A stretch of 64,000 nucleotides of DNA from Oceanisphaera avium (GTDB taxonomy: Bacteria; Pseudomonadota; Gammaproteobacteria; Enterobacterales; Aeromonadaceae), in NCBI RefSeq assembly GCF_002157875.1, contig NZ_CP021376.1, forward strand, positions 1,729,501-1,793,500, written 5' to 3'. The notes below the pieces were generated by a model. It saw only the letters and a program-made list of their open reading frames with translations. It was not told where the DNA came from and did no database searches. The position numbers and the translations under genes were made by a program. Below are positions 1 to 64,000 of this stretch, piece after piece (position 1 is the stretch's first letter; each line of letters starts with the position of its first letter).

Positions 1-352
1 TATTACTGATGGGCTCTTTTAAGCCATAAGCAAATTTTTCCACCAAGATAAAATCACCCACCAATAAGGTCGGCATCATAGATCCTGAAGGAATTTGAAA
101 CGGCTCATAAATAAAAGAGCGCAACACTAACACCGCCGCAATCACGGGAAAGATAGAACGCGCTTGCTCCACCCAACCCGGGACACGGGCGACTCGCGCC
201 AACACGGCTTCGTTCACTTGATTACCGTGTGCGGCTTGAGTTTTAGCAATTGTACGCGCCCGCTCTGGACCCCAGCGCCATTTATCTAGCGCCCAAATAA
301 TGCCGGTCACCAAGGTGACCAGCACTAAGATCAAGGCAAAATTACTCGCCAT
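1..352 (-). CDS. lepB: Signal peptidase I, N-terminal part (cut by window edge)
   Basis: Leader peptidase I removes signal peptides from exported preproteins at the periplasmic face of the inner membrane. About 117 N-terminal residues are present; the C-terminus lies outside the window. Seen: an N-terminal hydrophobic segment (residues about 4-21), a cytoplasmic basic loop, a second hydrophobic segment (about 68-80) and the box IPSGSMMPTL that carries the catalytic serine. The ATG at 352 lies four bases from the lepA stop, so lepA-lepB is one operon as in E. coli. The catalytic lysine would be beyond the edge. Very sure. Confidence 0.95.
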   Translation of the reverse strand, partial: MASNFALILVLVTLVTGIIWALDKWRWGPERARTIAKTQAAHGNQVNEAVLARVARVPGWVEQARSIFPVIAAVLVLRSFIYEPFQIPSGSMMPTLLVGDFILVEKFAYGLKEPISN

Positions 353-355
353 AAC

Positions 356-2152
356 TTACTTGTCCTTTCCGACATGTAGAATTGCTAAGAAGGCATCTTG
401 AGGAATATCGACCCGGCCCAATGACTTCATGCGCTTTTTACCTTCTTTTTGCTTAGAAAGTAGCTTTTTCTTACGACTCACGTCGCCACCATAACACTTA
501 GCGGTAACGTCTTTACGTAAGGCTTTTACAGTGCTGCGTGAGATAATTTGGCTACCAATTGAGGCTTGAATAGCAATATCAAACATTTGGCGCGGGATCA
601 GCTCGCGCATTTTATCAACCAATAACCGGCCACGATACACAGCGTTCGCTTTATGGGTGATCACTGCTAGAGCATCGACGCGATCCCCATTAATCATAAT
701 ATCTAAGCGCACCATGTCAGCCGTTTCAAAGCGACTAAAACCATAATCTAGCGAGGCATAGCCGCGGCTGCAAGATTTTAAGCGATCAAAGAAGTCTAAC
801 ACCACTTCCGCCATCGGAATATCATAGGTAAGTGCCACTTGGTTACCGTGATAAACCATATTCTTTTGCACGCCGCGCTTTTCAATACACAGCGTAATCA
901 CGTTGCCTAAGTATTCTTGCGGTACCAGTATATGACACTCAGAGATAGGCTCGCGCAGCTCTTCAATTTCATTTAAAGCCGGTAAGTTAGAGGGGCTAGA
1001 AACATAGATAATATTGCCATCGGTTTTTACCACCTCATACACGACCGTAGGTGCTGTGGTAATTAAGTCCAAGTCATATTCACGCTCTAAGCGCTCTTGG
1101 ATAATTTCCATGTGCAATAAGCCAAGGAAACCACAGCGAAACCCAAAGCCTAGGGCATTAGACGTTTCTGGCTCATAGAATAAAGAGGCATCGTTTAGCG
1201 ATAATTTATCTAGGGCATCACGAAAGGTCTCATAATCATCGGCAGAGATAGGGAATAAACCCGCATACACTTGTGGCTTCACTTTTTGAAAACCAGGTAA
1301 GGCCAGCTCAGCACCATGTTTGGCATGGGTGAGTGTATCGCCTACCGGCGCGCCATGAATTTCTTTAATGCCGCACACTACCCAGCCTACTTCACCACAG
1401 CCTAAGCCGTCGGTGTCGGTTTGTTTAGGTGTAAAAATACCAATGCGATCCACGCCCCAGACTTGCCCGGTGGTCATCACTTTGATTTTATCGTTTTTCT
1501 TAAGCTGGCCATGTTTAATACGCACCAAAGACACCACGCCTAAGTAGGGGTCAAACCAAGAGTCGATAATCAAGGCTTGTAGCGGCGCCTCAGGATCGCC
1601 CTCGGGCGCTGGAATTTGACTAACAATGCGCTCTAGTACTTCATTCATACCGACGCCAGTTTTAGCTGAGCAGCGCACGGCGTCCATGGCGACAATACCA
1701 ACAATATCTTCTATTTCGGCTGCTACGCGCTCAGGTTCGGCCTGAGGTAAGTCGATTTTGTTTAAAATCGGCACCACTTCTAGATCCATATCTAGCGCGG
1801 TATAGCAGTTGGCCAAAGTCTGTGCCTCAACACCCTGACCTGCGTCTACTACCAGCAAGGCGCCTTCACAAGCGGCCAAAGAGCGGGACACCTCATAGGA
1901 AAAGTCCACGTGTCCTGGGGTATCAATAAAGTTCAGCTGATAGGTTTCGCCGTCGTCGGCCTGGTAGTTCAGGGTCACACTTTGCGCTTTAATGGTAATG
2001 CCACGCTCGCGCTCCAGATCCATGGAGTCGAGCACTTGTTGCTGCATTTCACGATCTGACAAGCCGCCACACACCTGGATCAAACGATCGGACAGGGTGG
2101 ACTTGCCGTGGTCAATATGAGCGATGACGGAAAAGTTACGAATGTGCTTCAT
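356..2152 (-). CDS. lepA: Elongation factor 4 (LepA) translational GTPase
   Basis: LepA is a ribosome-binding GTPase that acts on stalled or misassembled translation complexes. The 598 residues match the usual 599. Seen: G1 AHIDHGKS at residues 11-18, G3 DTPGH, G4 NKID, then EF-G-like domains and the LepA-specific C-terminal domain ending in a Lys-rich segment. I start at ATG 2152 (MKHIRNFS), the family's conserved start; a TTG 33 bases upstream keeps the frame open but adds residues absent from homologues. It is the first gene of lepA-lepB. Very sure. Confidence 0.96.
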
Positions 2153-2273
2153 GATGCGATAAGGAGTCCGTAGTCTGAAAAGCAAAGGTGAAAGGCAGGA
2201 TTCTACTGGATTAGCATTACCGAGGCCAATCCTTAGTCAATATTGGTTTAGTAAGCCATTCAGGGAGAGGCAG

Positions 2274-2741
2274 CTAGGGGGTGTCGAGATCCTGTGCCAG
2301 CTGGGTAGAGGCTAACATGGTAGAGAGGATCACCGGCTCAGTCACTAATTGCCCGCCCCGGTCTGCCCAGCGCGCCGCCAGTACAAACCCGAGTAAGCCG
2401 CCCACAGCCGCACCCAGTATGGTGCCGCCGTCGCCCAAGCCAAGGCCGATGCTCGCGCCTAATGCGCCAGCCATGACTAATAGTAACGGCAATAAATAGA
2501 CTAAAAAAGCGCTGCTAATCAGGCTGTGCTCAGGAATGCCGATCCGCACTTGTTGATTAACGGTCAAGCTTAAGTCGGTCGCGATTAAAAAACGGTGATC
2601 TCGCCCTGGAAGTGCTTTAGACACAATGCCAGTACCACAGTGGCTGCTTTGTTTGCATTGACCACAGGCTGACTTACTAAAACACACTACTTCCACCTTG
2701 CCATCGTATACGGCAGAAACAGTGGCAATTTCTTCAATCAT
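2274..2741 (-). CDS. rseC: SoxR-reducing / sigma-E regulatory protein RseC
   Basis: RseC is an inner-membrane protein at the end of the rpoE operon; family members modulate sigma-E activity and belong to the group needed to reduce SoxR. 155 residues against 159 in E. coli. Seen: an N-terminal cysteine cluster (C-x2-C, then a later Cys) in about the first 40 residues, followed by two adjacent hydrophobic helices (about 75-120). ATG 2741 gives the family start MIEE; a TTG two codons upstream is also open. It follows rseB by 41 bases. Confidence 0.9.
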   Translation of the reverse strand: MIEEIATVSAVYDGKVEVVCFSKSACGQCKQSSHCGTGIVSKALPGRDHRFLIATDLSLTVNQQVRIGIPEHSLISSAFLVYLLPLLLVMAGALGASIGLGLGDGGTILGAAVGGLLGFVLAARWADRGGQLVTEPVILSTMLASTQLAQDLDTP

Positions 2742-2782
2742 AAGCAACGCTCGCTACAGTTCGTTCAACCACTTGGCCTAGA

Positions 2783-3757
2783 TTAAGGCTTCTCGACTCG
2801 ACTAATACTCTCAACAATATGGCGCGCAGTTTCTACAGGAATAGCTCCTACAACCGTAATATCGTTGCCTTCCGGTGAAGTGACACTTAATAAATGCGTG
2901 GCGCCTTGGCGAACTAATTGTTGTTTCACTTCCGCCGAAGGTTTGGCCTTACTTAAATAGACAGAGACATCGACTAAGCTGTTAGACAGCATAATATAAT
3001 CCACCGACTGTTCGGTAATGGGCAACTTATGCTTATCTTGAGAGCGCAACTCAAAACCTGAAGGTAACCAGCCAAATTTCCAAGGCAGCGTCTGGCTAGC
3101 TCCCGGATAGACATCGGCAATGGATACCACAGCCGGTAAGTCAGCTTCTTTTAACTCTTTAATTAATGGGCTTGGCTGTTCACTTACTTTAAGCGCCACC
3201 CCCATACTTTGCTCTACTAAGTTGGCCTCTTCGCTAAGCGTGTCGAGCTTAACCAATAAGCCGGTTTCTTGATCTAGCCATAATACATAGCCGTAATAAT
3301 CGGGGGACTTAGGCACTAAGCGCACCACTTGGGCTACTCGGCCAAGCACGCGACTGCGCCCCGCAGACACCGCATCGTAATGAGCATGTAACGAGCGCAG
3401 CGACATTTGCTGCAGTCGATAAAAAAGACCGGGTAGGCTTGAGTTTTTTAAGGTGTAGCCACCTTGGTTAGCATCAAAGAAGCTGGTTTCATCATCTCTT
3501 TGCACAAATTCACGAGGCCGCCCATTTAAGTGGGTTAAATGGGTAAACACTTGATTGTCTATATGGCCGCGCGTAAGACGCTTAGGCTCTAACTCTCCTT
3601 GGCTAAACTCAATCAGGGTGAGTTCAAAATTAAGCTCTTGATAGGCTTGCTGCATACGCGCTAATAAATCAGGTGCTGCCCCATCTTCGGCCAGCACCTG
3701 ACTAGAAAAAACCCATGTCACGATCAGGAATACGGCACTCAGCCCCTGTTTTTTCAA
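2783..3757 (-). CDS. rseB: Periplasmic anti-sigma-E cofactor RseB
   Basis: RseB binds the periplasmic part of RseA and shields it from DegS cleavage until lipopolysaccharide or outer-membrane stress releases it. From TTG 3757 the protein has 324 residues (E. coli 318), with a signal peptide ending in VLA before EDGA. An in-frame GTG at 3838 would add 27 hydrophilic residues ahead of that signal peptide; the TTG has an AAAGG ribosome site eight bases upstream and gives a normal n-region, so I prefer it. Conserved RseB features such as YGYVLWLD and IPVETARHI are present. The start is the uncertain part. Confidence 0.88.
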   Translation of the reverse strand: MKKQGLSAVFLIVTWVFSSQVLAEDGAAPDLLARMQQAYQELNFELTLIEFSQGELEPKRLTRGHIDNQVFTHLTHLNGRPREFVQRDDETSFFDANQGGYTLKNSSLPGLFYRLQQMSLRSLHAHYDAVSAGRSRVLGRVAQVVRLVPKSPDYYGYVLWLDQETGLLVKLDTLSEEANLVEQSMGVALKVSEQPSPLIKELKEADLPAVVSIADVYPGASQTLPWKFGWLPSGFELRSQDKHKLPITEQSVDYIMLSNSLVDVSVYLSKAKPSAEVKQQLVRQGATHLLSVTSPEGNDITVVGAIPVETARHIVESISRVEKP

Positions 3758-3853
3758 AGTGTTTACCTTTCTTTTAACGCATTCATCAGTGTCATCATGG
3801 GCTTTATGCTGGATAACCTTATCCTTTTTTACTGCCACACCTTTTTCCTACCA

Positions 3854-4450
3854 CTAGTGTTGGCGTAAACGCTGTTGTAGCTCATGATCCATTAGCAACT
3901 CATGAATACGTCTTTGCTGCTCTAACTGCGCTTGTTCTTGAGTAGGCTGCAGTGAGGAGTTTTTGTAATTTAAGCTCACCGGCGTCGCACCGCCATTCAA
4001 GGGCACGGTATTGAGTACCGGTGACTGTAAGTCTTGCTGGCTGTATTGCTGCACGCCCACAATTAAGGCAGCAGACACAGAAGCCGCGATAGCAAATTGC
4101 CCCGCATAACGCAGCATAGGCGCTAACTTACCAAAGCGCGCACGTACTACATTACTGTTGGTGCTCGGTGCAGATTGATTAGCGGGCTCAAGATTTGCCG
4201 TGGTATGAACGCCACTAAAGGGAGCGTCGTCGGCTAAAGCAGCCATCACGTTATCGCTCATATCCTGATGCAAATGCGTGGCGAGATCGCTGCGCAAAGC
4301 ATCGCCATACAGATGGTAACGAGCAAAAGTACCGGCCATCTCAGGCTCATCGCTAAGTAATTCTAGCAATACTTTATCTTGTAACTCACCATCGACTAAG
4401 GCCGAAATCTGCTCTTTATTATTCGCAAGGTGTGCCATGTCGTTTGCCAT
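3854..4450 (-). CDS. rseA: Anti-sigma-E factor RseA
   Basis: RseA is a single-pass inner-membrane protein that holds sigma-E inactive; DegS and RseP cut it during envelope stress. 198 residues. Seen: the N-terminal sigma-binding part with the family signature ISALVDGEL at about 15-23 and a Trp-less FARYHLYGDAL stretch, a basic juxtamembrane segment, one hydrophobic helix (about 116-130, GQFAIAASVSAALIVGV) and a Gln-rich periplasmic tail. It lies 16 bases after rpoE in the same operon. Sequence outside the sigma-binding part diverges, as is usual. Confidence 0.92.
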   Translation of the reverse strand: MANDMAHLANNKEQISALVDGELQDKVLLELLSDEPEMAGTFARYHLYGDALRSDLATHLHQDMSDNVMAALADDAPFSGVHTTANLEPANQSAPSTNSNVVRARFGKLAPMLRYAGQFAIAASVSAALIVGVQQYSQQDLQSPVLNTVPLNGGATPVSLNYKNSSLQPTQEQAQLEQQRRIHELLMDHELQQRLRQH

Positions 4451-4466
4451 AACAATTATTCTCCGT

Positions 4467-5045
4467 TCAACCCTGAAGTAACGGCTGGACTCGCTTATCG
4501 ATAGCTTCTCGTGCTCGAAAAATTCGAGAGCGAACTGTTCCTACTGGGCAGTCCATCACGTTGGCTATGTCTTCGTAGCTCATCCCTTCCAACTCTCGCA
4601 AGGTTATCGCCGTTTTAAGATCTTCAGGCAGTGCGTTAATAGTGTCAAATACTGCCTGCTTAATCTCTTCTGATAGCATGAGTCGCTCAGGTGAAGCTTG
4701 ATCTCTTAAGCCATTACCACCGTCGTAATACTCTGCGTCGTCTACTTCAACATCGCTACTAGGTGGCCGTCTTTTTTGTGCCACTAAGTAATTTTTCGCC
4801 GTGTTTACCGCAATGCGATACAACCAAGTATAAAAAGCGCTATCGCCTCTAAATCCGGGTAAGGCGCGATAGGCTTTAATAAAGGCTTCTTGCGTCACAT
4901 CCGGCACATCACCTGAGTTGGACACATATCGTGAGACTAGGTTCGCTACTTTATGCTGATATTTTTTTACCAGTAAGCCGTAAGCGTTTTTATCACCACG
5001 CTGCACCCGTTCAACCAGCTGCTGATCTGTGAATTGATCGCTCAT
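4467..5045 (-). CDS. rpoE: Extracytoplasmic stress sigma factor RpoE (sigma-E)
   Basis: Sigma-E directs RNA polymerase to envelope-stress promoters (GAACTT, about 16 bases, TCTGA-like). 192 residues from ATG 5045 (MSDQFTDQQ), one longer than E. coli; the open frame extends 14 codons upstream but lacks similarity. Seen: region 2 with DVTQEAFIKAYRAL and the FYTWLYRIAVNTAKNYL stretch, and region 4 helix-turn-helix YEDIANVMDCPVGTVRSR. It heads rpoE-rseA-rseB-rseC and is divergent from nadB, as in E. coli. A sigma-E-like promoter upstream suggests autoregulation. Confidence 0.97.
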   Translation of the reverse strand: MSDQFTDQQLVERVQRGDKNAYGLLVKKYQHKVANLVSRYVSNSGDVPDVTQEAFIKAYRALPGFRGDSAFYTWLYRIAVNTAKNYLVAQKRRPPSSDVEVDDAEYYDGGNGLRDQASPERLMLSEEIKQAVFDTINALPEDLKTAITLRELEGMSYEDIANVMDCPVGTVRSRIFRAREAIDKRVQPLLQG

Positions 5046-5109
5046 GGGAGCCGCGTAACCTCCGAATAATCCGATGTAACATGCCATCGGCTCGTAATAA
5101 GCGCACCTG

Positions 5110-5137
5110 TATTGACTACGGATGCGGAGAAAAGTTC
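5110..5137 (-). promoter_or_regulatory. Putative sigma-E-dependent promoter of rpoE
   Basis: On the minus strand GAACTT (5137-5132) is followed after exactly 16 bases by TCAATA (5115-5110), close to the sigma-E consensus. It lies about 65 bases before the rpoE ATG, where E. coli has its autoregulated promoter. The -35 box is exact; the -10 is approximate. Confidence 0.5.
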
Positions 5138-5228
5138 TGAACTCATTTGAGATAGTTAATTCTGGCTGCGCCTACTGCTTGCATGGGATAACATAGAAAA
5201 ACTATCCACCTTGGGTCAATGATACTTT

Positions 5229-6845
5229 ATGAAGGATCCTGTTGAATACCTTTGCGACGTGCTCATTATTGGTAGTGGCGCCGCTGGCTTGTCTTTGGCT
5301 TTAAAACTGGCCGATCACGCCCAAGTACATCTACTCAGTAAAGGCCCCCTTGCAGAGGGCTCGACCTTCTACGCTCAAGGTGGCATTGCCGCCGTGTTTG
5401 ATGAAACCGACAGTATCGAGTCTCATGTAGCCGACACCTTAATTGCCGGTGCTGGCCTGTGCGATCCTGCGGTGGTGGAATATACCGCCCGCCAAGCGCC
5501 GGATGCTATTCAATGGCTTATTGAACAAGGCGTGCCCTTTGATACCGAACCCTCAGCTCAAGGCAAAGCGGCGTATCACTTAACCCGAGAAGGAGGCCAC
5601 AGTCATCGACGTATTTTTCATGCCGCCGATGCCACGGGAAAAGCGGTGCAGCTCACTTTAAATGAGCGAGTACGCCAACATCCTAACATTCATATTCTTG
5701 AAAGGGTCAATGCGCTGGACTTAATTACTAGCGCTAAGCTGGGAGATGACACCACTAAAACCGGCGAACCCAATCGTATCTTAGGTGCCTATGTCTGGAA
5801 CCGCGATAAAGAGCGAGTGGAAACCATACAAGCACGTTTTGTGGCCATGGCCACTGGCGGTGCTTCTAAGGTTTACCAATATACTTCCAATCCCGATGTC
5901 AGCTCTGGCGATGGCATTGCCATGGCGTGGCGAGCAGGATGTAGAGTGGCGAATATGGAATTTAACCAATTTCATCCCACCAGCTTATTTCACCCCGATG
6001 ATAACAACTTTTTGCTCACAGAGGCGCTGCGCGGTGAAGGTGCGCTGTTAAAACGCCCAGATGGCAGTCGCTTTATGCCAGATTATGACTCACGAGGCGA
6101 GCTAGCTCCGCGGGATATCGTGGCGCGCGCCATCGATCATGAGATGAAACGCCTGGGTGCCGAGTGCATGTATTTAGACATTAGCCACCAACCGCGCGAC
6201 TTTATTCTTAAACACTTTCCTACTATTTATGAGCGCTGCTTAAAAGTAGGCATCGACATTACTTGTCAAGCGATGCCGGTAGTGCCTGCCGCGCATTACA
6301 CCTGTGGCGGCGTAATGGTGGATGAGCATAGCCAAACCGATATTTCTGGTTTATATGCCATTGGTGAGGTCTCTTATACTGGCTTACACGGCGCTAATCG
6401 CATGGCGTCTAATTCTTTATTAGAGTGCATCGTCTTTGCTCGCGCCGCTGGTCAAGATATTCTAGCTAAGCTGGCTAGTACACCGCCTCCCCCTATCTTG
6501 CCACTGTGGGATGAAAGTCGAGTAGCCGACTCCGATGAAGAAGTGGTCATTCACCATAACTGGCATGAATTGCGGTTATTTATGTGGGATTACGTAGGCA
6601 TTGTGCGTTCAAACAAACGCTTGGAACGAGCCAAGCGTCGAATTGAATTGTTACAGCAAGAAATTGAGGAATATTACCGCCACTTTAGAGTGAGTAATAA
6701 TTTATTAGAGCTACGTAATTTGGCACAAGTCGCGGAGCTTATTATCCGCTCGGCCATGGCGCGCAAAGAATCGCGCGGCTTACACTACACCTTGGATTAT
6801 CCAGACCCAGCGCCCGATCCTAAGCCGACAATCTTAGAGCCTTAA
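5229..6845 (+). CDS. nadB: L-aspartate oxidase (quinolinate synthase B subunit)
   Basis: NadB is a cytoplasmic FAD flavoprotein that oxidises L-aspartate to iminoaspartate, the first step of de novo NAD synthesis, and passes it to NadA. 538 residues (E. coli 540). Seen: the dinucleotide-binding [11 protein letters not shown] at about 16-26, YAQGGIAA, the succinate-dehydrogenase-like HPTSLF and EALRGEGA active-site region, [12 protein letters not shown], and a C-terminal helical domain. ATG 5229 fits the family start. Divergent from rpoE, an old arrangement. NadA is not in the window. Confidence 0.96.
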
Positions 6846-6869
6846 AAAACGCGGTACGTGTTACGCCAT

Positions 6870-6912
6870 ACGCTGTAAGTACAAAAGCGTGTTTATCTTT
6901 AACTTACGGCGT
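6870..6912. repeat. Inverted repeat between nadB and ygfX
   Basis: An 11-base arm at 6870-6880 pairs with 6902-6912 with one G-U wobble. It sits between the convergent ends of nadB and ygfX and may act as a weak terminator for either, but no U-tract follows. Confidence 0.35.
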
Positions 6913-6924
6913 ACAAAGTTAGGC

Positions 6925-7323
6925 TTACGGTCGTTTTTCTGGTGCTGCTTGCAATATTAATTGCGCTAGACGCCGATACACTCCGTCTGATACTGCGTCT
7001 TGAAAGAGCCAAGCACAAGGCAAGCGTTGCTCATCCAGCATAAGTAATAAAAAGCCGGGCCCTACTCGGCTGTGATGAGACAAGCGCCCTTGTTGGCCGT
7101 TAATCAGCAATTGACCTTGGTTATACTCTCCTCTTAGCACATAGCTGCGGCTGCGATAAACTAACCCGCCACAGACGAGTAACCACACCGGCGTAAACCA
7201 CGGCAATATATCGCCTCGCAGTAAAAAATAGGCGGGTAGCCACCACAGGCTCGCCGCTGTTAACAAATAGTAAGCATGAAAGCGCGAAGCACTAGCGTTG
7301 ATTTCGAATCTGGTTACGCTCAA
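6925..7323 (-). CDS. ygfX: YgfX/CptA family membrane protein
   Basis: YgfX proteins are small inner-membrane proteins encoded next to SdhE; the E. coli one has been described as the toxin partner CptA and as affecting the cytoskeleton, though its main role is unsettled. 132 residues with two hydrophobic helices (about 18-35 and 42-55) followed by a soluble tail. The start is TTG 7323, inside the end of sdhE, with GGAG seven bases before it; no ATG fits the family length. The 32-base overlap implies translational coupling to sdhE. Assigned mostly from location, length and topology. Confidence 0.75.
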   Translation of the reverse strand: MSVTRFEINASASRFHAYYLLTAASLWWLPAYFLLRGDILPWFTPVWLLVCGGLVYRSRSYVLRGEYNQGQLLINGQQGRLSHHSRVGPGFLLLMLDEQRLPCAWLFQDAVSDGVYRRLAQLILQAAPEKRP

Positions 7324-7555
7324 GAATGAACTCCACCATGGCTTGAAACTCAGGCTGTGCTGAGCTTTGATGTCCCATTAACCAAGCAAATAAGTCAGGA
7401 TCGTCACATTCCAATAACCGTTCAAATACTTGTTGCTGGCTAGGTGACAGCCCCTCGTACTCGTGCTCTACAAAGGGAGCGAGTAAGACATCTAGCTCCA
7501 ACATGCCACGGCGGCACGCCCAGATTAAACGCGATTTATTAGTGGCACTCAGCAT
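7292..7555 (-). CDS. sdhE: FAD assembly factor SdhE
   Basis: SdhE helps covalent attachment of FAD to succinate dehydrogenase and fumarate reductase flavoprotein subunits. 87 residues. Seen: the defining RGMLELD motif (RGxxE, about residues 15-20), FVEHEYEGLS and LLECDDPDLFAWLMG, nearly identical in pattern to E. coli SdhE. ATG 7555 (MLSATNKSR) aligns with the family start and has GGG seven bases before it; another ATG lies two codons upstream. It pairs with ygfX downstream. Confidence 0.94.
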   Translation of the reverse strand: MLSATNKSRLIWACRRGMLELDVLLAPFVEHEYEGLSPSQQQVFERLLECDDPDLFAWLMGHQSSAQPEFQAMVEFILERNQIRNQR

Positions 7556-7690
7556 ATGCATACCCAAAAGATAAAACGAAACTCATAGTATAAGCTCCAA
7601 TGACTACTGACAAATGTGTTAGTCATCTTTACCATGGGGCTCACACTTGACTTACTTTAACCTTATTCCTTGCCTATAAAGGGAGCTTAC

Positions 7691-8593
7691 ATGTTGACTC
7701 TTTCTTCTTCTCCCACGTTATATCCACTGAGCGACCGAGGCGTAATTAGCCTCACCGGTGACGACAGAACCAAATATCTTCAAGGACAAGTGACCTGCGA
7801 TGTTGCCTTACTCAATTCTGGTGAGGCGACCTTAGGCGGTCATTGTGACAGTAAAGGCCGCTTATGGGGCAGTTTTTGGCTAGCCAATCTAAGAGAGGAG
7901 TTATTACTCATTACTAACGCCTCTTTACTGGAGCGCCAATTACCAGAGCTGAAAAAATTTGCGGTGTTCGCTAAAACTGAGGTCGTCGATGCTACGCTAC
8001 AATGGCAAGTATATGGTTTGGCGGGTGAGGGCTTATCTTATTGGCTTGATCAACAAGTCACAGGCGATAACCTCTGGCAAGGAGGTGTGGTTATTCCCGT
8101 AGCCGCTGAGCATGCTCTACTGGTCTTGCCTAAGGATTCACCGGCGCCTGAGTTACCGATCGGCAGTGAACAAGCATGGCGCGGTTTAATGATCCAAGCC
8201 GGCATACCAGAGCTACACGCCGAGCACCAAGGCGAATATATTCCCCAAATGCTAAACTTACAGGCACTCGATGGCATTAGCTTTACTAAAGGCTGCTATA
8301 TGGGCCAAGAAACTGTGGCGCGAGCAAAATATCGCGGTGCCAATAAAAAAGTCATGTATATTTTATCTGGCACTGCCAGTGCGCCTATTAGTGTTAATCA
8401 AGATCTTGAGCTCCAACTGGGTGAGAACTGGCGCCGCGCCGGTACTGTATTAAATGTGTATCAAGATGGAGAGCAATGCTTAATCACCTCTGTGCTTAAC
8501 AAAGATCTTGAAGCTGACACTGTGTTTCGCATTAAAGGACAAGACGACAGTCGTTTTAGCTTACAAACACTGCCTTACTCCTTAACTGAGTAA
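7691..8593 (+). CDS. ygfZ: tRNA-modifying / Fe-S maintenance protein YgfZ (folate-binding)
   Basis: YgfZ is a tetrahydrofolate-binding paralogue of the glycine cleavage T-protein; it supports some Fe-S enzymes, including the tRNA methylthiolase MiaB. 300 residues. The diagnostic motif KGCYMGQE with the conserved cysteine is present at about residues 197-204, preceded by the T-protein-like N-terminal fold (TKYLQGQVTCDV). ATG 7691 has AAGGGAG before it; a TTG seven codons earlier is open but poorer. It is divergent from sdhE, as in E. coli. Confidence 0.94.
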   Translation: MLTLSSSPTLYPLSDRGVISLTGDDRTKYLQGQVTCDVALLNSGEATLGGHCDSKGRLWGSFWLANLREELLLITNASLLERQLPELKKFAVFAKTEVVDATLQWQVYGLAGEGLSYWLDQQVTGDNLWQGGVVIPVAAEHALLVLPKDSPAPELPIGSEQAWRGLMIQAGIPELHAEHQGEYIPQMLNLQALDGISFTKGCYMGQETVARAKYRGANKKVMYILSGTASAPISVNQDLELQLGENWRRAGTVLNVYQDGEQCLITSVLNKDLEADTVFRIKGQDDSRFSLQTLPYSLTE

Positions 8594-8629
8594 GCAGCCA
8601 AGCTCACTCCTCTCTTTTTAGGTTATTGC

Positions 8630-8668
8630 ACACCCCTCTTAGCTAACACGGCTGAGATGGGTGTTTTA
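8630..8668 (+). terminator. Rho-independent terminator after ygfZ
   Basis: A 14-base stem (8630-8643 with 8651-8664, two mismatches) and a seven-base loop are followed by TTTTA. It separates ygfZ from the PACE gene 23 bases later. Confidence 0.6.
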
Positions 8669-8690
8669 TCTACTTTATATCGGAGTCATA

Positions 8691-9128
8691 ATGCGTAATA
8701 CCCTAGATCGTATTCGCCATACCTTAGGCTTTGAAATTATTGGCCTGCTTATTTTTACCCCCTTTGCCACCTTGTTCTTTGGTTATAACATGTTTGAAAT
8801 GGGCTTAATGGCGGTAGTCGGCTCTATTATCGCGACCGTATGGAACTACATTTATAATGTGTTGTTCGATCACGCCATGGTAAAAGTTCGTCAAGACGTT
8901 CATAAAACTACTGCCATTCGTATTCTTCATGCCTGTCTTTTTGAAGGCGGACTCTTGGTCTTTTTCCTGCCTATGATTGCGTGGCATTTAAAGATTAGCT
9001 TGTGGGAAGCCTTTACCATGGGCATGGCCATGTCGGCTTTTTATCTTAGCTATGCCTTTGTCTATAACCTTATTTACGACAAAGTATTTCCGATCCCCGA
9101 CAACTTGGCGCAAGCGCAACGCACCTGA
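8691..9128 (+). CDS. PACE family multidrug/biocide efflux protein
   Basis: Proteobacterial antimicrobial compound efflux (PACE) proteins such as AceI export biocides like chlorhexidine; natural substrates may include short diamines. 145 residues with four predicted membrane helices in two tandem bacterial-transmembrane-pair repeats. Seen: the characteristic RILHACLFEGGLL motif in helix 3 and the W-N-x-I-Y-N pattern after helix 2, with an acidic residue (Glu, about position 15) in helix 1 as in the family. ATG 8691 has CGGAG eight bases upstream. It appears monocistronic. Specific substrate not deducible. Confidence 0.85.
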   Translation: MRNTLDRIRHTLGFEIIGLLIFTPFATLFFGYNMFEMGLMAVVGSIIATVWNYIYNVLFDHAMVKVRQDVHKTTAIRILHACLFEGGLLVFFLPMIAWHLKISLWEAFTMGMAMSAFYLSYAFVYNLIYDKVFPIPDNLAQAQRT

Positions 9129-9589
9129 AAGGATCAAGGCGATGAGCACTAATGCTCGCCCTCTTTAAACAACGCTCGGTTTAATTACCGAGCTGCTTGT
9201 TAGTCACGACAGCGTGAAGTTAATCACAATTCCCAAATAATTTAGCCAAGATTTTTAGCCACTTTGCGTCTATCTCCTCTTCATTATTCTTCCCTTAGCC
9301 CGCCTGCCCGCGCCTTACGCTCAACCATTTACACTTAGTAGCCACACCACGCACTAGTTAATATCGCCCCAGCACAGACTCAGTTCATTGCTATGCTCAA
9401 ACTAAGGCCGCTTATAAGTCCGTTGTTTAACCAACTGAATACAGCGTCTCGTTCAACCCACATTACTCAATCTTGTCTGTTGTCTAACAGAGATAAAAAT
9501 CAGCAACACTCACTCACAGGCGCGCCCTGTATTTAGCGTGCCAAGACCAAGACCTTAAGATTTATTATCAGCATTAAGTGAGATCGCCT
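9129..9589. other. Intergenic region upstream of doeA
   Basis: This 461-base gap holds a perfect 7-bp hairpin (9174-9180 with 9187-9193, loop TTAATT) just after the PACE gene and a weaker one at about 9140-9162. The rest is C-rich on the plus strand and should contain the doeA promoter and any DoeX operator, but I see no clear -35/-10 pair. A 48-codon frame from about 9392 has no ribosome site and is not called. Confidence 0.4.
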
Positions 9590-10786
9590 ATGCAGCTTCC
9601 TACTCCAAGCTTTTCACGCCAAGAATATCAGCAGCGATTAAGTAAGGTACGAGCTTCTATGGCACGTAAAAACTTACAAACGCTCATTATCCATGACCCC
9701 TCTAATATGGCGTGGCTAACAGGCTATGACGGCTGGTCTTTTTATACTCCGCAAGTGGTAGTAGTGGGTCCCGTAGGTGAGCCTTTATGGTTTGGTCGGC
9801 ATATGGATGCTAATGGCGCCAAGCGCACCGCGTATTTACGCTCCGACCACATTACTTGGTATCCCGATTATTATGTAATGAATCCTTTGTTACATGCTAT
9901 GGAGTACCTTGCCAACCAAGAGCTTAAGCCTAGAGCTTGGGCCTATGGCAAGGTAGGTGTTGAAATGGATAACTATTATTTTAGTCCCAAAGCCTATTTT
10001 TCATTGCGTGCTAATTTACCGAATGCGGAGCTTGTCGATGCCACCGGCTTAGTAAATTGGTGTCGCGCCATAAAATCAGAAACTGAGCTTAGCTATATGC
10101 GTATTGCGGCGCGGATCGTTGAACAAATGCATCAAGCAGCACTGGAAATGATAGAGCCAGGCTTACCCAAAAACCTACTGGTGGCCGAGATTTACCGCGT
10201 GGCTATGGAGGGGTATGAGGGGCATTACGGTGACTACCCAGCCATAGTGCCGATGCTGCCCTCGGGCGAGGATACTGCTGCCCCCCATTTAACTTGGGAT
10301 GAGCGTCCTTTTAATAATAATGAAGCGACCTTTTTAGAATTAGCAGGCTGTCATCGGCGCTACCACTGTGTGCTATCGCGCACTATTTATTTAGGTAAGC
10401 CCACCAAAGACTTTTTACGCGCTAACGAAGCACTCAATGCGGGCTTAGAAGCCGGACTTGCGGCGGCAAAGCCTGGAAACCGCTGTGCCGATATTGCTGA
10501 TGCGCTCAATGCCACCTTAGCGAAATACGGCTTTAACCGTGAAGGCGCACGCTGTGGCTACCCCATTGGTCTAAGTTACCCACCAGACTGGGGCGAGCGC
10601 ACTATGAGCTTGCGCAACACCGACCAAACGCTGTTAAAACCGGGCATGACGTTTCATTTTATGCCGGGTCTTTGGCTAGATAACTGGGGGATGGAAACCA
10701 CAGAAAGCATTGTTATTACAGAAAACGGCGTGGAAACACTCAGTCATTACCCAAGGAAGTTATTTGTTAAAAATAACCCCCGTTAA
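9590..10786 (+). CDS. doeA: Ectoine hydrolase DoeA
   Basis: DoeA opens the ectoine ring, giving N-acetyl-diaminobutyrate isomers, the first step of ectoine catabolism. 398 residues, cytoplasmic. The fold is that of M24 'creatinase/prolidase' proteins: an N-terminal domain (DPSNMAWLTGYDGWSFYTPQ) and a pita-bread C-terminal domain. Metal-ligand positions typical of peptidases are partly replaced, as in DoeA/EutD. The product call rests on family patterns plus the neighbours doeX, doeC, doeD. ATG 9590 is chosen; a GTG four codons upstream is possible and neither has a strong ribosome site. Confidence 0.88.
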   Translation: MQLPTPSFSRQEYQQRLSKVRASMARKNLQTLIIHDPSNMAWLTGYDGWSFYTPQVVVVGPVGEPLWFGRHMDANGAKRTAYLRSDHITWYPDYYVMNPLLHAMEYLANQELKPRAWAYGKVGVEMDNYYFSPKAYFSLRANLPNAELVDATGLVNWCRAIKSETELSYMRIAARIVEQMHQAALEMIEPGLPKNLLVAEIYRVAMEGYEGHYGDYPAIVPMLPSGEDTAAPHLTWDERPFNNNEATFLELAGCHRRYHCVLSRTIYLGKPTKDFLRANEALNAGLEAGLAAAKPGNRCADIADALNATLAKYGFNREGARCGYPIGLSYPPDWGERTMSLRNTDQTLLKPGMTFHFMPGLWLDNWGMETTESIVITENGVETLSHYPRKLFVKNNPR

Positions 10787-10807
10787 GCTGGCGGATAAGG
10801 AGCTTTA

Positions 10808-11296
10808 ATGCGCTTAGACAGATACGACATTTTAATTTTACAAATCCTTCAACAACAAGGCCGTATTACTAAAACGGATCTTGCCCAAGCCATTAATTTG
10901 TCCGTGAGCCCCTGCTGGGAGCGAGTGAAACGCTTAGAAAAAGCCGGCATTATTGAAGGGTACGGGGCGCGAATTAACCGCCAAGTATTGGGTAAACAAA
11001 CCAGTGTATTAGTAGAAATAAGCCTAACGAGTCATAGTGCCAGTCGCATGCAGCATTTTGAAAAAACCATGCGCGAGTGTGAGCAAGTCGTGGATTGTTA
11101 TGCCACCGGTGGCGGCGTGGATTATGTACTGCGTATTTTATGTGAGGGCATCGACCAATATCAGCGGCTCATAGATCATTGGTTAGATGCCGACTTAGGT
11201 ATAGATAAATATTTTACCTATATAGTGACCAAAACCATTAAGCAAACTAGCAGTATTCCTATCGAAGACTCCCCCGGCTTATTGCTCTCGATCTAA
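10808..11296 (+). CDS. doeX: Lrp/AsnC family regulator DoeX
   Basis: DoeX is the AsnC/Lrp-type regulator of ectoine degradation; in Halomonas its paralogue responds to pathway intermediates. 162 residues. Seen: N-terminal winged helix-turn-helix (DILILQILQQQGRITKTDLA, then NLSVSPCWERVKRLEKAG) and a C-terminal RAM ligand-binding domain from about residue 65. AAGGAG sits eight bases before ATG 10808, 21 bases after doeA, so the two are co-transcribed. A 153-base gap then separates it from doeC, leaving room for a regulated second promoter. Confidence 0.88.
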   Translation: MRLDRYDILILQILQQQGRITKTDLAQAINLSVSPCWERVKRLEKAGIIEGYGARINRQVLGKQTSVLVEISLTSHSASRMQHFEKTMRECEQVVDCYATGGGVDYVLRILCEGIDQYQRLIDHWLDADLGIDKYFTYIVTKTIKQTSSIPIEDSPGLLLSI

Positions 11297-11449
11297 GCGC
11301 AATAGCAGCCTGCAGTAAAAACGGCGCTTTTTTTAGCGCTAAACAAAAGAAAAACCTCTTTTTAGTCGCCATTACCAAAAGTAATTAGCGCCCTCCTCTC
11401 TAAGCTTAAAACAACAGCATAAATAACGTTAACACTAAGAGGTGCGCTT

Positions 11450-12961
11450 ATGAGTCTACAACTACATGCCGTCAGTACCAGCAAAGTCACCGATGCCATT
11501 ATGCCGTACTTAACAGACGCTCGGTTAGTGCGCGAACTAGCGTATATCAACGGTAAGTGGGTGCATGGCCCCCAAGATATCGATGTACTTAACCCTGCTA
11601 CCGACGATGTGATTGGCCACTGTACTCAATTAGCCCCACTGCAAATTGAACAAGCAATTGAACATGCTCATCAAGCATTTCAATCTTGGCAGGCCCTACT
11701 GGCCGATGAGCGCGCTGCTATTTTAATGCGCTGGCATGACTTAATTTTAGAAAATAAAGAAGACTTAGCGCGCCTAATGGTGCTAGAGCAAGGCAAAGCA
11801 TTAAATGATGCCCAAGGTGAGATTGACTATGGCGCCTCTTTTGTACGCTGGTTCGCTGAAGAAGCGCGCCGTGCCTATGGTGAGACTATACCTAGTCACA
11901 TTGCTAACGCCGAGCTTGCCACTATCCGAGAGCCTGTTGGGGTAGCCGCATTAATTACGCCGTGGAATTTTCCGCATGCCATGATCACCCGCAAGGCCGC
12001 CGCCGCATTAGCGATAGGTTGCACTGTGCTCATTAAACCTGCCAGCGAAACGCCTTTCTCGGCGTTGGCCTTGGCCGAGCTTGCCGAGCGCGCGGGCTTT
12101 CCTGCCGGCGTGTATAACGTGCTTACCGGTAAAGGTAGCCAGGTGGGTCAACAATTATGTCAGTCAGAAAAGGTGCGCGCGCTGTCTTTTACCGGCTCTA
12201 CGCGAGTTGGAAAAATTTTACTCGCCCAAGCTGCCAGCACCGTTAAAAAATGCTCTATGGAGCTTGGCGGCAATGCGCCCTTTATTGTATTGCCAGATAT
12301 GGATATCACCGAAGCGGCCAAGGCGGCGGTAGCAGCTAAGTTTCAAACCGCCGGCCAAGACTGTTTAGCGGCCAACCGCATTTTTGTGCCCCATGCTCAT
12401 TATGAACAATTTTTAACAGCGTTTGCCGAGCAAATGGCCAGCATCAAAGTCGGCAATGGGTTTTCTGAGGGCGTGACCTTAGGGCCGCTGATTTTTCATG
12501 AGGCAGTCGATAACGCACAGCAGCTCGTCGATGACGCTCTCGCAAAAGGCGCACGTTTAATTGCCGGAGACCAAACCAAAGCGCTCGGCTCCAACTTTTT
12601 TATGCCTACGTTACTTGCCGATATTACACCGCAAATGCGGGTATTTAGTGAAGAAAACTTCTGTCCTGTAGCCGGCGTTATGCCCTATCACTCGTTAGAT
12701 GAAGTGATTGCACTGGCTAATGACACTGAATATGGCTTAGCAGCCTATGTGTATGGCCAAGATATTCGCCAGCTTTTTCAAATTATTAAACAGCTTCAAT
12801 TTGGCATGGTGGCCGTAAACTCCGTGAAAATGACCGGTCATGGCATTCCCTTTGGCGGCGTTAAACAGTCGGGCTTAGGTAGAGAAGGCAGCCGCCACGG
12901 CTTTGATGAATACAGTCATCTTAAGTACTACTGCTTAGGAGGACTCACGTCTGATATGTGA
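11450..12961 (+). CDS. doeC: Aldehyde dehydrogenase DoeC (aspartate-semialdehyde dehydrogenase of ectoine degradation)
   Basis: In ectoine breakdown DoeC oxidises aspartate-4-semialdehyde to aspartate with NAD(P)+. 503 residues of the succinate-semialdehyde-dehydrogenase-like ALDH family. Seen: TPWNFPHAMITRK (cofactor and oxyanion region), FTGSTRVGK, the catalytic-base box MELGGNAPF, and the nucleophile box GQDCLAANR. Followed 80 bases later by doeD on the same strand. Sequence alone cannot separate it from succinate-semialdehyde dehydrogenase GabD; the ectoine context decides. Confidence 0.85.
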   Translation: MSLQLHAVSTSKVTDAIMPYLTDARLVRELAYINGKWVHGPQDIDVLNPATDDVIGHCTQLAPLQIEQAIEHAHQAFQSWQALLADERAAILMRWHDLILENKEDLARLMVLEQGKALNDAQGEIDYGASFVRWFAEEARRAYGETIPSHIANAELATIREPVGVAALITPWNFPHAMITRKAAAALAIGCTVLIKPASETPFSALALAELAERAGFPAGVYNVLTGKGSQVGQQLCQSEKVRALSFTGSTRVGKILLAQAASTVKKCSMELGGNAPFIVLPDMDITEAAKAAVAAKFQTAGQDCLAANRIFVPHAHYEQFLTAFAEQMASIKVGNGFSEGVTLGPLIFHEAVDNAQQLVDDALAKGARLIAGDQTKALGSNFFMPTLLADITPQMRVFSEENFCPVAGVMPYHSLDEVIALANDTEYGLAAYVYGQDIRQLFQIIKQLQFGMVAVNSVKMTGHGIPFGGVKQSGLGREGSRHGFDEYSHLKYYCLGGLTSDM

Positions 12962-13041
12962 GCACAGCACTAAGCGTACACAAGATAACGTCAGACCTAA
13001 GGCGCTGAACGTACAGCGACTCAAAAGTTAAGGAGCTCAAC

Positions 13042-14463
13042 ATGACTCTAGCTACTCAAAAATGGTTAGAAATGGATCGCAACAGCGTGTTTCACGCCTC
13101 CACTCATTTAAAGCAATATGCCCATGGCGAGCTTAAAGGGCGCATTATTACCGGCGCCGAAGGGATCCGCATTAAAGACTCCACTGGCATCGAGCTGATT
13201 GATGCTTTTGCTGGCCTCTATTGTGTCAACATCGGCTATGGTCGCTTAGAAATGGCCGAAGCCATTTATGAACAAGCTAAGAAGCTTGCTTACTATCACA
13301 CCTATGTGGGGCACACCAACGAGGCGCTGATTGAACTGTCAGAGCGCATTATTAAAATGGCGCCCGCCAATATGAGTAAAGTCTATTACGGCACCTCCGG
13401 CAGTGATGCCAACGAAACCCAAATGAAATTAGTTTGGTATTACAATAACGTGCGTGGCCTGCCAGAAAAGAAAAAAATTATCTCTCGTCACCGTGGTTAC
13501 CACGGCTCCACTATCGCCTCTGGCTCACTCACCGGCTTAGATGCTTTCCATGCTCATTTTGACTTGCCCTTACCACGGGTAAAGCACACATTAGCGCCCG
13601 TTTATTATCACCGCGCAGACAACCAGATGAGCGAGCTGGAGTTTTCCGCGCACTGTGCGGCTGAGCTGGAAAGTATGATTTTAGCTGAGGGGCCAGAGAC
13701 AGTCGCCGCCATGATAGGTGAGCCTGTGCTGGGCACCGGCGGTATAGTGCCGCCGCCTCAGGGTTACTGGAGCGCAATTAAAAAGGTACTAAATAAGTAC
13801 GATATCTTATTAATTGCCGATGAAGTGGTGTGTGGTTTTGGCCGCTTAGGCTCAGACTTTGGCTCATTGCATTATGATATGCAGCCAGATTTAATGACCA
13901 TTGCTAAGGGCTTAACTTCGGCTTATCAGCCACTTTCGGGGGTGATTGTGGGCGATAAAGTGTGGAAAGTGTTAGAAGATGGCACCGATGAGTTTGGCGC
14001 CATCGGCCATGGCTATACTTACTCTGGTCATCCCATGGGGGCGGCGGCGGCATTGTGTAACTTGGATATTATTGCTCGTGAAAAGCTCACCGAGAACGCG
14101 CGCGACACCGGTGCTTATTTACAACAACGCATGTTAGAAACCTTTGCTGATCATCCTTTAGTAGGCGATGTTCGCGGGGTAGGCTTAATGCATGCGCTGG
14201 AGTTTTCTAGTGATAAAGCTCAGCGCCAGCCCTTTGATCCCGCGTTAAAAGTAGGGCCACAAATAGCGGCGGCTTGCTTAGAGCAAGGCTTAATTGCCCG
14301 TGCTATGCCGCACGGTGATATTTTAGGTTTTGCACCGCCCTTGGTGGTCACGCCCGTAGATATTGATGACATAGTGGCGCGCACCGAAAAAGCGGTAGAT
14401 AAAGTGACCGACCAACTGATCCGCAGCGGCGATTTTTCCAGTCGAGAAAAACTACGCGCTTAA
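13042..14463 (+). CDS. doeD: Class III aminotransferase DoeD (diaminobutyrate transaminase)
   Basis: DoeD transfers the gamma-amino group of 2,4-diaminobutyrate, giving aspartate-semialdehyde for DoeC. 473 residues of PLP fold-type I, class III. Seen: the cofactor glycines YYGTSGSDANE, the YHGSTIASGSLTG stretch, LLIADEVVCGFGRLG carrying the PLP-binding aspartate, and TIAKGLTSAY with the Schiff-base lysine. AAGGAG precedes ATG 13042. A strong terminator follows at 14482. Substrate assignment is from context with doeA, doeX and doeC; related enzymes use omega-amino acids or putrescine. Confidence 0.85.
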   Translation: MTLATQKWLEMDRNSVFHASTHLKQYAHGELKGRIITGAEGIRIKDSTGIELIDAFAGLYCVNIGYGRLEMAEAIYEQAKKLAYYHTYVGHTNEALIELSERIIKMAPANMSKVYYGTSGSDANETQMKLVWYYNNVRGLPEKKKIISRHRGYHGSTIASGSLTGLDAFHAHFDLPLPRVKHTLAPVYYHRADNQMSELEFSAHCAAELESMILAEGPETVAAMIGEPVLGTGGIVPPPQGYWSAIKKVLNKYDILLIADEVVCGFGRLGSDFGSLHYDMQPDLMTIAKGLTSAYQPLSGVIVGDKVWKVLEDGTDEFGAIGHGYTYSGHPMGAAAALCNLDIIAREKLTENARDTGAYLQQRMLETFADHPLVGDVRGVGLMHALEFSSDKAQRQPFDPALKVGPQIAAACLEQGLIARAMPHGDILGFAPPLVVTPVDIDDIVARTEKAVDKVTDQLIRSGDFSSREKLRA

Positions 14464-14481
14464 ACTTGTTAGCAATAAACA

Positions 14482-14507
14482 GGGTAGCGACTTTGCTACC
14501 CTTTTTT
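14482..14507 (+). terminator. Rho-independent terminator of the doeCD unit
   Basis: A perfect 7-bp stem GGGTAGC/GCTACCC (14482-14488, 14495-14501) is followed by six T, 18 bases after the doeD stop. Confidence 0.85.
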
Positions 14508-14514
14508 ATGGTGC

Positions 14515-16245
14515 TTAATCTTGGCTAGGAGGTGCTGTGAGCGCCGCCACTGCCTGTTCAGCCTCTGGCTCTTGTCCATAAACGCGCTCATAAGGCCACC
14601 AATTAGGATGATGAGTGCGCACATGAGCTAACATACCTTCGCGAAGACGCATCGCCGTCGTCCACGCAGTGGAGGGATCTGGCGACATGGCATAAAAAGA
14701 TAACTCTTGGCCAGCGCGACTATGGCGGGTAACACTGGCAGCCAAAGTATGATGATCAATCACCCCTTCATCATTTTTGGCTAATTCAATAAACACCTCG
14801 CGCAGCTGACTAATATCGGCGCTGTGATCCAACACCAATACGATCGTTTTCATAATGCGCGCATCTTTTACCGACCAGTTTTCAAAAGGTTGCGAAATAA
14901 AGTGCTTCACCGGCACAATAATCCGCCGCTCATCCCAGGTGCGCAGGCGAATAAACGTGTAGAAAATACTTTCTACATAAGCCCAGTTGCCTTCAAAGAG
15001 CACACTGTCACCAATGCGCACCGGCTTAGCTAAGGCAATCTGCAACGAGGCCATAATATTGCCCAGCACCGCCTGCCCCGCTATGCCCAGCAAGACTGTG
15101 ACTACCCCAGCAGATGCCAGCAGTGACATGCCTAACGACTCAAATAAATTAAGCTGGATCAACACCACAATAAAGGACACCGCCACCATCACTAATACCA
15201 CGATGCGGCGCAGCGCATAAATTGAGGTATAAAGCTCTCGCTCCTTAATACTGCGCGTGTCATCAATTTCGCCAATTACCCGCAGCGTCACGCGGTTTAA
15301 GACGGCATCAATAATTTTGAGCACTGTCATGCCCAAACCCGACACGATAACAATAATTAAAAAGGGATGAACAATATTGGTAGCAGGCCCAGAAAAGGAC
15401 ACACCCATTCTAAAAAAGAATTGCGCCACCGCCGCCATAATGACCACGGCTAACGGTAAACGCGTTTTTTCTGCCGCTTGGCGTAAAATAGGACTGTTGG
15501 CTTTATGGCCAAGCCAGCGCATAGTGCGATTCACCAGCCACCCTAGCCCCAGCAAGACGACTAATAACAGCGGCAGTGCAATCCATTCCCATAAGCGCAA
15601 CCCCCCTACTTTCTCTTTTAAAGAAGCAGGAATGTAGGCCTCAAATAAATGGGGGCCAAAAGCTTCATATAAAATAGGAATGTTTTCCACGGTTTGTGGC
15701 GTAAATAGCCACACCGGCTCACGGTCTTTGGATTTATAGCGCGCTAAGCGAATTTCATAGGTTTGGCCATTAAGCTTAACCATTTTCAAGCCAATATCGC
15801 GTCGTGCTTGGCCGGTAAGTGGATGATTAGCCGGCCCTTGCTCTTCCATGGCATCGGGGCGGGCGGATAAGCTAGACCAATCAATCCACAGCTGGCGATC
15901 AATAACTAGCCCTAATTCCCGAGCCAGCTCAGCGCCGCGTTTGGCGCGCTGTGCCTTAGGTAAGTCGGCAAGATTTAAAAACTGTGCCGCCTTTTGATAC
16001 TCACTGGCCTCGGTTAGCGCGACAAAGTTACGTACCGTTTCTCGGGGCGTACGCCGATTAGCCCCCTTGGCGCCTTTTACCGTACCGGTGGCTGCAAAGT
16101 CCGCTTGATACCAGGAGCCACTTTCTTGGCTAGCTTCAGCCAATGCATAAGGAGAGGTGAAACTCACTAGGCCTACACTTAACAGTAGGATTACCCCTCT
16201 TAACAGATGAAAAAAAGATAGCGAATAAATAATCGACTCCAGCAA
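14515..16245 (-). CDS. MscS family mechanosensitive channel with large periplasmic domain
   Basis: Small-conductance-type mechanosensitive channels release solutes on osmotic downshock. 576 residues: an N-terminal hydrophobic, signal-like segment (about 5-35, ending ALAEA), a roughly 170-residue extracytoplasmic domain, four or five membrane helices from about 225 on, the Gly/Ala-rich pore helix ASAGVVTVLLGIAGQAVLGN, the following KPVRIGDSV typical of MscS, and a C-terminal beta/alpha domain. The start is TTG 16245 without a clear ribosome site, so the N-terminus is uncertain. Its place beside ectoine catabolism suits osmotic adaptation, but that link is inference. Confidence 0.85.
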   Translation of the reverse strand: MLESIIYSLSFFHLLRGVILLLSVGLVSFTSPYALAEASQESGSWYQADFAATGTVKGAKGANRRTPRETVRNFVALTEASEYQKAAQFLNLADLPKAQRAKRGAELARELGLVIDRQLWIDWSSLSARPDAMEEQGPANHPLTGQARRDIGLKMVKLNGQTYEIRLARYKSKDREPVWLFTPQTVENIPILYEAFGPHLFEAYIPASLKEKVGGLRLWEWIALPLLLVVLLGLGWLVNRTMRWLGHKANSPILRQAAEKTRLPLAVVIMAAVAQFFFRMGVSFSGPATNIVHPFLIIVIVSGLGMTVLKIIDAVLNRVTLRVIGEIDDTRSIKERELYTSIYALRRIVVLVMVAVSFIVVLIQLNLFESLGMSLLASAGVVTVLLGIAGQAVLGNIMASLQIALAKPVRIGDSVLFEGNWAYVESIFYTFIRLRTWDERRIIVPVKHFISQPFENWSVKDARIMKTIVLVLDHSADISQLREVFIELAKNDEGVIDHHTLAASVTRHSRAGQELSFYAMSPDPSTAWTTAMRLREGMLAHVRTHHPNWWPYERVYGQEPEAEQAVAALTAPPSQD

Positions 16246-16364
16246 TGTTAGTTAGCAACCATACCTTCTCAATATAGCGTGCGCTGTTACTGAGCATAAA
16301 CGGCTTCGTCTCTAATGTCTGTTAGCTACAGCTTTTATCTGTGATGAGTGACAACAATACTTAA

Positions 16365-16396
16365 TAAAAAAGCGGCGAGCACTTAGTGCTCACCGC
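16365..16396 (-). terminator. Rho-independent terminator after dctM
   Basis: The minus strand forms an 11-bp stem with one mismatch (16396-16386 with 16382-16372) followed by TTTTTT (16371-16366). It lies 38 bases past the dctM stop and ends the dctPQM transcript. Confidence 0.8.
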
Positions 16397-16434
16397 TGTC
16401 AAATCATCTCAATAGTCACGCTCTCTTAATACCA

Positions 16435-17715
16435 CTACATACCTAACCAGTTAGGTAAGCCCATGGAAATACTCGGCACATAAGTGACTAGCATTAAGAA
16501 GCCTAACAAGATCATCAGCCAAGGTAGTGCCGCCTTAATCACTTGTGATAACGGCATACCGGTCACTGCCGAGGTAACAAATAAGTTTAAGCCCACGGGT
16601 GGCGTGATCAAGCCAATCTCCATATTCACCACCATAATAATACCCAGATGAATAGGATCTATACCCAGTTGAGTAGCGATGGGAAATAAAATAGGGGCCA
16701 AGATCAAGATGATCGCCGAGGGCTCCATAAAGGCACCGGCAATCAAGAGCACAATATTCACCACCAATAAAAATATCCAAGGCTGCAAACCGGCTTCTAA
16801 TACCATATTGGTAATTTGCTGAGGAATTTGCTCAGTGGTTAACACATGGGCAAATAACATGGCATTAGCAATAATAAACATCAGCATAATAGTCAATTTA
16901 GCTGACTCTAATATCACCTTAGGTGCGTCTTTAATGCGCATATCTTTATAGACAAATAACGCAATAAAGGCCGAATATACGGCGGCCACCGCAGCGGCTT
17001 CGGTGGGGGTAAACATGCCCGAATAAATGCCACCTAAAATAATTACCATTAGCAGCAGACCCCATACGGCCTTGCGTGCAGCACTTAGCCATTGGCGAAA
17101 GCTGGCCCGAGGCAGTGCGGGTAAATTTTTCTTCACCGCAATTAAATAAATTGCCACCATTAATACCACGCCTAGCAGCACGCCTGGCACTACCCCTGCC
17201 ATAAACAAGGTACCGACCGAGGTTTCGGTCGCGGCGGCATATACCACCATCACTACCGAGGGCGGGATCAAAATGCCCAAGGTACCGGCGTTCGTCACAA
17301 TACCTGCGGCAAACTCTTGCGGATAACCAGAGCGCACCATGCCGGCAATGGCAATCGAGCCTACCGCCGCCACTGTGGCAGGGCTGGAGCCAGACAGCGC
17401 GGCAAACAACATACAGGCCATCACGGCGCCGATGGCTAAGCCGCCACGAATATGGCCCACCGTCGCATTAGCAAAATCAATTAAGCGGCGCGCTACGCCG
17501 CCTGTGGTCATAAAAGAACCCGCCAGTAAGAAAAAAGGAATGGCGAGTAAAGTGTAGTGTTCACTGGTTTCAAATAACTTAATGGCCAGCGAGCGCACCG
17601 AGTCTGGGCTAAACAACATGATGGTGACTGAGCCGGCTAAGCCTAAAGAAATGGCTACCGGTACTCCAATAAACATCAGCGCAAACAGTGCGGCAAACAG
17701 AAACGGAATCGTCAT
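16435..17715 (-). CDS. dctM: TRAP transporter large membrane subunit DctM (C4-dicarboxylate)
   Basis: DctM is the 12-helix channel-forming subunit of a sodium-driven TRAP importer for succinate, fumarate and malate. 426 residues. Seen: the conserved LAIPFFLLAGSFM, FAALSGSSPATVAAVGSIAIAG, GTLGILIPPSVVMVVYA and GLITPPVGLNLFV motifs. The overall pattern closely recalls Pseudomonas and Vibrio DctM rather than ectoine TRAP subunits. ATG 17715 overlaps the dctQ stop (ATGA), so translation is coupled. Confidence 0.93.
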   Translation of the reverse strand: MTIPFLFAALFALMFIGVPVAISLGLAGSVTIMLFSPDSVRSLAIKLFETSEHYTLLAIPFFLLAGSFMTTGGVARRLIDFANATVGHIRGGLAIGAVMACMLFAALSGSSPATVAAVGSIAIAGMVRSGYPQEFAAGIVTNAGTLGILIPPSVVMVVYAAATETSVGTLFMAGVVPGVLLGVVLMVAIYLIAVKKNLPALPRASFRQWLSAARKAVWGLLLMVIILGGIYSGMFTPTEAAAVAAVYSAFIALFVYKDMRIKDAPKVILESAKLTIMLMFIIANAMLFAHVLTTEQIPQQITNMVLEAGLQPWIFLLVVNIVLLIAGAFMEPSAIILILAPILFPIATQLGIDPIHLGIIMVVNMEIGLITPPVGLNLFVTSAVTGMPLSQVIKAALPWLMILLGFLMLVTYVPSISMGLPNWLGM

Positions 17716-18356
17716 TTTTTAGACCCTTCTGTTTCAGATAATTTCATGGCATCGGCGGCTTCATCAGCCAGACCCAAGCCCACTTGTTGATTGCGCACCA
17801 AGCGCACAAATATTTCTACAAATCGAATAAATACGAGGGTAAAACCAATGGGTACTATCATGCCAATGTGCCATTGCTGCACCCCAAATTGTCCCAAATC
17901 ATCGGCGCCAATGGCCGCTTGCATTAAGGTATTGATCCATTCAAAACTGGCCACACTTAATAAGGCGGCATAGCCTAAACAAAATAGGCAAGCGAGCACG
18001 GCAATCACTCGCTGTACTGAACGCGAAGTCAGTTTGACTAATGCATCTACGCCAATATGCCCGCCAATGCGCACGCCATAAGCCAGGCCAAAAAAAATCA
18101 GCCAAGCAAATAAGGCTTTAGTTAGCGCATTACTCCAAGTCATGGTTTGCACGGCATCTAAGAAAAAATCACCAATGCTATAAAAAAATTCTGAGGTCGC
18201 TTCTGAGCCCTCGGCAAAGTATTCGCCTATGGCATAAAAAAGGGTGTAAATGTTATTTAACATCACATATACAAAAGTGACTAGCGTCATGGCTGCTAAT
18301 AAGAAGACAATCAATGCCTCCTCAAAGCGATCCCACATTAGGCGCAACATCGTCAT
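17712..18356 (-). CDS. dctQ: TRAP transporter small membrane subunit DctQ
   Basis: DctQ is the four-helix small membrane partner of DctM. 214 residues, with helices at about 12-35, 80-98, 115-135 and 160-180, and the conserved RIGGHIGVDALVKL cytoplasmic loop. An insertion rich in Phe and acidic residues between helices 1 and 2 is typical of DctQ of this branch. Lies between dctP (80-base gap holding a hairpin) and dctM (4-base overlap). Confidence 0.92.
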   Translation of the reverse strand: MTMLRLMWDRFEEALIVFLLAAMTLVTFVYVMLNNIYTLFYAIGEYFAEGSEATSEFFYSIGDFFLDAVQTMTWSNALTKALFAWLIFFGLAYGVRIGGHIGVDALVKLTSRSVQRVIAVLACLFCLGYAALLSVASFEWINTLMQAAIGADDLGQFGVQQWHIGMIVPIGFTLVFIRFVEIFVRLVRNQQVGLGLADEAADAMKLSETEGSKK

Positions 18357-18400
18357 ACTCTTTCTCCAGCTACCGCACCTACTAAGCTTTGGCTAATAAA

Positions 18401-18424
18401 CAGCTTAAACCCATGTTTAAGCTG
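18401..18424 (-). terminator. Intercistronic hairpin between dctP and dctQ
   Basis: A perfect 10-bp stem (18401-18410 with 18415-18424, loop CCAT) followed on the minus strand by TTTATT. It may attenuate or stabilise the transcript so that the binding protein is made in excess over the membrane subunits, a common layout for solute-binding transport operons. Confidence 0.6.
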
Positions 18425-18436
18425 CTTAAGCTTAGG

Positions 18437-19894
<1,458 letters not shown>

Positions 19895-20209
19895 TTACAA
19901 CAGCTCGGCTCTTTCTTCTAAACATTCCACCGAGCCCATCTCAAACTCTCGGCAAATCCAAGGGCGGTGTTCATAAATAGTGCACAGCATGGTTTCTCGG
20001 TCTAGTGCCGCGCACCAGCCATCGTTTAAGCGGCGCATCGTTTCACTGCCCCATTTATCTTGGCTAATGTAGTGCTGTGGCACACCGGTGTCAGAAATGA
20101 GCATTACTTCTAAACGACAACAGCACGCTTGGCAGCTAGTGCAAGTCACTGAGGAAGTACTTGGTTGGTTTAAGTTTTTAATCGCAATCTTGTGATTGGT
20201 ATCTAACAT
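19895..20209 (-). CDS. YkgJ family cysteine-cluster protein
   Basis: YkgJ (UPF0153) proteins carry a zinc- or iron-chelating cysteine cluster of unknown function. 104 residues. Seen: C-x2-C-x2-CCC near residues 23-30, a central GVP...W segment, then C-A-A-L-D....M-L-C-T-I-Y-E-H-R-P-x-x-C-R-E-F, which is the family signature. ATG 20209 is the only reasonable start. It is a single gene, divergent from the nor cluster by 400 bases. Role unknown. Confidence 0.85.
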   Translation of the reverse strand: MLDTNHKIAIKNLNQPSTSSVTCTSCQACCCRLEVMLISDTGVPQHYISQDKWGSETMRRLNDGWCAALDRETMLCTIYEHRPWICREFEMGSVECLEERAELL

Positions 20210-20609
20210 TCACCCTCTTACATTGGAGCTTAGCGTTTTAGCGCACAAATAATCACCACATCTTAGCATTTGCCTCCCCGATGACCAAATCAGCAGCTAT
20301 CTTTACTCAAGTGAGAGATAAGCGTTTTTATTATTGCAGGTAAGTGTTTATCGCTGCTTGTTTTTTATACAAACAAGCGTCACCTCACAAAACCGATATA
20401 AACAAAAATTTATTTTAAAAAGTTATATTTGAGTCTTAAGCCTTTAGTCTCTAGGCTTATCATGCTTTTGAAAAGCCTATTATAGAAATAGCGCTTTGTT
20501 TTGGGCTATAGCACGGCTGGTAAGTGGATAATAAGTCTTTTACCATCGTCCATTATTAATAAAAACAATACATTAGAGTTATGTGAAATACCTCTGGGGG
20601 AGAATGCGC
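20210..20609. other. Regulatory region upstream of the nor cluster
   Basis: An AT-rich 400-base gap. It contains an 8-bp inverted repeat (about 20436-20443 with 20453-20460) and a stretch near 20420-20430 that resembles one NsrR half-site weakly (8 of 11 bases). I find no clear FNR/Dnr (TTGAT-N4-ATCAA) box and no sigma-54 pair. NO-responsive control of nor genes is expected from other bacteria but is not shown by the sequence. Confidence 0.35.
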
Positions 20610-20735
20610 ATGCAGCTTAATAATCTCTATAAACCGATAAGAATTGCGAGTTTTGTGGTGCTCGGCCTAATGGTAGTAGCCGTGCTTTATGCGTTTACCA
20701 TGACAGTGACCCACTGGACTGGGATTAGCGTCTAA
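20610..20735 (+). CDS. 41-residue single-helix membrane protein ahead of norC
   Basis: A small frame of 41 codons from ATG 20610, with GGGGGAG seven bases upstream and only 15 bases between its stop and norC. The product has a short basic N-terminus (NLYKPIR), one hydrophobic helix (about residues 13-31) and a tail with His-Trp (VTHWTG). It may be an accessory subunit or assembly helper of the NO reductase, like small subunits of other heme-copper oxidases; that is inference. Its strong ribosome site and spacing favour a real gene. Confidence 0.6.
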   Translation: MQLNNLYKPIRIASFVVLGLMVVAVLYAFTMTVTHWTGISV

Positions 20736-20750
20736 GAATGAGGCACCATT

Positions 20751-21584
20751 ATGAATAATAGACAAGCTCGGCTATTTGCTATCGGCTCGACCGCCTTCGC
20801 TGCCATCTTGTTTTTAGGGATGACAGTGGACAGTCACCGACAATTTCCTGAACTCACTAATGCTGACAAGATCACGCCAGAAGTAGTTCATGGAAAAGAC
20901 GTATGGCACAAATATAACTGTATTAACTGCCATACCTTATTTGGTGAGGGTGCTTATTATGCACCGGATTTAACCAAGATCACTCAGCATAGAGGGGAAG
21001 CCTATCTGCACGCTTATATGCGTGATCCTTCTAAGTTTTACGATGAAAACAAACACCGTCGCTTAATGCCTAAACAAGATCTTAGCGAAAAAGAAATCGT
21101 GGATCTGGTGACTTTCTTAGGCTGGGTGAGTGAAGTTGATAACCAAAACTGGCCGCCAAGACCCATCTTGGTGACGGGTGGCTTTAGCCAAGCCGCCAGT
21201 GCCGCACCTGCAGTAGCCAGCCCAGGCAGCACGCCGGTTAATAGCGACAGTGATCCACGCGCCTTAGGTGAGCAAGTGTTTGCCAGCGCCGTTCCTACGT
21301 GTAAAGCATGTCACTCCTTAACACCTGGTGCCGATGGCGCAGGCCCAAGTTTAGCGGGCGTGGTGACACGTACCGAAGAACTACTTGCCAGTGGTGAGTA
21401 CCAAGGGAAAGCGAAAGATGTAGAAGCCTATTTGCATGAGTCTATTGTGGAGCCCTCAGCCCACTTAGTTACCGGTGATATGTACTCGGCCGGTGGGACT
21501 TCGTTTATGCCAAATAGCTATGCTGAAAGTCTGTCTGAAGAGCAAATTGATCAGCTCGTGGCCTTTCTTGCAACCTTAAAATAA
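20751..21584 (+). CDS. norC: Nitric oxide reductase cytochrome c subunit NorC, two-heme fusion
   Basis: NorC is the membrane-anchored cytochrome that feeds electrons to NorB. Usual NorC has about 146-150 residues and one heme; this one has 277. Seen: an N-terminal membrane anchor (about 8-24), heme site CINCH (57-61) with ligand region RLMPKQD near 104-110, an Ala/Pro/Ser-rich linker (about 145-168), then a second cytochrome c domain with CKACH (184-188) and a likely Met ligand in SFMPNSY. So a soluble cytochrome domain is fused to NorC. Operon norC-norB-norQ-norD. Confidence 0.93.
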   Translation: MNNRQARLFAIGSTAFAAILFLGMTVDSHRQFPELTNADKITPEVVHGKDVWHKYNCINCHTLFGEGAYYAPDLTKITQHRGEAYLHAYMRDPSKFYDENKHRRLMPKQDLSEKEIVDLVTFLGWVSEVDNQNWPPRPILVTGGFSQAASAAPAVASPGSTPVNSDSDPRALGEQVFASAVPTCKACHSLTPGADGAGPSLAGVVTRTEELLASGEYQGKAKDVEAYLHESIVEPSAHLVTGDMYSAGGTSFMPNSYAESLSEEQIDQLVAFLATLK

Positions 21585-21596
21585 TCGCTAACGGCC

Positions 21597-21612
21597 GTCG
21601 TATTCGTACGAC
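21597..21612 (+). repeat. Small UUCG-loop hairpin between norC and norB
   Basis: GTCGTA-TTCG-TACGAC forms a 6-bp stem with the very stable UUCG tetraloop, lying 22 bases before norB. It may stabilise or tune the intercistronic mRNA. Confidence 0.45.
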
Positions 21613-21634
21613 ACCGTGATAAAGGAGAATTACA

Positions 21635-23020
21635 ATGCGCTATAAGTCCCAGGCAGTCGCCTATTGGTACTTTGCCGTGGCCATGGTGTTATTCGGTTTG
21701 CAGCTCGTATTTGGCTTGCTTTCCGCCACCAAGTACTTAGGCCCGGATCCGCTACTTTATGTCTTGCCCTTTGACGTGACTAAAGTTATTCACACTAACT
21801 TATTGATCGTATGGGTACTTACCGGCTTTATGGGTGCCACCTACTGGCTAGTTCCAGACGAATCTAGAACTGAGCTACACAGTGTAAAACTGGCTTATAT
21901 CCAGTTGATCCTGTGGACCTTAATGGGTGTAACCGCCGTTGTCGGTTACCTGTTCCGCTACGGTACTGGCAACAAGCTGTTAGAACAGCCCCTGCCTCAT
22001 AAAATCGTCATCGTCATTTGTATGCTGATTTTCTTGTATAACATTGGCATGACCATTAAAAAGTCTGGCCGTTTTACTACCACAGAAGGCGTGTTAGTAC
22101 TGGGCTTAGTGAGCACCGCGGTGTTATTTTTCCCCGCCTTGCTGGAATATAAAAACTACACAGTATCCATTTTCTACCGCTGGTGGACCATTCACCTGTG
22201 GGTAGAAGGCGTGTGGATGATGATCATGGGTAGCTTCTTAGCCTATCTCTTGATCCGCCTCTCGGGTGCTGACCGCGAAGTCATGGAAAAATGGCTATAT
22301 GTCATCGTAGGTTTAGTATTCTTGGCCGGTATTGTGGGCACCGCGCACCACTACTACTGGGTAGGTGTACCTTATTACTGGTTACCGATTGGTGGTTTCT
22401 TTAGTGCTCTTGAGCCGTTAGCAATTATTGGTATGGCAATGTATGCCTATGGCGCTATGCGTCGCTCAGGCTTATCGCACCCCAATAACCTAGCTCTGCA
22501 CTGGACACTAGGTAGTGCCATTTTCACTTTGTTTGGCGCCGGCCTGTTGGGCTTAGCTCATACTTGGCCAAGTGTTAACAAGTGGACTCACGGTACCTTA
22601 GTTACCGCCATGCACGGCCACGCCGCTTTCTATGGTGCTTATGCCATGATAGTACTGGCGATGATCGCTTACGCTTTACCGTCACTGACGCACAGCCGTA
22701 AAGATCATAACCCCGCCATTGGCTACTGGGCATTCTGGTTGCAGCTGGGTGGCATGTTTGGCATGACCATTTCCTTTGCGACTGCCGGCATTGGTCAGGT
22801 GTATTTAGAGCGCATTATGGGCATGGGTTACTTAGATGCTCAGCTTAAAATCCAAGTACACTTTATTATGCTTATCGCCTCAGCCTCTATGTTCTCCTTA
22901 GGTGCTGGCCTGTTTATCTTTGACTTCTTCCGCCGCAGACCGCGTTTTGAAGTGACAGAAACAGATGCACTAGGCAATGATGTGAACGACCCAGTCATTG
23001 TGACTGAGCGCAGGTTATAA
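21635..23020 (+). CDS. norB: Nitric oxide reductase large subunit NorB (cNOR type)
   Basis: NorB is the 12-helix heme b and heme b3/non-heme-iron subunit that reduces 2 NO to N2O in the cytoplasmic membrane. 461 residues. Metal-ligand histidines are in place: H53 (VIHTNL), H187 with E191 (IHLWVEGVW), H238-H239 (TAHHYYW), H327 and H329 (MHGHAAFYG). It lacks the N-terminal quinol-oxidase extension of qNOR, which agrees with the separate NorC. AAGGAG precedes ATG 21635. Stop is one base from norQ. Confidence 0.97.
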   Translation: MRYKSQAVAYWYFAVAMVLFGLQLVFGLLSATKYLGPDPLLYVLPFDVTKVIHTNLLIVWVLTGFMGATYWLVPDESRTELHSVKLAYIQLILWTLMGVTAVVGYLFRYGTGNKLLEQPLPHKIVIVICMLIFLYNIGMTIKKSGRFTTTEGVLVLGLVSTAVLFFPALLEYKNYTVSIFYRWWTIHLWVEGVWMMIMGSFLAYLLIRLSGADREVMEKWLYVIVGLVFLAGIVGTAHHYYWVGVPYYWLPIGGFFSALEPLAIIGMAMYAYGAMRRSGLSHPNNLALHWTLGSAIFTLFGAGLLGLAHTWPSVNKWTHGTLVTAMHGHAAFYGAYAMIVLAMIAYALPSLTHSRKDHNPAIGYWAFWLQLGGMFGMTISFATAGIGQVYLERIMGMGYLDAQLKIQVHFIMLIASASMFSLGAGLFIFDFFRRRPRFEVTETDALGNDVNDPVIVTERRL

Positions 23021-23021
23021 C

Positions 23022-23840
23022 ATGGGAATGAATCCAGACTTACGCCCGCTGGCGGAGGCATCCGCCAGCGAACCTTGGTATCAGCCAGCCGGTAATGAAG
23101 TGGAGTTGTTTGAACAATGCCATGCTCACCAGCTGGCGGTGATGCTTAAAGGTCCTACGGGTTGCGGTAAAACGCGTTTTGTTGAGCATATGGCGTGGCG
23201 CCTTGGGCGCCCGCTTATTACCATTGCTTGTCATGACGATCTGGCGGCCAGTGACTTAATTGGCCGCTACCTTATTCAACACGATGGCACAGTTTGGCAA
23301 GATGGCCCGCTTACGCGGGCTGTTCGCCAAGGGGCTATTTGTTATTTAGATGAAGTAGTAGAAGCGCGCCAAGATACAGTGGTGGTATTACATGCCCTCA
23401 CTGACCACAGGCGCATTTTACCTATCGATAAAACCGGCGAAAATCTCCAAGCTGCACCTGGCTTTCAGTTAGTTGTGTCTTATAACCCCGGTTATCAGCG
23501 CATGCTAAAAGATCTAAAGCCCAGTACTCGCCAGCGGTTTGTGGCCATGGACTTAGACTTTCCTGCTGCCGAGCATGAGGCTAATATAGTGCGCCATGAA
23601 AGTGGCGTAGACCATGCAACGGCGACCGGTTTAGTGTCGCTGGCACTGCGAATTCGCCAACTTAAAGATCGCGGCTTAAGTGAAGTGCCCAGCACCCGCT
23701 TATTAATTGCTGCGGCCACCTTATCTACTTGCGGTATTGGGCTTCGCGAAGCCTGCTATGCTGCTATCGTTTCACCCTTATCTGATGAGCCCTCTATGAT
23801 AGACGCCTTGCGTGATCTCGTAGACGGCACTTTCATCTAA
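23022..23840 (+). CDS. norQ: NorQ, MoxR-type AAA+ ATPase for NO reductase activation
   Basis: NorQ is a cytoplasmic ATPase that, with NorD, inserts or activates the non-heme iron of NorB. 272 residues. Seen: Walker A GPTGCGKT at 44-51, Walker B ICYLDEV at about 106-112, sensor 1 in VVSYNPGYQ, arginine finger region STRQRFVAMDLDFP, and the C-terminal lid typical of the CbbQ/NirQ/NorQ group. ATG 23022 begins one base after the norB stop; a second ATG two codons on is also possible. Confidence 0.94.
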   Translation: MGMNPDLRPLAEASASEPWYQPAGNEVELFEQCHAHQLAVMLKGPTGCGKTRFVEHMAWRLGRPLITIACHDDLAASDLIGRYLIQHDGTVWQDGPLTRAVRQGAICYLDEVVEARQDTVVVLHALTDHRRILPIDKTGENLQAAPGFQLVVSYNPGYQRMLKDLKPSTRQRFVAMDLDFPAAEHEANIVRHESGVDHATATGLVSLALRIRQLKDRGLSEVPSTRLLIAAATLSTCGIGLREACYAAIVSPLSDEPSMIDALRDLVDGTFI

Positions 23841-23841
23841 T

Positions 23842-25908
23842 ATGGCAGAACCCGAAGACCTACTCAGCGACGCGGCGCGACATGCCACCATTTTTACGCG
23901 TAAAATGTGGCGGCGTTATCGCCCGCTTCCTGTTGGCCCACCCACGGCAATGCTGGTGGATGTGGCTCCCCGTCTCGACTTATTAATTACCGCTGTTATG
24001 GGTCAAAGCTATGCTCTGCGCTTAGCTCAGCACCCGGCGCACCCCACTTTTTTATCGCGGCTATTTGGTCGGGTACAGGCTCCTTGGTTACAAAACGCCA
24101 TTCCCGCCACTAATGGCCGCTATATATGGCTACCGGCTGACACTAACATAACCGATATCCAGCAAGGCTATGAGCTGTATCGCGTGATGGCACTGCAACA
24201 AGCATTGCGCGCTCAGCGTGGCAGTGTTGAGCCACACGGACTCACCTCGGCCCTGCAACAAGATGTGTATTTATTATTAGAAGCGTGGGCGTGTGATGCG
24301 GAGCTGGTGCGCCAATTGCCTGGCATGACCGATGCGGTGCAGCGCGCTCGCTTGCATGCTCTACAACAGCGCCCGCCGCTGACCCGCTTTTCTAAGGCGC
24401 GCCGCCCGCTCGAATTATGGCTTCGCCAATTACTAGAAAGCTCAGTGTCAGACTCTAAAATGCCGCTGAGCAGCCATCCTGCTCAATCTCGTTGGTTGGC
24501 TCAAGAGCTAATCCACAGCAAAGCGCTATTAATCAATACGCCCGAGCACCCAGACCCTCAACATCGAGAGTTTGATCTTGGTGGCGCGCCGCTACTTAAA
24601 GATTGGTGGACCGGTGAGCTGCGCCCTGCCAGTGCGGCAAATGCCACTTCCTCGCCTCAGCAAGACGAGCAAGACGCCACCCGTGAGCCTAGCGCAGATA
24701 ATCCGCGCAGCAGTCATTTGCCACGCCGTCCAGAAGTGCGCGAAGCGCTAGAAGATGAAGATGAAGAGCCAGAAGAAGAAGGCCTGTTTATGGTGCAACT
24801 CGATGAGCCGCACCAGCAAGCCGAGGATCCTTTTGGTCTTAATCGCCCCATGGATAAAGATGAAGACACCAGCGCCGATGACTTTGGCGACATGTTGTCA
24901 GACTTACCCGAAGCGCGATTAGTATCAACACCTGGCACGCCAAAAGAAGTATTGATAGCCGACGATCCGCCCGACACTAATACCGCCATGCAACTCAAGC
25001 GCGCGGTACAAGAAGAGCGCGGTATTATCTATCCGGAATGGGAGTTTCGTAGCCAAACCTATCGTGAGCCCGGTGCCACAGTGCGCGTGCTGCCAAACTT
25101 ATTAGGCACTCAAGCGTGGGTAGATGAAACGCTAGAGCACCATCAAAGTTTGCTTAACCAAATTAAGCGCAACTTTGAAATGCTTAGCGCGCGTCGTGTT
25201 ACTAAGCGCAAGCAACTCGATGGTGACGATATTGACCTTAACGCTTGGATTGAAAGCTACAGCGATTTTCGCGCCGGTGGCGCCTTATCTGATGCCCTTT
25301 ATCAAACACGACGCACTGCCGAGCGCGACTTAGCCATTACCTTACTCATAGATGTTAGTGGCTCTACCGACAGCTGGGTGAGCGAAAATAGACGCATTAT
25401 TGATGTGGAGCGTGAAGCTTTATTGTTAGTGTGCATTGCGCTACAAAGCATGGGCGAGCCCTATTGCATACAAGCCTTCTCCGGCGAGGGACCCGACTTA
25501 GTTATCTTGCGTGAGCTGAAAAGCTTTAATGAGCCGTTTAGTAATGAAGTGGCATTGCGTATTAGTGGCCTTGAGCCAGAGCGCTACACGCGCGCCGGTG
25601 CCGCCCTTCGCCATGCTACGCACTCTTTAATGCAACAGCCTGCCAGCCATCGCCTGTTACTGTTTTTATCTGATGGCAAACCCAATGATAAAGACGAATA
25701 CGAAGGGCAATACGGTGTAGAAGATATGCGCCAAGCCGTTATTGAAGCCACCATGCAAGGCATTTCTGCATTTTGCTTAACTATAGATCGCCAAGCACCC
25801 AGCTATTTGCCACGCATTTTTGGTGCCCACCATTACGCACTACTGCCACGACCTGAGCAACTACCTACCGCGTTATTAGATTGGCTAAAACGCTTGGTTA
25901 TTCACTAG
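23842..25908 (+). CDS. norD: NorD, von Willebrand A protein for NO reductase activation
   Basis: NorD works with NorQ to activate NorCB; the pair resembles chelatase and CbbQO machines. 688 residues. Seen: a long helical N-terminal region, a Glu/Asp-rich disordered segment (about 295-360), and a C-terminal VWA domain whose metal-ion-dependent adhesion site is D-V-S-G-S at about 504-508, with a later FLSDGKPND. Starts one base after norQ. The stop is followed by a convergent gene 18 bases away. Confidence 0.93.
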   Translation: MAEPEDLLSDAARHATIFTRKMWRRYRPLPVGPPTAMLVDVAPRLDLLITAVMGQSYALRLAQHPAHPTFLSRLFGRVQAPWLQNAIPATNGRYIWLPADTNITDIQQGYELYRVMALQQALRAQRGSVEPHGLTSALQQDVYLLLEAWACDAELVRQLPGMTDAVQRARLHALQQRPPLTRFSKARRPLELWLRQLLESSVSDSKMPLSSHPAQSRWLAQELIHSKALLINTPEHPDPQHREFDLGGAPLLKDWWTGELRPASAANATSSPQQDEQDATREPSADNPRSSHLPRRPEVREALEDEDEEPEEEGLFMVQLDEPHQQAEDPFGLNRPMDKDEDTSADDFGDMLSDLPEARLVSTPGTPKEVLIADDPPDTNTAMQLKRAVQEERGIIYPEWEFRSQTYREPGATVRVLPNLLGTQAWVDETLEHHQSLLNQIKRNFEMLSARRVTKRKQLDGDDIDLNAWIESYSDFRAGGALSDALYQTRRTAERDLAITLLIDVSGSTDSWVSENRRIIDVEREALLLVCIALQSMGEPYCIQAFSGEGPDLVILRELKSFNEPFSNEVALRISGLEPERYTRAGAALRHATHSLMQQPASHRLLLFLSDGKPNDKDEYEGQYGVEDMRQAVIEATMQGISAFCLTIDRQAPSYLPRIFGAHHYALLPRPEQLPTALLDWLKRLVIH

Positions 25909-25926
25909 TTTGCTCACTTAAATAAG

Positions 25927-26577
25927 CTAAGTCCGCGCCAGCGGGCTTAGCTCAGCGATGGCATCAAGCCAAGCCGCGGGCTCTTGAGCTCCCGTGAGCA
26001 AATGCTGATCATTAATAATAAAAGCCGGTACCGAGCTAATACCTAGTTGCTGGTAATAGGCTTGTTCTTCTCGCACCACAGCCCCATAGTCATTATTAGC
26101 TAACACAGTGCGCGCCGGCGCAACCGCGAGCCCTACTTCACTCACACAATCGAGTAAGACCTCTGGCTGAGACACATCTTTCGCTTGTCCAAAATAGGCA
26201 TTAAATAACGCTTGAGTCAGCGCCGTTTGCCAGCCCTGCTCTGCCGCCCATTTAACTAAGCGGTGGGCGTCAAACGTATTACAAATAGGACGCGCGTGAA
26301 TTTTATTAAAATTAATCCCTAGCGATTGAGCAAGCGTTTGCAGATGGGCTTGCATCTGGTGCATCTCTTGCTCACTACGCCCATACTTTTGTGCCAACGC
26401 CGGCAAAATAAGCTCACCTTGGCCGCGGTATTCAGGACGTAACTCAAAAGCGCGCCAATGAAGCGTAAATAGATAATCTGCGCTTAACTGTGCCATCGCT
26501 TGCTCTAATCGGGCATAGCCAATAGCACACCAAGGGCAGGCAATATCTGACACTATATCGATGTGTATAGACTGCAA
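25927..26577 (-). CDS. DsbA family oxidoreductase, FrnE-like
   Basis: A cytoplasmic thioredoxin-fold protein of the FrnE/2-hydroxychromene-2-carboxylate isomerase-like DsbA group. 216 residues. Seen: the CPWC active site at about 14-17 directly after the first strand (IDIVSDIA), a helical insertion (about 60-150), and the cis-proline loop GISSVPAFIIN. No signal peptide, so it is not a periplasmic DsbA. The start is TTG 26577 with GAGAGG seven bases ahead; no ATG fits. It is convergent with norD; any link to NO stress is inference. Confidence 0.86.
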   Translation of the reverse strand: MQSIHIDIVSDIACPWCAIGYARLEQAMAQLSADYLFTLHWRAFELRPEYRGQGELILPALAQKYGRSEQEMHQMQAHLQTLAQSLGINFNKIHARPICNTFDAHRLVKWAAEQGWQTALTQALFNAYFGQAKDVSQPEVLLDCVSEVGLAVAPARTVLANNDYGAVVREEQAYYQQLGISSVPAFIINDQHLLTGAQEPAAWLDAIAELSPLART

Positions 26578-26609
26578 AATAAACCTCTCTTAAGCCTCTA
26601 ATGAATGCT

Positions 26610-26635
26610 AAAGGCCGCCTGAATAGACGGCCTTT
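26610..26635 (-). terminator. Hairpin terminator between chaB and the FrnE gene
   Basis: A perfect 8-bp stem AAAGGCCG/CGGCCTTT (26610-26617, 26628-26635) with a 10-base loop, 19 bases after the chaB stop. Only a short T-run follows, so termination may be partial. Confidence 0.55.
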
Positions 26636-26654
26636 CTTAACCTGCAGTACAGCA

Positions 26655-26885
26655 TTATTTTTTAGGGTGCCAGCGCTCATCTTCCCCTTTCGCGTACTTA
26701 TGCTTTACCGCCGCCCACGCCACTTTATGCGCCGTTTCTTCGCGAGAGCTATCGCCTTGGCGTTCTTCAGCACTTTTATACTCATCATAAGCACTATTAA
26801 AGGCCGCGCGATAAATATCCTGAGCATGGCTTGGCAATACATTCGTTACATTATCGGGTAAGTCTTTATTAGCAGAATAAGGCAT
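26655..26885 (-). CDS. ChaB family protein
   Basis: ChaB was named as a putative regulator of the cation antiporter ChaA in E. coli; its true job is unclear. 76 residues. Seen: the family start MPYSANKDLP, a central H-A-Q-D-I-Y-R-A-A-F-N-S-A segment, and the C-terminal AHKVAWAAVKHKYAKG-E-x-x-W pattern. No chaA lies nearby. Single gene with its own terminator. ATG 26885 is clear. Confidence 0.9.
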   Translation of the reverse strand: MPYSANKDLPDNVTNVLPSHAQDIYRAAFNSAYDEYKSAEERQGDSSREETAHKVAWAAVKHKYAKGEDERWHPKK

Positions 26886-27074
26886 GGCTCCTCCATCCGG
26901 TTTTTAATAACTCGTTTGCCAGTATAGTTAAAAAAGTGCGGTGAGGGTTCGACAGTTTGTGACGCTGGCAATTAAAAAGACTCAAACAAACCACTTTTTA
27001 AGCCATGATGTTAGTAATCAGCTGCTACAGTTAAATTGAAACCTGAATCAAACACTCTGATGGAGGTGCTGATA

Positions 27075-27596
27075 ATGACTGACCATACTGTTTTACTTGG
27101 CGAAGATTTTCCTCATAAAGTAAGTGCAGAATATCCCAGCCGCGAGTCAGCAGAACAAGCGGTGCAACGCTTAACCGAGCACGCTCAGATCCCAAGAACT
27201 CAAATTAATATCGTGCAGCCTAATGATCCTTTAATTGCGCGCAAATTAGAGCCAGAAGTCACAGGCATTCGCCGCACGCTAGCACGCTCCCATCTAGTAT
27301 TTGGTGGTGCTGGGTTAGTATTAGGCCTAGTGGTGGCCTTGATCCTAGTCAGTGTAGGGCCGGTATTAACCCGCTCTAGTCCCCTATTTACCTTTATCGT
27401 CTTTGGTTTTTTCTTCACCATCTTTGGTTTATTACTGGCCGGTTTAGTGTCGTTGCGCCCCGATCATGACTCCATGATAGCGAAAACACGCACCGCCTCT
27501 CGCACCGGCCAGTGGACGGTTATCGTGCATTGTCAGGATCAAGACCAGCAAGAGCGAGCAAAAGAAGTAGTAAACACGACTGCGGAAACCTTATAA
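27075..27596 (+). CDS. Two-helix membrane protein with stress-protein-like N-terminus
   Basis: 173 residues from ATG 27075, which has GGAGGTG seven bases upstream; the open frame extends 13 codons further but without a better site. Residues about 15-50 (EYPSRESAEQAVQRLTEHAQI...INIVQPND) look like the alpha/beta domain of YflT/17M general-stress proteins; two hydrophobic helices follow (about 78-100 and 108-130), then a soluble tail. I do not recognise a named family. A perfect terminator follows. Role unknown; a membrane stress protein is a guess. Confidence 0.7.
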   Translation: MTDHTVLLGEDFPHKVSAEYPSRESAEQAVQRLTEHAQIPRTQINIVQPNDPLIARKLEPEVTGIRRTLARSHLVFGGAGLVLGLVVALILVSVGPVLTRSSPLFTFIVFGFFFTIFGLLLAGLVSLRPDHDSMIAKTRTASRTGQWTVIVHCQDQDQQERAKEVVNTTAETL

Positions 27597-27610
27597 AGCC
27601 CACCGTCATG

Positions 27611-27636
27611 ATACCGAGCTAAGCTCGGTATTTTTT
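27611..27636 (+). terminator. Rho-independent terminator
   Basis: A perfect stem ATACCGAGCT/AGCTCGGTAT (27611-27620, 27622-27631; single-base loop as drawn, so the inner pairs probably open) ends in TTTTTT. The arm sequence recurs at 55014-55034, so it belongs to a dispersed palindrome family. Confidence 0.8.
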
Positions 27637-27688
27637 ATTAAAGACTTAAACCTAAATTGATACCACATTTTATTAAGGAGCGCAGATT

Positions 27689-27931
27689 GTGAATACTGAA
27701 TTTACCAATGCCCCCACCAAAGCCATGTATCAACATATTAAAGAAACTCACCCGCTGCCTTTAATCAATGAAGCGACCGAAGCCAAAACCGGTTACATCG
27801 GCTTAAAAGGCTTAGCCGCAGAAGTGAAAGCCGAATATTCCGAGCGCTTTAAACAAGAGTTTAGTGAAGCAGAATTTGCTCAAATAGACTGGCAGCAAAT
27901 AGTCGCGATGCTTGCCACCTTAGGACAGTAA
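27689..27931 (+). CDS. Small conserved-looking hypothetical protein (80 aa)
   Basis: GTG-started frame of 80 codons with AAGGAG ten bases ahead. The product is helical, mildly acidic and soluble, with KAMYQHIKETHPLP near the start and a Glu/Phe-rich C-terminal half. I recognise no family. It stands alone between a terminator and a weak hairpin. The strong ribosome site supports translation. Confidence 0.6.
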   Translation: MNTEFTNAPTKAMYQHIKETHPLPLINEATEAKTGYIGLKGLAAEVKAEYSERFKQEFSEAEFAQIDWQQIVAMLATLGQ

Positions 27932-28169
27932 CTGAAAAATGGCAGCTCTTAGGGCTGCTTAAGTTATTTAGCACTTATTTTTATGGCTTACCAAATTGAC
28001 GGGCAATGGTGCTGCGCCCCCTACTTTTCATCTACCTGAAGTTTGAATAATAAGACTAAGCAATAACCTGAGCTGCAATTTAAATGTCCGAAATTAATAG
28101 CTCAGCCTATCTGCTAATCTGTGATTAATTCCGTCATAAATTAGATACTAGCAAGGAGAGCGAACGCTG

Positions 28170-28703
28170 ATGAATGAAAAAATAAAGACGCACGGCCCAG
28201 CTGTACCCTCGGAGCAACTCATTGATGTTTATAACAGTACTCAACATGAGCCTTCAGCTTGGAAGATGATCAGCGATCAGGTGATGGGTGGCGTTTCCAG
28301 TGGGGACTTACACCAAACGCAATATCAAAACGCGACTGCTACTTGCTTAACGGGGCGTACCAGCTTGGATAATAACGGTGGCTTTGTGCAAATGAAGCTA
28401 GATATTGAGCCCAGTGAGTTAAGTGCTGACTATAAAGGGCTATTTATCGAGCTGGCCGGCAATTCACACCATTATAACTTGCATGTAAAAACTACTCAGC
28501 TCACTCGTCCTTGGCAATCTTTTCGCTACACCTTAGCCGTAGCACCACATTGGACTCGATTCATTGTGCCCTTTGAGCAATTGCTCGCGCATCGCACCGA
28601 AACAGAGTTTCAACAAACCGAGATCAATAGTGTTGCAGTAGTGGCGATTGGTGAGGAATTTGAAGTAGAGATATGTGTACGCCGATTTGGTTTTTATAAA
28701 TAA
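28170..28703 (+). CDS. CIA30 domain protein
   Basis: CIA30 (complex I intermediate-associated protein 30) domains are lectin-like beta-sandwich folds; bacterial members have no settled role. 177 residues, no signal peptide. Seen: the diagnostic W-K-M-I-S-D-Q-V-M-G-G-V-S at about 31-43, then S-L-D-N-N-G-G-F-V and the C-terminal R-F-G-F. AAGGAGAG precedes ATG 28170 by about ten bases. Single gene. Confidence 0.85.
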   Translation: MNEKIKTHGPAVPSEQLIDVYNSTQHEPSAWKMISDQVMGGVSSGDLHQTQYQNATATCLTGRTSLDNNGGFVQMKLDIEPSELSADYKGLFIELAGNSHHYNLHVKTTQLTRPWQSFRYTLAVAPHWTRFIVPFEQLLAHRTETEFQQTEINSVAVVAIGEEFEVEICVRRFGFYK

Positions 28704-28879
28704 ACCACGGTCACTGCGGCTTAGACTGAGCCTCGTTGCTAGCAAAGAGTCGCTAAGATCTCAAAAATTCAAACTCACACTCTTTGAGTGTCGGTCTAAG
28801 GCCATATGCTAGAGTGTTAACAACAGTGGCCTGCAACACCTTATGGCCTTATTTGCGCCCAAACCTTAAGGAGGTTTAT

Positions 28880-29092
28880 ATGGTAGAGCACAACGCTGAC
28901 GATTATCGCGCAAAGTTACTGCGTATCCTCGATAAAGACGCACGTAAAGATGAAGTAATGGAGATGTTCGAACAGAACCTAGAACTCGAAGCGGATAATG
29001 CAAAAGCCGCGGCCTATCTTGCCCTTAGCGAGGCCGATTTGAGTCACTTAACCTCCATCATCGATGAAGTGGACCACGAGCCAGAGCCGTAA
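28880..29092 (+). CDS. Small acidic hypothetical protein (70 aa)
   Basis: 70 codons from ATG 28880, which follows a near-perfect AAGGAGG ribosome site at seven bases; the open frame extends 32 codons upstream without one. The product is strongly acidic, soluble and helical (DARKDEVMEMFEQNLELEADN). No family recognised. It is the last gene before the AT-rich patch. Confidence 0.65.
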   Translation: MVEHNADDYRAKLLRILDKDARKDEVMEMFEQNLELEADNAKAAAYLALSEADLSHLTSIIDEVDHEPEP

Positions 29093-29188
29093 AAATCTTA
29101 AGGCCGCGCTAATTCACACTCCCCCAGCAAGACGGCCTCGACTGGCAGTGACGTTTCGCTTTTTAATACCGTCTTCTCAAACCGAAGT

Positions 29189-29230
29189 CAGAGAATAGTT
29201 GCCGCGCATATTTGAAGCAATTATTCTCTG
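29189..29230. repeat. Strong 14-bp inverted repeat at the border of the AT-rich patch
   Basis: Arms 29189-29202 and 29217-29230 pair over 14 bases with one G-U wobble; the loop is 14 bases. No U-tract follows, so it is not a typical terminator. The rest of 29093-29375 holds no gene I can support. Confidence 0.6.
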
Positions 29231-29375
29231 GCTCCAATTAACTTACCCAACAAGCCATTGATGTTAAAACTCTCGCTTAAAAAAACTGCTGAGATAACTG
29301 GCCTATTAAGTCTTCACCAACATAGGCGAGCGTAATCGAGTCCAGTCAGTTTGCTGGCGTTTGTGATTGGCCTTG

Positions 29376-30081
29376 TTAAGCGGTAGGTTCCAATAACGCT
29401 GGTAAATTAATAAACTTCAATTCTATCCGCTTCTCATATATTTTTAGCATTTTTAATGTATCTATGTCGTACATTAACTTACCACCATGCTTTGCTACAT
29501 TACTCTGCGGTAAGAAGATATAATCACGAACATTCTTATCTAAACCCCACCATTTGCACACATAGATGTTTAAAAAAGAAACAACGGCCTGAATAGATAA
29601 TTCAGCCTCGCTTACAGACCAGCTTTCTATTTCTAAAGTTAAATTTTGAATAGGCTTATTTTTTGGAGAAACACTTTCTAACTCTTGATGATACCAAGCA
29701 TAATTCCCATCTTTTTTTCTGATTTATAAATTATTTTTTAGAGTAGACTTTAGAATGTACACTCTCATTTCTCAGCTGAATTAGTCGTTTTACAGATTGG
29801 TATTCTTTACATCCTTTATCTATTTTATTATCAGTATTATTAAGTAAAACCAACTCAAACTTTTCAAGAAGATGGTAGTCTTTTTCACTGACCTTCTCAT
29901 CTAATGCTTCAAGAATACTATTTGAAGCAGCCTCTAAACAATAAATACTTGTCAAGATAGAGGATGTAACAAGGCATCGCTTTAAAAAATTATCATCTGT
30001 GTGCTCAGCTTCATGCAATAAACGCATGGATTTACCGAGCAGACTAAAGAAACTATTTTTTACTTTCTCACCAGATTGCAT
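29376..30081 (-). pseudogene. Frameshifted gene with HEPN-type motif
   Basis: From ATG 30081 (AAGG and AGAG ahead) the minus strand encodes 116 residues ending at TAA 29731, and an open frame in another register runs on from about 29714 to the stop at 29376. One extra A in each of two poly-A runs (A6 near 29737, A7 near 29712-29718) would join them into a single 235-residue protein without stops. The first part is helical and holds R104-N-E-S-V-H109, the R-x4-6-H signature of HEPN RNases and related toxins. The gene is much more AT-rich than its neighbours. Either a decayed defence-type gene or two homopolymer sequencing errors. Confidence 0.6.
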
Positions 30082-30145
30082 GATCTCTGCCTTATATGGC
30101 GCTTAACAACTTATTAGTAAACTTACTCTTTTTTGTATTTGAGAT

Positions 30146-30170
30146 TACCTATTAAGTATTAAAATAGGTA
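30146..30170. repeat. 8-bp inverted repeat upstream of the HEPN-motif gene
   Basis: TACCTATT (30146-30153) pairs with AATAGGTA (30163-30170). It lies about 65 bases upstream of the broken gene's ATG and could be an operator. The rest of 30082-30370 is AT-rich with no supported gene. Confidence 0.35.
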
Positions 30171-30370
30171 CTTAATTATAAACGACTTTAGCATCAAAAC
30201 ATTGATCTACTTGGTAGAAAATCGTGTCTGCATACTTTCCTGTTTGTAGGATACATAAAGCCTGATCCGCCTCAAACCAGTGCATTTATAAATGCGACAA
30301 CCCACTAATACTGTAATAGAAAAGGCGTAGCTTTTTGGCCACACCTTAGTTTTAAGTAGTTAATTAACTA

Positions 30371-31891
30371 TTAAGACTCTTTAATTTCTGGCTTTAATTT
30401 TTTTGACGTTTCTGGATAAAGGAGATTAAGCGCTACCCCGCCACCATCCACCACCACGGCGGCGTGCTCGCGGGTGAGTAATCTGGGTTCAACTACGCCA
30501 CAAGAGTGGGCAATGGTTTCTACTTCATGCACTAAGTTATTGTGATAGCTGGCAATGCGGCCGGCTTTTACTTCAGGTACTAGCCCTTGCTGTAAGCGCG
30601 GGTTATGAGTAGTAATGCCGGTGGGGCAGGTATTTTTATTACACTGCAAGGCTTGAATACAACCTAAGCCAAACATAAAGCCGCGCGCCGAGACAATAAA
30701 GTCTGCGCCCATACACAGTGCAGCAGCAACATCGGTGGGGTTAATTAGTTTACCCGAGGCAATCACTCGAATGCGATCTCGTAAGCCGGATCGAATTAGC
30801 TGATTCACTAATAGCGGTAAGCTATCGCGCAGTGGCAAACCCACGCTGTCCATTAATGGCATAGGCGCGGCACCGGTGCCGCCATCGGCGCTATCTAGGG
30901 TAATGAAATCAGGCGCGCAATCTACGCCGCGCGCACTAATGCGTTCACAAAAATCACTTAACCACTCGGTGGTGCCGAGCACTAATTTGAAACCCACCGG
31001 TTTGCCGGTAACTTCACGCACATGGCCTATAAAGTCTAATAAGGAGTCGATACAGCGAATTTCTGGATGGCGGTTTGGGCTAATGGAAGCCACGCCTTCG
31101 GGGATGCCGCGCACCGCTGCAATTTCTGCGGTAACTTTTTCGGCCGGTAAAATGCCGCCCTTCCCTGGCTTAGCGCCTTGGGAGAGCTTAATTTCAAACA
31201 TTTTAACTTGCTCAATGTCACTAATGGCTTTGAGCTTTTCGTCATCTAGTTTGCCTTCATGATTACGCACGCCGTATTTAGCGGTGCCAATTTGAAAAAC
31301 CACATCACAGCCACCCTCAAGATGATACTCCGATAAGCCGCCCTCACCGGTATTCATCCAGCAACCGGCTTTAGCCGCCCCCATGCTTAAAGCACGGACT
31401 GCCGGCTTTGACAGCGCGCCAAAGCTCATGCCGGAGATATTAAAAAACGACGGTGCATCATAAGGCGTGCGGCAATTGGAGCCAATACGCAGCGGCTGGG
31501 TAGAAACGGCGTCTTCTTCTAAGGTAGGAAAGGGGCAGTTTAAAAAATAATAAGTGCCGGGCTTAGATAAGTCTCGAGTAGAGCCAAACGCTACGGTGTT
31601 ATTTACGTTTTTGGCCGCTCTATATACCCAAGAGCGCTGCGCGCGGTTAAAGGGCATTTCCTCCCGGTCCATGGCAAAGAAATATTGGCGAAAAAACTCC
31701 CCTAAGTGTTCAAACACATAACGAAAGCGGCCAATAATGGGATAGTTACGGCGAATACTGTGCACGGTTTGGCGCTTATCGGCACGATACATGCGCCAAC
31801 CCGTAATGGTAAGCCCCACTATGGTTAGCAGTAAGACGGTGCCCACTACCACAATAAAAATAACGGCGGCTTGAGTCCAAGTTTCATTCAT
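30371..31891 (-). CDS. FMN-binding glutamate synthase family protein, membrane anchored
   Basis: A stand-alone protein with the central FMN and synthase domain of GltB but no amidotransferase domain; the physiological reaction of these orphans is not established. 506 residues from ATG 31891 (a TTG five codons up is possible). Seen: one N-terminal membrane helix (about 8-30), FNISGMSFGALS, MNTGEGGLSEYHLEGG, LSQGAKPGKGG, the glycine-rich TLDSADGGTGAAP, and the cysteine cluster C-x5-C-x4-C (CIQALQCNKNTC) for a 3Fe-4S centre. Monocistronic. Confidence 0.88.
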   Translation of the reverse strand: MNETWTQAAVIFIVVVGTVLLLTIVGLTITGWRMYRADKRQTVHSIRRNYPIIGRFRYVFEHLGEFFRQYFFAMDREEMPFNRAQRSWVYRAAKNVNNTVAFGSTRDLSKPGTYYFLNCPFPTLEEDAVSTQPLRIGSNCRTPYDAPSFFNISGMSFGALSKPAVRALSMGAAKAGCWMNTGEGGLSEYHLEGGCDVVFQIGTAKYGVRNHEGKLDDEKLKAISDIEQVKMFEIKLSQGAKPGKGGILPAEKVTAEIAAVRGIPEGVASISPNRHPEIRCIDSLLDFIGHVREVTGKPVGFKLVLGTTEWLSDFCERISARGVDCAPDFITLDSADGGTGAAPMPLMDSVGLPLRDSLPLLVNQLIRSGLRDRIRVIASGKLINPTDVAAALCMGADFIVSARGFMFGLGCIQALQCNKNTCPTGITTHNPRLQQGLVPEVKAGRIASYHNNLVHEVETIAHSCGVVEPRLLTREHAAVVVDGGGVALNLLYPETSKKLKPEIKES

Positions 31892-32058
31892 AAAATAGCG
31901 ATCCAATAGGAGTGACTGGCGTATGCTAACGTGAAGCTTTAGCTAACAGCAACCGCTGTTAAATAAGTTGCAGGCGCCCTCACTGATTGGCCTACCTATT
32001 TAGTAAAGCTGCTAAGTTATAAGCGCTCATACCTAAATAGTGCGCGCTATGAGCAGCA

Positions 32059-32090
32059 TAAAAAAGGCGTGAGGATTTATCCTCACGCCT
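32059..32090 (-). terminator. Rho-independent terminator after lysS
   Basis: Perfect 11-bp stem (32090-32080 with 32075-32065) followed on the minus strand by a run of six T, 48 bases past the lysS stop. Confidence 0.88.
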
Positions 32091-32137
32091 ACTCTTTATT
32101 GTTTATTCTTGTTGCGGCACTTTCTCTGTGAAAAAGC

Positions 32138-33625
32138 CTACTTTGCGCTAGGGCGCAGTGTAGGGAATAAGATCACATCGCGAATAGTGTGCGAGTTGGT
32201 TAACAACATCACTAAACGGTCGATCCCTATGCCTTGGCCGGCGGTGGGGGGCAAGCCGTGCTCTAACGCCACTACATAGTCTTCATCGAAGAACATGGCT
32301 TCATCGTCACCGGCTTCTTTTTGGTTGACTTGATCTAAGAAGCGCTGCGCCTGATCTTCGGCGTCGTTTAACTCGGCAAAGCCGTTGGCAATTTCACGAC
32401 CGCCGATAAAGAACTCAAAGCGCTCGGTTATGCTGGGATCCTTATCATCACGGCGCGCCAGCGGTGACACTTCAGCCGGATACTCGGTAATAAAGGTCGG
32501 CTGAATTAAGCGATGCTCAACGGTTTCTTCAAAGATCTCGGTGATCACTCGGCCTAAGCCCCAGCTCTTTTCCGTTTTAATCTTCAAGTCTTTAGCGATC
32601 TCAAGCGCACTGTCTAAGGTGCTTAACTGCTCGGCGGTCACTTGTGGATTAAATTCCAGAATCGAGTTCTTCATGCTTAAACGTGCAAAAGGCTGACCAA
32701 ACTCAAAGGTCTCTTCACCGTATTGCACGGTAGAGCTGCCCAGCACTTCGGTAGTCACGGTGCGTAGCATGTCCTCGGTGAAGTCCATTAAATCTTGGTA
32801 GTTAGCATAAGCCCAGTAAAATTCCATCATGGTAAATTCTGGGTTATGACGCGGCGATAAGCCTTCGTTACGAAAGTTACGGTTAATTTCGAATACTTTC
32901 TCAAAGCCGCCCACCACCAAGCGCTTTAAATACAGCTCGGGCGCAATACGCAAATACATGTCCATGTCCAGCGCATTGTGATGAGTGATAAACGGGCGAG
33001 CCGAGGCGCCGCCTGGGATCACTTGCATCATGGGTGTTTCTACTTCCATAAAGTCGTGATCATTCATAAATTTACGAATGGCCGCCACCACTTGTGAGCG
33101 CACTCTAAAGGTGGTGCGCGACTCATCATTAGTGATCAAGTCTAAATAGCGCTGGCGATAGCGAGTTTCTTGATCCGATAAGCCGTGAAATTTCTCAGGC
33201 AAGGGGCGCAGCGCTTTAGTTAGCAATTGGAAGTTATCCATGCTCACGTATAAGTCGCCTTTGCCAGATTTATGCAAAATACCGGTCACACCGATAATAT
33301 CGCCAATATCTAGGCCGACGTATTTATCTTTAATAATGGCTTGCGCGTCTTTAGTGGTGTAAGCCTGAATACGACCGCTTACATCTTGCAGCACCAAAAA
33401 CGGGCCGCGCTTGGCCATAATGCGCCCCGCCACCGATACGGTTTTATTCAGCTCAACGAGTGCTTCTTTATCAAGCTCACCAAATTCGGCTTGCAGATCG
33501 ACGCTTAAGTGCTCGCGATGAAAGTTATTAGGGTGGCCATTGGCCGGACAATCTTTGCGAATGTGATCAAGCTTGGCACGGCGCTCGGCGATCAGCTTAT
33601 TTTCGTCTTGTACTTGCTCTGTCAT
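32138..33625 (-). CDS. lysS: Lysyl-tRNA synthetase, class II
   Basis: LysS charges tRNA-Lys in the cytoplasm. 495 residues (E. coli 505). Seen: N-terminal OB-fold anticodon domain ([19 protein letters not shown]), class II motif 2 ([23 protein letters not shown]) and motif 3 ([11 protein letters not shown]). ATG 33625 gives the usual [10 protein letters not shown]; the frame is open 17 codons upstream into the prfB end. It follows prfB by 22 bases, the conserved prfB-lysS operon. Confidence 0.97.
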
Positions 33626-33647
33626 GATTTGCCTTAATAAAAACTGA

Positions 33648-34746
33648 TTAAAGTCCAGACTTGAGGCTGGCCTCAATAAATTTGTCTAAACTACCGTCGA
33701 GTACGGCTTGCGTGTTACTGGTTTCAACGCCAGTGCGTAAGTCTTTAATGCGCGAGTCGTCCAACACATAAGAGCGGATCTGACTGCCCCAGCCAATGTC
33801 AGACTTGCTGTCTTCCATGGCCTGTTTTTCTGCATTTTGTTTTTGTAGCTCATATTCATAGAGCTTGGCTTTCAGCTGTTTCATCGCCTGATCGCGGTTT
33901 TTATGCTGAGAGCGGTCATTTTGACACTGCACCACTATGCCCGTGGGCTCGTGGGTTAAGCGCACCGCGGAGTCGGTGCGGTTAACGTGCTGACCACCGG
34001 CACCCGAGGCGCGGTAGGTATCGGTGCGAATATCAGACGGATTAATATCGATTTGAATATTGTCATCAATCTCTGGATAAACGAAGGCCGAGCAAAATGA
34101 GGTGTGACGCCGTCCACCCGAGTCAAAGGGCGATTTGCGCACTAGACGGTGCACGCCAGACTCGGTGCGAAGCCAGCCGAAGGCATAGTCGCCGCTAAAT
34201 TTCACGGTAGCGGATTTAACGCCAGCCACATCGCCATCGGAGAGTTCAATAATTTCGGTTTTAAAGCCGCGCGACTCGCCCCAGCGTAAATACATGCGCA
34301 GCACCATGCTGCACCAATCTTGGGCCTCGGTACCGCCCGAGCCAGATTGTAGGTCTAGGTAGCAATCGTTGCTGTCGTGATCGCCAGAAAACATGCGATG
34401 AAACTCAAGATCAATCAGCTTTTTATCTAGCAGCTCTACATCGGCTTGGGCTTCTTCAAAGGTTTCTTCGTCGTCTTCTTCTTGCGCCAGCTCAACCAGC
34501 TCGGCGATATCGACGATGCCGCGGTCTAACTCATCGAGGGTTTCAACCACGGTTTCCAGTGCGGATCTTTCTTTACCCAGTGCTTGGGCACGCTCGGGCT
34601 GATTCCATACATCCGGCTGTTCTAGCTCGGCGTTTACCTCTTCTAGACGCTCTTTTTTAGCGTCATAGTCAAAGGTACCCCCTAAGAAGCTGGGTCCGTT
34701 CGGACAGCTCCTTAAGTTTATTATTCACAGGGTTAACTTCTAACAT
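33648..34746 (-). CDS. prfB: Peptide chain release factor 2, with programmed +1 frameshift
   Basis: RF2 ends translation at UGA and UAA. A 25-codon first frame from ATG 34746 runs to an in-frame TGA (34671-34669); a +1 shift there joins it to the main frame, giving 365 residues, the E. coli length. Seen: the stop-codon recognition tripeptide SPF in [11 protein letters not shown], and the catalytic GGQ in [15 protein letters not shown]. Annotating only from the internal GTG at 34550 would lose 65 residues. Operon with lysS. Confidence 0.96.
34669..34683 (-). promoter_or_regulatory. prfB autoregulatory frameshift site
   Basis: Minus strand reads AGG GGG TAC CTT TGA followed by C: a Shine-Dalgarno-like AGGGGG, a slippery CTT and a UGA stop. 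Low RF2 slows termination at this UGA, allowing a +1 slip onto TTT/GAC, so RF2 controls its own synthesis. Same layout as E. coli with TAC in place of TAT. Confidence 0.93.
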
Positions 34747-34978
34747 GGGTCTAATGACTCTCTCTTGAACTGAGTGATAGCACGGGTGATTAAACGGTGC
34801 AGGTGGCGTTTGCCACATCAGGGGCTAATTCTACCGAAAGCTGACCATAAACGCAGCAGCCATTGCGAGATTTGTCACTGGTCACACTATTAACGTATGT
34901 TTATCTTATTTTTAACTTTAATTTAAATATTTGGCATAAGATACGGCTATAACACCGCCCTTGATGTGAAGATAAAAT

Positions 34979-36862
34979 ATGAATAACTTAAAATTAAAAC
35001 ATAAGATTTTGCTGAGTTTTATTATCGCCATCACTATCACGGTGGCGGCGTTAAGTACCATTAGCTTTATGAACTTAAAAGCCCAACTTTATGAAGATAG
35101 CGAAACTTTAGTGGCTAACTTAAGTTTGCGTGAAGCAGAAAAAGTATCTTACTGGTTTGAAATTCGCGAACGCATGCTGATTGCTGCAGGCAAACAAGTG
35201 GCACAGAGTCCAAGCGCGGCACTGACTCAAGCAGAAGAAAGCGGTCATTTTGCCGTTACCTACTTTAGTAATACTCAAGGTCAAACTCAGTACAGTATCT
35301 CCATTAGTGAAGATGCAGGTTATGACCCCCGTACTCGCCCTTGGTATCAGCAAGCCACGCAAAAAAATGGCCCTATCATTACCTCGCCCTACGAAGATGC
35401 TTCCGATCTTGGCACTGTGGTGTCCCTCGCTACGCCCGTTAAGCAAAATGGTCGCCTAATAGGGGTAATGGCCGGTGACGTGACCATTAGTAAGCTGATT
35501 CAAGACATTAATGATATTCAGCTTCCCGCTCAAGGTTACGCTATGATGCTAAGCCGTGATGGCACCGTTATCGCCTATCACGATGAAGCCCTTATTTTGC
35601 AGCCTGCCAGTAAAATCGATAGCGATATTAACGTCGCTAATCAAGAGCAATGGCTTAAAAGTGATGCGCTGCATCAGGTACAGCTAGGTGATAAAGATAA
35701 ATTAGTTTATAGCCAAGCCATTCCTAATACTGATTGGCAGTTACTGATGGTGCTCGACAAAAATGCCCTAGAAGCACCGCTTACGCCTCTCTTATTACAG
35801 CAATTAGGCATTGCCACCCTAGTGGTGGTGGTCGCAGTGATATTAATTAGCTTATTAGTGCAATGGCTATTAGCGCCTTTATTACGGGTCTCTCATGCCT
35901 TAGAGCAAATTGCCAGCGGTAAAGGGGATTTGACGCGTCGTATTGATATTCAAAGCCAAGATGAAGTGGGTATGCTCGCCACTAACTTTAACCGCTTTGT
36001 AGCCAGTCAAGCCGAGCTGATTGGTCAAATTCGCAGCCAAGCCCAGTATTTAGGAAATGCTGCTGAGCAAGCCTCGGCGCGGGCTAATCAAACCGTGACC
36101 GACTTAGGCCGCCAGCAACAAGAAGTGACTATGGTGGCCACCGCTGTGACCGAGATGGCTTCGGCTACGCAAGAGATCGCTAATAACGCCGAGCAAACCG
36201 CCGCCGCGGCTCAGCAATCCAGTAACAATACTGCTCAAGGTAAACAGCAGGTCAATAAAACCCGTGACTCTATCCAATTACTGTCTTTAGAAATGGTGCA
36301 CGCTTCTGAGGTGATTGAGCGCCTTAATTTACATGCACAAAATATCTCTAGCGTGTTATCCACCATTCAAGGCATCGCCGAGCAAACCAACCTGTTAGCG
36401 CTGAACGCCGCCATCGAAGCGGCGCGAGCCGGCGAGCAGGGTCGCGGTTTTGCGGTGGTGGCCGATGAGGTGCGGGTATTATCGCAGCGTACTCATGCGT
36501 CTACCGAGGAGATCCAAGTCACCATTTCTACTTTACAAAGTGCCACTAAAGAAGCGGTACAGTTAATGGATACCAGTCGTAATTTAGCCGAGCTGAGTGT
36601 CGAAGATGCCGAAGCTGCCGCCGTGGTACTTACCGAAATCACCAGCTCAGTGGCGCTCATCTCCGATATGGCCAGCCAAATTGCCACTGCCGCCGAAGAA
36701 CAAAGCCAAGTGACCGGTGAAATTACCCAAAACACCACCACCATTAAAGACGTGGCCGATGAATTAGCCGAAGACGCCAATAACTCACTCACCCAATCTA
36801 AAGGCTTATATGAGCAAGCCGGAAAATTAAATAACTTAGTGAGTGCTTTTATTCTTAAATAA
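34979..36862 (+). CDS. Methyl-accepting chemotaxis protein with dCache sensor
   Basis: A membrane chemoreceptor. 627 residues: helix 1 (about 10-30), a periplasmic double-Cache domain (about 35-270; [12 protein letters not shown] is the typical Cache motif, which often binds amino acids or organic acids), helix 2 (about 275-300), HAMP ([15 protein letters not shown]), then a long coiled-coil signalling domain with the hairpin tip [32 protein letters not shown]. No C-terminal CheR-docking pentapeptide. Ligand unknown. It interrupts the usual recJ-prfB linkage. Confidence 0.95.
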
Positions 36863-36884
36863 GTAGTCACAGTGCTTAAATAGC

Positions 36885-36911
36885 AAAAGGGAGCGCTAAC
36901 GCTCCCTTTTT
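36885..36911 (+). terminator. Rho-independent terminator of the chemoreceptor gene
   Basis: Perfect 10-bp stem AAAAGGGAGC/GCTCCCTTTT (36885-36894, 36901-36910) with a T-run, 22 bases after the stop. Confidence 0.85.
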
Positions 36912-36967
36912 AAAGAGGGTATTAATGCCTGTGGATCAAGGCTTAGGTGGGGAGCAAGTACTGATCC

Positions 36968-37129
36968 CTAACATAGAATAAACGGGGAAAACCCCAGCAC
37001 GGCCGTAGTTAAGAGCAACACGCCCAGCCAGCCCCACGCACTGTGTGGCCCCACAAAAACCAGTGCAATTAACACTATACCGACTAGGGCTCGCACGCTC
37101 CTATCTAATTTGCCCATATTACATCTCAT
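36968..37129 (-). CDS. DUF2892 small membrane protein
   Basis: A 53-residue frame from ATG 37129 with GGAG eight bases upstream. Seen: the family start MRCNMGKLDRSVRALVG, a first hydrophobic helix (about 14-28), the family's WGWLG turn and a second helix, then FSPF near the C-terminus. DUF2892 (YgaP-like transmembrane) proteins often accompany rhodanese or sulfide genes; none is seen here. Easily missed because of its size. Function unknown. Confidence 0.82.
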   Translation of the reverse strand: MRCNMGKLDRSVRALVGIVLIALVFVGPHSAWGWLGVLLLTTAVLGFSPFILC

Positions 37130-37239
37130 CTGTCTTCTCCCTAAGCCCAGATCAATAAGTGTACGCTAGCCTAAGCTTGCCTTGAGCTTAGGTCATAAAA
37201 TCTCGCACAATAATTAAATCTAAAAAAATTGCACTCTCA

Positions 37240-37263
37240 ATGGCCTTTGTTGTAAAAGGCCAT
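37240..37263. repeat. Perfect 9-bp hairpin after recJ
   Basis: ATGGCCTTT (37240-37248) pairs with AAAGGCCAT (37255-37263), loop GTTGTA. It lies 115 bases past the recJ stop; a T-rich run follows only about 10 bases later on the minus strand, so it may be a weak terminator for recJ. Confidence 0.45.
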
Positions 37264-37378
37264 AGTAATAATTAATAACAGTGCAGCGCTAGGGGCATAC
37301 TACAGGCTAAAACATAATGATGTTGAACTATCATTTAAAATAAGCGCGGCGAAATTATGCTATTGATTTTGTTTATTA

Positions 37379-39109
37379 TTATAGCGGCGCTATATTGTCA
37401 ACAATGAGTTGCAGCGATTGTTTACCCTGCCACTCATTAATATCTAACTTATATACGAGCTGCACTTTATTGATAGCCGCATTAGGCCAGACACTTAAGT
37501 CCACATTAAAGGCAATAGCATCAATGAGGCTGCGACCTTCATCAATGCTCACCACTAATTTTAAATGCTTTTCACCCACTAAACGCTGTTTAATAATTCT
37601 AAACTCGCCATCAAATAAGGGCTCAGGAAATGACTGTCCCCAAGGACCAGCGGCGCGCACTTGCTCCGCTAACGGCAAGATGAGCTCTTCGCTCGCAAGG
37701 TCACCATCCGTTACAATTTCACCAGCTAATAACTCGGCGCTCACCCAAGTCGCCGCCACTCGCTCAAAGGCGGCTTTAAAGGGAGCCAGTGCCGATTTTC
37801 TTAAAGATAAGCCGGCCGCCATGGCGTGACCACCAAATTTATCAATGACTCCAGGCTGTTGGCGGTCTATCTCTTCTAGTAAATCCCGCAAATGCACGCC
37901 AGGAATGGAGCGGCCCGAGCCTTTAAGTTCATCTTCTCCCGCTTCAGCAAAGGCAATGACCGGTCTGTGATAGCGCTCTTTAATACGCGAGGCCACCAAG
38001 CCCACCACGCCTTGGTGCCAGTCATCTTGATGCAGCACTAAGCCATGAGGTAACTCACCTTGGCTAATATTAACTTTAGTGAGGCTGGCCAGCGCTTCAT
38101 GCTGCATGCTGGCTTCAATGGCTTTACGCTCACGGTTAAGCTCATCCATCATGGCAGCAAGCTTTCGTGCTTCATCTAAATTTTCACTGAGTAAACAAGC
38201 CACACCCATCGACATATCATCAAGGCGCCCTACTGCATTTAAGCGTGGCCCCAGCGCAAAGCCAAGATCACTGGCCACTAAGCGCGATGGATTACGCTGG
38301 GAAATATCGATCAGCGCCTGAATACCCGGCCGTACCCGACCGGCGCGCATGCGCTGTAAGCCCTGATGCACTAATACCCGATTATTGCCATCAAGCGCCA
38401 CCACATCGGCGACCGTACCCAGTGCCACGAGATCTAAGTATTCACCCATATTAGGTGCAGTAATACCTAAACGCTGAAACCAGCCTTGCTCGGTGAGAGC
38501 GGCGCGCAGTGCTAATAATAAATAAAAGGCCACGCCCACCCCTGCCAAGTTTTTAGAAGGAAACGCACAGCCTTCTTGATTAGGGTTAACAATGGCTGCT
38601 GCATCGGGCAGCTCATTACCTGGCAAGTGATGATCGGTCACTATTACCTGCATACCTTTTGCATTTGCTGCGGCAACTCCACTTACACTGGAAATGCCAT
38701 TGTCGACGGTGATCAACAGCTCACCGCCCATGCGCGCCACTTCTTCGACGACCTGCGGGCTTAAGCCATAGCCATAATCGAAGCGATTAGGCACCAAATA
38801 TTGCACTTGCCTCGCGCCCATGGCGCGCAAGCCATGCACCATAAGAGCCGAACTAGTAGCACCATCACAGTCAAAATCGCCCACTATTACTATGCTGCGC
38901 TGAGCCTCTAAACCTTGCACCAACACCTTGACCGCCTCAGCCATGCCTTTAAATTCTGGCTTAAGTAAGTTAGCAGCACTTAAATTAAGTTGCTCAGGGC
39001 TGACCACGCCACGACTGGCATAAAGGCGCTGAATAAGTGCGGGTAAGCTATCTGGCAATTGATGAGCAAGGCTTTGGCGGCGGCGAATATTAAGGCGTGA
39101 TGACGTCAT
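37379..39109 (-). CDS. recJ: Single-strand-specific 5'-3' exonuclease RecJ
   Basis: RecJ degrades single-stranded DNA 5' to 3' in RecF-pathway recombination and mismatch repair. 576 residues (E. coli 577). Seen: DHH-phosphoesterase motifs VGDFDCDGATSSALM, LLITVDNGISS, VIVTDHHLPG and ALGTVADVVALDGNNR, the GRLDDMS stretch, and the DHHA1 domain KGSGRSIPGVHL plus GGHAMAAGLS. I start at ATG 39109 (MTSSRLNIRRR); a GTG six codons up is open. Usually preceded by dsbC, which is missing here. Confidence 0.96.
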   Translation of the reverse strand: MTSSRLNIRRRQSLAHQLPDSLPALIQRLYASRGVVSPEQLNLSAANLLKPEFKGMAEAVKVLVQGLEAQRSIVIVGDFDCDGATSSALMVHGLRAMGARQVQYLVPNRFDYGYGLSPQVVEEVARMGGELLITVDNGISSVSGVAAANAKGMQVIVTDHHLPGNELPDAAAIVNPNQEGCAFPSKNLAGVGVAFYLLLALRAALTEQGWFQRLGITAPNMGEYLDLVALGTVADVVALDGNNRVLVHQGLQRMRAGRVRPGIQALIDISQRNPSRLVASDLGFALGPRLNAVGRLDDMSMGVACLLSENLDEARKLAAMMDELNRERKAIEASMQHEALASLTKVNISQGELPHGLVLHQDDWHQGVVGLVASRIKERYHRPVIAFAEAGEDELKGSGRSIPGVHLRDLLEEIDRQQPGVIDKFGGHAMAAGLSLRKSALAPFKAAFERVAATWVSAELLAGEIVTDGDLASEELILPLAEQVRAAGPWGQSFPEPLFDGEFRIIKQRLVGEKHLKLVVSIDEGRSLIDAIAFNVDLSVWPNAAINKVQLVYKLDINEWQGKQSLQLIVDNIAPL

Positions 39110-39969
39110 AGGAGGATCTATAAACACTGGTTATATAAACAGGAAAGTAACACTACCCCCAGCTCCGCCATTTTGCAATTAAGCTTGGCGCAGTGGTGAG
39201 TGAATGGTGAGGGGTAAAGAACACGAAACCAGTCAAGGTATATCTGTACCGAAACTCGCGCTATTTTTCCGTGTTTTTGTCTGCTTCTCGTAATAAAGAA
39301 GTGTGGCGAACAATCTTTAGTCGTTAAACACCGACCTCGAGATCCTGACTTTCGACACATGACGGCAAAATAAACACCGCCTATGCTGTCATACCAGGCT
39401 CGCCCCGGTATCTCGTTCTGATCTCTTAAAATCTAAACTGGGATCCTGATTTTCGGCACATGACGTGACACAGCAGAGAGAAGTGATCAGGGACTGGGGA
39501 ATCGTTAAAACCAACGCTCGAGGCTCGGTGCTGTTCTTAATTATTGGCCGTCATACCGGTACCGGGGCGTAGCTCGGCATGACGTAGCCCCGGTATCTCG
39601 CTCTTAGTTTTGAAAACCTAAACCGAGATCCTGAAGCAAGTTCAGGATGACGGCATAAAGACCAACACCGATTTTTGTTAGCTTGGTGCTCGGCGCTGCC
39701 TTCTCTTTTCAGATCTAATCACTATTTTTCCGTGGATTCCGTGGCAGATTAGTCTTTAGTCTTTAAACCTAAAACGAGATCCTGAAACGAGTTCAGGATG
39801 ACGGCATAAAGACCAACACCGATTTTTGTTTAGCTTGGTGCCGGGCGCTTGGTGCTCGGCGCTGACTTCCACTTTCAGATTTAATCTCTATTTTTCCGTG
39901 TTCTTCCGTGTATTCCGTGGCAAAAGATCTTTTAGTATTTAGCTTGGTGCTGGGCGCTTGGCGCTGCGG
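39110..39969. repeat. Repeat-filled non-coding tract between xerD and recJ
   Basis: No gene is supported in these 860 bases. Two imperfect direct repeats, 39614-39746 and 39765-39922, share long nearly identical stretches, each with a GATCCTGAA...TTCAGGATGACG palindrome; earlier relatives (about 39340-39470 and 39550-39600) carry CCGGTATCTCG and GATCCTGA..TTTC variants, and motifs like TTCCGTG and GCTTGGTGCTCGGCGCT recur up to the xerD end. The elements look like dispersed, possibly mobile, palindromic repeats that replaced dsbC. Confidence 0.75.
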
Positions 39970-40857
39970 TTAACCTCTAGGGTGGTGCTCTGCATGGAGG
40001 GCGTTGAGTCTGTGGGTGGCGACGTGGGTATAAATTTGAGTGGTGGATAAGTCTGAGTGACCTAGCAGCATTTGCACTACCCGCAGATCGGCACCGTGAT
40101 TGAGCAAATGGGTGGCAAAGGCGTGGCGCAAGGTGTGCGGTGATAAATCACTATTAATGCCGGCGCGCTGGGCATAAATTTTAATTCGGTGCCAAAAAGT
40201 TTGGCGAGTCATTTGCCGAGCCCGGCGCGAGGGAAACACTACATCTGAGGGCTGCTCGCCTAATAAAAAAGCGCGCGCCGCTTTTAAATATAGCGAAAGC
40301 CAATGCAACGCTTCTTCGCCCATGGGCACTAGTCGCTCTTTATTACCTTTACCGGTCACGCGCACCAAGCCTTGGCGCAGGCTAATGCTTTCCATGGATA
40401 ATCCCACTAACTCACTGACTCGCAATCCCGTGGCATACAATAACTCCAACATGGCTTTATCACGCAGCTCTAGCGGATCATCTACTTCAGGCGCCTCCAA
40501 TAGATTAAGCACTTGTTGTTCACTCAAGTCTTTGGGCAGTCGGCTTGGCAGCTTAGGGCCAGCAATTAAGATACTGGGATCGTCGAGTCGTAATTGCTCA
40601 CGGTGCAAATACTGAAAAAAGCGGCGCAGTACGCTCAGCATGCGCGCCGTGCTACTGGCTTTAAAACCTGTATCGAGTCGATAAGCTAAATATTGCTGCA
40701 AGGTTGCGCCATCTACTGCCACTAGGCTATCACCTTCGCCGTCTAGCCAGCGAGCAAAGTGACTTAAGTCACTGCGATAGGAAGCTAGGGTATTATCGGC
40801 AAGCCCCTTTTCTAACCACAGGGCATCAACAAATTGTTCAATTAATGGATAACTCAT
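39970..40857 (-). CDS. xerD: Tyrosine recombinase XerD
   Basis: XerD with XerC resolves chromosome dimers at dif under FtsK control. 295 residues (E. coli 298). Seen: N-terminal SAM-like core-binding domain, then catalytic arginine in ATGLRVSELVGL, lysine in GKGNKERLVP, H-x-x-R in SPHTLRHAFATHLLNHGADLR split over its box, histidine in LGHSDLSTTQ and nucleophile in IYTHV. ATG 40857 has GGAG ahead; a GTG two codons up is possible. Divergent from fldB, as in E. coli. Confidence 0.96.
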   Translation of the reverse strand: MSYPLIEQFVDALWLEKGLADNTLASYRSDLSHFARWLDGEGDSLVAVDGATLQQYLAYRLDTGFKASSTARMLSVLRRFFQYLHREQLRLDDPSILIAGPKLPSRLPKDLSEQQVLNLLEAPEVDDPLELRDKAMLELLYATGLRVSELVGLSMESISLRQGLVRVTGKGNKERLVPMGEEALHWLSLYLKAARAFLLGEQPSDVVFPSRRARQMTRQTFWHRIKIYAQRAGINSDLSPHTLRHAFATHLLNHGADLRVVQMLLGHSDLSTTQIYTHVATHRLNALHAEHHPRG

Positions 40858-40931
40858 TACCACTCCAAACTCTGCTCACAGAAAAGCTTCTGTTATGATA
40901 GCGCCATTGCCTGAAACGATAATGGGATGCC

Positions 40932-41447
40932 ATGAATATCGGTTTATTTTACGGTTCAACCACCTGCTATACAGAAATGGCCGCCGAAAAAATTGGCGAA
41001 CAACTCGGGGCTGAGCTGGTTGATTTGCATAATATCAAGGATGTGCCACTAGCGCGCGCTCAAGACTACCCCATCTTGATTTTGGGTATTTCTACCTGGG
41101 ATTTTGGTGAGCTGCAAGAAGACTGGGAATCCCATTGGGATGACATAGACCAGCTTGATCTAAATGGCCATGTGGTGGCCTTGTTTGGCATGGGTGATCA
41201 GTTAGGCTATGGCGAATGGTTTCAAGATGCACTGGGTTTGTTACACGATAAAGTGATTGCCCAAGGCGCCACTGTCGTTGGCTATTGGCCAAATGTGGGT
41301 TATGAATTTGAAGCCTCTAAGGCCCTCACCGCAGACGGCGAATACTTTGTGGGTTTATCGCTGGATGAAGCCAATCAATATGATGATAGTGACGCGCGCA
41401 TTCAAAGCTGGGTGGCCCAAATTTTAGAAGAAATGGCTGTCTTATAG
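40932..41447 (+). CDS. fldB: Flavodoxin FldB
   Basis: FldB is a small FMN electron carrier of the long-chain flavodoxin type. 171 residues (E. coli 173). Seen: the phosphate-binding loop [18 protein letters not shown] at about 4-21 with the FldB-specific STTC in place of the usual T-x-T-G-x-[14 protein letters not shown], and [10 protein letters not shown] at about 99-108. Divergent from xerD; the shared region is 74 bases. Ends at a bidirectional terminator shared with brnQ. Confidence 0.95.
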
Positions 41448-41490
41448 CTAGAATGCCTTAGTCGACAGTCATACTTGCAAATTGCGCCGC

Positions 41491-41531
41491 AAAAAAAAGA
41501 CCGACCGAGAGCAAACTCGGTCGGACTTTTT
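41491..41531. terminator. Bidirectional terminator between fldB and brnQ
   Basis: A perfect 9-bp stem CCGACCGAG/CTCGGTCGG (41501-41509, 41516-41524) is flanked by eight A (41491-41498) and by TTTTT (41527-41531), so it can end both convergent transcripts. Confidence 0.9.
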
Positions 41532-41558
41532 CATTGCTTAATAAAGCAATTAACGCAG

Positions 41559-42872
41559 CTAAGCCTGAGCCTCAGCGGCCTTTCTCTTCGGCGCGCTGAG
41601 GGTAAGGCCCACGATAGAGGCCACTGCCGTAGGAATAACCCATGCCATACCAATATCAAACATGGGTAACCAGTGGAACACCGACATATCTAAGCCGGCC
41701 GCTTGTAAGCCATCAATTAAGCCAAAGATTAAAGCCACCGCTAAAATCACCCGATACGCCATTACCGGACCGCGCATCAGTGGCTGTAAATAAGTCGCCA
41801 GTACTAGAGCAACCGCAACCGGGTAAAAAGCCACTAAAACCGGTACCGACAGGGCAATTAAACTATTAAGCCCAATATTTGCCACTAAGGTACATAACAC
41901 CGACATAATCACTACCCAGCGGCGGTATCCTAACTTTCCGGTTAAGCGAAAGAAATAATCCCCACAAGCAGAAACCAAGCCCACGGCGGTAGTTAAACAG
42001 GCCAACGTCACGATGGCCGCTAAAATCCACAGTCCTGGAGTGCCAAATAAAGACAGCACATACGCACTGATGATTTCACCGCCATTATTAGCGCTATCCA
42101 CTACGCCTAAGCTGGTGCCACCTAAAATAAATAGCGAAATATAAACAAAGCCTAATCCGGCAGCAGCAATCAGTGCCGCTATGGCCAAATAGCGCGACTG
42201 TACGCGTTTTTCCGTCACCCCTTTTTGGCGTAATACATCCAAAATAAGCATGCCAAACATTAAGGCGGCAAAGGTGTCCATGGTGTTGTAGCCCTCAATA
42301 AAGCCCTTTACAAAAGGCTGCGCTTGATAGACTTCACTCACCGGTGGCTGTGTGCCTTGAGGATTCATAAATACCGCTACTGCTAAGCTAATTAGCAGCA
42401 GCAATAAGATAGGGGTCAAGATTTTGCCAACCGCATCCAGCAACCGCCCTTGGTTAAGAGATAACAACAGCACTACCCCAAAAAAAACCAGGGTATAGAG
42501 CGTTAAAGTAAATTGGCTAGGATGAGCTAAAAAAGGTTTTAGGCCCATTTCATACGCCACTAAGCCGGTACGAGGCGCGGCAAAGGCAGGGCCAATAATA
42601 ATAAATATCGCCGTGGCCATAATAGTGACCACTAGGGGAGGTAAATAACGACCCATAGTGGGTAAGCCGCCGCCGGCCATGGCTGCGGCCAGCAGCGTGA
42701 CTAAGGGTAAGCCCACCGCAGTCAGCAAAAAGCCACTCATGGCACTGGGTAAATGCTCACCTGCTAAAAAGCCGGCTAACGGGGGGAAAATAATATTACC
42801 GGCGCCTAAAAAAAAGGCAAAGGTCATAAAACCTAAACCTAATATATCAAATGTGGTTAATGACTTATTCAC
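41559..42872 (-). CDS. brnQ: Branched-chain amino acid:cation symporter BrnQ
   Basis: BrnQ (LIVCS family) imports leucine, isoleucine and valine with Na+ or H+. 437 residues from GTG 42872 (MNKSLTTFDILGLGF), preceded by AGAGG; a TTG 16 codons upstream is also open. Seen: the family's GFMTFAFFLGAGNIIFPP at about 12-29, GLPLVTLLA, AFAAPRTGLVAYEMG, and about twelve membrane helices, with GYNTMDTFAAL in the middle. E. coli BrnQ has 439 residues. Single gene. Confidence 0.94.
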   Translation of the reverse strand: MNKSLTTFDILGLGFMTFAFFLGAGNIIFPPLAGFLAGEHLPSAMSGFLLTAVGLPLVTLLAAAMAGGGLPTMGRYLPPLVVTIMATAIFIIIGPAFAAPRTGLVAYEMGLKPFLAHPSQFTLTLYTLVFFGVVLLLSLNQGRLLDAVGKILTPILLLLLISLAVAVFMNPQGTQPPVSEVYQAQPFVKGFIEGYNTMDTFAALMFGMLILDVLRQKGVTEKRVQSRYLAIAALIAAAGLGFVYISLFILGGTSLGVVDSANNGGEIISAYVLSLFGTPGLWILAAIVTLACLTTAVGLVSACGDYFFRLTGKLGYRRWVVIMSVLCTLVANIGLNSLIALSVPVLVAFYPVAVALVLATYLQPLMRGPVMAYRVILAVALIFGLIDGLQAAGLDMSVFHWLPMFDIGMAWVIPTAVASIVGLTLSAPKRKAAEAQA

Positions 42873-43048
42873 GTACACCTCTTGCGGCTGCTGACTTAAG
42901 CCAGCTTCGTTTGCATTCAAACGATAATAACAATACGACTTGCCGCCACTGGCTCTCCCAAAAAAGAGTGACTTTATCTGCAGAGTGCCTGACAGCCGCC
43001 GAGCTGCTTATTAGCATAATGGTGCGCTATTAAGATGCAAAGCAAAAT

Positions 43049-43756
43049 TTACAACTTAAGATAAAAAGGTCGTACCAGTCTCAGATATGACTCGCTATAA
43101 CCTTGGTTTGCAGTGTTAATCCACAGCTGCTCGCGTATTTCTTGGGATTTAACACTACAAAATAGCCCTAAAAAACGCGACGCCTCTTTACCCTCTTTAG
43201 TATAAACCTCTTGTTGCTCTACTAAATACAAGTTGTTTAACTGGGCTTCTTGGCGCGCTATATCTAGCGCTTGGTAAGGTAAAATCACCGCCAAACGCCC
43301 ACTTGGCTGTAATAAACGTTTCGTGTGCTTAAATAAGTCTGCCAAGCTTAAGCTGCTGGTGTGGCGCGCGTGTTGGCGAGCCTGGCACTCAAACGCTTGG
43401 CCGGGCTTAAAATAAGGCGGGTTAGCCACTATTAAGTCAAAGGGTTGCTCTTGATAAGCTTGCAAAGCGCCTTGTTTAATCACGACTTTTTGCGGCCAAG
43501 GAGAAGCAGCTACATTTTCGCACGCCTGAATTGCCGCTTGTTTATCTAACTCAAGACCTATTATTTTAACCTCAGGCGTAGTGCGCTGCGCCAGCATTAA
43601 CGCGACTAAGCCAGACCCCGTGCCCACATCTAAGATACGCTTCGCCTGCGCCAGTGTCACCCAAGCGCCGAGCAAGATGCCATCTGTGCCTACCTTCATC
43701 GCGCAGCGATCATGATTGATATGAAACTGCTTAAACGTAAAACCGCGACTACTCAT
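43049..43756 (-). CDS. trmN6: tRNA1(Val) adenine-37 N6-methyltransferase TrmN6 (YfiC)
   Basis: TrmN6 methylates N6 of A37 in tRNA1-Val using S-adenosylmethionine. 235 residues from ATG 43756 (MSSRGFTFKQFHI), with AGGA five bases ahead; the longer open frame reads into the srmB promoter. Seen: SAM motif I ILDVGTGSGLVALMLAQR, the acidic ribose-binding IIGLELDKQA, and the catalytic N6-adenine motif NPPY in FDLIVANPPYF. Divergent from srmB, the same pairing as in E. coli. Confidence 0.95.
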   Translation of the reverse strand: MSSRGFTFKQFHINHDRCAMKVGTDGILLGAWVTLAQAKRILDVGTGSGLVALMLAQRTTPEVKIIGLELDKQAAIQACENVAASPWPQKVVIKQGALQAYQEQPFDLIVANPPYFKPGQAFECQARQHARHTSSLSLADLFKHTKRLLQPSGRLAVILPYQALDIARQEAQLNNLYLVEQQEVYTKEGKEASRFLGLFCSVKSQEIREQLWINTANQGYSESYLRLVRPFYLKL

Positions 43757-43828
43757 GCTGATCCTGTCAGGTTTTTTTATTCCAATTCCCTTATAATACC
43801 GCCTTTTAGTAGGCTGACGAGACCGATC

Positions 43829-45190
43829 ATGAGCACTATGACCTTCGAGCAACTGGAACTGGACCCTGTCTTGGTCCGCGCACTGGCTGAAATGGGCTAT
43901 GCAAAACCGACTACCATTCAGAGCCAAGTGATACCCGAAGCCATGAGCGGACGGGACATTATGGCCTCTGCCCCCACAGGTACGGGTAAAACTGCGGCCT
44001 TTTTATTACCCGTATGCCAGCATTTACTAGACTTTCCGCGGCGGAATGCCGGGCCTACGCGCATTCTAATTTTAACGCCCACGCGTGAGCTGGCGATGCA
44101 AATTGGTGACGATGCTAAAAAAATTGTAAAGCACACCCCTTTAAAAGTAGAAGTGATCACCGGTGGCGTGCATGAAAGCCAACATTTACCCGCGCTCACT
44201 AAAACTACCGATATTGTGGTGGCGACGCCGGGGCGTTTGTTGCAATACATTGAAGAAGAGTCGTTTGATAGCCGCGATATTGAAATGCTGGTGCTCGATG
44301 AGGCAGACCGCATGCTTGATATGGGCTTTATCCGCGAAGTGGACCGTATTGCCGCAGAAGCGCGCTGGCGTCGGCAAACCATGTTGTTTTCGGCTACGTT
44401 AGAAGGCAAAAGCTTAATGAAGTTTGCTGCCGATTTATTAAGTAACCCCGTTCAACTGAGTGCCGAGCCACCGCGCAGCGAGCGTAAAAAAATCAACCAG
44501 TGGGTGCACTTAGCCGATAATCCTGAGCACAAGTTTGCTTTATTAGTACATTTATTACGCCAAGCAGAAGTAAAGCGCAGCATTATTTTTGTGAAAACTC
44601 GCGATCGCTTAATGGAGCTGGCGAGTCGCTTACAACAAGAAGGGCTGTATAACGCTTGGTTGCGCGGCGAAATGGAGCAAGAAAAGCGCGTTGAGGCGCT
44701 GGGCCGCTTTCGAATTGGGCGAGTCAACATCTTAGTTGCCACCGATGTGGCCTCACGAGGCATAGACTTACCCGAAGTGAGTCATGTTATTAACTACGAT
44801 ATGCCGCGCACCGCTGATGTCTATGTACACCGCATTGGGCGCACCGGTCGTGCCGGCCAAAAAGGCACCGCCATTAGCTTAGTCGAAGCCCATGACATGC
44901 CCTTATTACTACGGATAGAAAAATACATTGAAGAGCCGCTTAAGCGCCGTATCGTCGATGAGTTAAGGCCGCAACATAAAGAAGCGCGGGTAAACTCAGG
45001 TAAGCGCAAAGATAAAAACAAAAATAAGCAGACAAGCCCAGTTAAAAAAGAAAAGGTACGCTTGCGTGATACTAAGGCTAAGGGCAAGCCAAAATGGGCA
45101 GGCCCTAAACCCGGTGAAGCCGTGATCCCTAAGCCTAAGAAAAAAGCTGCTCCCGCGCCGCAGTGGGATGATGAGGATGACGACGAGTAA
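43829..45190 (+). CDS. srmB: ATP-dependent RNA helicase SrmB
   Basis: SrmB is a DEAD-box helicase in early large-subunit ribosome assembly. 453 residues from ATG 43829 (MSTMTFEQLEL). Seen: Q motif (KPTTIQSQVIP), Walker A APTGTGKT, PTRELAMQI, VVATPGRLL, DEAD box VLDEADRMLDMGF, SAT in LFSATLEG, and helicase-C motifs ATDVASRGIDLP and HRIGRTGRAG. The C-terminal 70 residues are Lys-rich and then Asp/Glu-rich, an RNA-binding tail. Assignment to SrmB rather than RhlE rests on the trmN6 neighbour and the tail. Confidence 0.94.
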   Translation: MSTMTFEQLELDPVLVRALAEMGYAKPTTIQSQVIPEAMSGRDIMASAPTGTGKTAAFLLPVCQHLLDFPRRNAGPTRILILTPTRELAMQIGDDAKKIVKHTPLKVEVITGGVHESQHLPALTKTTDIVVATPGRLLQYIEEESFDSRDIEMLVLDEADRMLDMGFIREVDRIAAEARWRRQTMLFSATLEGKSLMKFAADLLSNPVQLSAEPPRSERKKINQWVHLADNPEHKFALLVHLLRQAEVKRSIIFVKTRDRLMELASRLQQEGLYNAWLRGEMEQEKRVEALGRFRIGRVNILVATDVASRGIDLPEVSHVINYDMPRTADVYVHRIGRTGRAGQKGTAISLVEAHDMPLLLRIEKYIEEPLKRRIVDELRPQHKEARVNSGKRKDKNKNKQTSPVKKEKVRLRDTKAKGKPKWAGPKPGEAVIPKPKKKAAPAPQWDDEDDDE

Positions 45191-45201
45191 CATTTTTAAA
45201 G

Positions 45202-45229
45202 ATAGGCACCTTGAGGTGGCTATTTTTTT
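45202..45229 (+). terminator. Rho-independent terminator after srmB
   Basis: An ATAG-x-CACC/GGTG-x-CTAT stem (45202-45222, one internal mismatch, loop TTGA) is followed by seven T. Confidence 0.8.
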
Positions 45230-45281
45230 GCACAAAAAATTAACTATGCTTAAAGGCCGCTACTTACTATGACGAGCGCCC

Positions 45282-45434
45282 ATGAGAGCATCTTATTTAG
45301 CCCAGTCACCGCACAACTCGCGACGCCGCTTAGTGCGGCGCCAAACGATGGATCGCCGCGACTTGCTTAGAGGTGAGCCTCCTTACCAAGCCAGTCGGCG
45401 CCAGCTTGCCCGACGAGTGAATGATACTTTGTAG
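45282..45434 (+). CDS. Possible Arg-rich small protein (50 aa)
   Basis: A 51-codon ATG frame in the gap after srmB. The product would be very basic and soluble (SRRRLVRRQTMDRRDLLRG, then SRRQLARRV), like a small RNA- or ribosome-binding protein. There is no good ribosome site and no recognised family, so this may be chance. Confidence 0.3.
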   Translation: MRASYLAQSPHNSRRRLVRRQTMDRRDLLRGEPPYQASRRQLARRVNDTL

Positions 45435-45477
45435 CTAATACACTTTTATATTGGGAAGTAGCTTGGGAGAGCGCCAT

Positions 45478-45545
45478 AAAAAAACCGGCCCATAAGAGCC
45501 GGTCAAAAATGCAAATGAAGAAGAAGTATAACAATCAGTAAGCAC
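45478..45545 (-). ncRNA. Candidate small RNA, copy B of a tandem pair
   Basis: Proposed RNA of about 68 nt on the minus strand: predicted 5' end near 45545 (GTGCTTACTGA...), a UC-rich single-stranded middle, then a terminator with stem ACCGGC/GCCGGT (45484-45489, 45498-45503) and seven U. The 5' eleven bases, the middle UCUUCAUU and the terminator are shared with copy A, 172 bases upstream. U-rich flanks with a terminal stem suit Hfq binding. No ribosome site is seen. Not a known RNA family that I recognise. Could also be a 3'-UTR fragment of yaaA mRNA. Confidence 0.5.
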
Positions 45546-45550
45546 ATAAC

Positions 45551-45578
45551 ATCAGAGCCTAGCCCTTGGCAAAGGTTC
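45551..45578 (-). promoter_or_regulatory. Sigma-E-like promoter of small RNA copy B
   Basis: GAACCT (45578-45573), 16-base spacer, TCTGAT (45556-45551) on the minus strand; an A/T-rich stretch lies just upstream. The -10 is consensus, the -35 differs at one base. Confidence 0.45.
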
Positions 45579-45648
45579 CAGATTTTTTTAAATTATTTTA
45601 TAAATTCCTGTAAATAATGGCCGAAGAGCAAGACGAGCGCTTGGCCAT

Positions 45649-45717
45649 AAAAAAACCGGCCCAGAGGGGCCGGTTAAAACAGAAAATGAAGAGAGAGTAT
45701 TCAAATTCAGTAAGCAC
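45649..45717 (-). ncRNA. Candidate small RNA, copy A of a tandem pair
   Basis: Proposed RNA of about 69 nt on the minus strand starting near 45717 with the same GTGCTTACTGA head as copy B, a UC-rich centre, and a terminator stem AACCGGCC/GGCCGGTT (45654-45661, 45668-45675) with seven U. Compared with B, the spacer and centre differ at many positions while head, promoter elements and terminator are kept, the pattern expected of a duplicated, still-selected RNA. It lies 99 bases after the yaaA stop on the same strand. Confidence 0.5.
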
Positions 45718-45722
45718 ACTAG

Positions 45723-45750
45723 TTATGAGCCAAGCTGTAGCAAAAGGTTC
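45723..45750 (-). promoter_or_regulatory. Sigma-E-like promoter of small RNA copy A
   Basis: GAACCT (45750-45745), 16-base spacer, TCATAA (45728-45723) on the minus strand, with the same A/T-rich upstream stretch as copy B. Both -35 and -10 are off consensus at one or two bases. Confidence 0.4.
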
Positions 45751-45815
45751 ATACTTTTTTAAATTTTTTAGCGATTCTTTTTAAACCCGCTGCGTCTCAC
45801 CTGTAAATGAAGCCC

Positions 45816-46592
45816 TTAAAGCTGCTCTTCACGCTTAAACACCAGCTCGGTGGCACTGGACTCTGCTTCTACAAAATAATAACCATCAACAGCAAATTGT
45901 GTTAACTGACTTACTTCACTCAGCTGATTTTGTATGATGTAGCGCGCCATTAGGCCACGTGCTTTCTTGGCGTAAAAACTAATAATTTTATATTGACCAT
46001 TTTTGCAGTCTTTAAAAACTGGCGTAATAATTTGACCACTTAAGCGCGTCGGCTTTACTGACTTAAAATACTCATTTGATGCTAAATTAATCACCACATT
46101 ATCGCCTTGCTCGGCTAATGCCTCATTAAGCTTATCGGTGATGATATCGCCCCAAAACTGATACAGGTCTTTACCGCGCTCGTTATCGAGCTTAGTGCCC
46201 ATTTCAAGGCGATAAGGCTGCATTAAGTCCAGTGGCCGTAATAAGCCATATAAGCCGGACAATATACGTAAATGCATTTGTGCAAACGTAAAATCTTTTT
46301 TGCTTAGGCTTTCTGCATCCAGCCCCGTATAAACATCGCCTTTAAATGCCAGCAGCGCTTGTTTGGCATTGTGCGGCGTAAACTCTGGCTGCCAATCAGC
46401 AAAACGCGCGACATTGAGTCCAGCGAGCTTATCGCTAATTTTCATTAGCTTGCTCAAATCAGTTGGTGTTAACTGGCGAGCGCGCTCAATCAACAAGGCC
46501 GACTCTGCCAGTAACTCAGGCTGAGTAAAGTCTTTAATAATCGCAGGTGTGTCAAAGTCGAGCGTTTTAGCAGGAGAAACAACAATTAGCAT
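45816..46592 (-). CDS. yaaA: Peroxide stress protein YaaA
   Basis: YaaA lowers free iron and protects from hydrogen peroxide in E. coli; the family (DUF328) has a DNA-binding fold. 258 residues. Seen: the N-terminal [10 protein letters not shown], a [23 protein letters not shown] core split here around the conserved GLYG and RLEMG, and the C-terminal SYFAKKARG-like [18 protein letters not shown] precedes ATG 46592; a GTG one codon up is possible. Single gene between pilU and the candidate small RNAs. Confidence 0.95.
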
Positions 46593-46629
46593 CACTTACC
46601 TCTGTGTAGTTCAAATAAAGAGCCGCCAT

Positions 46630-47739
46630 TTATTCAATGGTTACATTATCTAATAAGCCGCCTTCTAAGCCCTTGCCTCCTGCTTGTAACTTGATCATAA
46701 GGCGCACATCATTTGGAGAGTCAGCATAGGCAAGCGCTTCGCTATAGCCGATTTGGTTTTGGTTATAAAGATCAAACAAGGCCTGATCAAAGGTTTGCAT
46801 ACCTTGCTCACGAGACTTGCTCATCACTTCTTTAATGCGATGGAGCTCGCCTTTGCGGATCAACTCTGCCATTAACGGACCATTTAGTAGCACTTCAAAA
46901 GCACCGCGCCGCTGGCCTTGTTCATGGGTGGGAATTAATTGTTGCGCCACAATGGCTTTAAGATTAAAGGATAAATCAAACTGTAATTGTCGATGCTTAC
47001 TTTCTGGGACTAAATGCATAATGCGATCCAGCGCTTGGTTGGCATTATTAGCGTGCAACGTAGCCATACATAAATGGCCGGTTTCGGCAAAAGACAAAGC
47101 ATAATTCATGGTTTCTTCAGAGCGTATCTCACCAATCGCAATCACGTTCGGCGCTTGGCGAAGCGAGCTTTTTAAGGCGGCAGCAAAAGAGACGGTATCT
47201 ATGCCCACCTCACGCTGAGTAATAATAGAGCGCTCATGTTGGTGTACAAATTCAATAGGATCTTCAATAGTTAAAATATGATCGTCACTATGGCGATTAC
47301 GATAACCCAGCATAGCCGCCTGAGTAGTCGACTTACCCGCACCAGTGCCACCCACAAATAGCACCAGTCCACGCTTCGCCATGGCGACTTCTCGTAAACA
47401 ATCTGGCAAAGAGAGTTCTTCAAAAGAGGGGATATGACTTTGAATGCGCCGGATCACCATGCCCGCTTTTTCTTGTTGCCAAAAAGCACTGACTCTAAAG
47501 CGGCCTAATTGGGCATCACTAATGGCAAAGTTAGCTTCTTTTTGGTCATGAAACTGCGCCCGCCCCTCCGGTGTCATGCAAGACTCTACTAGCGCTAAAC
47601 TCTGTCTTGCACTGAGCTTAGTGTCGTTTATCGCCACTAAATGTCCTTGGCGCTTAAGGGTGGGGGCCACCCCCACTGAGATATATAAGTCTGATGCGTG
47701 TTGTTCCACCATGGCTTGCAACAAAGGGCTTAATTGCAT
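46630..47739 (-). CDS. pilU: Type IV pilus retraction ATPase PilU
   Basis: PilU is the PilT-dependent accessory retraction ATPase of type IV pili, cytoplasmic at the pilus base. 369 residues. Seen: N-terminal PAS-like 2 domain with ASDLYISVGVAPTLK, Walker A GGTGAGKST, an Asp box ILTIEDPIEF, Walker B region VIAIGEIRSEETM and His box ETGHLCMATLHANNA. The tail after residue 345 is PilU-like. Follows pilT by 27 bases in one operon. Confidence 0.94.
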   Translation of the reverse strand: MQLSPLLQAMVEQHASDLYISVGVAPTLKRQGHLVAINDTKLSARQSLALVESCMTPEGRAQFHDQKEANFAISDAQLGRFRVSAFWQQEKAGMVIRRIQSHIPSFEELSLPDCLREVAMAKRGLVLFVGGTGAGKSTTQAAMLGYRNRHSDDHILTIEDPIEFVHQHERSIITQREVGIDTVSFAAALKSSLRQAPNVIAIGEIRSEETMNYALSFAETGHLCMATLHANNANQALDRIMHLVPESKHRQLQFDLSFNLKAIVAQQLIPTHEQGQRRGAFEVLLNGPLMAELIRKGELHRIKEVMSKSREQGMQTFDQALFDLYNQNQIGYSEALAYADSPNDVRLMIKLQAGGKGLEGGLLDNVTIE

Positions 47740-47766
47740 TGCTCTCTCCAGTAGTTGAGACCGGCG

Positions 47767-48804
47767 TTATTGAAAACTGTGACTGTCTACGGCTTGGGTG
47801 CGGGCATCGACAATAGAAATATGGCCAGAGTTAACTAAGTTTCTTAAACACTGATCCAGTGTTTGCATGCCATGAGCCATACCGGTTTGGATCACCGAAT
47901 ACATTTGCGCAACTTTATCTTCTCGGATCAAGTTGCGGATCGCGGGAGTGCCTAACATAATTTCATGCGCGGCAATGCGCCCCCCTTCGGTTTGCTTCAG
48001 TAAGGTTTGTGAAATCACAGCGCGCAGCGACTCAGAGAGCATAGAGCGCACCATGGCTTTTTCATTACCCGGAAATACATCCACAATGCGGTCAATACTT
48101 TTAGCGGCGGAAGAGGTATGCAGCGTCGCAAACACTAAATGTCCCGTTTCGGCGGCGGTTAAGGCTAAGCGAATGGTATCAATATCACGCAACTCACCCA
48201 CTAAAATAATATCGGGGTCTTCACGCAAAGCGGAGCGCAGCGCATTACTAAAAGAGTGGGTATCACGATGCACTTCTCGTTGATTAACTAAGCATTTTTT
48301 ATTGTCATGCACAAACTCAATCGGATCTTCAATAGTAAGAATATGCTTATTAAAGTGCTCGTTAATGTGATTAATCATGGCGGCGAGTGTAGTGGACTTA
48401 CCGGAGCCGGTGGGCCCGGTCACTAACACTAGGCCTTTTTGATATTCAGCAATACGGCGAAAAATATCAGGGCAAGCCAGCTGCTCTAAGGTTTGTACTT
48501 CACTTGGGATCACACGAAATACGGCGGCCGCGCCACGGGCTTGATGATACGCATTAACCCGAAAGCGCGCCAAGCCGGTTAAATCAAAAGAAAAGTCGAC
48601 TTCCAGCTCATCTTCAAATTCTTTGCGCTGGCGATCATTCATGATCTCATAAACCAAACGGTGCACATCGGCATGCTCTAATACTGGCAGGTTTATTTTT
48701 CTAATATCGCCATCAACACGAATTTGGGGCGCTACCCCTGCAGATAGGTGCAGATCAGAGGCATTATGCTTTACACTAAACGCCAATAATTCCGTAACAT
48801 CCAT
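47767..48804 (-). CDS. pilT: Type IV pilus twitching motility ATPase PilT
   Basis: PilT is the hexameric ATPase that depolymerises type IV pili and powers twitching and DNA uptake. 345 residues (typical 344-346). Seen: ASDLHLSAGVAPQIRVDG, Walker A GPTGSGKST, ILTIEDPIEFVH, Walker B IILVGELRDIDTI, His box ETGHLVFATLHTSSAAK and the retraction motif region AIRNLIRE. ATG 48804. Divergent from yggS at 35 bases, as in many gammaproteobacteria. Confidence 0.97.
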   Translation of the reverse strand: MDVTELLAFSVKHNASDLHLSAGVAPQIRVDGDIRKINLPVLEHADVHRLVYEIMNDRQRKEFEDELEVDFSFDLTGLARFRVNAYHQARGAAAVFRVIPSEVQTLEQLACPDIFRRIAEYQKGLVLVTGPTGSGKSTTLAAMINHINEHFNKHILTIEDPIEFVHDNKKCLVNQREVHRDTHSFSNALRSALREDPDIILVGELRDIDTIRLALTAAETGHLVFATLHTSSAAKSIDRIVDVFPGNEKAMVRSMLSESLRAVISQTLLKQTEGGRIAAHEIMLGTPAIRNLIREDKVAQMYSVIQTGMAHGMQTLDQCLRNLVNSGHISIVDARTQAVDSHSFQ

Positions 48805-48839
48805 TCTCCGTCCCTCTTGCCTTTGGTTTTATTATTCAT

Positions 48840-49532
48840 ATGAAGACTATCCTACAACAGCTGCAGCAGGTTCACGACAGAATTGCCGCCGCCGCCCATG
48901 CCTGCGATCGCTTGCCTGAGCAAGTGCACTTATTAGCGGTCAGCAAAACTAAGCCCATCGCCGCCATTGAGGCCGCCTATCAAGGCGGACAGCGCCAATT
49001 TGGCGAAAACTACGTACAAGAAGCCATTGAAAAAATTCAGGCACTGAGCGCGACGCACTTGGATATTGAATGGCATTTAATTGGGCCTCTTCAGTCGAAT
49101 AAAACCAAAGTGGTGGCTGAGTATTTTGCTTGGGTGCAAACCCTAGATCGTTTAAAAATTGCCGAACGTCTTAGCCAACAACGCCCGGCGCATTTAGCGC
49201 CACTACAAGTGTGCTTGCAGGTAAATATTAGCCGCGAAGCCAATAAGTCTGGGATATTGCCAGAAGAAGTGGCAGCACTCGCTGATAAAGTAGCGCAATT
49301 ACCGCAGTTAAACTTACGCGGGTTAATGGCCATTCCTGAGGCGACTGAGGATACAGAAAAACTAAAGTCACAATTACTAGAGTTGCAGCAACTCTTTGAT
49401 AGAATGGCACAAATTTATTCAAGCCTAGACACCCTATCGGTGGGCATGAGTAATGATCTTGAAATTGCCGTCGCCTGTGGTAGCACCCTAGTTAGGGTGG
49501 GCACCGCCATCTTTGGCACACGACCTACGTGA
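48840..49532 (+). CDS. yggS: PLP homeostasis protein YggS
   Basis: YggS/PLPHP binds pyridoxal phosphate without a catalytic partner domain and keeps PLP and amino-acid pools balanced. 230 residues, single TIM-barrel. Seen: LLAVSKTKP with the Schiff-base lysine at about residue 37, FGENYVQEA, WHLIGPLQSNKTK, and the phosphate loop LSVGMSNDLEIAVACGSTLVRVGTAIFG read across its conserved SMGMS-like and R-x-G-x-x-I-F-G parts. First gene of the yggS-proC-yggT-yggU run. Confidence 0.96.
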   Translation: MKTILQQLQQVHDRIAAAAHACDRLPEQVHLLAVSKTKPIAAIEAAYQGGQRQFGENYVQEAIEKIQALSATHLDIEWHLIGPLQSNKTKVVAEYFAWVQTLDRLKIAERLSQQRPAHLAPLQVCLQVNISREANKSGILPEEVAALADKVAQLPQLNLRGLMAIPEATEDTEKLKSQLLELQQLFDRMAQIYSSLDTLSVGMSNDLEIAVACGSTLVRVGTAIFGTRPT

Positions 49533-49541
49533 GTAAGCATA

Positions 49542-50381
49542 ATGAATACCAGCACAGTCATAGAACATCGTAATCTGGCTTTTATTGGTGCAGGCAATAT
49601 GAGCCGCAGCTTAATTTCTGGATTAATTAAAGCCGGCTACCCCCCTTCCTCTATCATGGCGGCTAATCCGTCTAAAGGTAAGCTCAGCCAATTGGCAAAA
49701 GAATTTGGCATTGGTGTTAGCCAAGATAATAGCGAAGTGGCGAACTGGGCCCAGGTAGTGGTGTTAGCAGTAAAACCACAAATGATGGCCGAGATGCTCA
49801 ACGCTTTAGGGCAGACAGCCCAATTATTATCAGGCAAATTATTAATTTCTATTGCTGCAGGTCTGTCAGTCACTCGCTTAACCGAGCTTACGGGTCAAAC
49901 ACGCATTATTCGCACTATGCCCAATACTCCCTCGTTATTAGGCTTGGGCATGACCGGTTTATATGCCTCAAGCGCAATTAACCAAGACGATCGAGATTAC
50001 GCCGAGCAGATGATGCAAGCGGTCGGCAAAACCTTGTGGCTTAATGACGAAGATGGCATAAATAAGATCACCGCCGCCGCCGGCAGTGCACCTGCTTATT
50101 TTTTCTTATTTATGGAAGCCATGGCAGCACACGCAACTGCATTGGGCTTTAGCGCTGAAGAGGCCCGACTTTTAGTTGAGCAAACTGCGCTCGGTGCGGC
50201 TAATATGGTCAGCGCCAATCCCGATGTCTCCTTAAGCGAGCTAAGAGCGCAAGTGACATCAAAAGGCGGCACTACAGCGCAAGCGATTGCCCATTTTCAA
50301 GCACAGGCACTGGATACGCTCGTCGCGGATGCGATGAATGCGGCGCTATTGCGCGCCCGAGAACTCGAAACACAGCTCTAA
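49542..50381 (+). CDS. proC: Pyrroline-5-carboxylate reductase
   Basis: ProC makes proline from pyrroline-5-carboxylate with NAD(P)H. 279 residues. Seen: the Rossmann motif FIGAGNMSRSLI at about 14-25, LAVKPQMM, IRTMPNTPSLLGLGMT, and the C-terminal dimer domain ITAAAGSAPAYFFLFMEAM and SKGGTTAQAI. Nine bases after yggS. Proline is also an osmolyte, so this fits the salt theme, but it is a housekeeping gene. Confidence 0.96.
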   Translation: MNTSTVIEHRNLAFIGAGNMSRSLISGLIKAGYPPSSIMAANPSKGKLSQLAKEFGIGVSQDNSEVANWAQVVVLAVKPQMMAEMLNALGQTAQLLSGKLLISIAAGLSVTRLTELTGQTRIIRTMPNTPSLLGLGMTGLYASSAINQDDRDYAEQMMQAVGKTLWLNDEDGINKITAAAGSAPAYFFLFMEAMAAHATALGFSAEEARLLVEQTALGAANMVSANPDVSLSELRAQVTSKGGTTAQAIAHFQAQALDTLVADAMNAALLRARELETQL

Positions 50382-50390
50382 GGACACCCC

Positions 50391-50942
50391 ATGAATACCG
50401 CTTATTATCTGATTAATACCTTATGCGATCTGTATTTGATGGTCGTATTGCTGCGAATTTGGCTGCAATGGGTGCGCGCTGATTTTTATAATCCAGTGAG
50501 TCAATTTGTATTAAAGGCCACTAATCCCGTATTAGTTCCTTTAAGACGCTTTATTCCTGGCTTTTTTGGCATCGATTTTGCCGCTCTAGTGCTAGCGGCA
50601 TTAATTGTGGCGCTTAAATTAACTTTATTACATGCGCTACTGTCTGAAGCCAGCATTGGTCTGTATTGGTTGTTACTCATCGTCCTTACCATAGTAAAAA
50701 AAGCCGGCGTTATGCTGTTTTGGATATTAATAGTGCGGGCGCTGTTAAGCTGGGTTAGCCAAGGCAATAACCAAGTTGAATACTTAATGTTTCAACTCAC
50801 CGAACCCTTACTTGCGCCCATTCGTCGTATTATCCCCGCCATGGGTGGGCTCGATTTATCGATGTTGGTACTATTTATTATTCTACAGGTGCTGAACTTC
50901 TTAATGAGCGATCTGTTCGGCGCATTGTGGCTGAGCCTGTAA
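50391..50942 (+). CDS. yggT: YggT family membrane protein
   Basis: YggT proteins are small inner-membrane proteins; roles in osmotic tolerance and cell division or plastid organisation are reported for relatives. 183 residues with two copies of the YGGT repeat (about 1-80 and 95-183), each with the pattern helix - RIWLQWVRADFYNPVSQF or ALLSWVSQGNNQVEYLMFQLTEP broken at the loop - P(L/V)RR(F/I)IP - helix. Translated from ATG 50391, ten bases after proC; end overlaps yggU. Confidence 0.92.
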   Translation: MNTAYYLINTLCDLYLMVVLLRIWLQWVRADFYNPVSQFVLKATNPVLVPLRRFIPGFFGIDFAALVLAALIVALKLTLLHALLSEASIGLYWLLLIVLTIVKKAGVMLFWILIVRALLSWVSQGNNQVEYLMFQLTEPLLAPIRRIIPAMGGLDLSMLVLFIILQVLNFLMSDLFGALWLSL

Positions 50943-51241
50943 CACTGGCGGTACAACTGATTAATGAGACGCTAGCGCTGCGTATTTATCTGCAGCCTAA
51001 AGCGTCTCGTGATCAATTTGTTGGCTTGCATGATGGCGCACTAAAAATTGCCATTACCGCCCCGCCCATTGAAGGCAAGGCCAATAAACATTTATTAAAA
51101 TGGCTAGCTAAGCAATGCCGCGTCGCCCAGTCTCAGGTACGCTTACAAAGCGGGGTAACCAGTCGCCATAAACAGGTGATTATTCAACGCCCCACTGTTA
51201 TACCAGCACCCTTATTACGTTTACTGGACAAAGCAGACTAA
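50927..51241 (+). CDS. yggU: DUF167 family protein YggU
   Basis: YggU is a small conserved protein of unknown function. 104 residues. Seen: IYLQPKASRDQFVGLHDGALKI, then the signature APPIEGKANKHLLKWLAK and G-x-x-S-R-H-K. The start is GTG 50927, giving a 16-base overlap with yggT and probable translational coupling. Confidence 0.92.
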   Translation: MAEPVTLAVQLINETLALRIYLQPKASRDQFVGLHDGALKIAITAPPIEGKANKHLLKWLAKQCRVAQSQVRLQSGVTSRHKQVIIQRPTVIPAPLLRLLDKAD

Positions 51242-51278
51242 AATACACACTGACAACCTTTAACAATAAGGAAAGGTT

Positions 51279-51701
51279 ATGCTAAAAAATTTAGTACGCG
51301 GCCTCTGGCTGAGCTTATTATTGATCCCCGCCCTTGGCCACGCTGCTGAGAAAAAAGTAGGGGATTGGACGATACATTATAATGCCCTCCCTTCTACCTT
51401 TTTAACGCCCGAGGTCGCTAAGGCTAATCGCATTGAGCGCAGCCGCTACAATGGCTTATTAAATATTGCCGTGCTAGATAGCCAAGGAAAATCGGTGCAA
51501 GTGAATATGACGGGCCAAGGAAAAACCTTAATTGGTACGGTACGCAAATTAGAGTTTCAAACCATTCGTGAAGGCGACTCCATTTACTACATCGCCGAAT
51601 ACCCTTATCGCAATGAAGATAATGTGTTATTTACCATCGATATTAAAGCGCCTAAGCGCGGTGCAGAGCTGAGCTTTCGCCATACTTTTTACACGGATTA
51701 A
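51279..51701 (+). CDS. DUF4426 periplasmic protein
   Basis: A 140-residue exported protein of unknown function, common between yggU and rdgB in gammaproteobacteria. Seen: a signal peptide ending GHAAEKKVG, the family opening GDWTIHYNALPSTFLTPEVAKA split over its conserved W-x-x-H-Y-N-A and S-T-F-L-T-P parts, then beta-rich sequence ending FRHTFYTD. AAGGAAAGG precedes ATG 51279. Confidence 0.85.
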   Translation: MLKNLVRGLWLSLLLIPALGHAAEKKVGDWTIHYNALPSTFLTPEVAKANRIERSRYNGLLNIAVLDSQGKSVQVNMTGQGKTLIGTVRKLEFQTIREGDSIYYIAEYPYRNEDNVLFTIDIKAPKRGAELSFRHTFYTD

Positions 51702-51774
51702 TAGCGCTTAAGCTAACGCCCTTGCCTAACAGGCGTGTAATTCGTTTTAGTGCCCTAAGGGCAAGAGAAAGTTA

Positions 51775-52392
51775 ATGACTAAACAGATAGTACTGGCCTC
51801 TGGTAATATTAAAAAAGTGGCCGAATTACAAAGTCTACTCACGACTTTAAACTTAAATGTCGTGCCCCAAAGTGAGTTTGGTGTTAGCGACGCCAAAGAG
51901 ACCGGCACCACGTTTGTGGAAAACGCCATTATTAAAGCCCGTCATGCCGCCTCGGTGACCGGCTTACCAGCCATTGCCGATGACTCTGGCATTAGCGTGG
52001 CCGCCCTTGATGGTCGCCCAGGTGTGTACTCGGCGCGTTTTGCCGGTGAACACGCCAGCGATCAAGAAAATCTCGAGTTATTGCTTAGTCAGCTAGCAGG
52101 CGTGCCCAGCGGCCAACGCCAAGCCACCTTTTGGTGTGTATTAGTATATTTACGCCACGCTCACGACCCCACGCCCCTCATTTGTACCGGCACTTGGCAA
52201 GGAGAGATCACCACCCATGCTCGTGGCGTACGCGGCTTTGGTTATGATCCTATTTTTTGGGTAGCAGAGGCCGATAAAACCGCTGCCGAGCTCACTAACG
52301 AAGAAAAAAACAAGTTGAGTCACCGCGGCCAAGCCTTGCGCCAGCTGCAAAGCTTATTTTTAGCCGATCTATCTTTACAAGAACCAAGCTAA
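51775..52392 (+). CDS. rdgB: XTP/dITP diphosphatase RdgB
   Basis: RdgB hydrolyses deaminated purine nucleoside triphosphates to keep inosine and xanthosine out of DNA. 205 residues. Seen: [13 protein letters not shown] at the N-terminus (the S/T-x-N-x-x-K substrate motif), [14 protein letters not shown], the catalytic [22 protein letters not shown] split at its conserved D-D-S-G and G-V-Y-S-A-R parts, and RGFGYDPIF. Its TAA overlaps the hemW ATG by one base. Confidence 0.96.
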
Positions 52393-53537
52393 TGCTACAG
52401 CTGCCTCCTTTAAGTTTATATATCCATATTCCTTGGTGTGTTCAAAAATGTCCCTATTGCGACTTTAATTCTCATACCTTAAAAGAAGCCATTCCCGAAC
52501 CAGCTTATATTAGTGCCCTGTTAGCGGACTTGCGCCAAGATCTGCATTTAGCGCAAGGGCGCACGCTATATAGCATTTTTATTGGTGGCGGTACCCCAAG
52601 CCTAATGAGCCCTGCCGCCATTAAGCAGTTACTAGCGGGCGTGCGGGCGCTTATTCCCTTTAAAGAACAGATGGAAATTACCTTAGAGGCCAATCCGGGC
52701 ACGGTAGAAGCGGGACGCTTTGCCGGCTTTAAAGAGGCGGGGGTAAATCGGATCTCCATCGGCATTCAAAGCTTTCACGCGCAACAGCTAACGCGCTTAG
52801 GACGTATTCACGATCCCGAACAAGCCCGTTTTGCCGCTAAAGAGGCGGCAAAAGTAGGCTTAACCAGCTTTAATGTGGACTTAATGCACGGCTTACCGGA
52901 TCAAAGTGTAGATGATGCGTTGTCGGACTTAGCACAAGCCATTGCGCTGGCCCCGCCCCATTTATCTTGGTACCAACTGACCATAGAGCCCAATACGCCT
53001 TTTGCTTCTCGCCCGCCGGTATTGCCCGAAGATGACATTTTGGCCGATATTTATGAGCAAGGTCATGACTTATTGTTAGCCCACGGCTATCAGCAATATG
53101 AAGTGTCGGCCTATGCCAAACCCGGTTTTGAGGCGCAGCACAACCTGAATTACTGGCGTTTTGGTGATTACTTAGGTATTGGCTGTGGCGCCCATGGAAA
53201 AATTACTTTGCCATTAGAAGGTAAGCTAGTGCGCACCGTTAAGGTAAAGCATCCCAAAGGCTATTTAGACTCCAATCGAGCCTATTTAGATCATTACACT
53301 GCCATAGCTGCGCAGGATCTGTCGCTGGAATACTTTATGAATCGGCTGCGATTATTTGAGCCCATCCCTAAGCAAGAAATTTCTCAGCTAACCGGAGTTT
53401 CTGCTACCGAGCTAGAAGCCCCGCTAGCAGAAGCTTTACGCCGCGAGCTGCTTATTGAAACCGCGAACCATTGGCAAGTGAGCCCACTGGGACGGCGCTT
53501 TCTTAACCCGTTACTGGATTTGTTTATTGGCCACTAA
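52392..53537 (+). CDS. hemW: Heme chaperone HemW (radical SAM)
   Basis: HemW is a radical-SAM protein, formerly called coproporphyrinogen oxidase-like, that binds heme and inserts it into respiratory proteins. 381 residues (E. coli 378). Seen: the 4Fe-4S motif CVQKCPYC followed by DFNSH at about 16-28, FIGGGTPSLM, EANPGTVE, RISIGIQSF and YWRFGDYLGIGCGAHG. It lacks the extra N-terminal domain and motif residues of true HemN. Coupled to rdgB. Confidence 0.95.
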   Translation: MLQLPPLSLYIHIPWCVQKCPYCDFNSHTLKEAIPEPAYISALLADLRQDLHLAQGRTLYSIFIGGGTPSLMSPAAIKQLLAGVRALIPFKEQMEITLEANPGTVEAGRFAGFKEAGVNRISIGIQSFHAQQLTRLGRIHDPEQARFAAKEAAKVGLTSFNVDLMHGLPDQSVDDALSDLAQAIALAPPHLSWYQLTIEPNTPFASRPPVLPEDDILADIYEQGHDLLLAHGYQQYEVSAYAKPGFEAQHNLNYWRFGDYLGIGCGAHGKITLPLEGKLVRTVKVKHPKGYLDSNRAYLDHYTAIAAQDLSLEYFMNRLRLFEPIPKQEISQLTGVSATELEAPLAEALRRELLIETANHWQVSPLGRRFLNPLLDLFIGH

Positions 53538-53587
53538 TCTGGGTAACATTAGCCCCATTACAGCCTTCACTCGCAGGCCGGAGCCTT

Positions 53588-54322
53588 ATGTCGACACTGA
53601 TTTACGAATATCCCCTTAATGAAAAATGCCGTAACTATTTACGCTTAAGTGATTTATTTCAACAAATTAATCAATGCCGTAGTTTAGAAGCCAGTGGCCA
53701 AACCGTGGCCTTATTTAAAGCATTGCTTGATATTATTGAATTATTAGAACGTTGCGATATTCGCACCGAACTCGCTAAAGACTTAACCATTGAAAAAGAT
53801 AAATTAGCCGCGTGGTCAGAAGTCCCCGGCATCGACACCAGCGCGCTTGATCATATGCAGGTGCAGTTAGCTGACTTTAGCCAGCAACTGCCTCGTGCAC
53901 CGCGCTTTGGCCAGCTATTACGCGAAGATAAATTGCTGGCTGCGGTGCGCAGTCGCTTTTCTATTCCTGGTGGCTTGTGCTCTTTTGATGTGCCCCAGCT
54001 GCACTATTGGTTACATCAACCTAAAGCAAATCAACAGCAAGATATTGATGGCTGGTTAAAGCAATTGCAGCTTTTACAACAAGGGCTAGAATTACTACTT
54101 ACCTTGTGGCGCGAGGTAGGCCAGTTTCAGCCCCTCACCGCCCATAATGGCTTTTACCAAGATGATGCTGCCAATACTCATATTATTCGGGTGCGCGTCC
54201 CCGCTGCTCAGGCTATTTATCCGGTAGTCAGCGGTAATAAATATCGCTACACCATACGCTTTATGCCGGTGGATAATCATGAGATTGGTAATGTTGAATT
54301 TGAATTGGCGAATATAAAATGA
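53588..54322 (+). CDS. zapD: Cell division protein ZapD
   Basis: ZapD cross-links FtsZ filaments at the division ring. 244 residues (E. coli YacF 247). Seen: the N-terminal [20 protein letters not shown] stretch (typical E-x-P-L-N-E-x-x-R-x-x-L-R-L), a helical domain, and a C-terminal beta domain with RVRVPA and YTIRFM. ATG 53588; the stop overlaps yacG by four bases (ATGA), the conserved zapD-yacG pair. Confidence 0.95.
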
Positions 54323-54510
54323 CTGCTCCTTTAACTGTCTCCTGCCCCACTTGTAACGCCACTGTGCCATGGGGCGAACAAAGCCCCTATCGCCCTTTTT
54401 GCAGTAAGCGCTGTCAGCTTATTGACTTAGGGGAATGGGCAGATGAAGAAAAGCGTATTGCCGGCGATCCGGTATGGCTACCCGAGCAAGATAATGAAAA
54501 CGAGTACTAA
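54319..54510 (+). CDS. yacG: DNA gyrase inhibitor / zinc protein YacG
   Basis: YacG binds GyrB and blocks gyrase DNA binding. 63 residues. Seen: four zinc ligands in [10 protein letters not shown] and [12 protein letters not shown], then the family's EWADEEKRI and an acidic tail. Overlaps zapD upstream and mutT downstream (17 bases), so all three are likely translated from one message. Confidence 0.94.
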
Positions 54511-54955
54511 CACCACGCCAGCAGCCATAGCTAAGGTGCTAGTAGCGGTAGGCGTAATAGAAAATAGCCAAGGCCAAATTTTTATCTGTCGCCGAAGCGC
54601 GCATCAGCATCAAGCGAATAAATGGGAGTTTCCTGGCGGCAAGGTAGAAAGTGGCGAAACAATCCCCCAAGCACTGGCGCGCGAATTAGCAGAAGAAGTG
54701 GGGATTACCGTTTTAGCTTGCGAGCCGTTAATGCAAATAGAGCACGATTACGCAGATAAACACGTCTCCTTAGCCATTCGCAAAGTGATTGCCTTTAGTG
54801 GCGAGCCTAGCGGCTTAGAAGGCCAGGTCAGCCGCTGGGTGGCGGTGAGTGAGCTTAGTCATTACGACTTCCCTAAGGCTAACGGCCCTATTATCGCTAA
54901 GCTGCAACAAGCCGCACTCGACGAATCATCAAGTGATACTTTGGACGGGCTGTAG
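54494..54955 (+). CDS. mutT: 8-oxo-dGTP diphosphatase MutT
   Basis: MutT removes 8-oxo-dGTP and prevents A:T to C:G errors. 153 residues from ATG 54494. Seen: a complete Nudix box G-x5-E-x7-R-E-L-x-E-E-x-G-I ([12 protein letters not shown]..., about residues 53-75), [19 protein letters not shown] before it, and the C-terminal [17 protein letters not shown] typical of MutT. The N-terminal dozen residues (Thr/Ala-rich) exceed E. coli MutT. Followed by a terminator. Confidence 0.92.
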
Positions 54956-54966
54956 TCCGTTATCTT

Positions 54967-54997
54967 AGCGAAAGTCAGGAGCTCAGCTTTCGCTTTT
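54967..54997 (+). terminator. Rho-independent terminator after mutT
   Basis: Perfect 8-bp stem AGCGAAAG/CTTTCGCT (54967-54974, 54987-54994) with a 12-base loop and TTTT, 11 bases after the stop. Confidence 0.7.
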
Positions 54998-55013
54998 AAG
55001 GACTAAGAACGAG

Positions 55014-55087
55014 ATACCGAGGCAAGCTCGGTATGGCGATAGTATCGGCTTTATATATGCCGTCATCTCAGCTCAAGATGACGGCAT
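55014..55087. repeat. Two palindromic repeat elements between mutT and parC
   Basis: ATACCGAG/CTCGGTAT (55014-55021, 55027-55034) and a 12-bp stem (55057-55068 with 55076-55087, ATGCCGTCATCT). Both resemble elements of the xerD-recJ tract (ACGAGATACCG, GATGACGGCAT). They may also stop the convergent transcripts. Confidence 0.65.
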
Positions 55088-55113
55088 GCATTTTAGGTTA
55101 GCTTACGGCTGCC

Positions 55114-57381
55114 CTACTCGGCGCTTGGCGTGACTTCCTCAACCTCTAAACTATCTACGCGCTGCAAGCCACGTGGCAAGAGTGCACCGCGACGGCCCCG
55201 CTCACCTTGATAGTGCGCGAGATCGGTCGCCTTTAAGGTGAGCTTGCGCTTACCGGCATACAAGGTGACGCTCGCACCCTCTGGCACCACCACCAATTGC
55301 TTAATAAAGTCTTCTCGAGCTTGGACTTTAGCACCTGTAATGCCGATGATCTTATTGCCCTTACCTTTACTTAATAGCGGCAAGTCTTGCAGCGGGAACA
55401 ACAGCATGCGCCCCTCATTGGTTACTGCTAAACATTGGCTATTTTCAACCTGAGTAATGGCTGCCGGCGCTAATACTTGCCCGCCTTTAGGCACACTTAA
55501 TAATGCTTTACCGTTTTTATTACGACTGAGCATATCGGCAAAACGACACACGAAGCCGTAACCTGCATCTGAGGCCAATAAGAATAATTGTTCCTCCTCA
55601 GCCATCAATACAAAACTGGGTTGTTCGCCAGGGCTTAAACTGCAGCGCCCTGTTAAAGGCTCGCCTTGGCCGCGCGCTGAGGGTAGGCCATGAGCTTCTT
55701 GGCCATAGGCACGACCAATGCTGGTTAAAAACACCGCCATTTGGTTACTGCGACCTTTAGCCGCCGACAAAAAGCTATCGCCAGCGCGATAGCTTAAACT
55801 GCTGCCATCGACCTCATGCCCTCTAGCCGAGCGGATCCAGCCTTTTTCTGACAAGACGACGGTGACCGGCTCACTGGGGATCAGCTCTTTTTCACTTAAG
55901 GCTTTTGCTTCACTGCGCTCTACTAAGGGCGAGCGACGTTCGTCGCCATATTTTTCGGCATCAGCTTGGATTTCTTTGCGGATCAAGGTGCTTAAACGAC
56001 GCTCTGAGCCTAATAAAGCGGTGAGTTTATCGCGCTCGGCGGCAAGCTCATCTTGCTCCCCGCGGATTTTCATTTCTTCTAACTTGGCTAAATGGCGTAA
56101 TTTTAACTCTAAAATGGCTTCTGCTTGAGTGCTAGTAAGCTCAAATCGACTCATTAGTACCGGCTTTGGCTCATCTTCGCGGCGAATAATCTCAATGACT
56201 TCGTCAATATTTAAAAACGCCGCTAATAAGCCCGCTAAAATATGCAGCCGAGCTTCCACTTTATCTAGTCGATGCTGCAAACGATTGCGCACTGTTTGGC
56301 GGCGAAAGCTAAGCCACTCGCTTAAGATGATATCGAGAGTTTTCACTTGCGGCTTATTATTTAAGCCCAGCATATTTAAGTTAACGCGATAGCTTTTTTC
56401 CAGATCGGTACTAGCAAACAAGTGCTGCATTAACTGTTCAACGTCTACCCGATTAGAGCGAGGAATTATTACTAGCCGAGTGGGGTTTTCATGATCCGCC
56501 TCATCACGCAAGTCCGCTACCATCGGCAGCTTCTTCGCCTGCATTTGCGCGGCAATTTGTTCTAAAATCTTGCCACTGCTGGCTTGGTGCGGCAATGCCG
56601 TCACAACAATATCGCCGTGCTCCATCTCATAAACGGCGCGCATCTTGATACTGCCGCGCCCCGTTTCGTAGATTTTTTGGATATCGGCAGGCGGCGTAAT
56701 AATCTCGGCATCGGTGGGATAATCTGGCCCTTTTACAAACTGCATCAACTCAGAGACATCGGCCTTAGGATGATCTAACAGATGCACACACGCACTCGCC
56801 AGCTCACGAATATTATGGGGCGGAATATCGGTGGCCATGCCCACGGCAATGCCAGTAATGCCATTCATTAGAATGTGCGGTAGGCGCGCCGGTAACATGC
56901 GCGGCTCATCCATGGTGCCATCAAAATTGGGGATCCACTCTACCGTGCCTTGACCCAATTCTGACAAGAGCAATTCTGAATAACGAGACAGTCGCGCTTC
57001 TGTATAACGCATGGCGGCAAATGATTTAGGATCATCCGGTGCCCCCCAGTTTCCTTGACCATCTACTAATGGATAGCGATAAGAAAAAGGTTGCGCCATT
57101 AACACCATGGCTTCATAACAGGCCGAGTCGCCGTGAGGGTGATATTTACCTAATACATCGCCGACGGTACGCGCCGATTTTTTATGTTTAGAGCTGGCCG
57201 ATAAACCTAGCTCACTCATGGCATAGATAATGCGCCGCTGCACCGGCTTTAGACCATCACCGATATGGGGCAAGGCCCGATCCATGATTACATACATGGA
57301 GTAATTAAGGTAAGCCTGCTCGGTAAAGGTGTGCATGGGCAGGCGTTCAACGCCTTCCATGGTAAAATCATTTGTACTCAT
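55114..57381 (-). CDS. parC: DNA topoisomerase IV subunit A
   Basis: ParC is the DNA-breaking subunit of topoisomerase IV, which unlinks daughter chromosomes. 755 residues (E. coli 752). Seen: [11 protein letters not shown], catalytic tyrosine Y126 in [11 protein letters not shown], and the quinolone-determining stretch [10 protein letters not shown] with S86 and E90 (E. coli S80 and E84) in the sensitive form. The C-terminal beta-pinwheel has divergent GyrA-box-like repeats. Twelve bases after parE. Confidence 0.97.
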
Positions 57382-57393
57382 TTAATCTTTTCC

Positions 57394-59289
57394 TCAAAGC
57401 AGCGGATCGACCAAGTTACCCTTGGTTTCTAACCATTCTCGACGATCCCCAGCGCGCTTTTTGGCCAGCAACATATCCATTAAGGTGTCTGTGGCTTGCA
57501 TATCTTCTACGGTGAGTTGTACTAAGCGGCGCGTGTTAGGATCGAGCGTGGTTTCACGCAGCTGCTTAGGGTTCATTTCACCTAAGCCTTTAAAGCGGGT
57601 GACTTGGATCTTGCCTCGTTTTTTCTCGGCTTTAATGCGATCTAAGATGCCATCGCGCTCGCCTTCATCCAGCGCGTAGTGCACCTCTTTTCCAATATCA
57701 ATACGATATAAAGGCGGCATCGCCACATAGACATGGCCTTGTTCCACCAGATGGCGAAAATGGCGCATAAAAAGCGCACATAATAGAGTGGCAATGTGTA
57801 AGCCATCGGAGTCGGCATCGGCCAAGATACAAATCTTGCCATAGCGCAGATCCGTTAAATCTGTGGAGTCAGGATCCAGACCAATAGCTACCGAAATATC
57901 GTGTACCTCTTGCGAGGCCAATACTTGGCCAGAGTCCACTTCCCAAGTATTTAAAATTTTACCGCGCAGCGGCATAATCGCTTGAAACTCCCGATCGCGC
58001 GCTTGCTTAGCACTGCCGCCTGCTGAGTCGCCCTCTACTAAAAACAGCTCACCGCGCAGCGGATCTGAGCAAGCACAGTCGGTGAGTTTGCCAGGTAAGG
58101 CAGGCCCTTGGGTAACTTTTTTGCGTACCACTTTTTTCGCTTGGCGCAAGCGACGCTGAGCACTGCTAATACACAGTTCAGCAATTTGCTCAGCTAATTC
58201 AGTATGTTGGTTTAGCCACAGACTAAAGGCGTCTTTAACCACGCCAGAGACAAAGGCCGAGCTTTGGCGAGAAGATAAGCGCTCTTTAGTTTGGCCAGCA
58301 AATTGCGGGTCTTGCATTTTTACCGATAAAATATAGGCACAGCGCTCCCAAATATCATCGGGAGTTAGCTTAACGCCTCTTGGCAGCAAGTTTCTAAATT
58401 CGCAAAACTCACGCATGGCATCAAGCAAGCCTTGGCGCAAACCATTTACGTGGGTTCCGCCTTGAGTTGTGGGGATTAAGTTTACATAACTCTCACCTAT
58501 GCCCTCGCCCCCCTCGGGTAGCCAAGTGAGCGCCCATTCCGCAGCGCTAAATTCGGCGCTAAAATTGCCAACAAAGGGGACTTCTGGCAAACAAGTAAAG
58601 TCTTTTACCGACTCTACTAAATAATCTTGTAAGCCATCCTCATAAAACCACTCTAAGGTTTCGTCATTTACTTTATCAACAAAGCGCAGCGTCAGGCCTG
58701 GGCATAATACTGCCTTGGCTTTTAATAAGTGCTTAAGGCGAGAGACAGAAAATTTTCCGGAGTCAAAATAGCTAGCATCGGGCCAAAAATGCACGCGAGT
58801 CCCCGTATTACGCTGGCCACAGGTGCCAGTGACGGTAAGCTCGCTTACCTTAGTGCCATGCTCAAAGGCCATTTCATAGACTTGACCACCGCGGCGGATA
58901 GTTACATCTAGGCGGGAGCTCAGCGCACTTACCACAGAAATACCCACCCCGTGTAAGCCACCGGAAAACTGATAACTCTTATTAGAAAATTTACCGCCAG
59001 CATGCAGCTTGGTAAAAATAAGCTCCACCCCTGAAATACCTTCTTCAGGGTGAATATCCACCGGCATGCCGCGACCATTATCAATCACTTCCAGCGATTG
59101 ATCGGGATGTAATATCACTTCTATCTTATTGGCGTGGCCGGCGAGGGCCTCATCAACGCTGTTGTCGATGACTTCTTGGCCAAGGTGATTAGGGCGCGTA
59201 GTGTCGGTATACATGCCGGGACGACGACGCACCGGCTCTAGGCCATTGAGTACCTCAATGGCATCAGCAGTATATTGACTGGATGACAT
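57394..59289 (-). CDS. parE: DNA topoisomerase IV subunit B
   Basis: ParE is the ATPase subunit of topoisomerase IV. 631 residues (E. coli 630). Seen: GHKL ATP-binding motifs DNSVDEALAGHA, VIDNGRGMPVDIH and GGLHGVGISVVSALS, QTKL-like loop in AGQTKERL, and TOPRIM motifs EGDSAGGSAKQARDR with PLRGKILN and ADADSDGLHI. ATG 59289. Precedes parC in an operon that may begin at yqiB. Confidence 0.97.
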   Translation of the reverse strand: MSSSQYTADAIEVLNGLEPVRRRPGMYTDTTRPNHLGQEVIDNSVDEALAGHANKIEVILHPDQSLEVIDNGRGMPVDIHPEEGISGVELIFTKLHAGGKFSNKSYQFSGGLHGVGISVVSALSSRLDVTIRRGGQVYEMAFEHGTKVSELTVTGTCGQRNTGTRVHFWPDASYFDSGKFSVSRLKHLLKAKAVLCPGLTLRFVDKVNDETLEWFYEDGLQDYLVESVKDFTCLPEVPFVGNFSAEFSAAEWALTWLPEGGEGIGESYVNLIPTTQGGTHVNGLRQGLLDAMREFCEFRNLLPRGVKLTPDDIWERCAYILSVKMQDPQFAGQTKERLSSRQSSAFVSGVVKDAFSLWLNQHTELAEQIAELCISSAQRRLRQAKKVVRKKVTQGPALPGKLTDCACSDPLRGELFLVEGDSAGGSAKQARDREFQAIMPLRGKILNTWEVDSGQVLASQEVHDISVAIGLDPDSTDLTDLRYGKICILADADSDGLHIATLLCALFMRHFRHLVEQGHVYVAMPPLYRIDIGKEVHYALDEGERDGILDRIKAEKKRGKIQVTRFKGLGEMNPKQLRETTLDPNTRRLVQLTVEDMQATDTLMDMLLAKKRAGDRREWLETKGNLVDPLL

Positions 59290-59409
59290 ATTGACCCTAA
59301 ATAATCAGAATTCGTGGCCGCATCTTACTACTTAGCACTAGTGGCTGTCAGCTTTAAGAGAATTCGCGAATAAGGGAGCAGAGATTGAGGATGAGTAGGT
59401 GCGTGTAGA

Positions 59410-59988
59410 TCAAAGCTGTAAAAAGCGAATGATTTGCGCGCAGTAATGATGAAAGCCAATAAAGGAATGATCGCCACCTTTTTGGATACACACCCGAGCA
59501 AAGCGGTAATATTCTAATGCCTCACGATAATCGAGTACTTCATCACCTTGTTGCTGTAATAGCCAAATACGATCCATGCAGCTGGGCGTATTTACTCGCA
59601 ACTCCCTCAGCACTTGTATGTGTTGTTCAGTGAGAAGATAGCGCTGCTGAGTATAGGGATTAAGTTGCTCGCCTAAATAATCTTTAAGCAACCAATGAGG
59701 ATTAACAGCCGGATTAATAACCACAGCCCGTACGCCATACGTTTCGGCGACACGCGTTGCTAAAAAGCCACCTAAGGAGCTACCCGCTACGCCAAATGGC
59801 TCATCGGCTTCAACTAAGGCCTCACATATAGTGGCGATTTGTGTCCAAGCGTCGGCAGGCGTAACCGCTAACTGCGGGCAAATAAACTGAATATCGGGGC
59901 GTTTTTGCTGCAGATAGGCCTGCATTTCTTGCGCCTTAATGGATTGCGGCGAGGAGTTAAAGCCGTGTAAGTAAAGCAGAGTCGACAT
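59410..59988 (-). CDS. yqiA: Esterase YqiA (alpha/beta hydrolase)
   Basis: YqiA is a small serine esterase with short acyl-ester activity in E. coli. 192 residues. Seen: LLYLHGFNSSPQSIKA (oxyanion region), nucleophile elbow GSSLGGFLA at about 70-78, VVINPAVNPHWLL, D in GDEVLDY and catalytic histidine in GGDHSFIGF. ATG 59988 begins one base after cpdA; a longer open frame lies inside cpdA. Part of yqiB-cpdA-yqiA. Confidence 0.94.
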   Translation of the reverse strand: MSTLLYLHGFNSSPQSIKAQEMQAYLQQKRPDIQFICPQLAVTPADAWTQIATICEALVEADEPFGVAGSSLGGFLATRVAETYGVRAVVINPAVNPHWLLKDYLGEQLNPYTQQRYLLTEQHIQVLRELRVNTPSCMDRIWLLQQQGDEVLDYREALEYYRFARVCIQKGGDHSFIGFHHYCAQIIRFLQL

Positions 59989-59989
59989 C

Positions 59990-60850
59990 TTAATATCCGG
60001 TAGCGCTAAAATCGGGAGCAAAGGCATGGTGGGGTAAACGCCACACTTGGGTACTTAAACGGCCATCGGGATACAAAGACAGCGCTCGCCAACCTGGCGC
60101 CATGCTATCGAGCGCAAAGTCATCAGACAGTGGCTTGAATTGAATACAAGTAGCGGGACTCGCCAAAAAACGAATGCCTTGGTGATATTCGTCAAATCCT
60201 TGGTGGACATGCCCACATAACACTACTTTGGCCGCTTTATGTTGCATTAACAGCGCCTTTAGCGCCTCGCTGTTACGCAAATTATGTTGATCAAGCCAAG
60301 CACACCCCACAGGTACCGCCTGATGATGCACCGCCAGTAATAGGTGATGCTCAGGGTAGTGAGTGATGGCTTGCTCTAATAAGCTTAATTGCGCACTTGA
60401 TAGCTCACCAAAAGTTTCACCGGGTATTTGGGTATCTAAAAGCAACATTTGCCATTGGCCACACACTAAATGTTTGGCGTTGCTAATGCCGGCCGCATCT
60501 AATTCCGCTTGCATCAATTGGCCATCATCGTGATTGCCAGGCAACCAAAATACCGGCGGAGCCAGCTCACTCATCAGTGAGCTAAAGTGACGATAAGAAG
60601 CCGGCGTTTGGTCTTGAGATAGATCGCCGGTCGCTAAAATAAAATCATGGGCCAGCGGCGTTAATTCAGTCGCATTTTCTAAGATAGCATCTACCACAGC
60701 ACGCGCACTATGCCAGGGCGCTATACCTAAAAAGTCAGCATTTTTATCCGCAAATAAATGGGTGTCGGTAATTTGTAGCACTTCCACCACACGGTCTGTA
60801 CGGTGCGGTGCAAGGAGTTGAGAATGTAATTGTTGGGGCGTGTGCGTCAA
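59990..60850 (-). CDS. cpdA: 3',5'-cyclic AMP phosphodiesterase CpdA
   Basis: CpdA hydrolyses cAMP and so tunes CRP signalling. 286 residues. Calcineurin-like metal motifs are all present: QITDTHLF, ATGDLSQDQ, LPGNHDDG, LAVHHQAVPVG and CGHVHQ. The start is TTG 60850, overlapping the yqiB stop (TTGA), which suggests coupled translation; it lacks its own ribosome site and no ATG is available nearby. The C-terminus APDFSATGY matches the family. Confidence 0.93.
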   Translation of the reverse strand: MTHTPQQLHSQLLAPHRTDRVVEVLQITDTHLFADKNADFLGIAPWHSARAVVDAILENATELTPLAHDFILATGDLSQDQTPASYRHFSSLMSELAPPVFWLPGNHDDGQLMQAELDAAGISNAKHLVCGQWQMLLLDTQIPGETFGELSSAQLSLLEQAITHYPEHHLLLAVHHQAVPVGCAWLDQHNLRNSEALKALLMQHKAAKVVLCGHVHQGFDEYHQGIRFLASPATCIQFKPLSDDFALDSMAPGWRALSLYPDGRLSTQVWRLPHHAFAPDFSATGY

Positions 60851-61290
60851 ATTTGTTTAACCGTGCTAAAGCCATGTTGTAGGCAACATTTTAGCCATTC
60901 GGCTAAAAAAAGATTCACCTGCTCTTTTTCATTACGCTGGTGCATTTTGTCATTAGGGTAATAATAACTCGAACGCAGGGTCAATATCTGTTGGCTAGCA
61001 CACACTTCGGCCATTCTTACATCATGATATAAGCGCGCTCTCACTTTCATGCGCATAAAAGAAGGTAAGTGAGGGCTACATTGCTCAATAGAGATATGCC
61101 AAGTGTAGGGGGCGACTTCTAATACCTTAAGCACAAACAAGATATGGTCGCTAATGGCCACCGACACGCAATCACCTACCTCGGCCTTGTGAGGTAGCAA
61201 TTTCATCAACGCCATGTAATTAACCTCACAGGTTCGCTGTAAGGTTTTTAAATCAGGTACATAGCGGCGTGAGAGAACTGTGGTGGTCAA
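60847..61290 (-). CDS. yqiB: DUF1249 family protein YqiB
   Basis: YqiB is a conserved gammaproteobacterial protein of unknown function. 147 residues. Seen: YVPDLKTLQRTCEVNYMALMKLLP, the core VRARLYHDVRMAEVCASQQ and the C-terminal YPNDKMHQRNEKEQVNLFLAEWL, each matching E. coli YqiB. I take TTG 61290 as start because AAGGAG lies seven bases before it; a GTG six codons up is open. First gene before cpdA. Confidence 0.88.
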   Translation of the reverse strand: MTTTVLSRRYVPDLKTLQRTCEVNYMALMKLLPHKAEVGDCVSVAISDHILFVLKVLEVAPYTWHISIEQCSPHLPSFMRMKVRARLYHDVRMAEVCASQQILTLRSSYYYPNDKMHQRNEKEQVNLFLAEWLKCCLQHGFSTVKQI

Positions 61291-61444
61291 ATAATTTCTC
61301 CTTGCCACCTCAATTAGGTGGCCTTTATTTCGCGTGCTTAATGTGTGTAAGCACCCGCTTTATTATGCACTATTACACCTGTTTTTAGGATTAACGCCAA
61401 GTGAGTCAGTCGGGGCCTGCGAAAGGGGCTTCATAAAGGACAGC

Positions 61445-62059
61445 TTAATTGAACACTTGTTCCCGATTTAGCGCCAACCATTGCAGAGCAATAATCGTAC
61501 TGGCGTTATCTAACTTGCCTTCACTCATCCATTGCATCGCCTGCTGACGAGGCACTCGGTGTACGCGGATATCTTCACTCTCATCGCTTAATCCGCCAAG
61601 ACGAGGGGCTAAACTGGCATCCACTTCCCCTAAAAATAAGCTAATACGCTCACTACACCCACCCGGGCTTGGGTAATAGGTGCTAATGGGGATAAGCTTA
61701 TTTAAAGTGAGCCCAGCTTCTTCTTCGGCCTCGCGATGCACCACGTCTTCGGCGGTTTCGCCCTCTTCTACTATGCCGGCTACTACTTCTAGTAACCAAG
61801 GGCTACCGGGTTCATAAATGGCACCGACGCGAAACTGCTCCACTAAGATAATTTCATCACGCACAGCGTCATAAGGCAGCACAGCTGCCGCATGGCCGCG
61901 AATAAATAGCTCACGAGTAATTTCTTCGCTCCAGCCGCCCTTAAATAATTTATGGCGCAAATGCACGCGCAATAAGCGAAAAAAGCCGCGATATCCGACC
62001 TCTTGGCGAATAATTTCTGCATCTTCTGCCCCAAACTGGGCGTCATCTTTAATAGTCAT
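61445..62059 (-). CDS. nudF: ADP-ribose pyrophosphatase NudF
   Basis: NudF is a Nudix hydrolase that cuts ADP-ribose to AMP and ribose-5-phosphate. 204 residues (E. coli 209). Seen: ITRELFIRGHAAAVLPYD, EQFRVGA, and the Nudix box GIVEEGETAEDVVHREAEEEAG read over its G-x5-E-x7-R-E-A-x-E-E-x-G pattern, then YYPSPGGCSERI. ATG 62059. Divergent from tolC, as in E. coli, with the palindromic operator between them. Confidence 0.95.
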   Translation of the reverse strand: MTIKDDAQFGAEDAEIIRQEVGYRGFFRLLRVHLRHKLFKGGWSEEITRELFIRGHAAAVLPYDAVRDEIILVEQFRVGAIYEPGSPWLLEVVAGIVEEGETAEDVVHREAEEEAGLTLNKLIPISTYYPSPGGCSERISLFLGEVDASLAPRLGGLSDESEDIRVHRVPRQQAMQWMSEGKLDNASTIIALQWLALNREQVFN

Positions 62060-62109
62060 AGCGACTCCTTCTTGACTTTTAAGCGGTAAATTTTAGACTA
62101 ATGCTCCAA

Positions 62110-62129
62110 ATGAATGAACGTTCATTCAT
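62110..62129. promoter_or_regulatory. Perfect 20-bp palindrome, TetR-type operator candidate
   Basis: ATGAATGAAC is followed directly by its reverse complement. TGAATGA...TCATTCA is typical of operators bound by TetR-family repressors that control efflux pumps. It lies 51 bases from nudF and 164 from tolC, so it could control either; a tolC link is attractive because TolC serves such pumps. No tetR-type gene is in the window. Confidence 0.55.
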
Positions 62130-62162
62130 AAAACGTTTTATATTTTAGTGACTGGGCTAAAC

Positions 62163-62201
62163 TCTGAGTTAGGGAGTCATGAATAAGCTGCCTAACTCAG
62201 A
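62163..62201. repeat. 11-bp inverted repeat in the tolC leader region
   Basis: TCTGAGTTAGG (62163-62173) pairs perfectly with CCTAACTCAGA (62191-62201). It ends 91 bases before tolC and could be a leader hairpin or a second operator. No U-tract follows. Confidence 0.45.
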
Positions 62202-62292
62202 ATACTGATGTTACTCTTACATTTATCCATATCAAACATCTAGCCTGCCCGCTCGGCTTCATGGCTTACCTGTTACATAAGGCAAAAAAATA

Positions 62293-63597
62293 ATGAAAAA
62301 AACGCTATTATCGACCTTGATCTTGCTTAGCGTCGCAGGTCCTACCCACGCCGAAGACTTACTCGATATTTATCAGCAAGCCACCCAAAACGATCCTGTG
62401 GTAAGAGAAGCTAAAGCGGTAAGAGATCAGGCATTTGAAAAAATAAACGAGTCACGCGCCCCGCTATTGCCGCAAGTTAATTTAAGTGCCGATGCAAATT
62501 ACATTCAAAGCAGTCGAAGTGATCGCAACACCGCCGGCGCTAACTTAGGCTTAAGCCAAGCACTCTATCGCCGTTCGAGCTGGGTAAATCTAGATATTAG
62601 CGAAAAGCTCGCCACCCAAGCCGATGTTAACTATAAACAAATACAACAAGATTTAATTCTGCGTGCTAGTCGTGCCTACTTTGATGTCCTCAATGCTGAA
62701 GACGCCTTAAGCTTTGTGCAAGCCAATAAAGAAGCCCTTAATCGCCAGTTAGAACAAACCAAACAGCGTTTTGAAGTAGGGTTAAGTGCCATGACTGATG
62801 TGCATGAAGCCCAAGCACAATATGACCAAGCCTTAGCAGAAGAAGTTAGCGCTGAAAACGAGGTTAATAACAGCAAAGAAGCGCTGCGCGAGCTAACCAA
62901 CATGGGCTACGCCCAGCTTGATAAACTCAACACTGAGTCCTTTAGTCCAGAAAAATCCATTATTAATGCCGATGCATGGTTAGAGATAGCACTAGAGCAA
63001 AATTTAGAGCTGCATAAACAGCGCATTGCTAAAGACATTGCTAATGAACAAATTGATTTAGCCCGCTCCGGCTATCACCCCACCCTCGACTTAAAAGCGG
63101 GCTTGGGTAGTAATTATGTGGATTATAAAGACGCCAATGTCCCAGGTAACCAAGATGGCACCGTGAACGAGGGTACCATCGGCTTGTCTTTTAATTTACC
63201 GGTCTTTACCGGCGGCGCCACCAATTCCCAAGTTAAACAAGCGCAATTTAATTATGTGGCGGCCAGCGAACAACTGGAGCGCAGCTTTCGCTCGGTGAAA
63301 AGCCAAGTGTATTCTAATTATAATGATGTGGGCGCCGCCGCAGGCTCAGTGCGAGCCTTTGAGCAATTTGTTATCTCAGCCCAAAGTGCGCTCGATGCCA
63401 CTGAAGCCGGTTATGAAGTAGGGACGCGCACCATAGTTGATGTGCTCATTGCCACGCGCCAGCTTTATAACGCTAAGCAAAACCTAGCCTCGGCGCGCTA
63501 TAACTATATTATTAACCAGCTCGCACTAAGACAGGCGGCCGGCAATCTTACCGAGCAAGACTTAGTAGCCATTAATAGCGGCTTAATAAGAAAGTAA
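62293..63597 (+). CDS. tolC: Outer membrane channel TolC
   Basis: TolC is the trimeric outer-membrane exit duct for type I secretion and tripartite efflux pumps. 434 residues with a signal peptide (1-20, ending THA before EDLLDIY). Seen: two structural repeats of long helical hairpins, the first with the family's LLPQVNLSADANY, the second with GYHPTLDLKAGLG, NLPVFTGGATNSQVKQAQ, and EAGYEVGTRTIVDVLIATRQLYNA near the C-terminus. Shorter than E. coli (493) mainly at the C-terminal tail. Strong terminator follows. Confidence 0.95.
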   Translation: MKKTLLSTLILLSVAGPTHAEDLLDIYQQATQNDPVVREAKAVRDQAFEKINESRAPLLPQVNLSADANYIQSSRSDRNTAGANLGLSQALYRRSSWVNLDISEKLATQADVNYKQIQQDLILRASRAYFDVLNAEDALSFVQANKEALNRQLEQTKQRFEVGLSAMTDVHEAQAQYDQALAEEVSAENEVNNSKEALRELTNMGYAQLDKLNTESFSPEKSIINADAWLEIALEQNLELHKQRIAKDIANEQIDLARSGYHPTLDLKAGLGSNYVDYKDANVPGNQDGTVNEGTIGLSFNLPVFTGGATNSQVKQAQFNYVAASEQLERSFRSVKSQVYSNYNDVGAAAGSVRAFEQFVISAQSALDATEAGYEVGTRTIVDVLIATRQLYNAKQNLASARYNYIINQLALRQAAGNLTEQDLVAINSGLIRK

Positions 63598-63624
63598 TTA
63601 AGCGCTATGCCCCAAAAATAATCA

Positions 63625-63654
63625 GCACCGCCTCAACAGAGGCGGTGCTTTTTT
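63625..63654 (+). terminator. Rho-independent terminator of tolC
   Basis: Perfect 10-bp GC-rich stem (63625-63634, 63639-63648), loop AACA, followed by six T. Confidence 0.92.
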
Positions 63655-63851
63655 AGCCTCTCAATCGCCCCCCAAGCTCGCTCAGTCTCTTTGTAAATCC
63701 CAACTCTCATTTTTTTCAAGATGCGAAGCTAAGCTGTTAATTTGGCATCTCGTAGCGCCACCACTTAGCTAACTGTTATTTGCCTATAAAGCACTAACAT
63801 CGCTAAATTTAAAACATCAAGAGCGCTAGTCCATTGTTATAAGGAGTGTAA

Positions 63852-64000
63852 ATGAACTCAGCATGGTCCGCGGCGTGGTGGGGCTTAGTCGGTGGTGGCG
63901 CTTTAGTGTTTGGAGCGGCAACGGGGTATTGGCTTAACGTGCCTAAGCGCGTCATTGCCGGCGTGATGGCTTTTGGCAGTGGCGTTTTAATCTCGGCATT
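63852..64000 (+). CDS. ZIP-type metal transporter, N-terminal fragment
   Basis: 49 codons from ATG 63852 (AAGGAG eight bases ahead), cut by the window edge. Seen: a hydrophobic first helix with G-L-V-G-G-G-A-L, then NVPKRVIAGVMAFGSGVLISA, the start of the second helix of ZIP-like permeases in which M-A-F-G-x-G-V-L-I-S-A is characteristic. Substrate, probably a divalent metal, cannot be told from this part. The call is provisional. Confidence 0.6.
   Translation, partial: MNSAWSAAWWGLVGGGALVFGAATGYWLNVPKRVIAGVMAFGSGVLISA

Follow-up and report, generated by a model that had tools for sequence, protein, structure and literature searches.

Two tandem candidate small RNAs with a sigma-E-type promoter and a porin-complementary 5' head downstream of yaaA in Oceanisphaera avium

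The gap between yaaA and srmB in Oceanisphaera avium probably holds two tandem genes for trans-acting small RNAs (sRNAs) of the RpoE envelope-stress response, which would belong to a new sigma-E-type family of porin-repressing sRNAs. We assign this reading a probability of roughly 0.75. The window, i.e. the whole stretch of 64,000 nucleotides that was analysed, contains the two units on the minus strand, and their relatives in other genomes were compared for promoter, head, terminator, neighbouring genes and complementarity to mRNA leaders.

The flanking genes were named by NCBIfam matches above cut-off: yaaA (NF002541; 45816..46595, minus strand), which lies upstream of the units and has unit 1 in its 3' region, and its convergent neighbour srmB (NF008394; 43826..45190, plus strand, start approximate). 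Direct reading of the gap agrees with the first-pass annotation, which had described two minus-strand units with their heads 172 bases apart, each composed of GAACCT, a 16-base spacer, a TCATAA or TCTGAT element and an identical 11-base head, GTGCTTACTGA, followed by a UC-rich middle and a GC-rich terminator with seven U. In unit 1, the -35 element GAACCT (45745..45750) is followed by the -10 element TCATAA (45723..45728), five bases ahead of the head, which begins at 45717; with its start placed there, the putative RNA of about 69 nt would cover 45649..45717, ending at about 45649. The corresponding elements of unit 2, read directly and from the alignment like those of unit 1, are GAACCT (45573..45578) and TCTGAT (45551..45556), and its RNA of about 68 nt would cover 45478..45545, ending at about 45478; all of these lie on the minus strand. 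Elsewhere in the genome the head occurs once more, within a coding sequence. Between the end of srmB and unit 2, about 250 bases (45230-45477) carry GC-rich sequence that looks by eye like inverted repeats. A leader of the downstream gene was considered for the units and rejected because srmB is convergent.

In both units the UC-rich middle runs into an ACCGG..CCGGT hairpin followed by seven T, and the terminator stem-loops at 45654..45675 (unit 1) and 45483..45504 (unit 2), both on the minus strand, were identified by terminator scan, fold and helix covariation. The scan of 651 bases returned these two hairpins and a weak one within the unit-2 promoter, three in total against a mean of 0.9 in shuffled sequences, and the fold z-scores of the two units are -4.6 and -4.3. 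The hairpin and the T-run are present in 30 of 30 aligned units, as is characteristic of short RNAs with a Rho-independent terminator and a U-run. Covariation in the helix is modest: 97.0% of cells are paired versus 94.5% in shuffles, and three pairs have changed on both sides, a number matched by 31 of 500 shuffles, with five of the nine pairs invariant. The head is predicted to be largely unpaired, with a mean of 0.74 and values of 0.6 or more in 24 of the 30 units, and four of the six units in which it is less than 60% unpaired are second copies.

Conservation was evaluated with a covariance model, R1, built from 13 units with the promoter left out. This kind of search in relatives had been proposed in the first-pass annotation, and it located 30 units, each following yaaA, in 22 of the 23 genomes of the GTDB genus, which comprises Oceanisphaera, Oceanimonas and Zobellella; in the remaining genome (G009) the yaaA match is followed by only 4 nt of contig. 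srmB lies on the far side of the units in 20 of the 22 loci and beyond the stretch examined in the other two. A simpler pattern of head plus terminator was found in 10 of 41 genomes, and its reversed control in none of 41. Over 75 genomes of the family (E<=0.01), R1 matched 36, namely the 22 of the same genus and 14 of the sister genus g4, which we take to be Aeromonas; the latter matches are weak (E 0.0012-0.0085), and the eight inspected show neither head nor promoter. Three weak hits away from yaaA (in G010, G002 and G013) are without the promoter and were not counted. A second model, R2, gave eight matches over 295 genomes of the order, all in the same genus, under strict filters by which weak matches are lost. 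Among public genome contigs, promoter plus head was found in 82 stretches, 80 of which were examined as loci; 15 of them, on 14 contigs from Oceanisphaera, Oceanimonas, Zobellella and an 'Aeromonadales bacterium', match R1 at E<1e-4, and the remaining 65 do not (best E 0.13).

Most genomes of the genus carry one copy of the sRNA, most of the Oceanisphaera-type ones two. One unit is present in 14 genomes and two in G000, G005, G011, G012, G015, G016, G019 and G022. The head occurs as GUGCUU in ten genomes, including that of O. avium, and eight of the ten carry doubled units; it occurs as GUGUCU in 12 genomes, and two units begin with A. In a tree of the units, the second units of G000, G005, G015 and G022 compose one clade (99/96), so that this duplication is older than these species; the remaining branches are unresolved.

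The promoter motif by itself is within chance in the window, where three matches compare with a mean of 1.55 in shuffles and 21 of 100 shuffles contain as many. Its conservation raises it above chance, because R1 was built without the promoter and yet all 30 units that it finds carry GAACYT, 31-34 nt upstream of the head. The aligned units were cut out by an expression that requires GAACYT and the head, and all 30 R1 hits at the locus passed it. Invariant in the alignment are GAAC, the TT two bases further along and a single T in the -10 element; as the first-pass annotation had proposed from the two copies, promoter elements, head and terminator are kept while the spacers vary.

The sigma-E promoter consensus is of the type GGAACTT-N15/16-TCTRA. 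The same window encodes rpoE (about 4476-5045, minus strand), preceded by GAACTT-N16-TCAATA at about 5137-5110. RpoE scored above cut-off in all nine genomes searched (seven of the same genus and two of g4), and in each of them GAACTT-N16-TC stands 92-99 nt upstream of the RpoE profile match. The likeness of this site to the GAACCT-N16-TC of the units supports a sigma-E-type promoter, consistent with what the first-pass annotation had seen in the two copies. We consider sigma-E control well supported by sequence, albeit not proven.

The first-pass annotation had further suggested that the fixed head is the seed and that outer-membrane protein leaders be searched for complementarity to it. The leader of the main porin (PF13609) appears to bear this out. 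The porin is encoded in 22 of the 23 genomes of the genus (one search gave 8 of 9 and another 14 of 15; G012, covered by both, has none), and the site CAGTAGGCA lies in the leader, just upstream of the ATG, in all 22. The leader reads ..ACTTTAGTG or ACTTAGTG..TTAA..ACAGTAGGCA..ATGAAAAA.., and the block TTAGTG..TTAA..ACAGTAGGCA is near-identical between the genus and g4 (L073-L080, L261-L274, L083-L085, L096). In all 21 genomes with both the sRNA and the porin, the predicted pairing between the head and CAGTAGGCA is unbroken over 9 to 11 bp. It starts at nt 1 in 16 genomes (reaching nt 11 in one) or at nt 2 in five and runs through nt 10; in four of the nt 2 starters (G002, G003, G006, G010) the longest run is another one of 10 bp, formed by nt 6-15. 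The GCUU and GUCU forms of the head differ solely at pyrimidines facing G, so that both forms can pair with the porin site. The seeds in the window, nt 1-10 of each RNA, occupy 45708..45717 in unit 1, complementary to CAGTAGGCAT of the porin leader, and 45536..45545 in unit 2, which is identical (minus strand).

How exceptional this match is depends on the score. The background consisted of 325 gene starts, collected by a simple script from the window plus 300 kb of the O. avium genome and applied to all genomes. By contiguous stem, a score devised after the energy test, 0-2 of the 325 starts fit as well as the porin in seven genomes. A first small background had given 0-2 of 51 starts as good. 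By energy over nt 1-22, no start is as good for unit 1 of G000, G005 and G011 and unit 2 of G011, whereas 3 are for G001, 8 for G021, 8 for unit 2 of G000, 16 for unit 2 of G005, 39 each for G002 and G006, and 40 for G014. With the whole 5' part, 0 to 59 of the 325 are as good (37-59 for Oceanimonas-type units), and with the head alone 5. The porin is therefore not exceptional by energy for Oceanimonas-type units and several others. Random 11-mers reach the observed run in 44-73 of 20000 trials for four leaders with 10 bp and in 223 of 20000 for G002 with 9 bp; permuted heads do so in 56-99 and 269 of 20000, respectively. The pattern CAGTARGCAY has 15 sites in the O. avium genome versus 8 for the reversed pattern; two are the units, and among the other 13 only that of the porin directly precedes a gene start, as we read the frames. 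One of the 13, a CAGTAAGCAT site in L113 (around 1500), is 89 nt upstream of a frame that we take to be aldo/keto-reductase-like. The porin site itself is just 36% unpaired in the predicted fold of its own leader. Taken by pairing, a conserved seed complementary to the translation start of an outer-membrane protein mRNA is predicted in 21 of 21 genomes, with energy being less clear.

The weaker second porins (L081, L082, L275-L277) share no consistent site, and for L275 and L277 no start was found. In L081, a second porin-like gene of G006, CGGTAGACA stands before the start and is complementary over 9 bp to the GUGUCUACUG head form; a site of this type is absent ahead of the porin-like gene of G004 (L276).

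In unit 1 a second block, RNA nt 14-22 (45696..45704, minus strand), is complementary to GTGTTTAA of the porin leader, and it is with this block included that none of the 325 starts matches the porin. Unit 2 has a UC box, TCTTCTTCATTTG (45512..45524, minus strand), complementary over 13 bp to the ompA leader, ..AAATGAGGAAGAC..ATG. By contiguous stem, the ompA match is 13 bp for unit 2 of G000 (1 of 325 starts as good), 12 bp for unit 2 of G005 (2) and 14 bp for G001 (0); it falls to 8 bp for unit 1 of G011 (4), 10 bp for unit 1 of G005 (8), 9 bp for unit 1 of G000 (19), 9 bp for G021 (27) and 8 bp for unit 2 of G011 (93), and is unremarkable for the Oceanimonas-type G002 (73) and G014 (136). 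By energy ompA is ordinary and the match not significant, with 72 and 31 of 325 starts as good for units 1 and 2 of G000 (middle part). UC-rich RNA is complementary to many ribosome-binding sites, and we adopted the stem score only once the energy test had been run; for these reasons we treat ompA as a lead only: the UC box of unit 2 may tentatively fit the ompA ribosome-binding site, more weakly than the head fits the porin.

Several other readings were weighed. The first-pass annotation had allowed that the units may be 3'-UTR products of yaaA, i.e. that they are mainly parts of the yaaA mRNA, processed from read-through, with incidental motifs upstream. It is true that the scan of 651 bases in the window found no terminator between the yaaA stop and unit 1, so that read-through would share the terminator of the unit, and that in the 12 genomes with the GUCU form the yaaA match and the -35 element are just 20-29 nt apart. 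GAACYT nevertheless precedes all 30 units although the spacers drift, and it is retained by the second units as well, which lie some 150-610 bases beyond the first; this argues against a pure processing product, which needs no promoter, and we judge that reading distinctly improbable. The earlier proposal is half right: yaaA read-through would stop at the terminator of the unit, yet each unit retains a promoter as well, as in 3'-UTR sRNAs that have their own promoter. In 22 genomes the yaaA match is followed by the first-unit -35 element at a distance of 20-160 nt. A leaderless micro-ORF (GUG-Leu/Ser-Thr-Glu-Phe...) in place of an sRNA is scarcely credible and was rejected. A GTG frame does open at the head, with lengths of 36 and 39 aa in the two units of the window, and both units with an altered first nucleotide have ATG; however, the frame measures anything from 5 to 112 codons over the 30 units, with frameshifts in the middle, and codon 2 varies at its first two positions.

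A more serious alternative, which we still regard as unlikely, is that the units are real sRNAs but respond to another ECF sigma factor or act on other mRNAs, the porin match having arisen by chance. The O. avium genome does contain a second, weaker RpoE-like frame, under the family cut-off, and as many as 5 of the 325 background gene starts equal the porin in their fit to the head. Moreover, the porin leader site CAGTAGGCA is equally present in four of four g4 genomes (L083, L084, L085, L096) and in G026 (g5), in which R1 finds no match to the sRNA. The sRNA alone therefore does not explain the conservation of the site, which is older than the R1-type sRNA or maintained by more than it; the near-unchanged leader block suggests a shared regulatory hub. 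Against these points, the site ahead of rpoE has matching spacing and -10 element in all nine genomes, and the fit to the porin begins at nt 1-2, is located immediately upstream of the start codon and holds in 21 of 21 genomes despite the change between GCUU and GUCU.

In g4 the place immediately behind yaaA is taken by another RNA gene. In seven of seven loci read (within L040-L046) it combines a sigma-E-like promoter, which in L040 is GAACCA-N17-TCTGA, with a GAATCCTCTGTTGTAAGCACT body and a terminator; in L042 it is seen from about 2290. It has no Rfam match up to E 1 in L040, L042 and L045. Compared with 245 gene starts of G034, the RNAs of four genomes leave 0, 0, 0 and 47 starts as good as the best porin leader, 2, 2, 46 and 122 for a second porin and 16, 74, 84 and 88 for the orthologue of the main porin; for six ompA-like genes of G034 the numbers are 0, 9, 72, 89, 106 and 225. 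R2 was run with filters off on three loci and gives 18-27 bits at the syntenic position, perhaps owing to the terminator; the g4 RNA may be a diverged homologue or a replacement of the R1-type sRNA. It is conceivable, at rather less than even odds, that sigma-E porin-repressing RNAs occupy the yaaA-srmB gap throughout this family as a constant address while their sequence turns over, a different RNA in g4 fitting other porin leaders, and that the Oceanisphaera-type copies divide targets, unit 1 serving the main porin through two blocks and unit 2 ompA through 12-13 bp over the ribosome-binding site.

The first-pass annotation had recognised no known sRNA in the units, and the searches concur: no Rfam family matched the window at gathering score, and a search of seven loci that allowed E values up to 1 returned only SorX, MicX and anti-hemB, all far under gathering, with no RybB, MicA or VrrA. 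In E. coli and Salmonella, RybB has its seed at the extreme 5' end. It is described as a sigma-E-dependent short sRNA that lowers omp mRNAs (PMC1804206). Compared with the E. coli genes (letters from NC_000913.3), the longest stretch common to the first 30 nt of RybB and the first 25 nt of three units is 5 nt, nt 1-22 of RybB do not favour the porin leader of the units (85 of 325 starts as good), and R2 gives RybB 7 bits (E 3.1), so that homology is not indicated. MicA is an E. coli sigma-E sRNA that acts on ompA. PMC3551931 likewise mentions ompA. The micA gene lies between luxS and gshA, unlike the units after yaaA; MicA does not fit the porin leader (303 of 325 starts as good), and its R2 score of 7.9 bits (E 2.2) covers only the terminator half (positions 34-70), again giving no indication of homology. 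By these tests the sRNA would work like RybB, yet it is not RybB, MicA or a member of a matching Rfam family.

VrrA and MicV of Vibrio cholerae are not known to be adjacent copies. They are reported as two sigma-E sRNAs with a common seed that both target OmpA and OmpT (PMC7602753). Apart from the Rfam result for VrrA on the seven loci, they were compared with the units by description only. OmrA and OmrB are adjacent duplicated sRNA genes that act on outer-membrane protein mRNAs. Like the units, they are tandem with a fixed 5' end and a diverging middle, and by description they are set apart as OmpR-driven, with another sequence and locus. MicL is transcribed from a sigma-E promoter located towards the 3' end of the protein gene cutC, shares its terminator with that gene and targets lpp; the units resemble it in the position of the promoter, and by description differ in host gene and target.

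On the reading that we prefer, a sigma-E-type porin-repressing sRNA family, we infer the following course from the sequences. Under envelope stress, transcription by RpoE would begin with the G of GTGCTTACTGA (at 45717 and 45545), and an RNA of about 69 nt would end at its own terminator, the U-rich flank and the U7 tail presumably binding Hfq. Its nt 1-10 would pair with CAGUAGGCA, which precedes the AUG of the main porin by a few to 19 nt, block ribosome entry and thereby lower the amount of porin made. In unit 1 the second block would lengthen this pairing; unit 2 keeps the porin head, and since its UC box may fit the ompA ribosome-binding site, the copies may split the work.

Searches of one literature library combining the genus names (Oceanisphaera, Oceanimonas, Zobellella) with 'sRNA', which abbreviated names would escape, returned no sRNA paper on these genera, and none was found for yaaA, srmB and sRNA together; the family is apparently undescribed so far. 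The present analysis gives these three genera an sRNA family for which both seed and target are predicted. Less usual are the divergence between the two copies and the possible turnover of RNAs at a single address. With single and doubled states, two seed forms and a different g4 RNA in the same place, the family would be a tractable case for studying how the targets of a stress sRNA are retained, acquired and shared out once its gene has duplicated.
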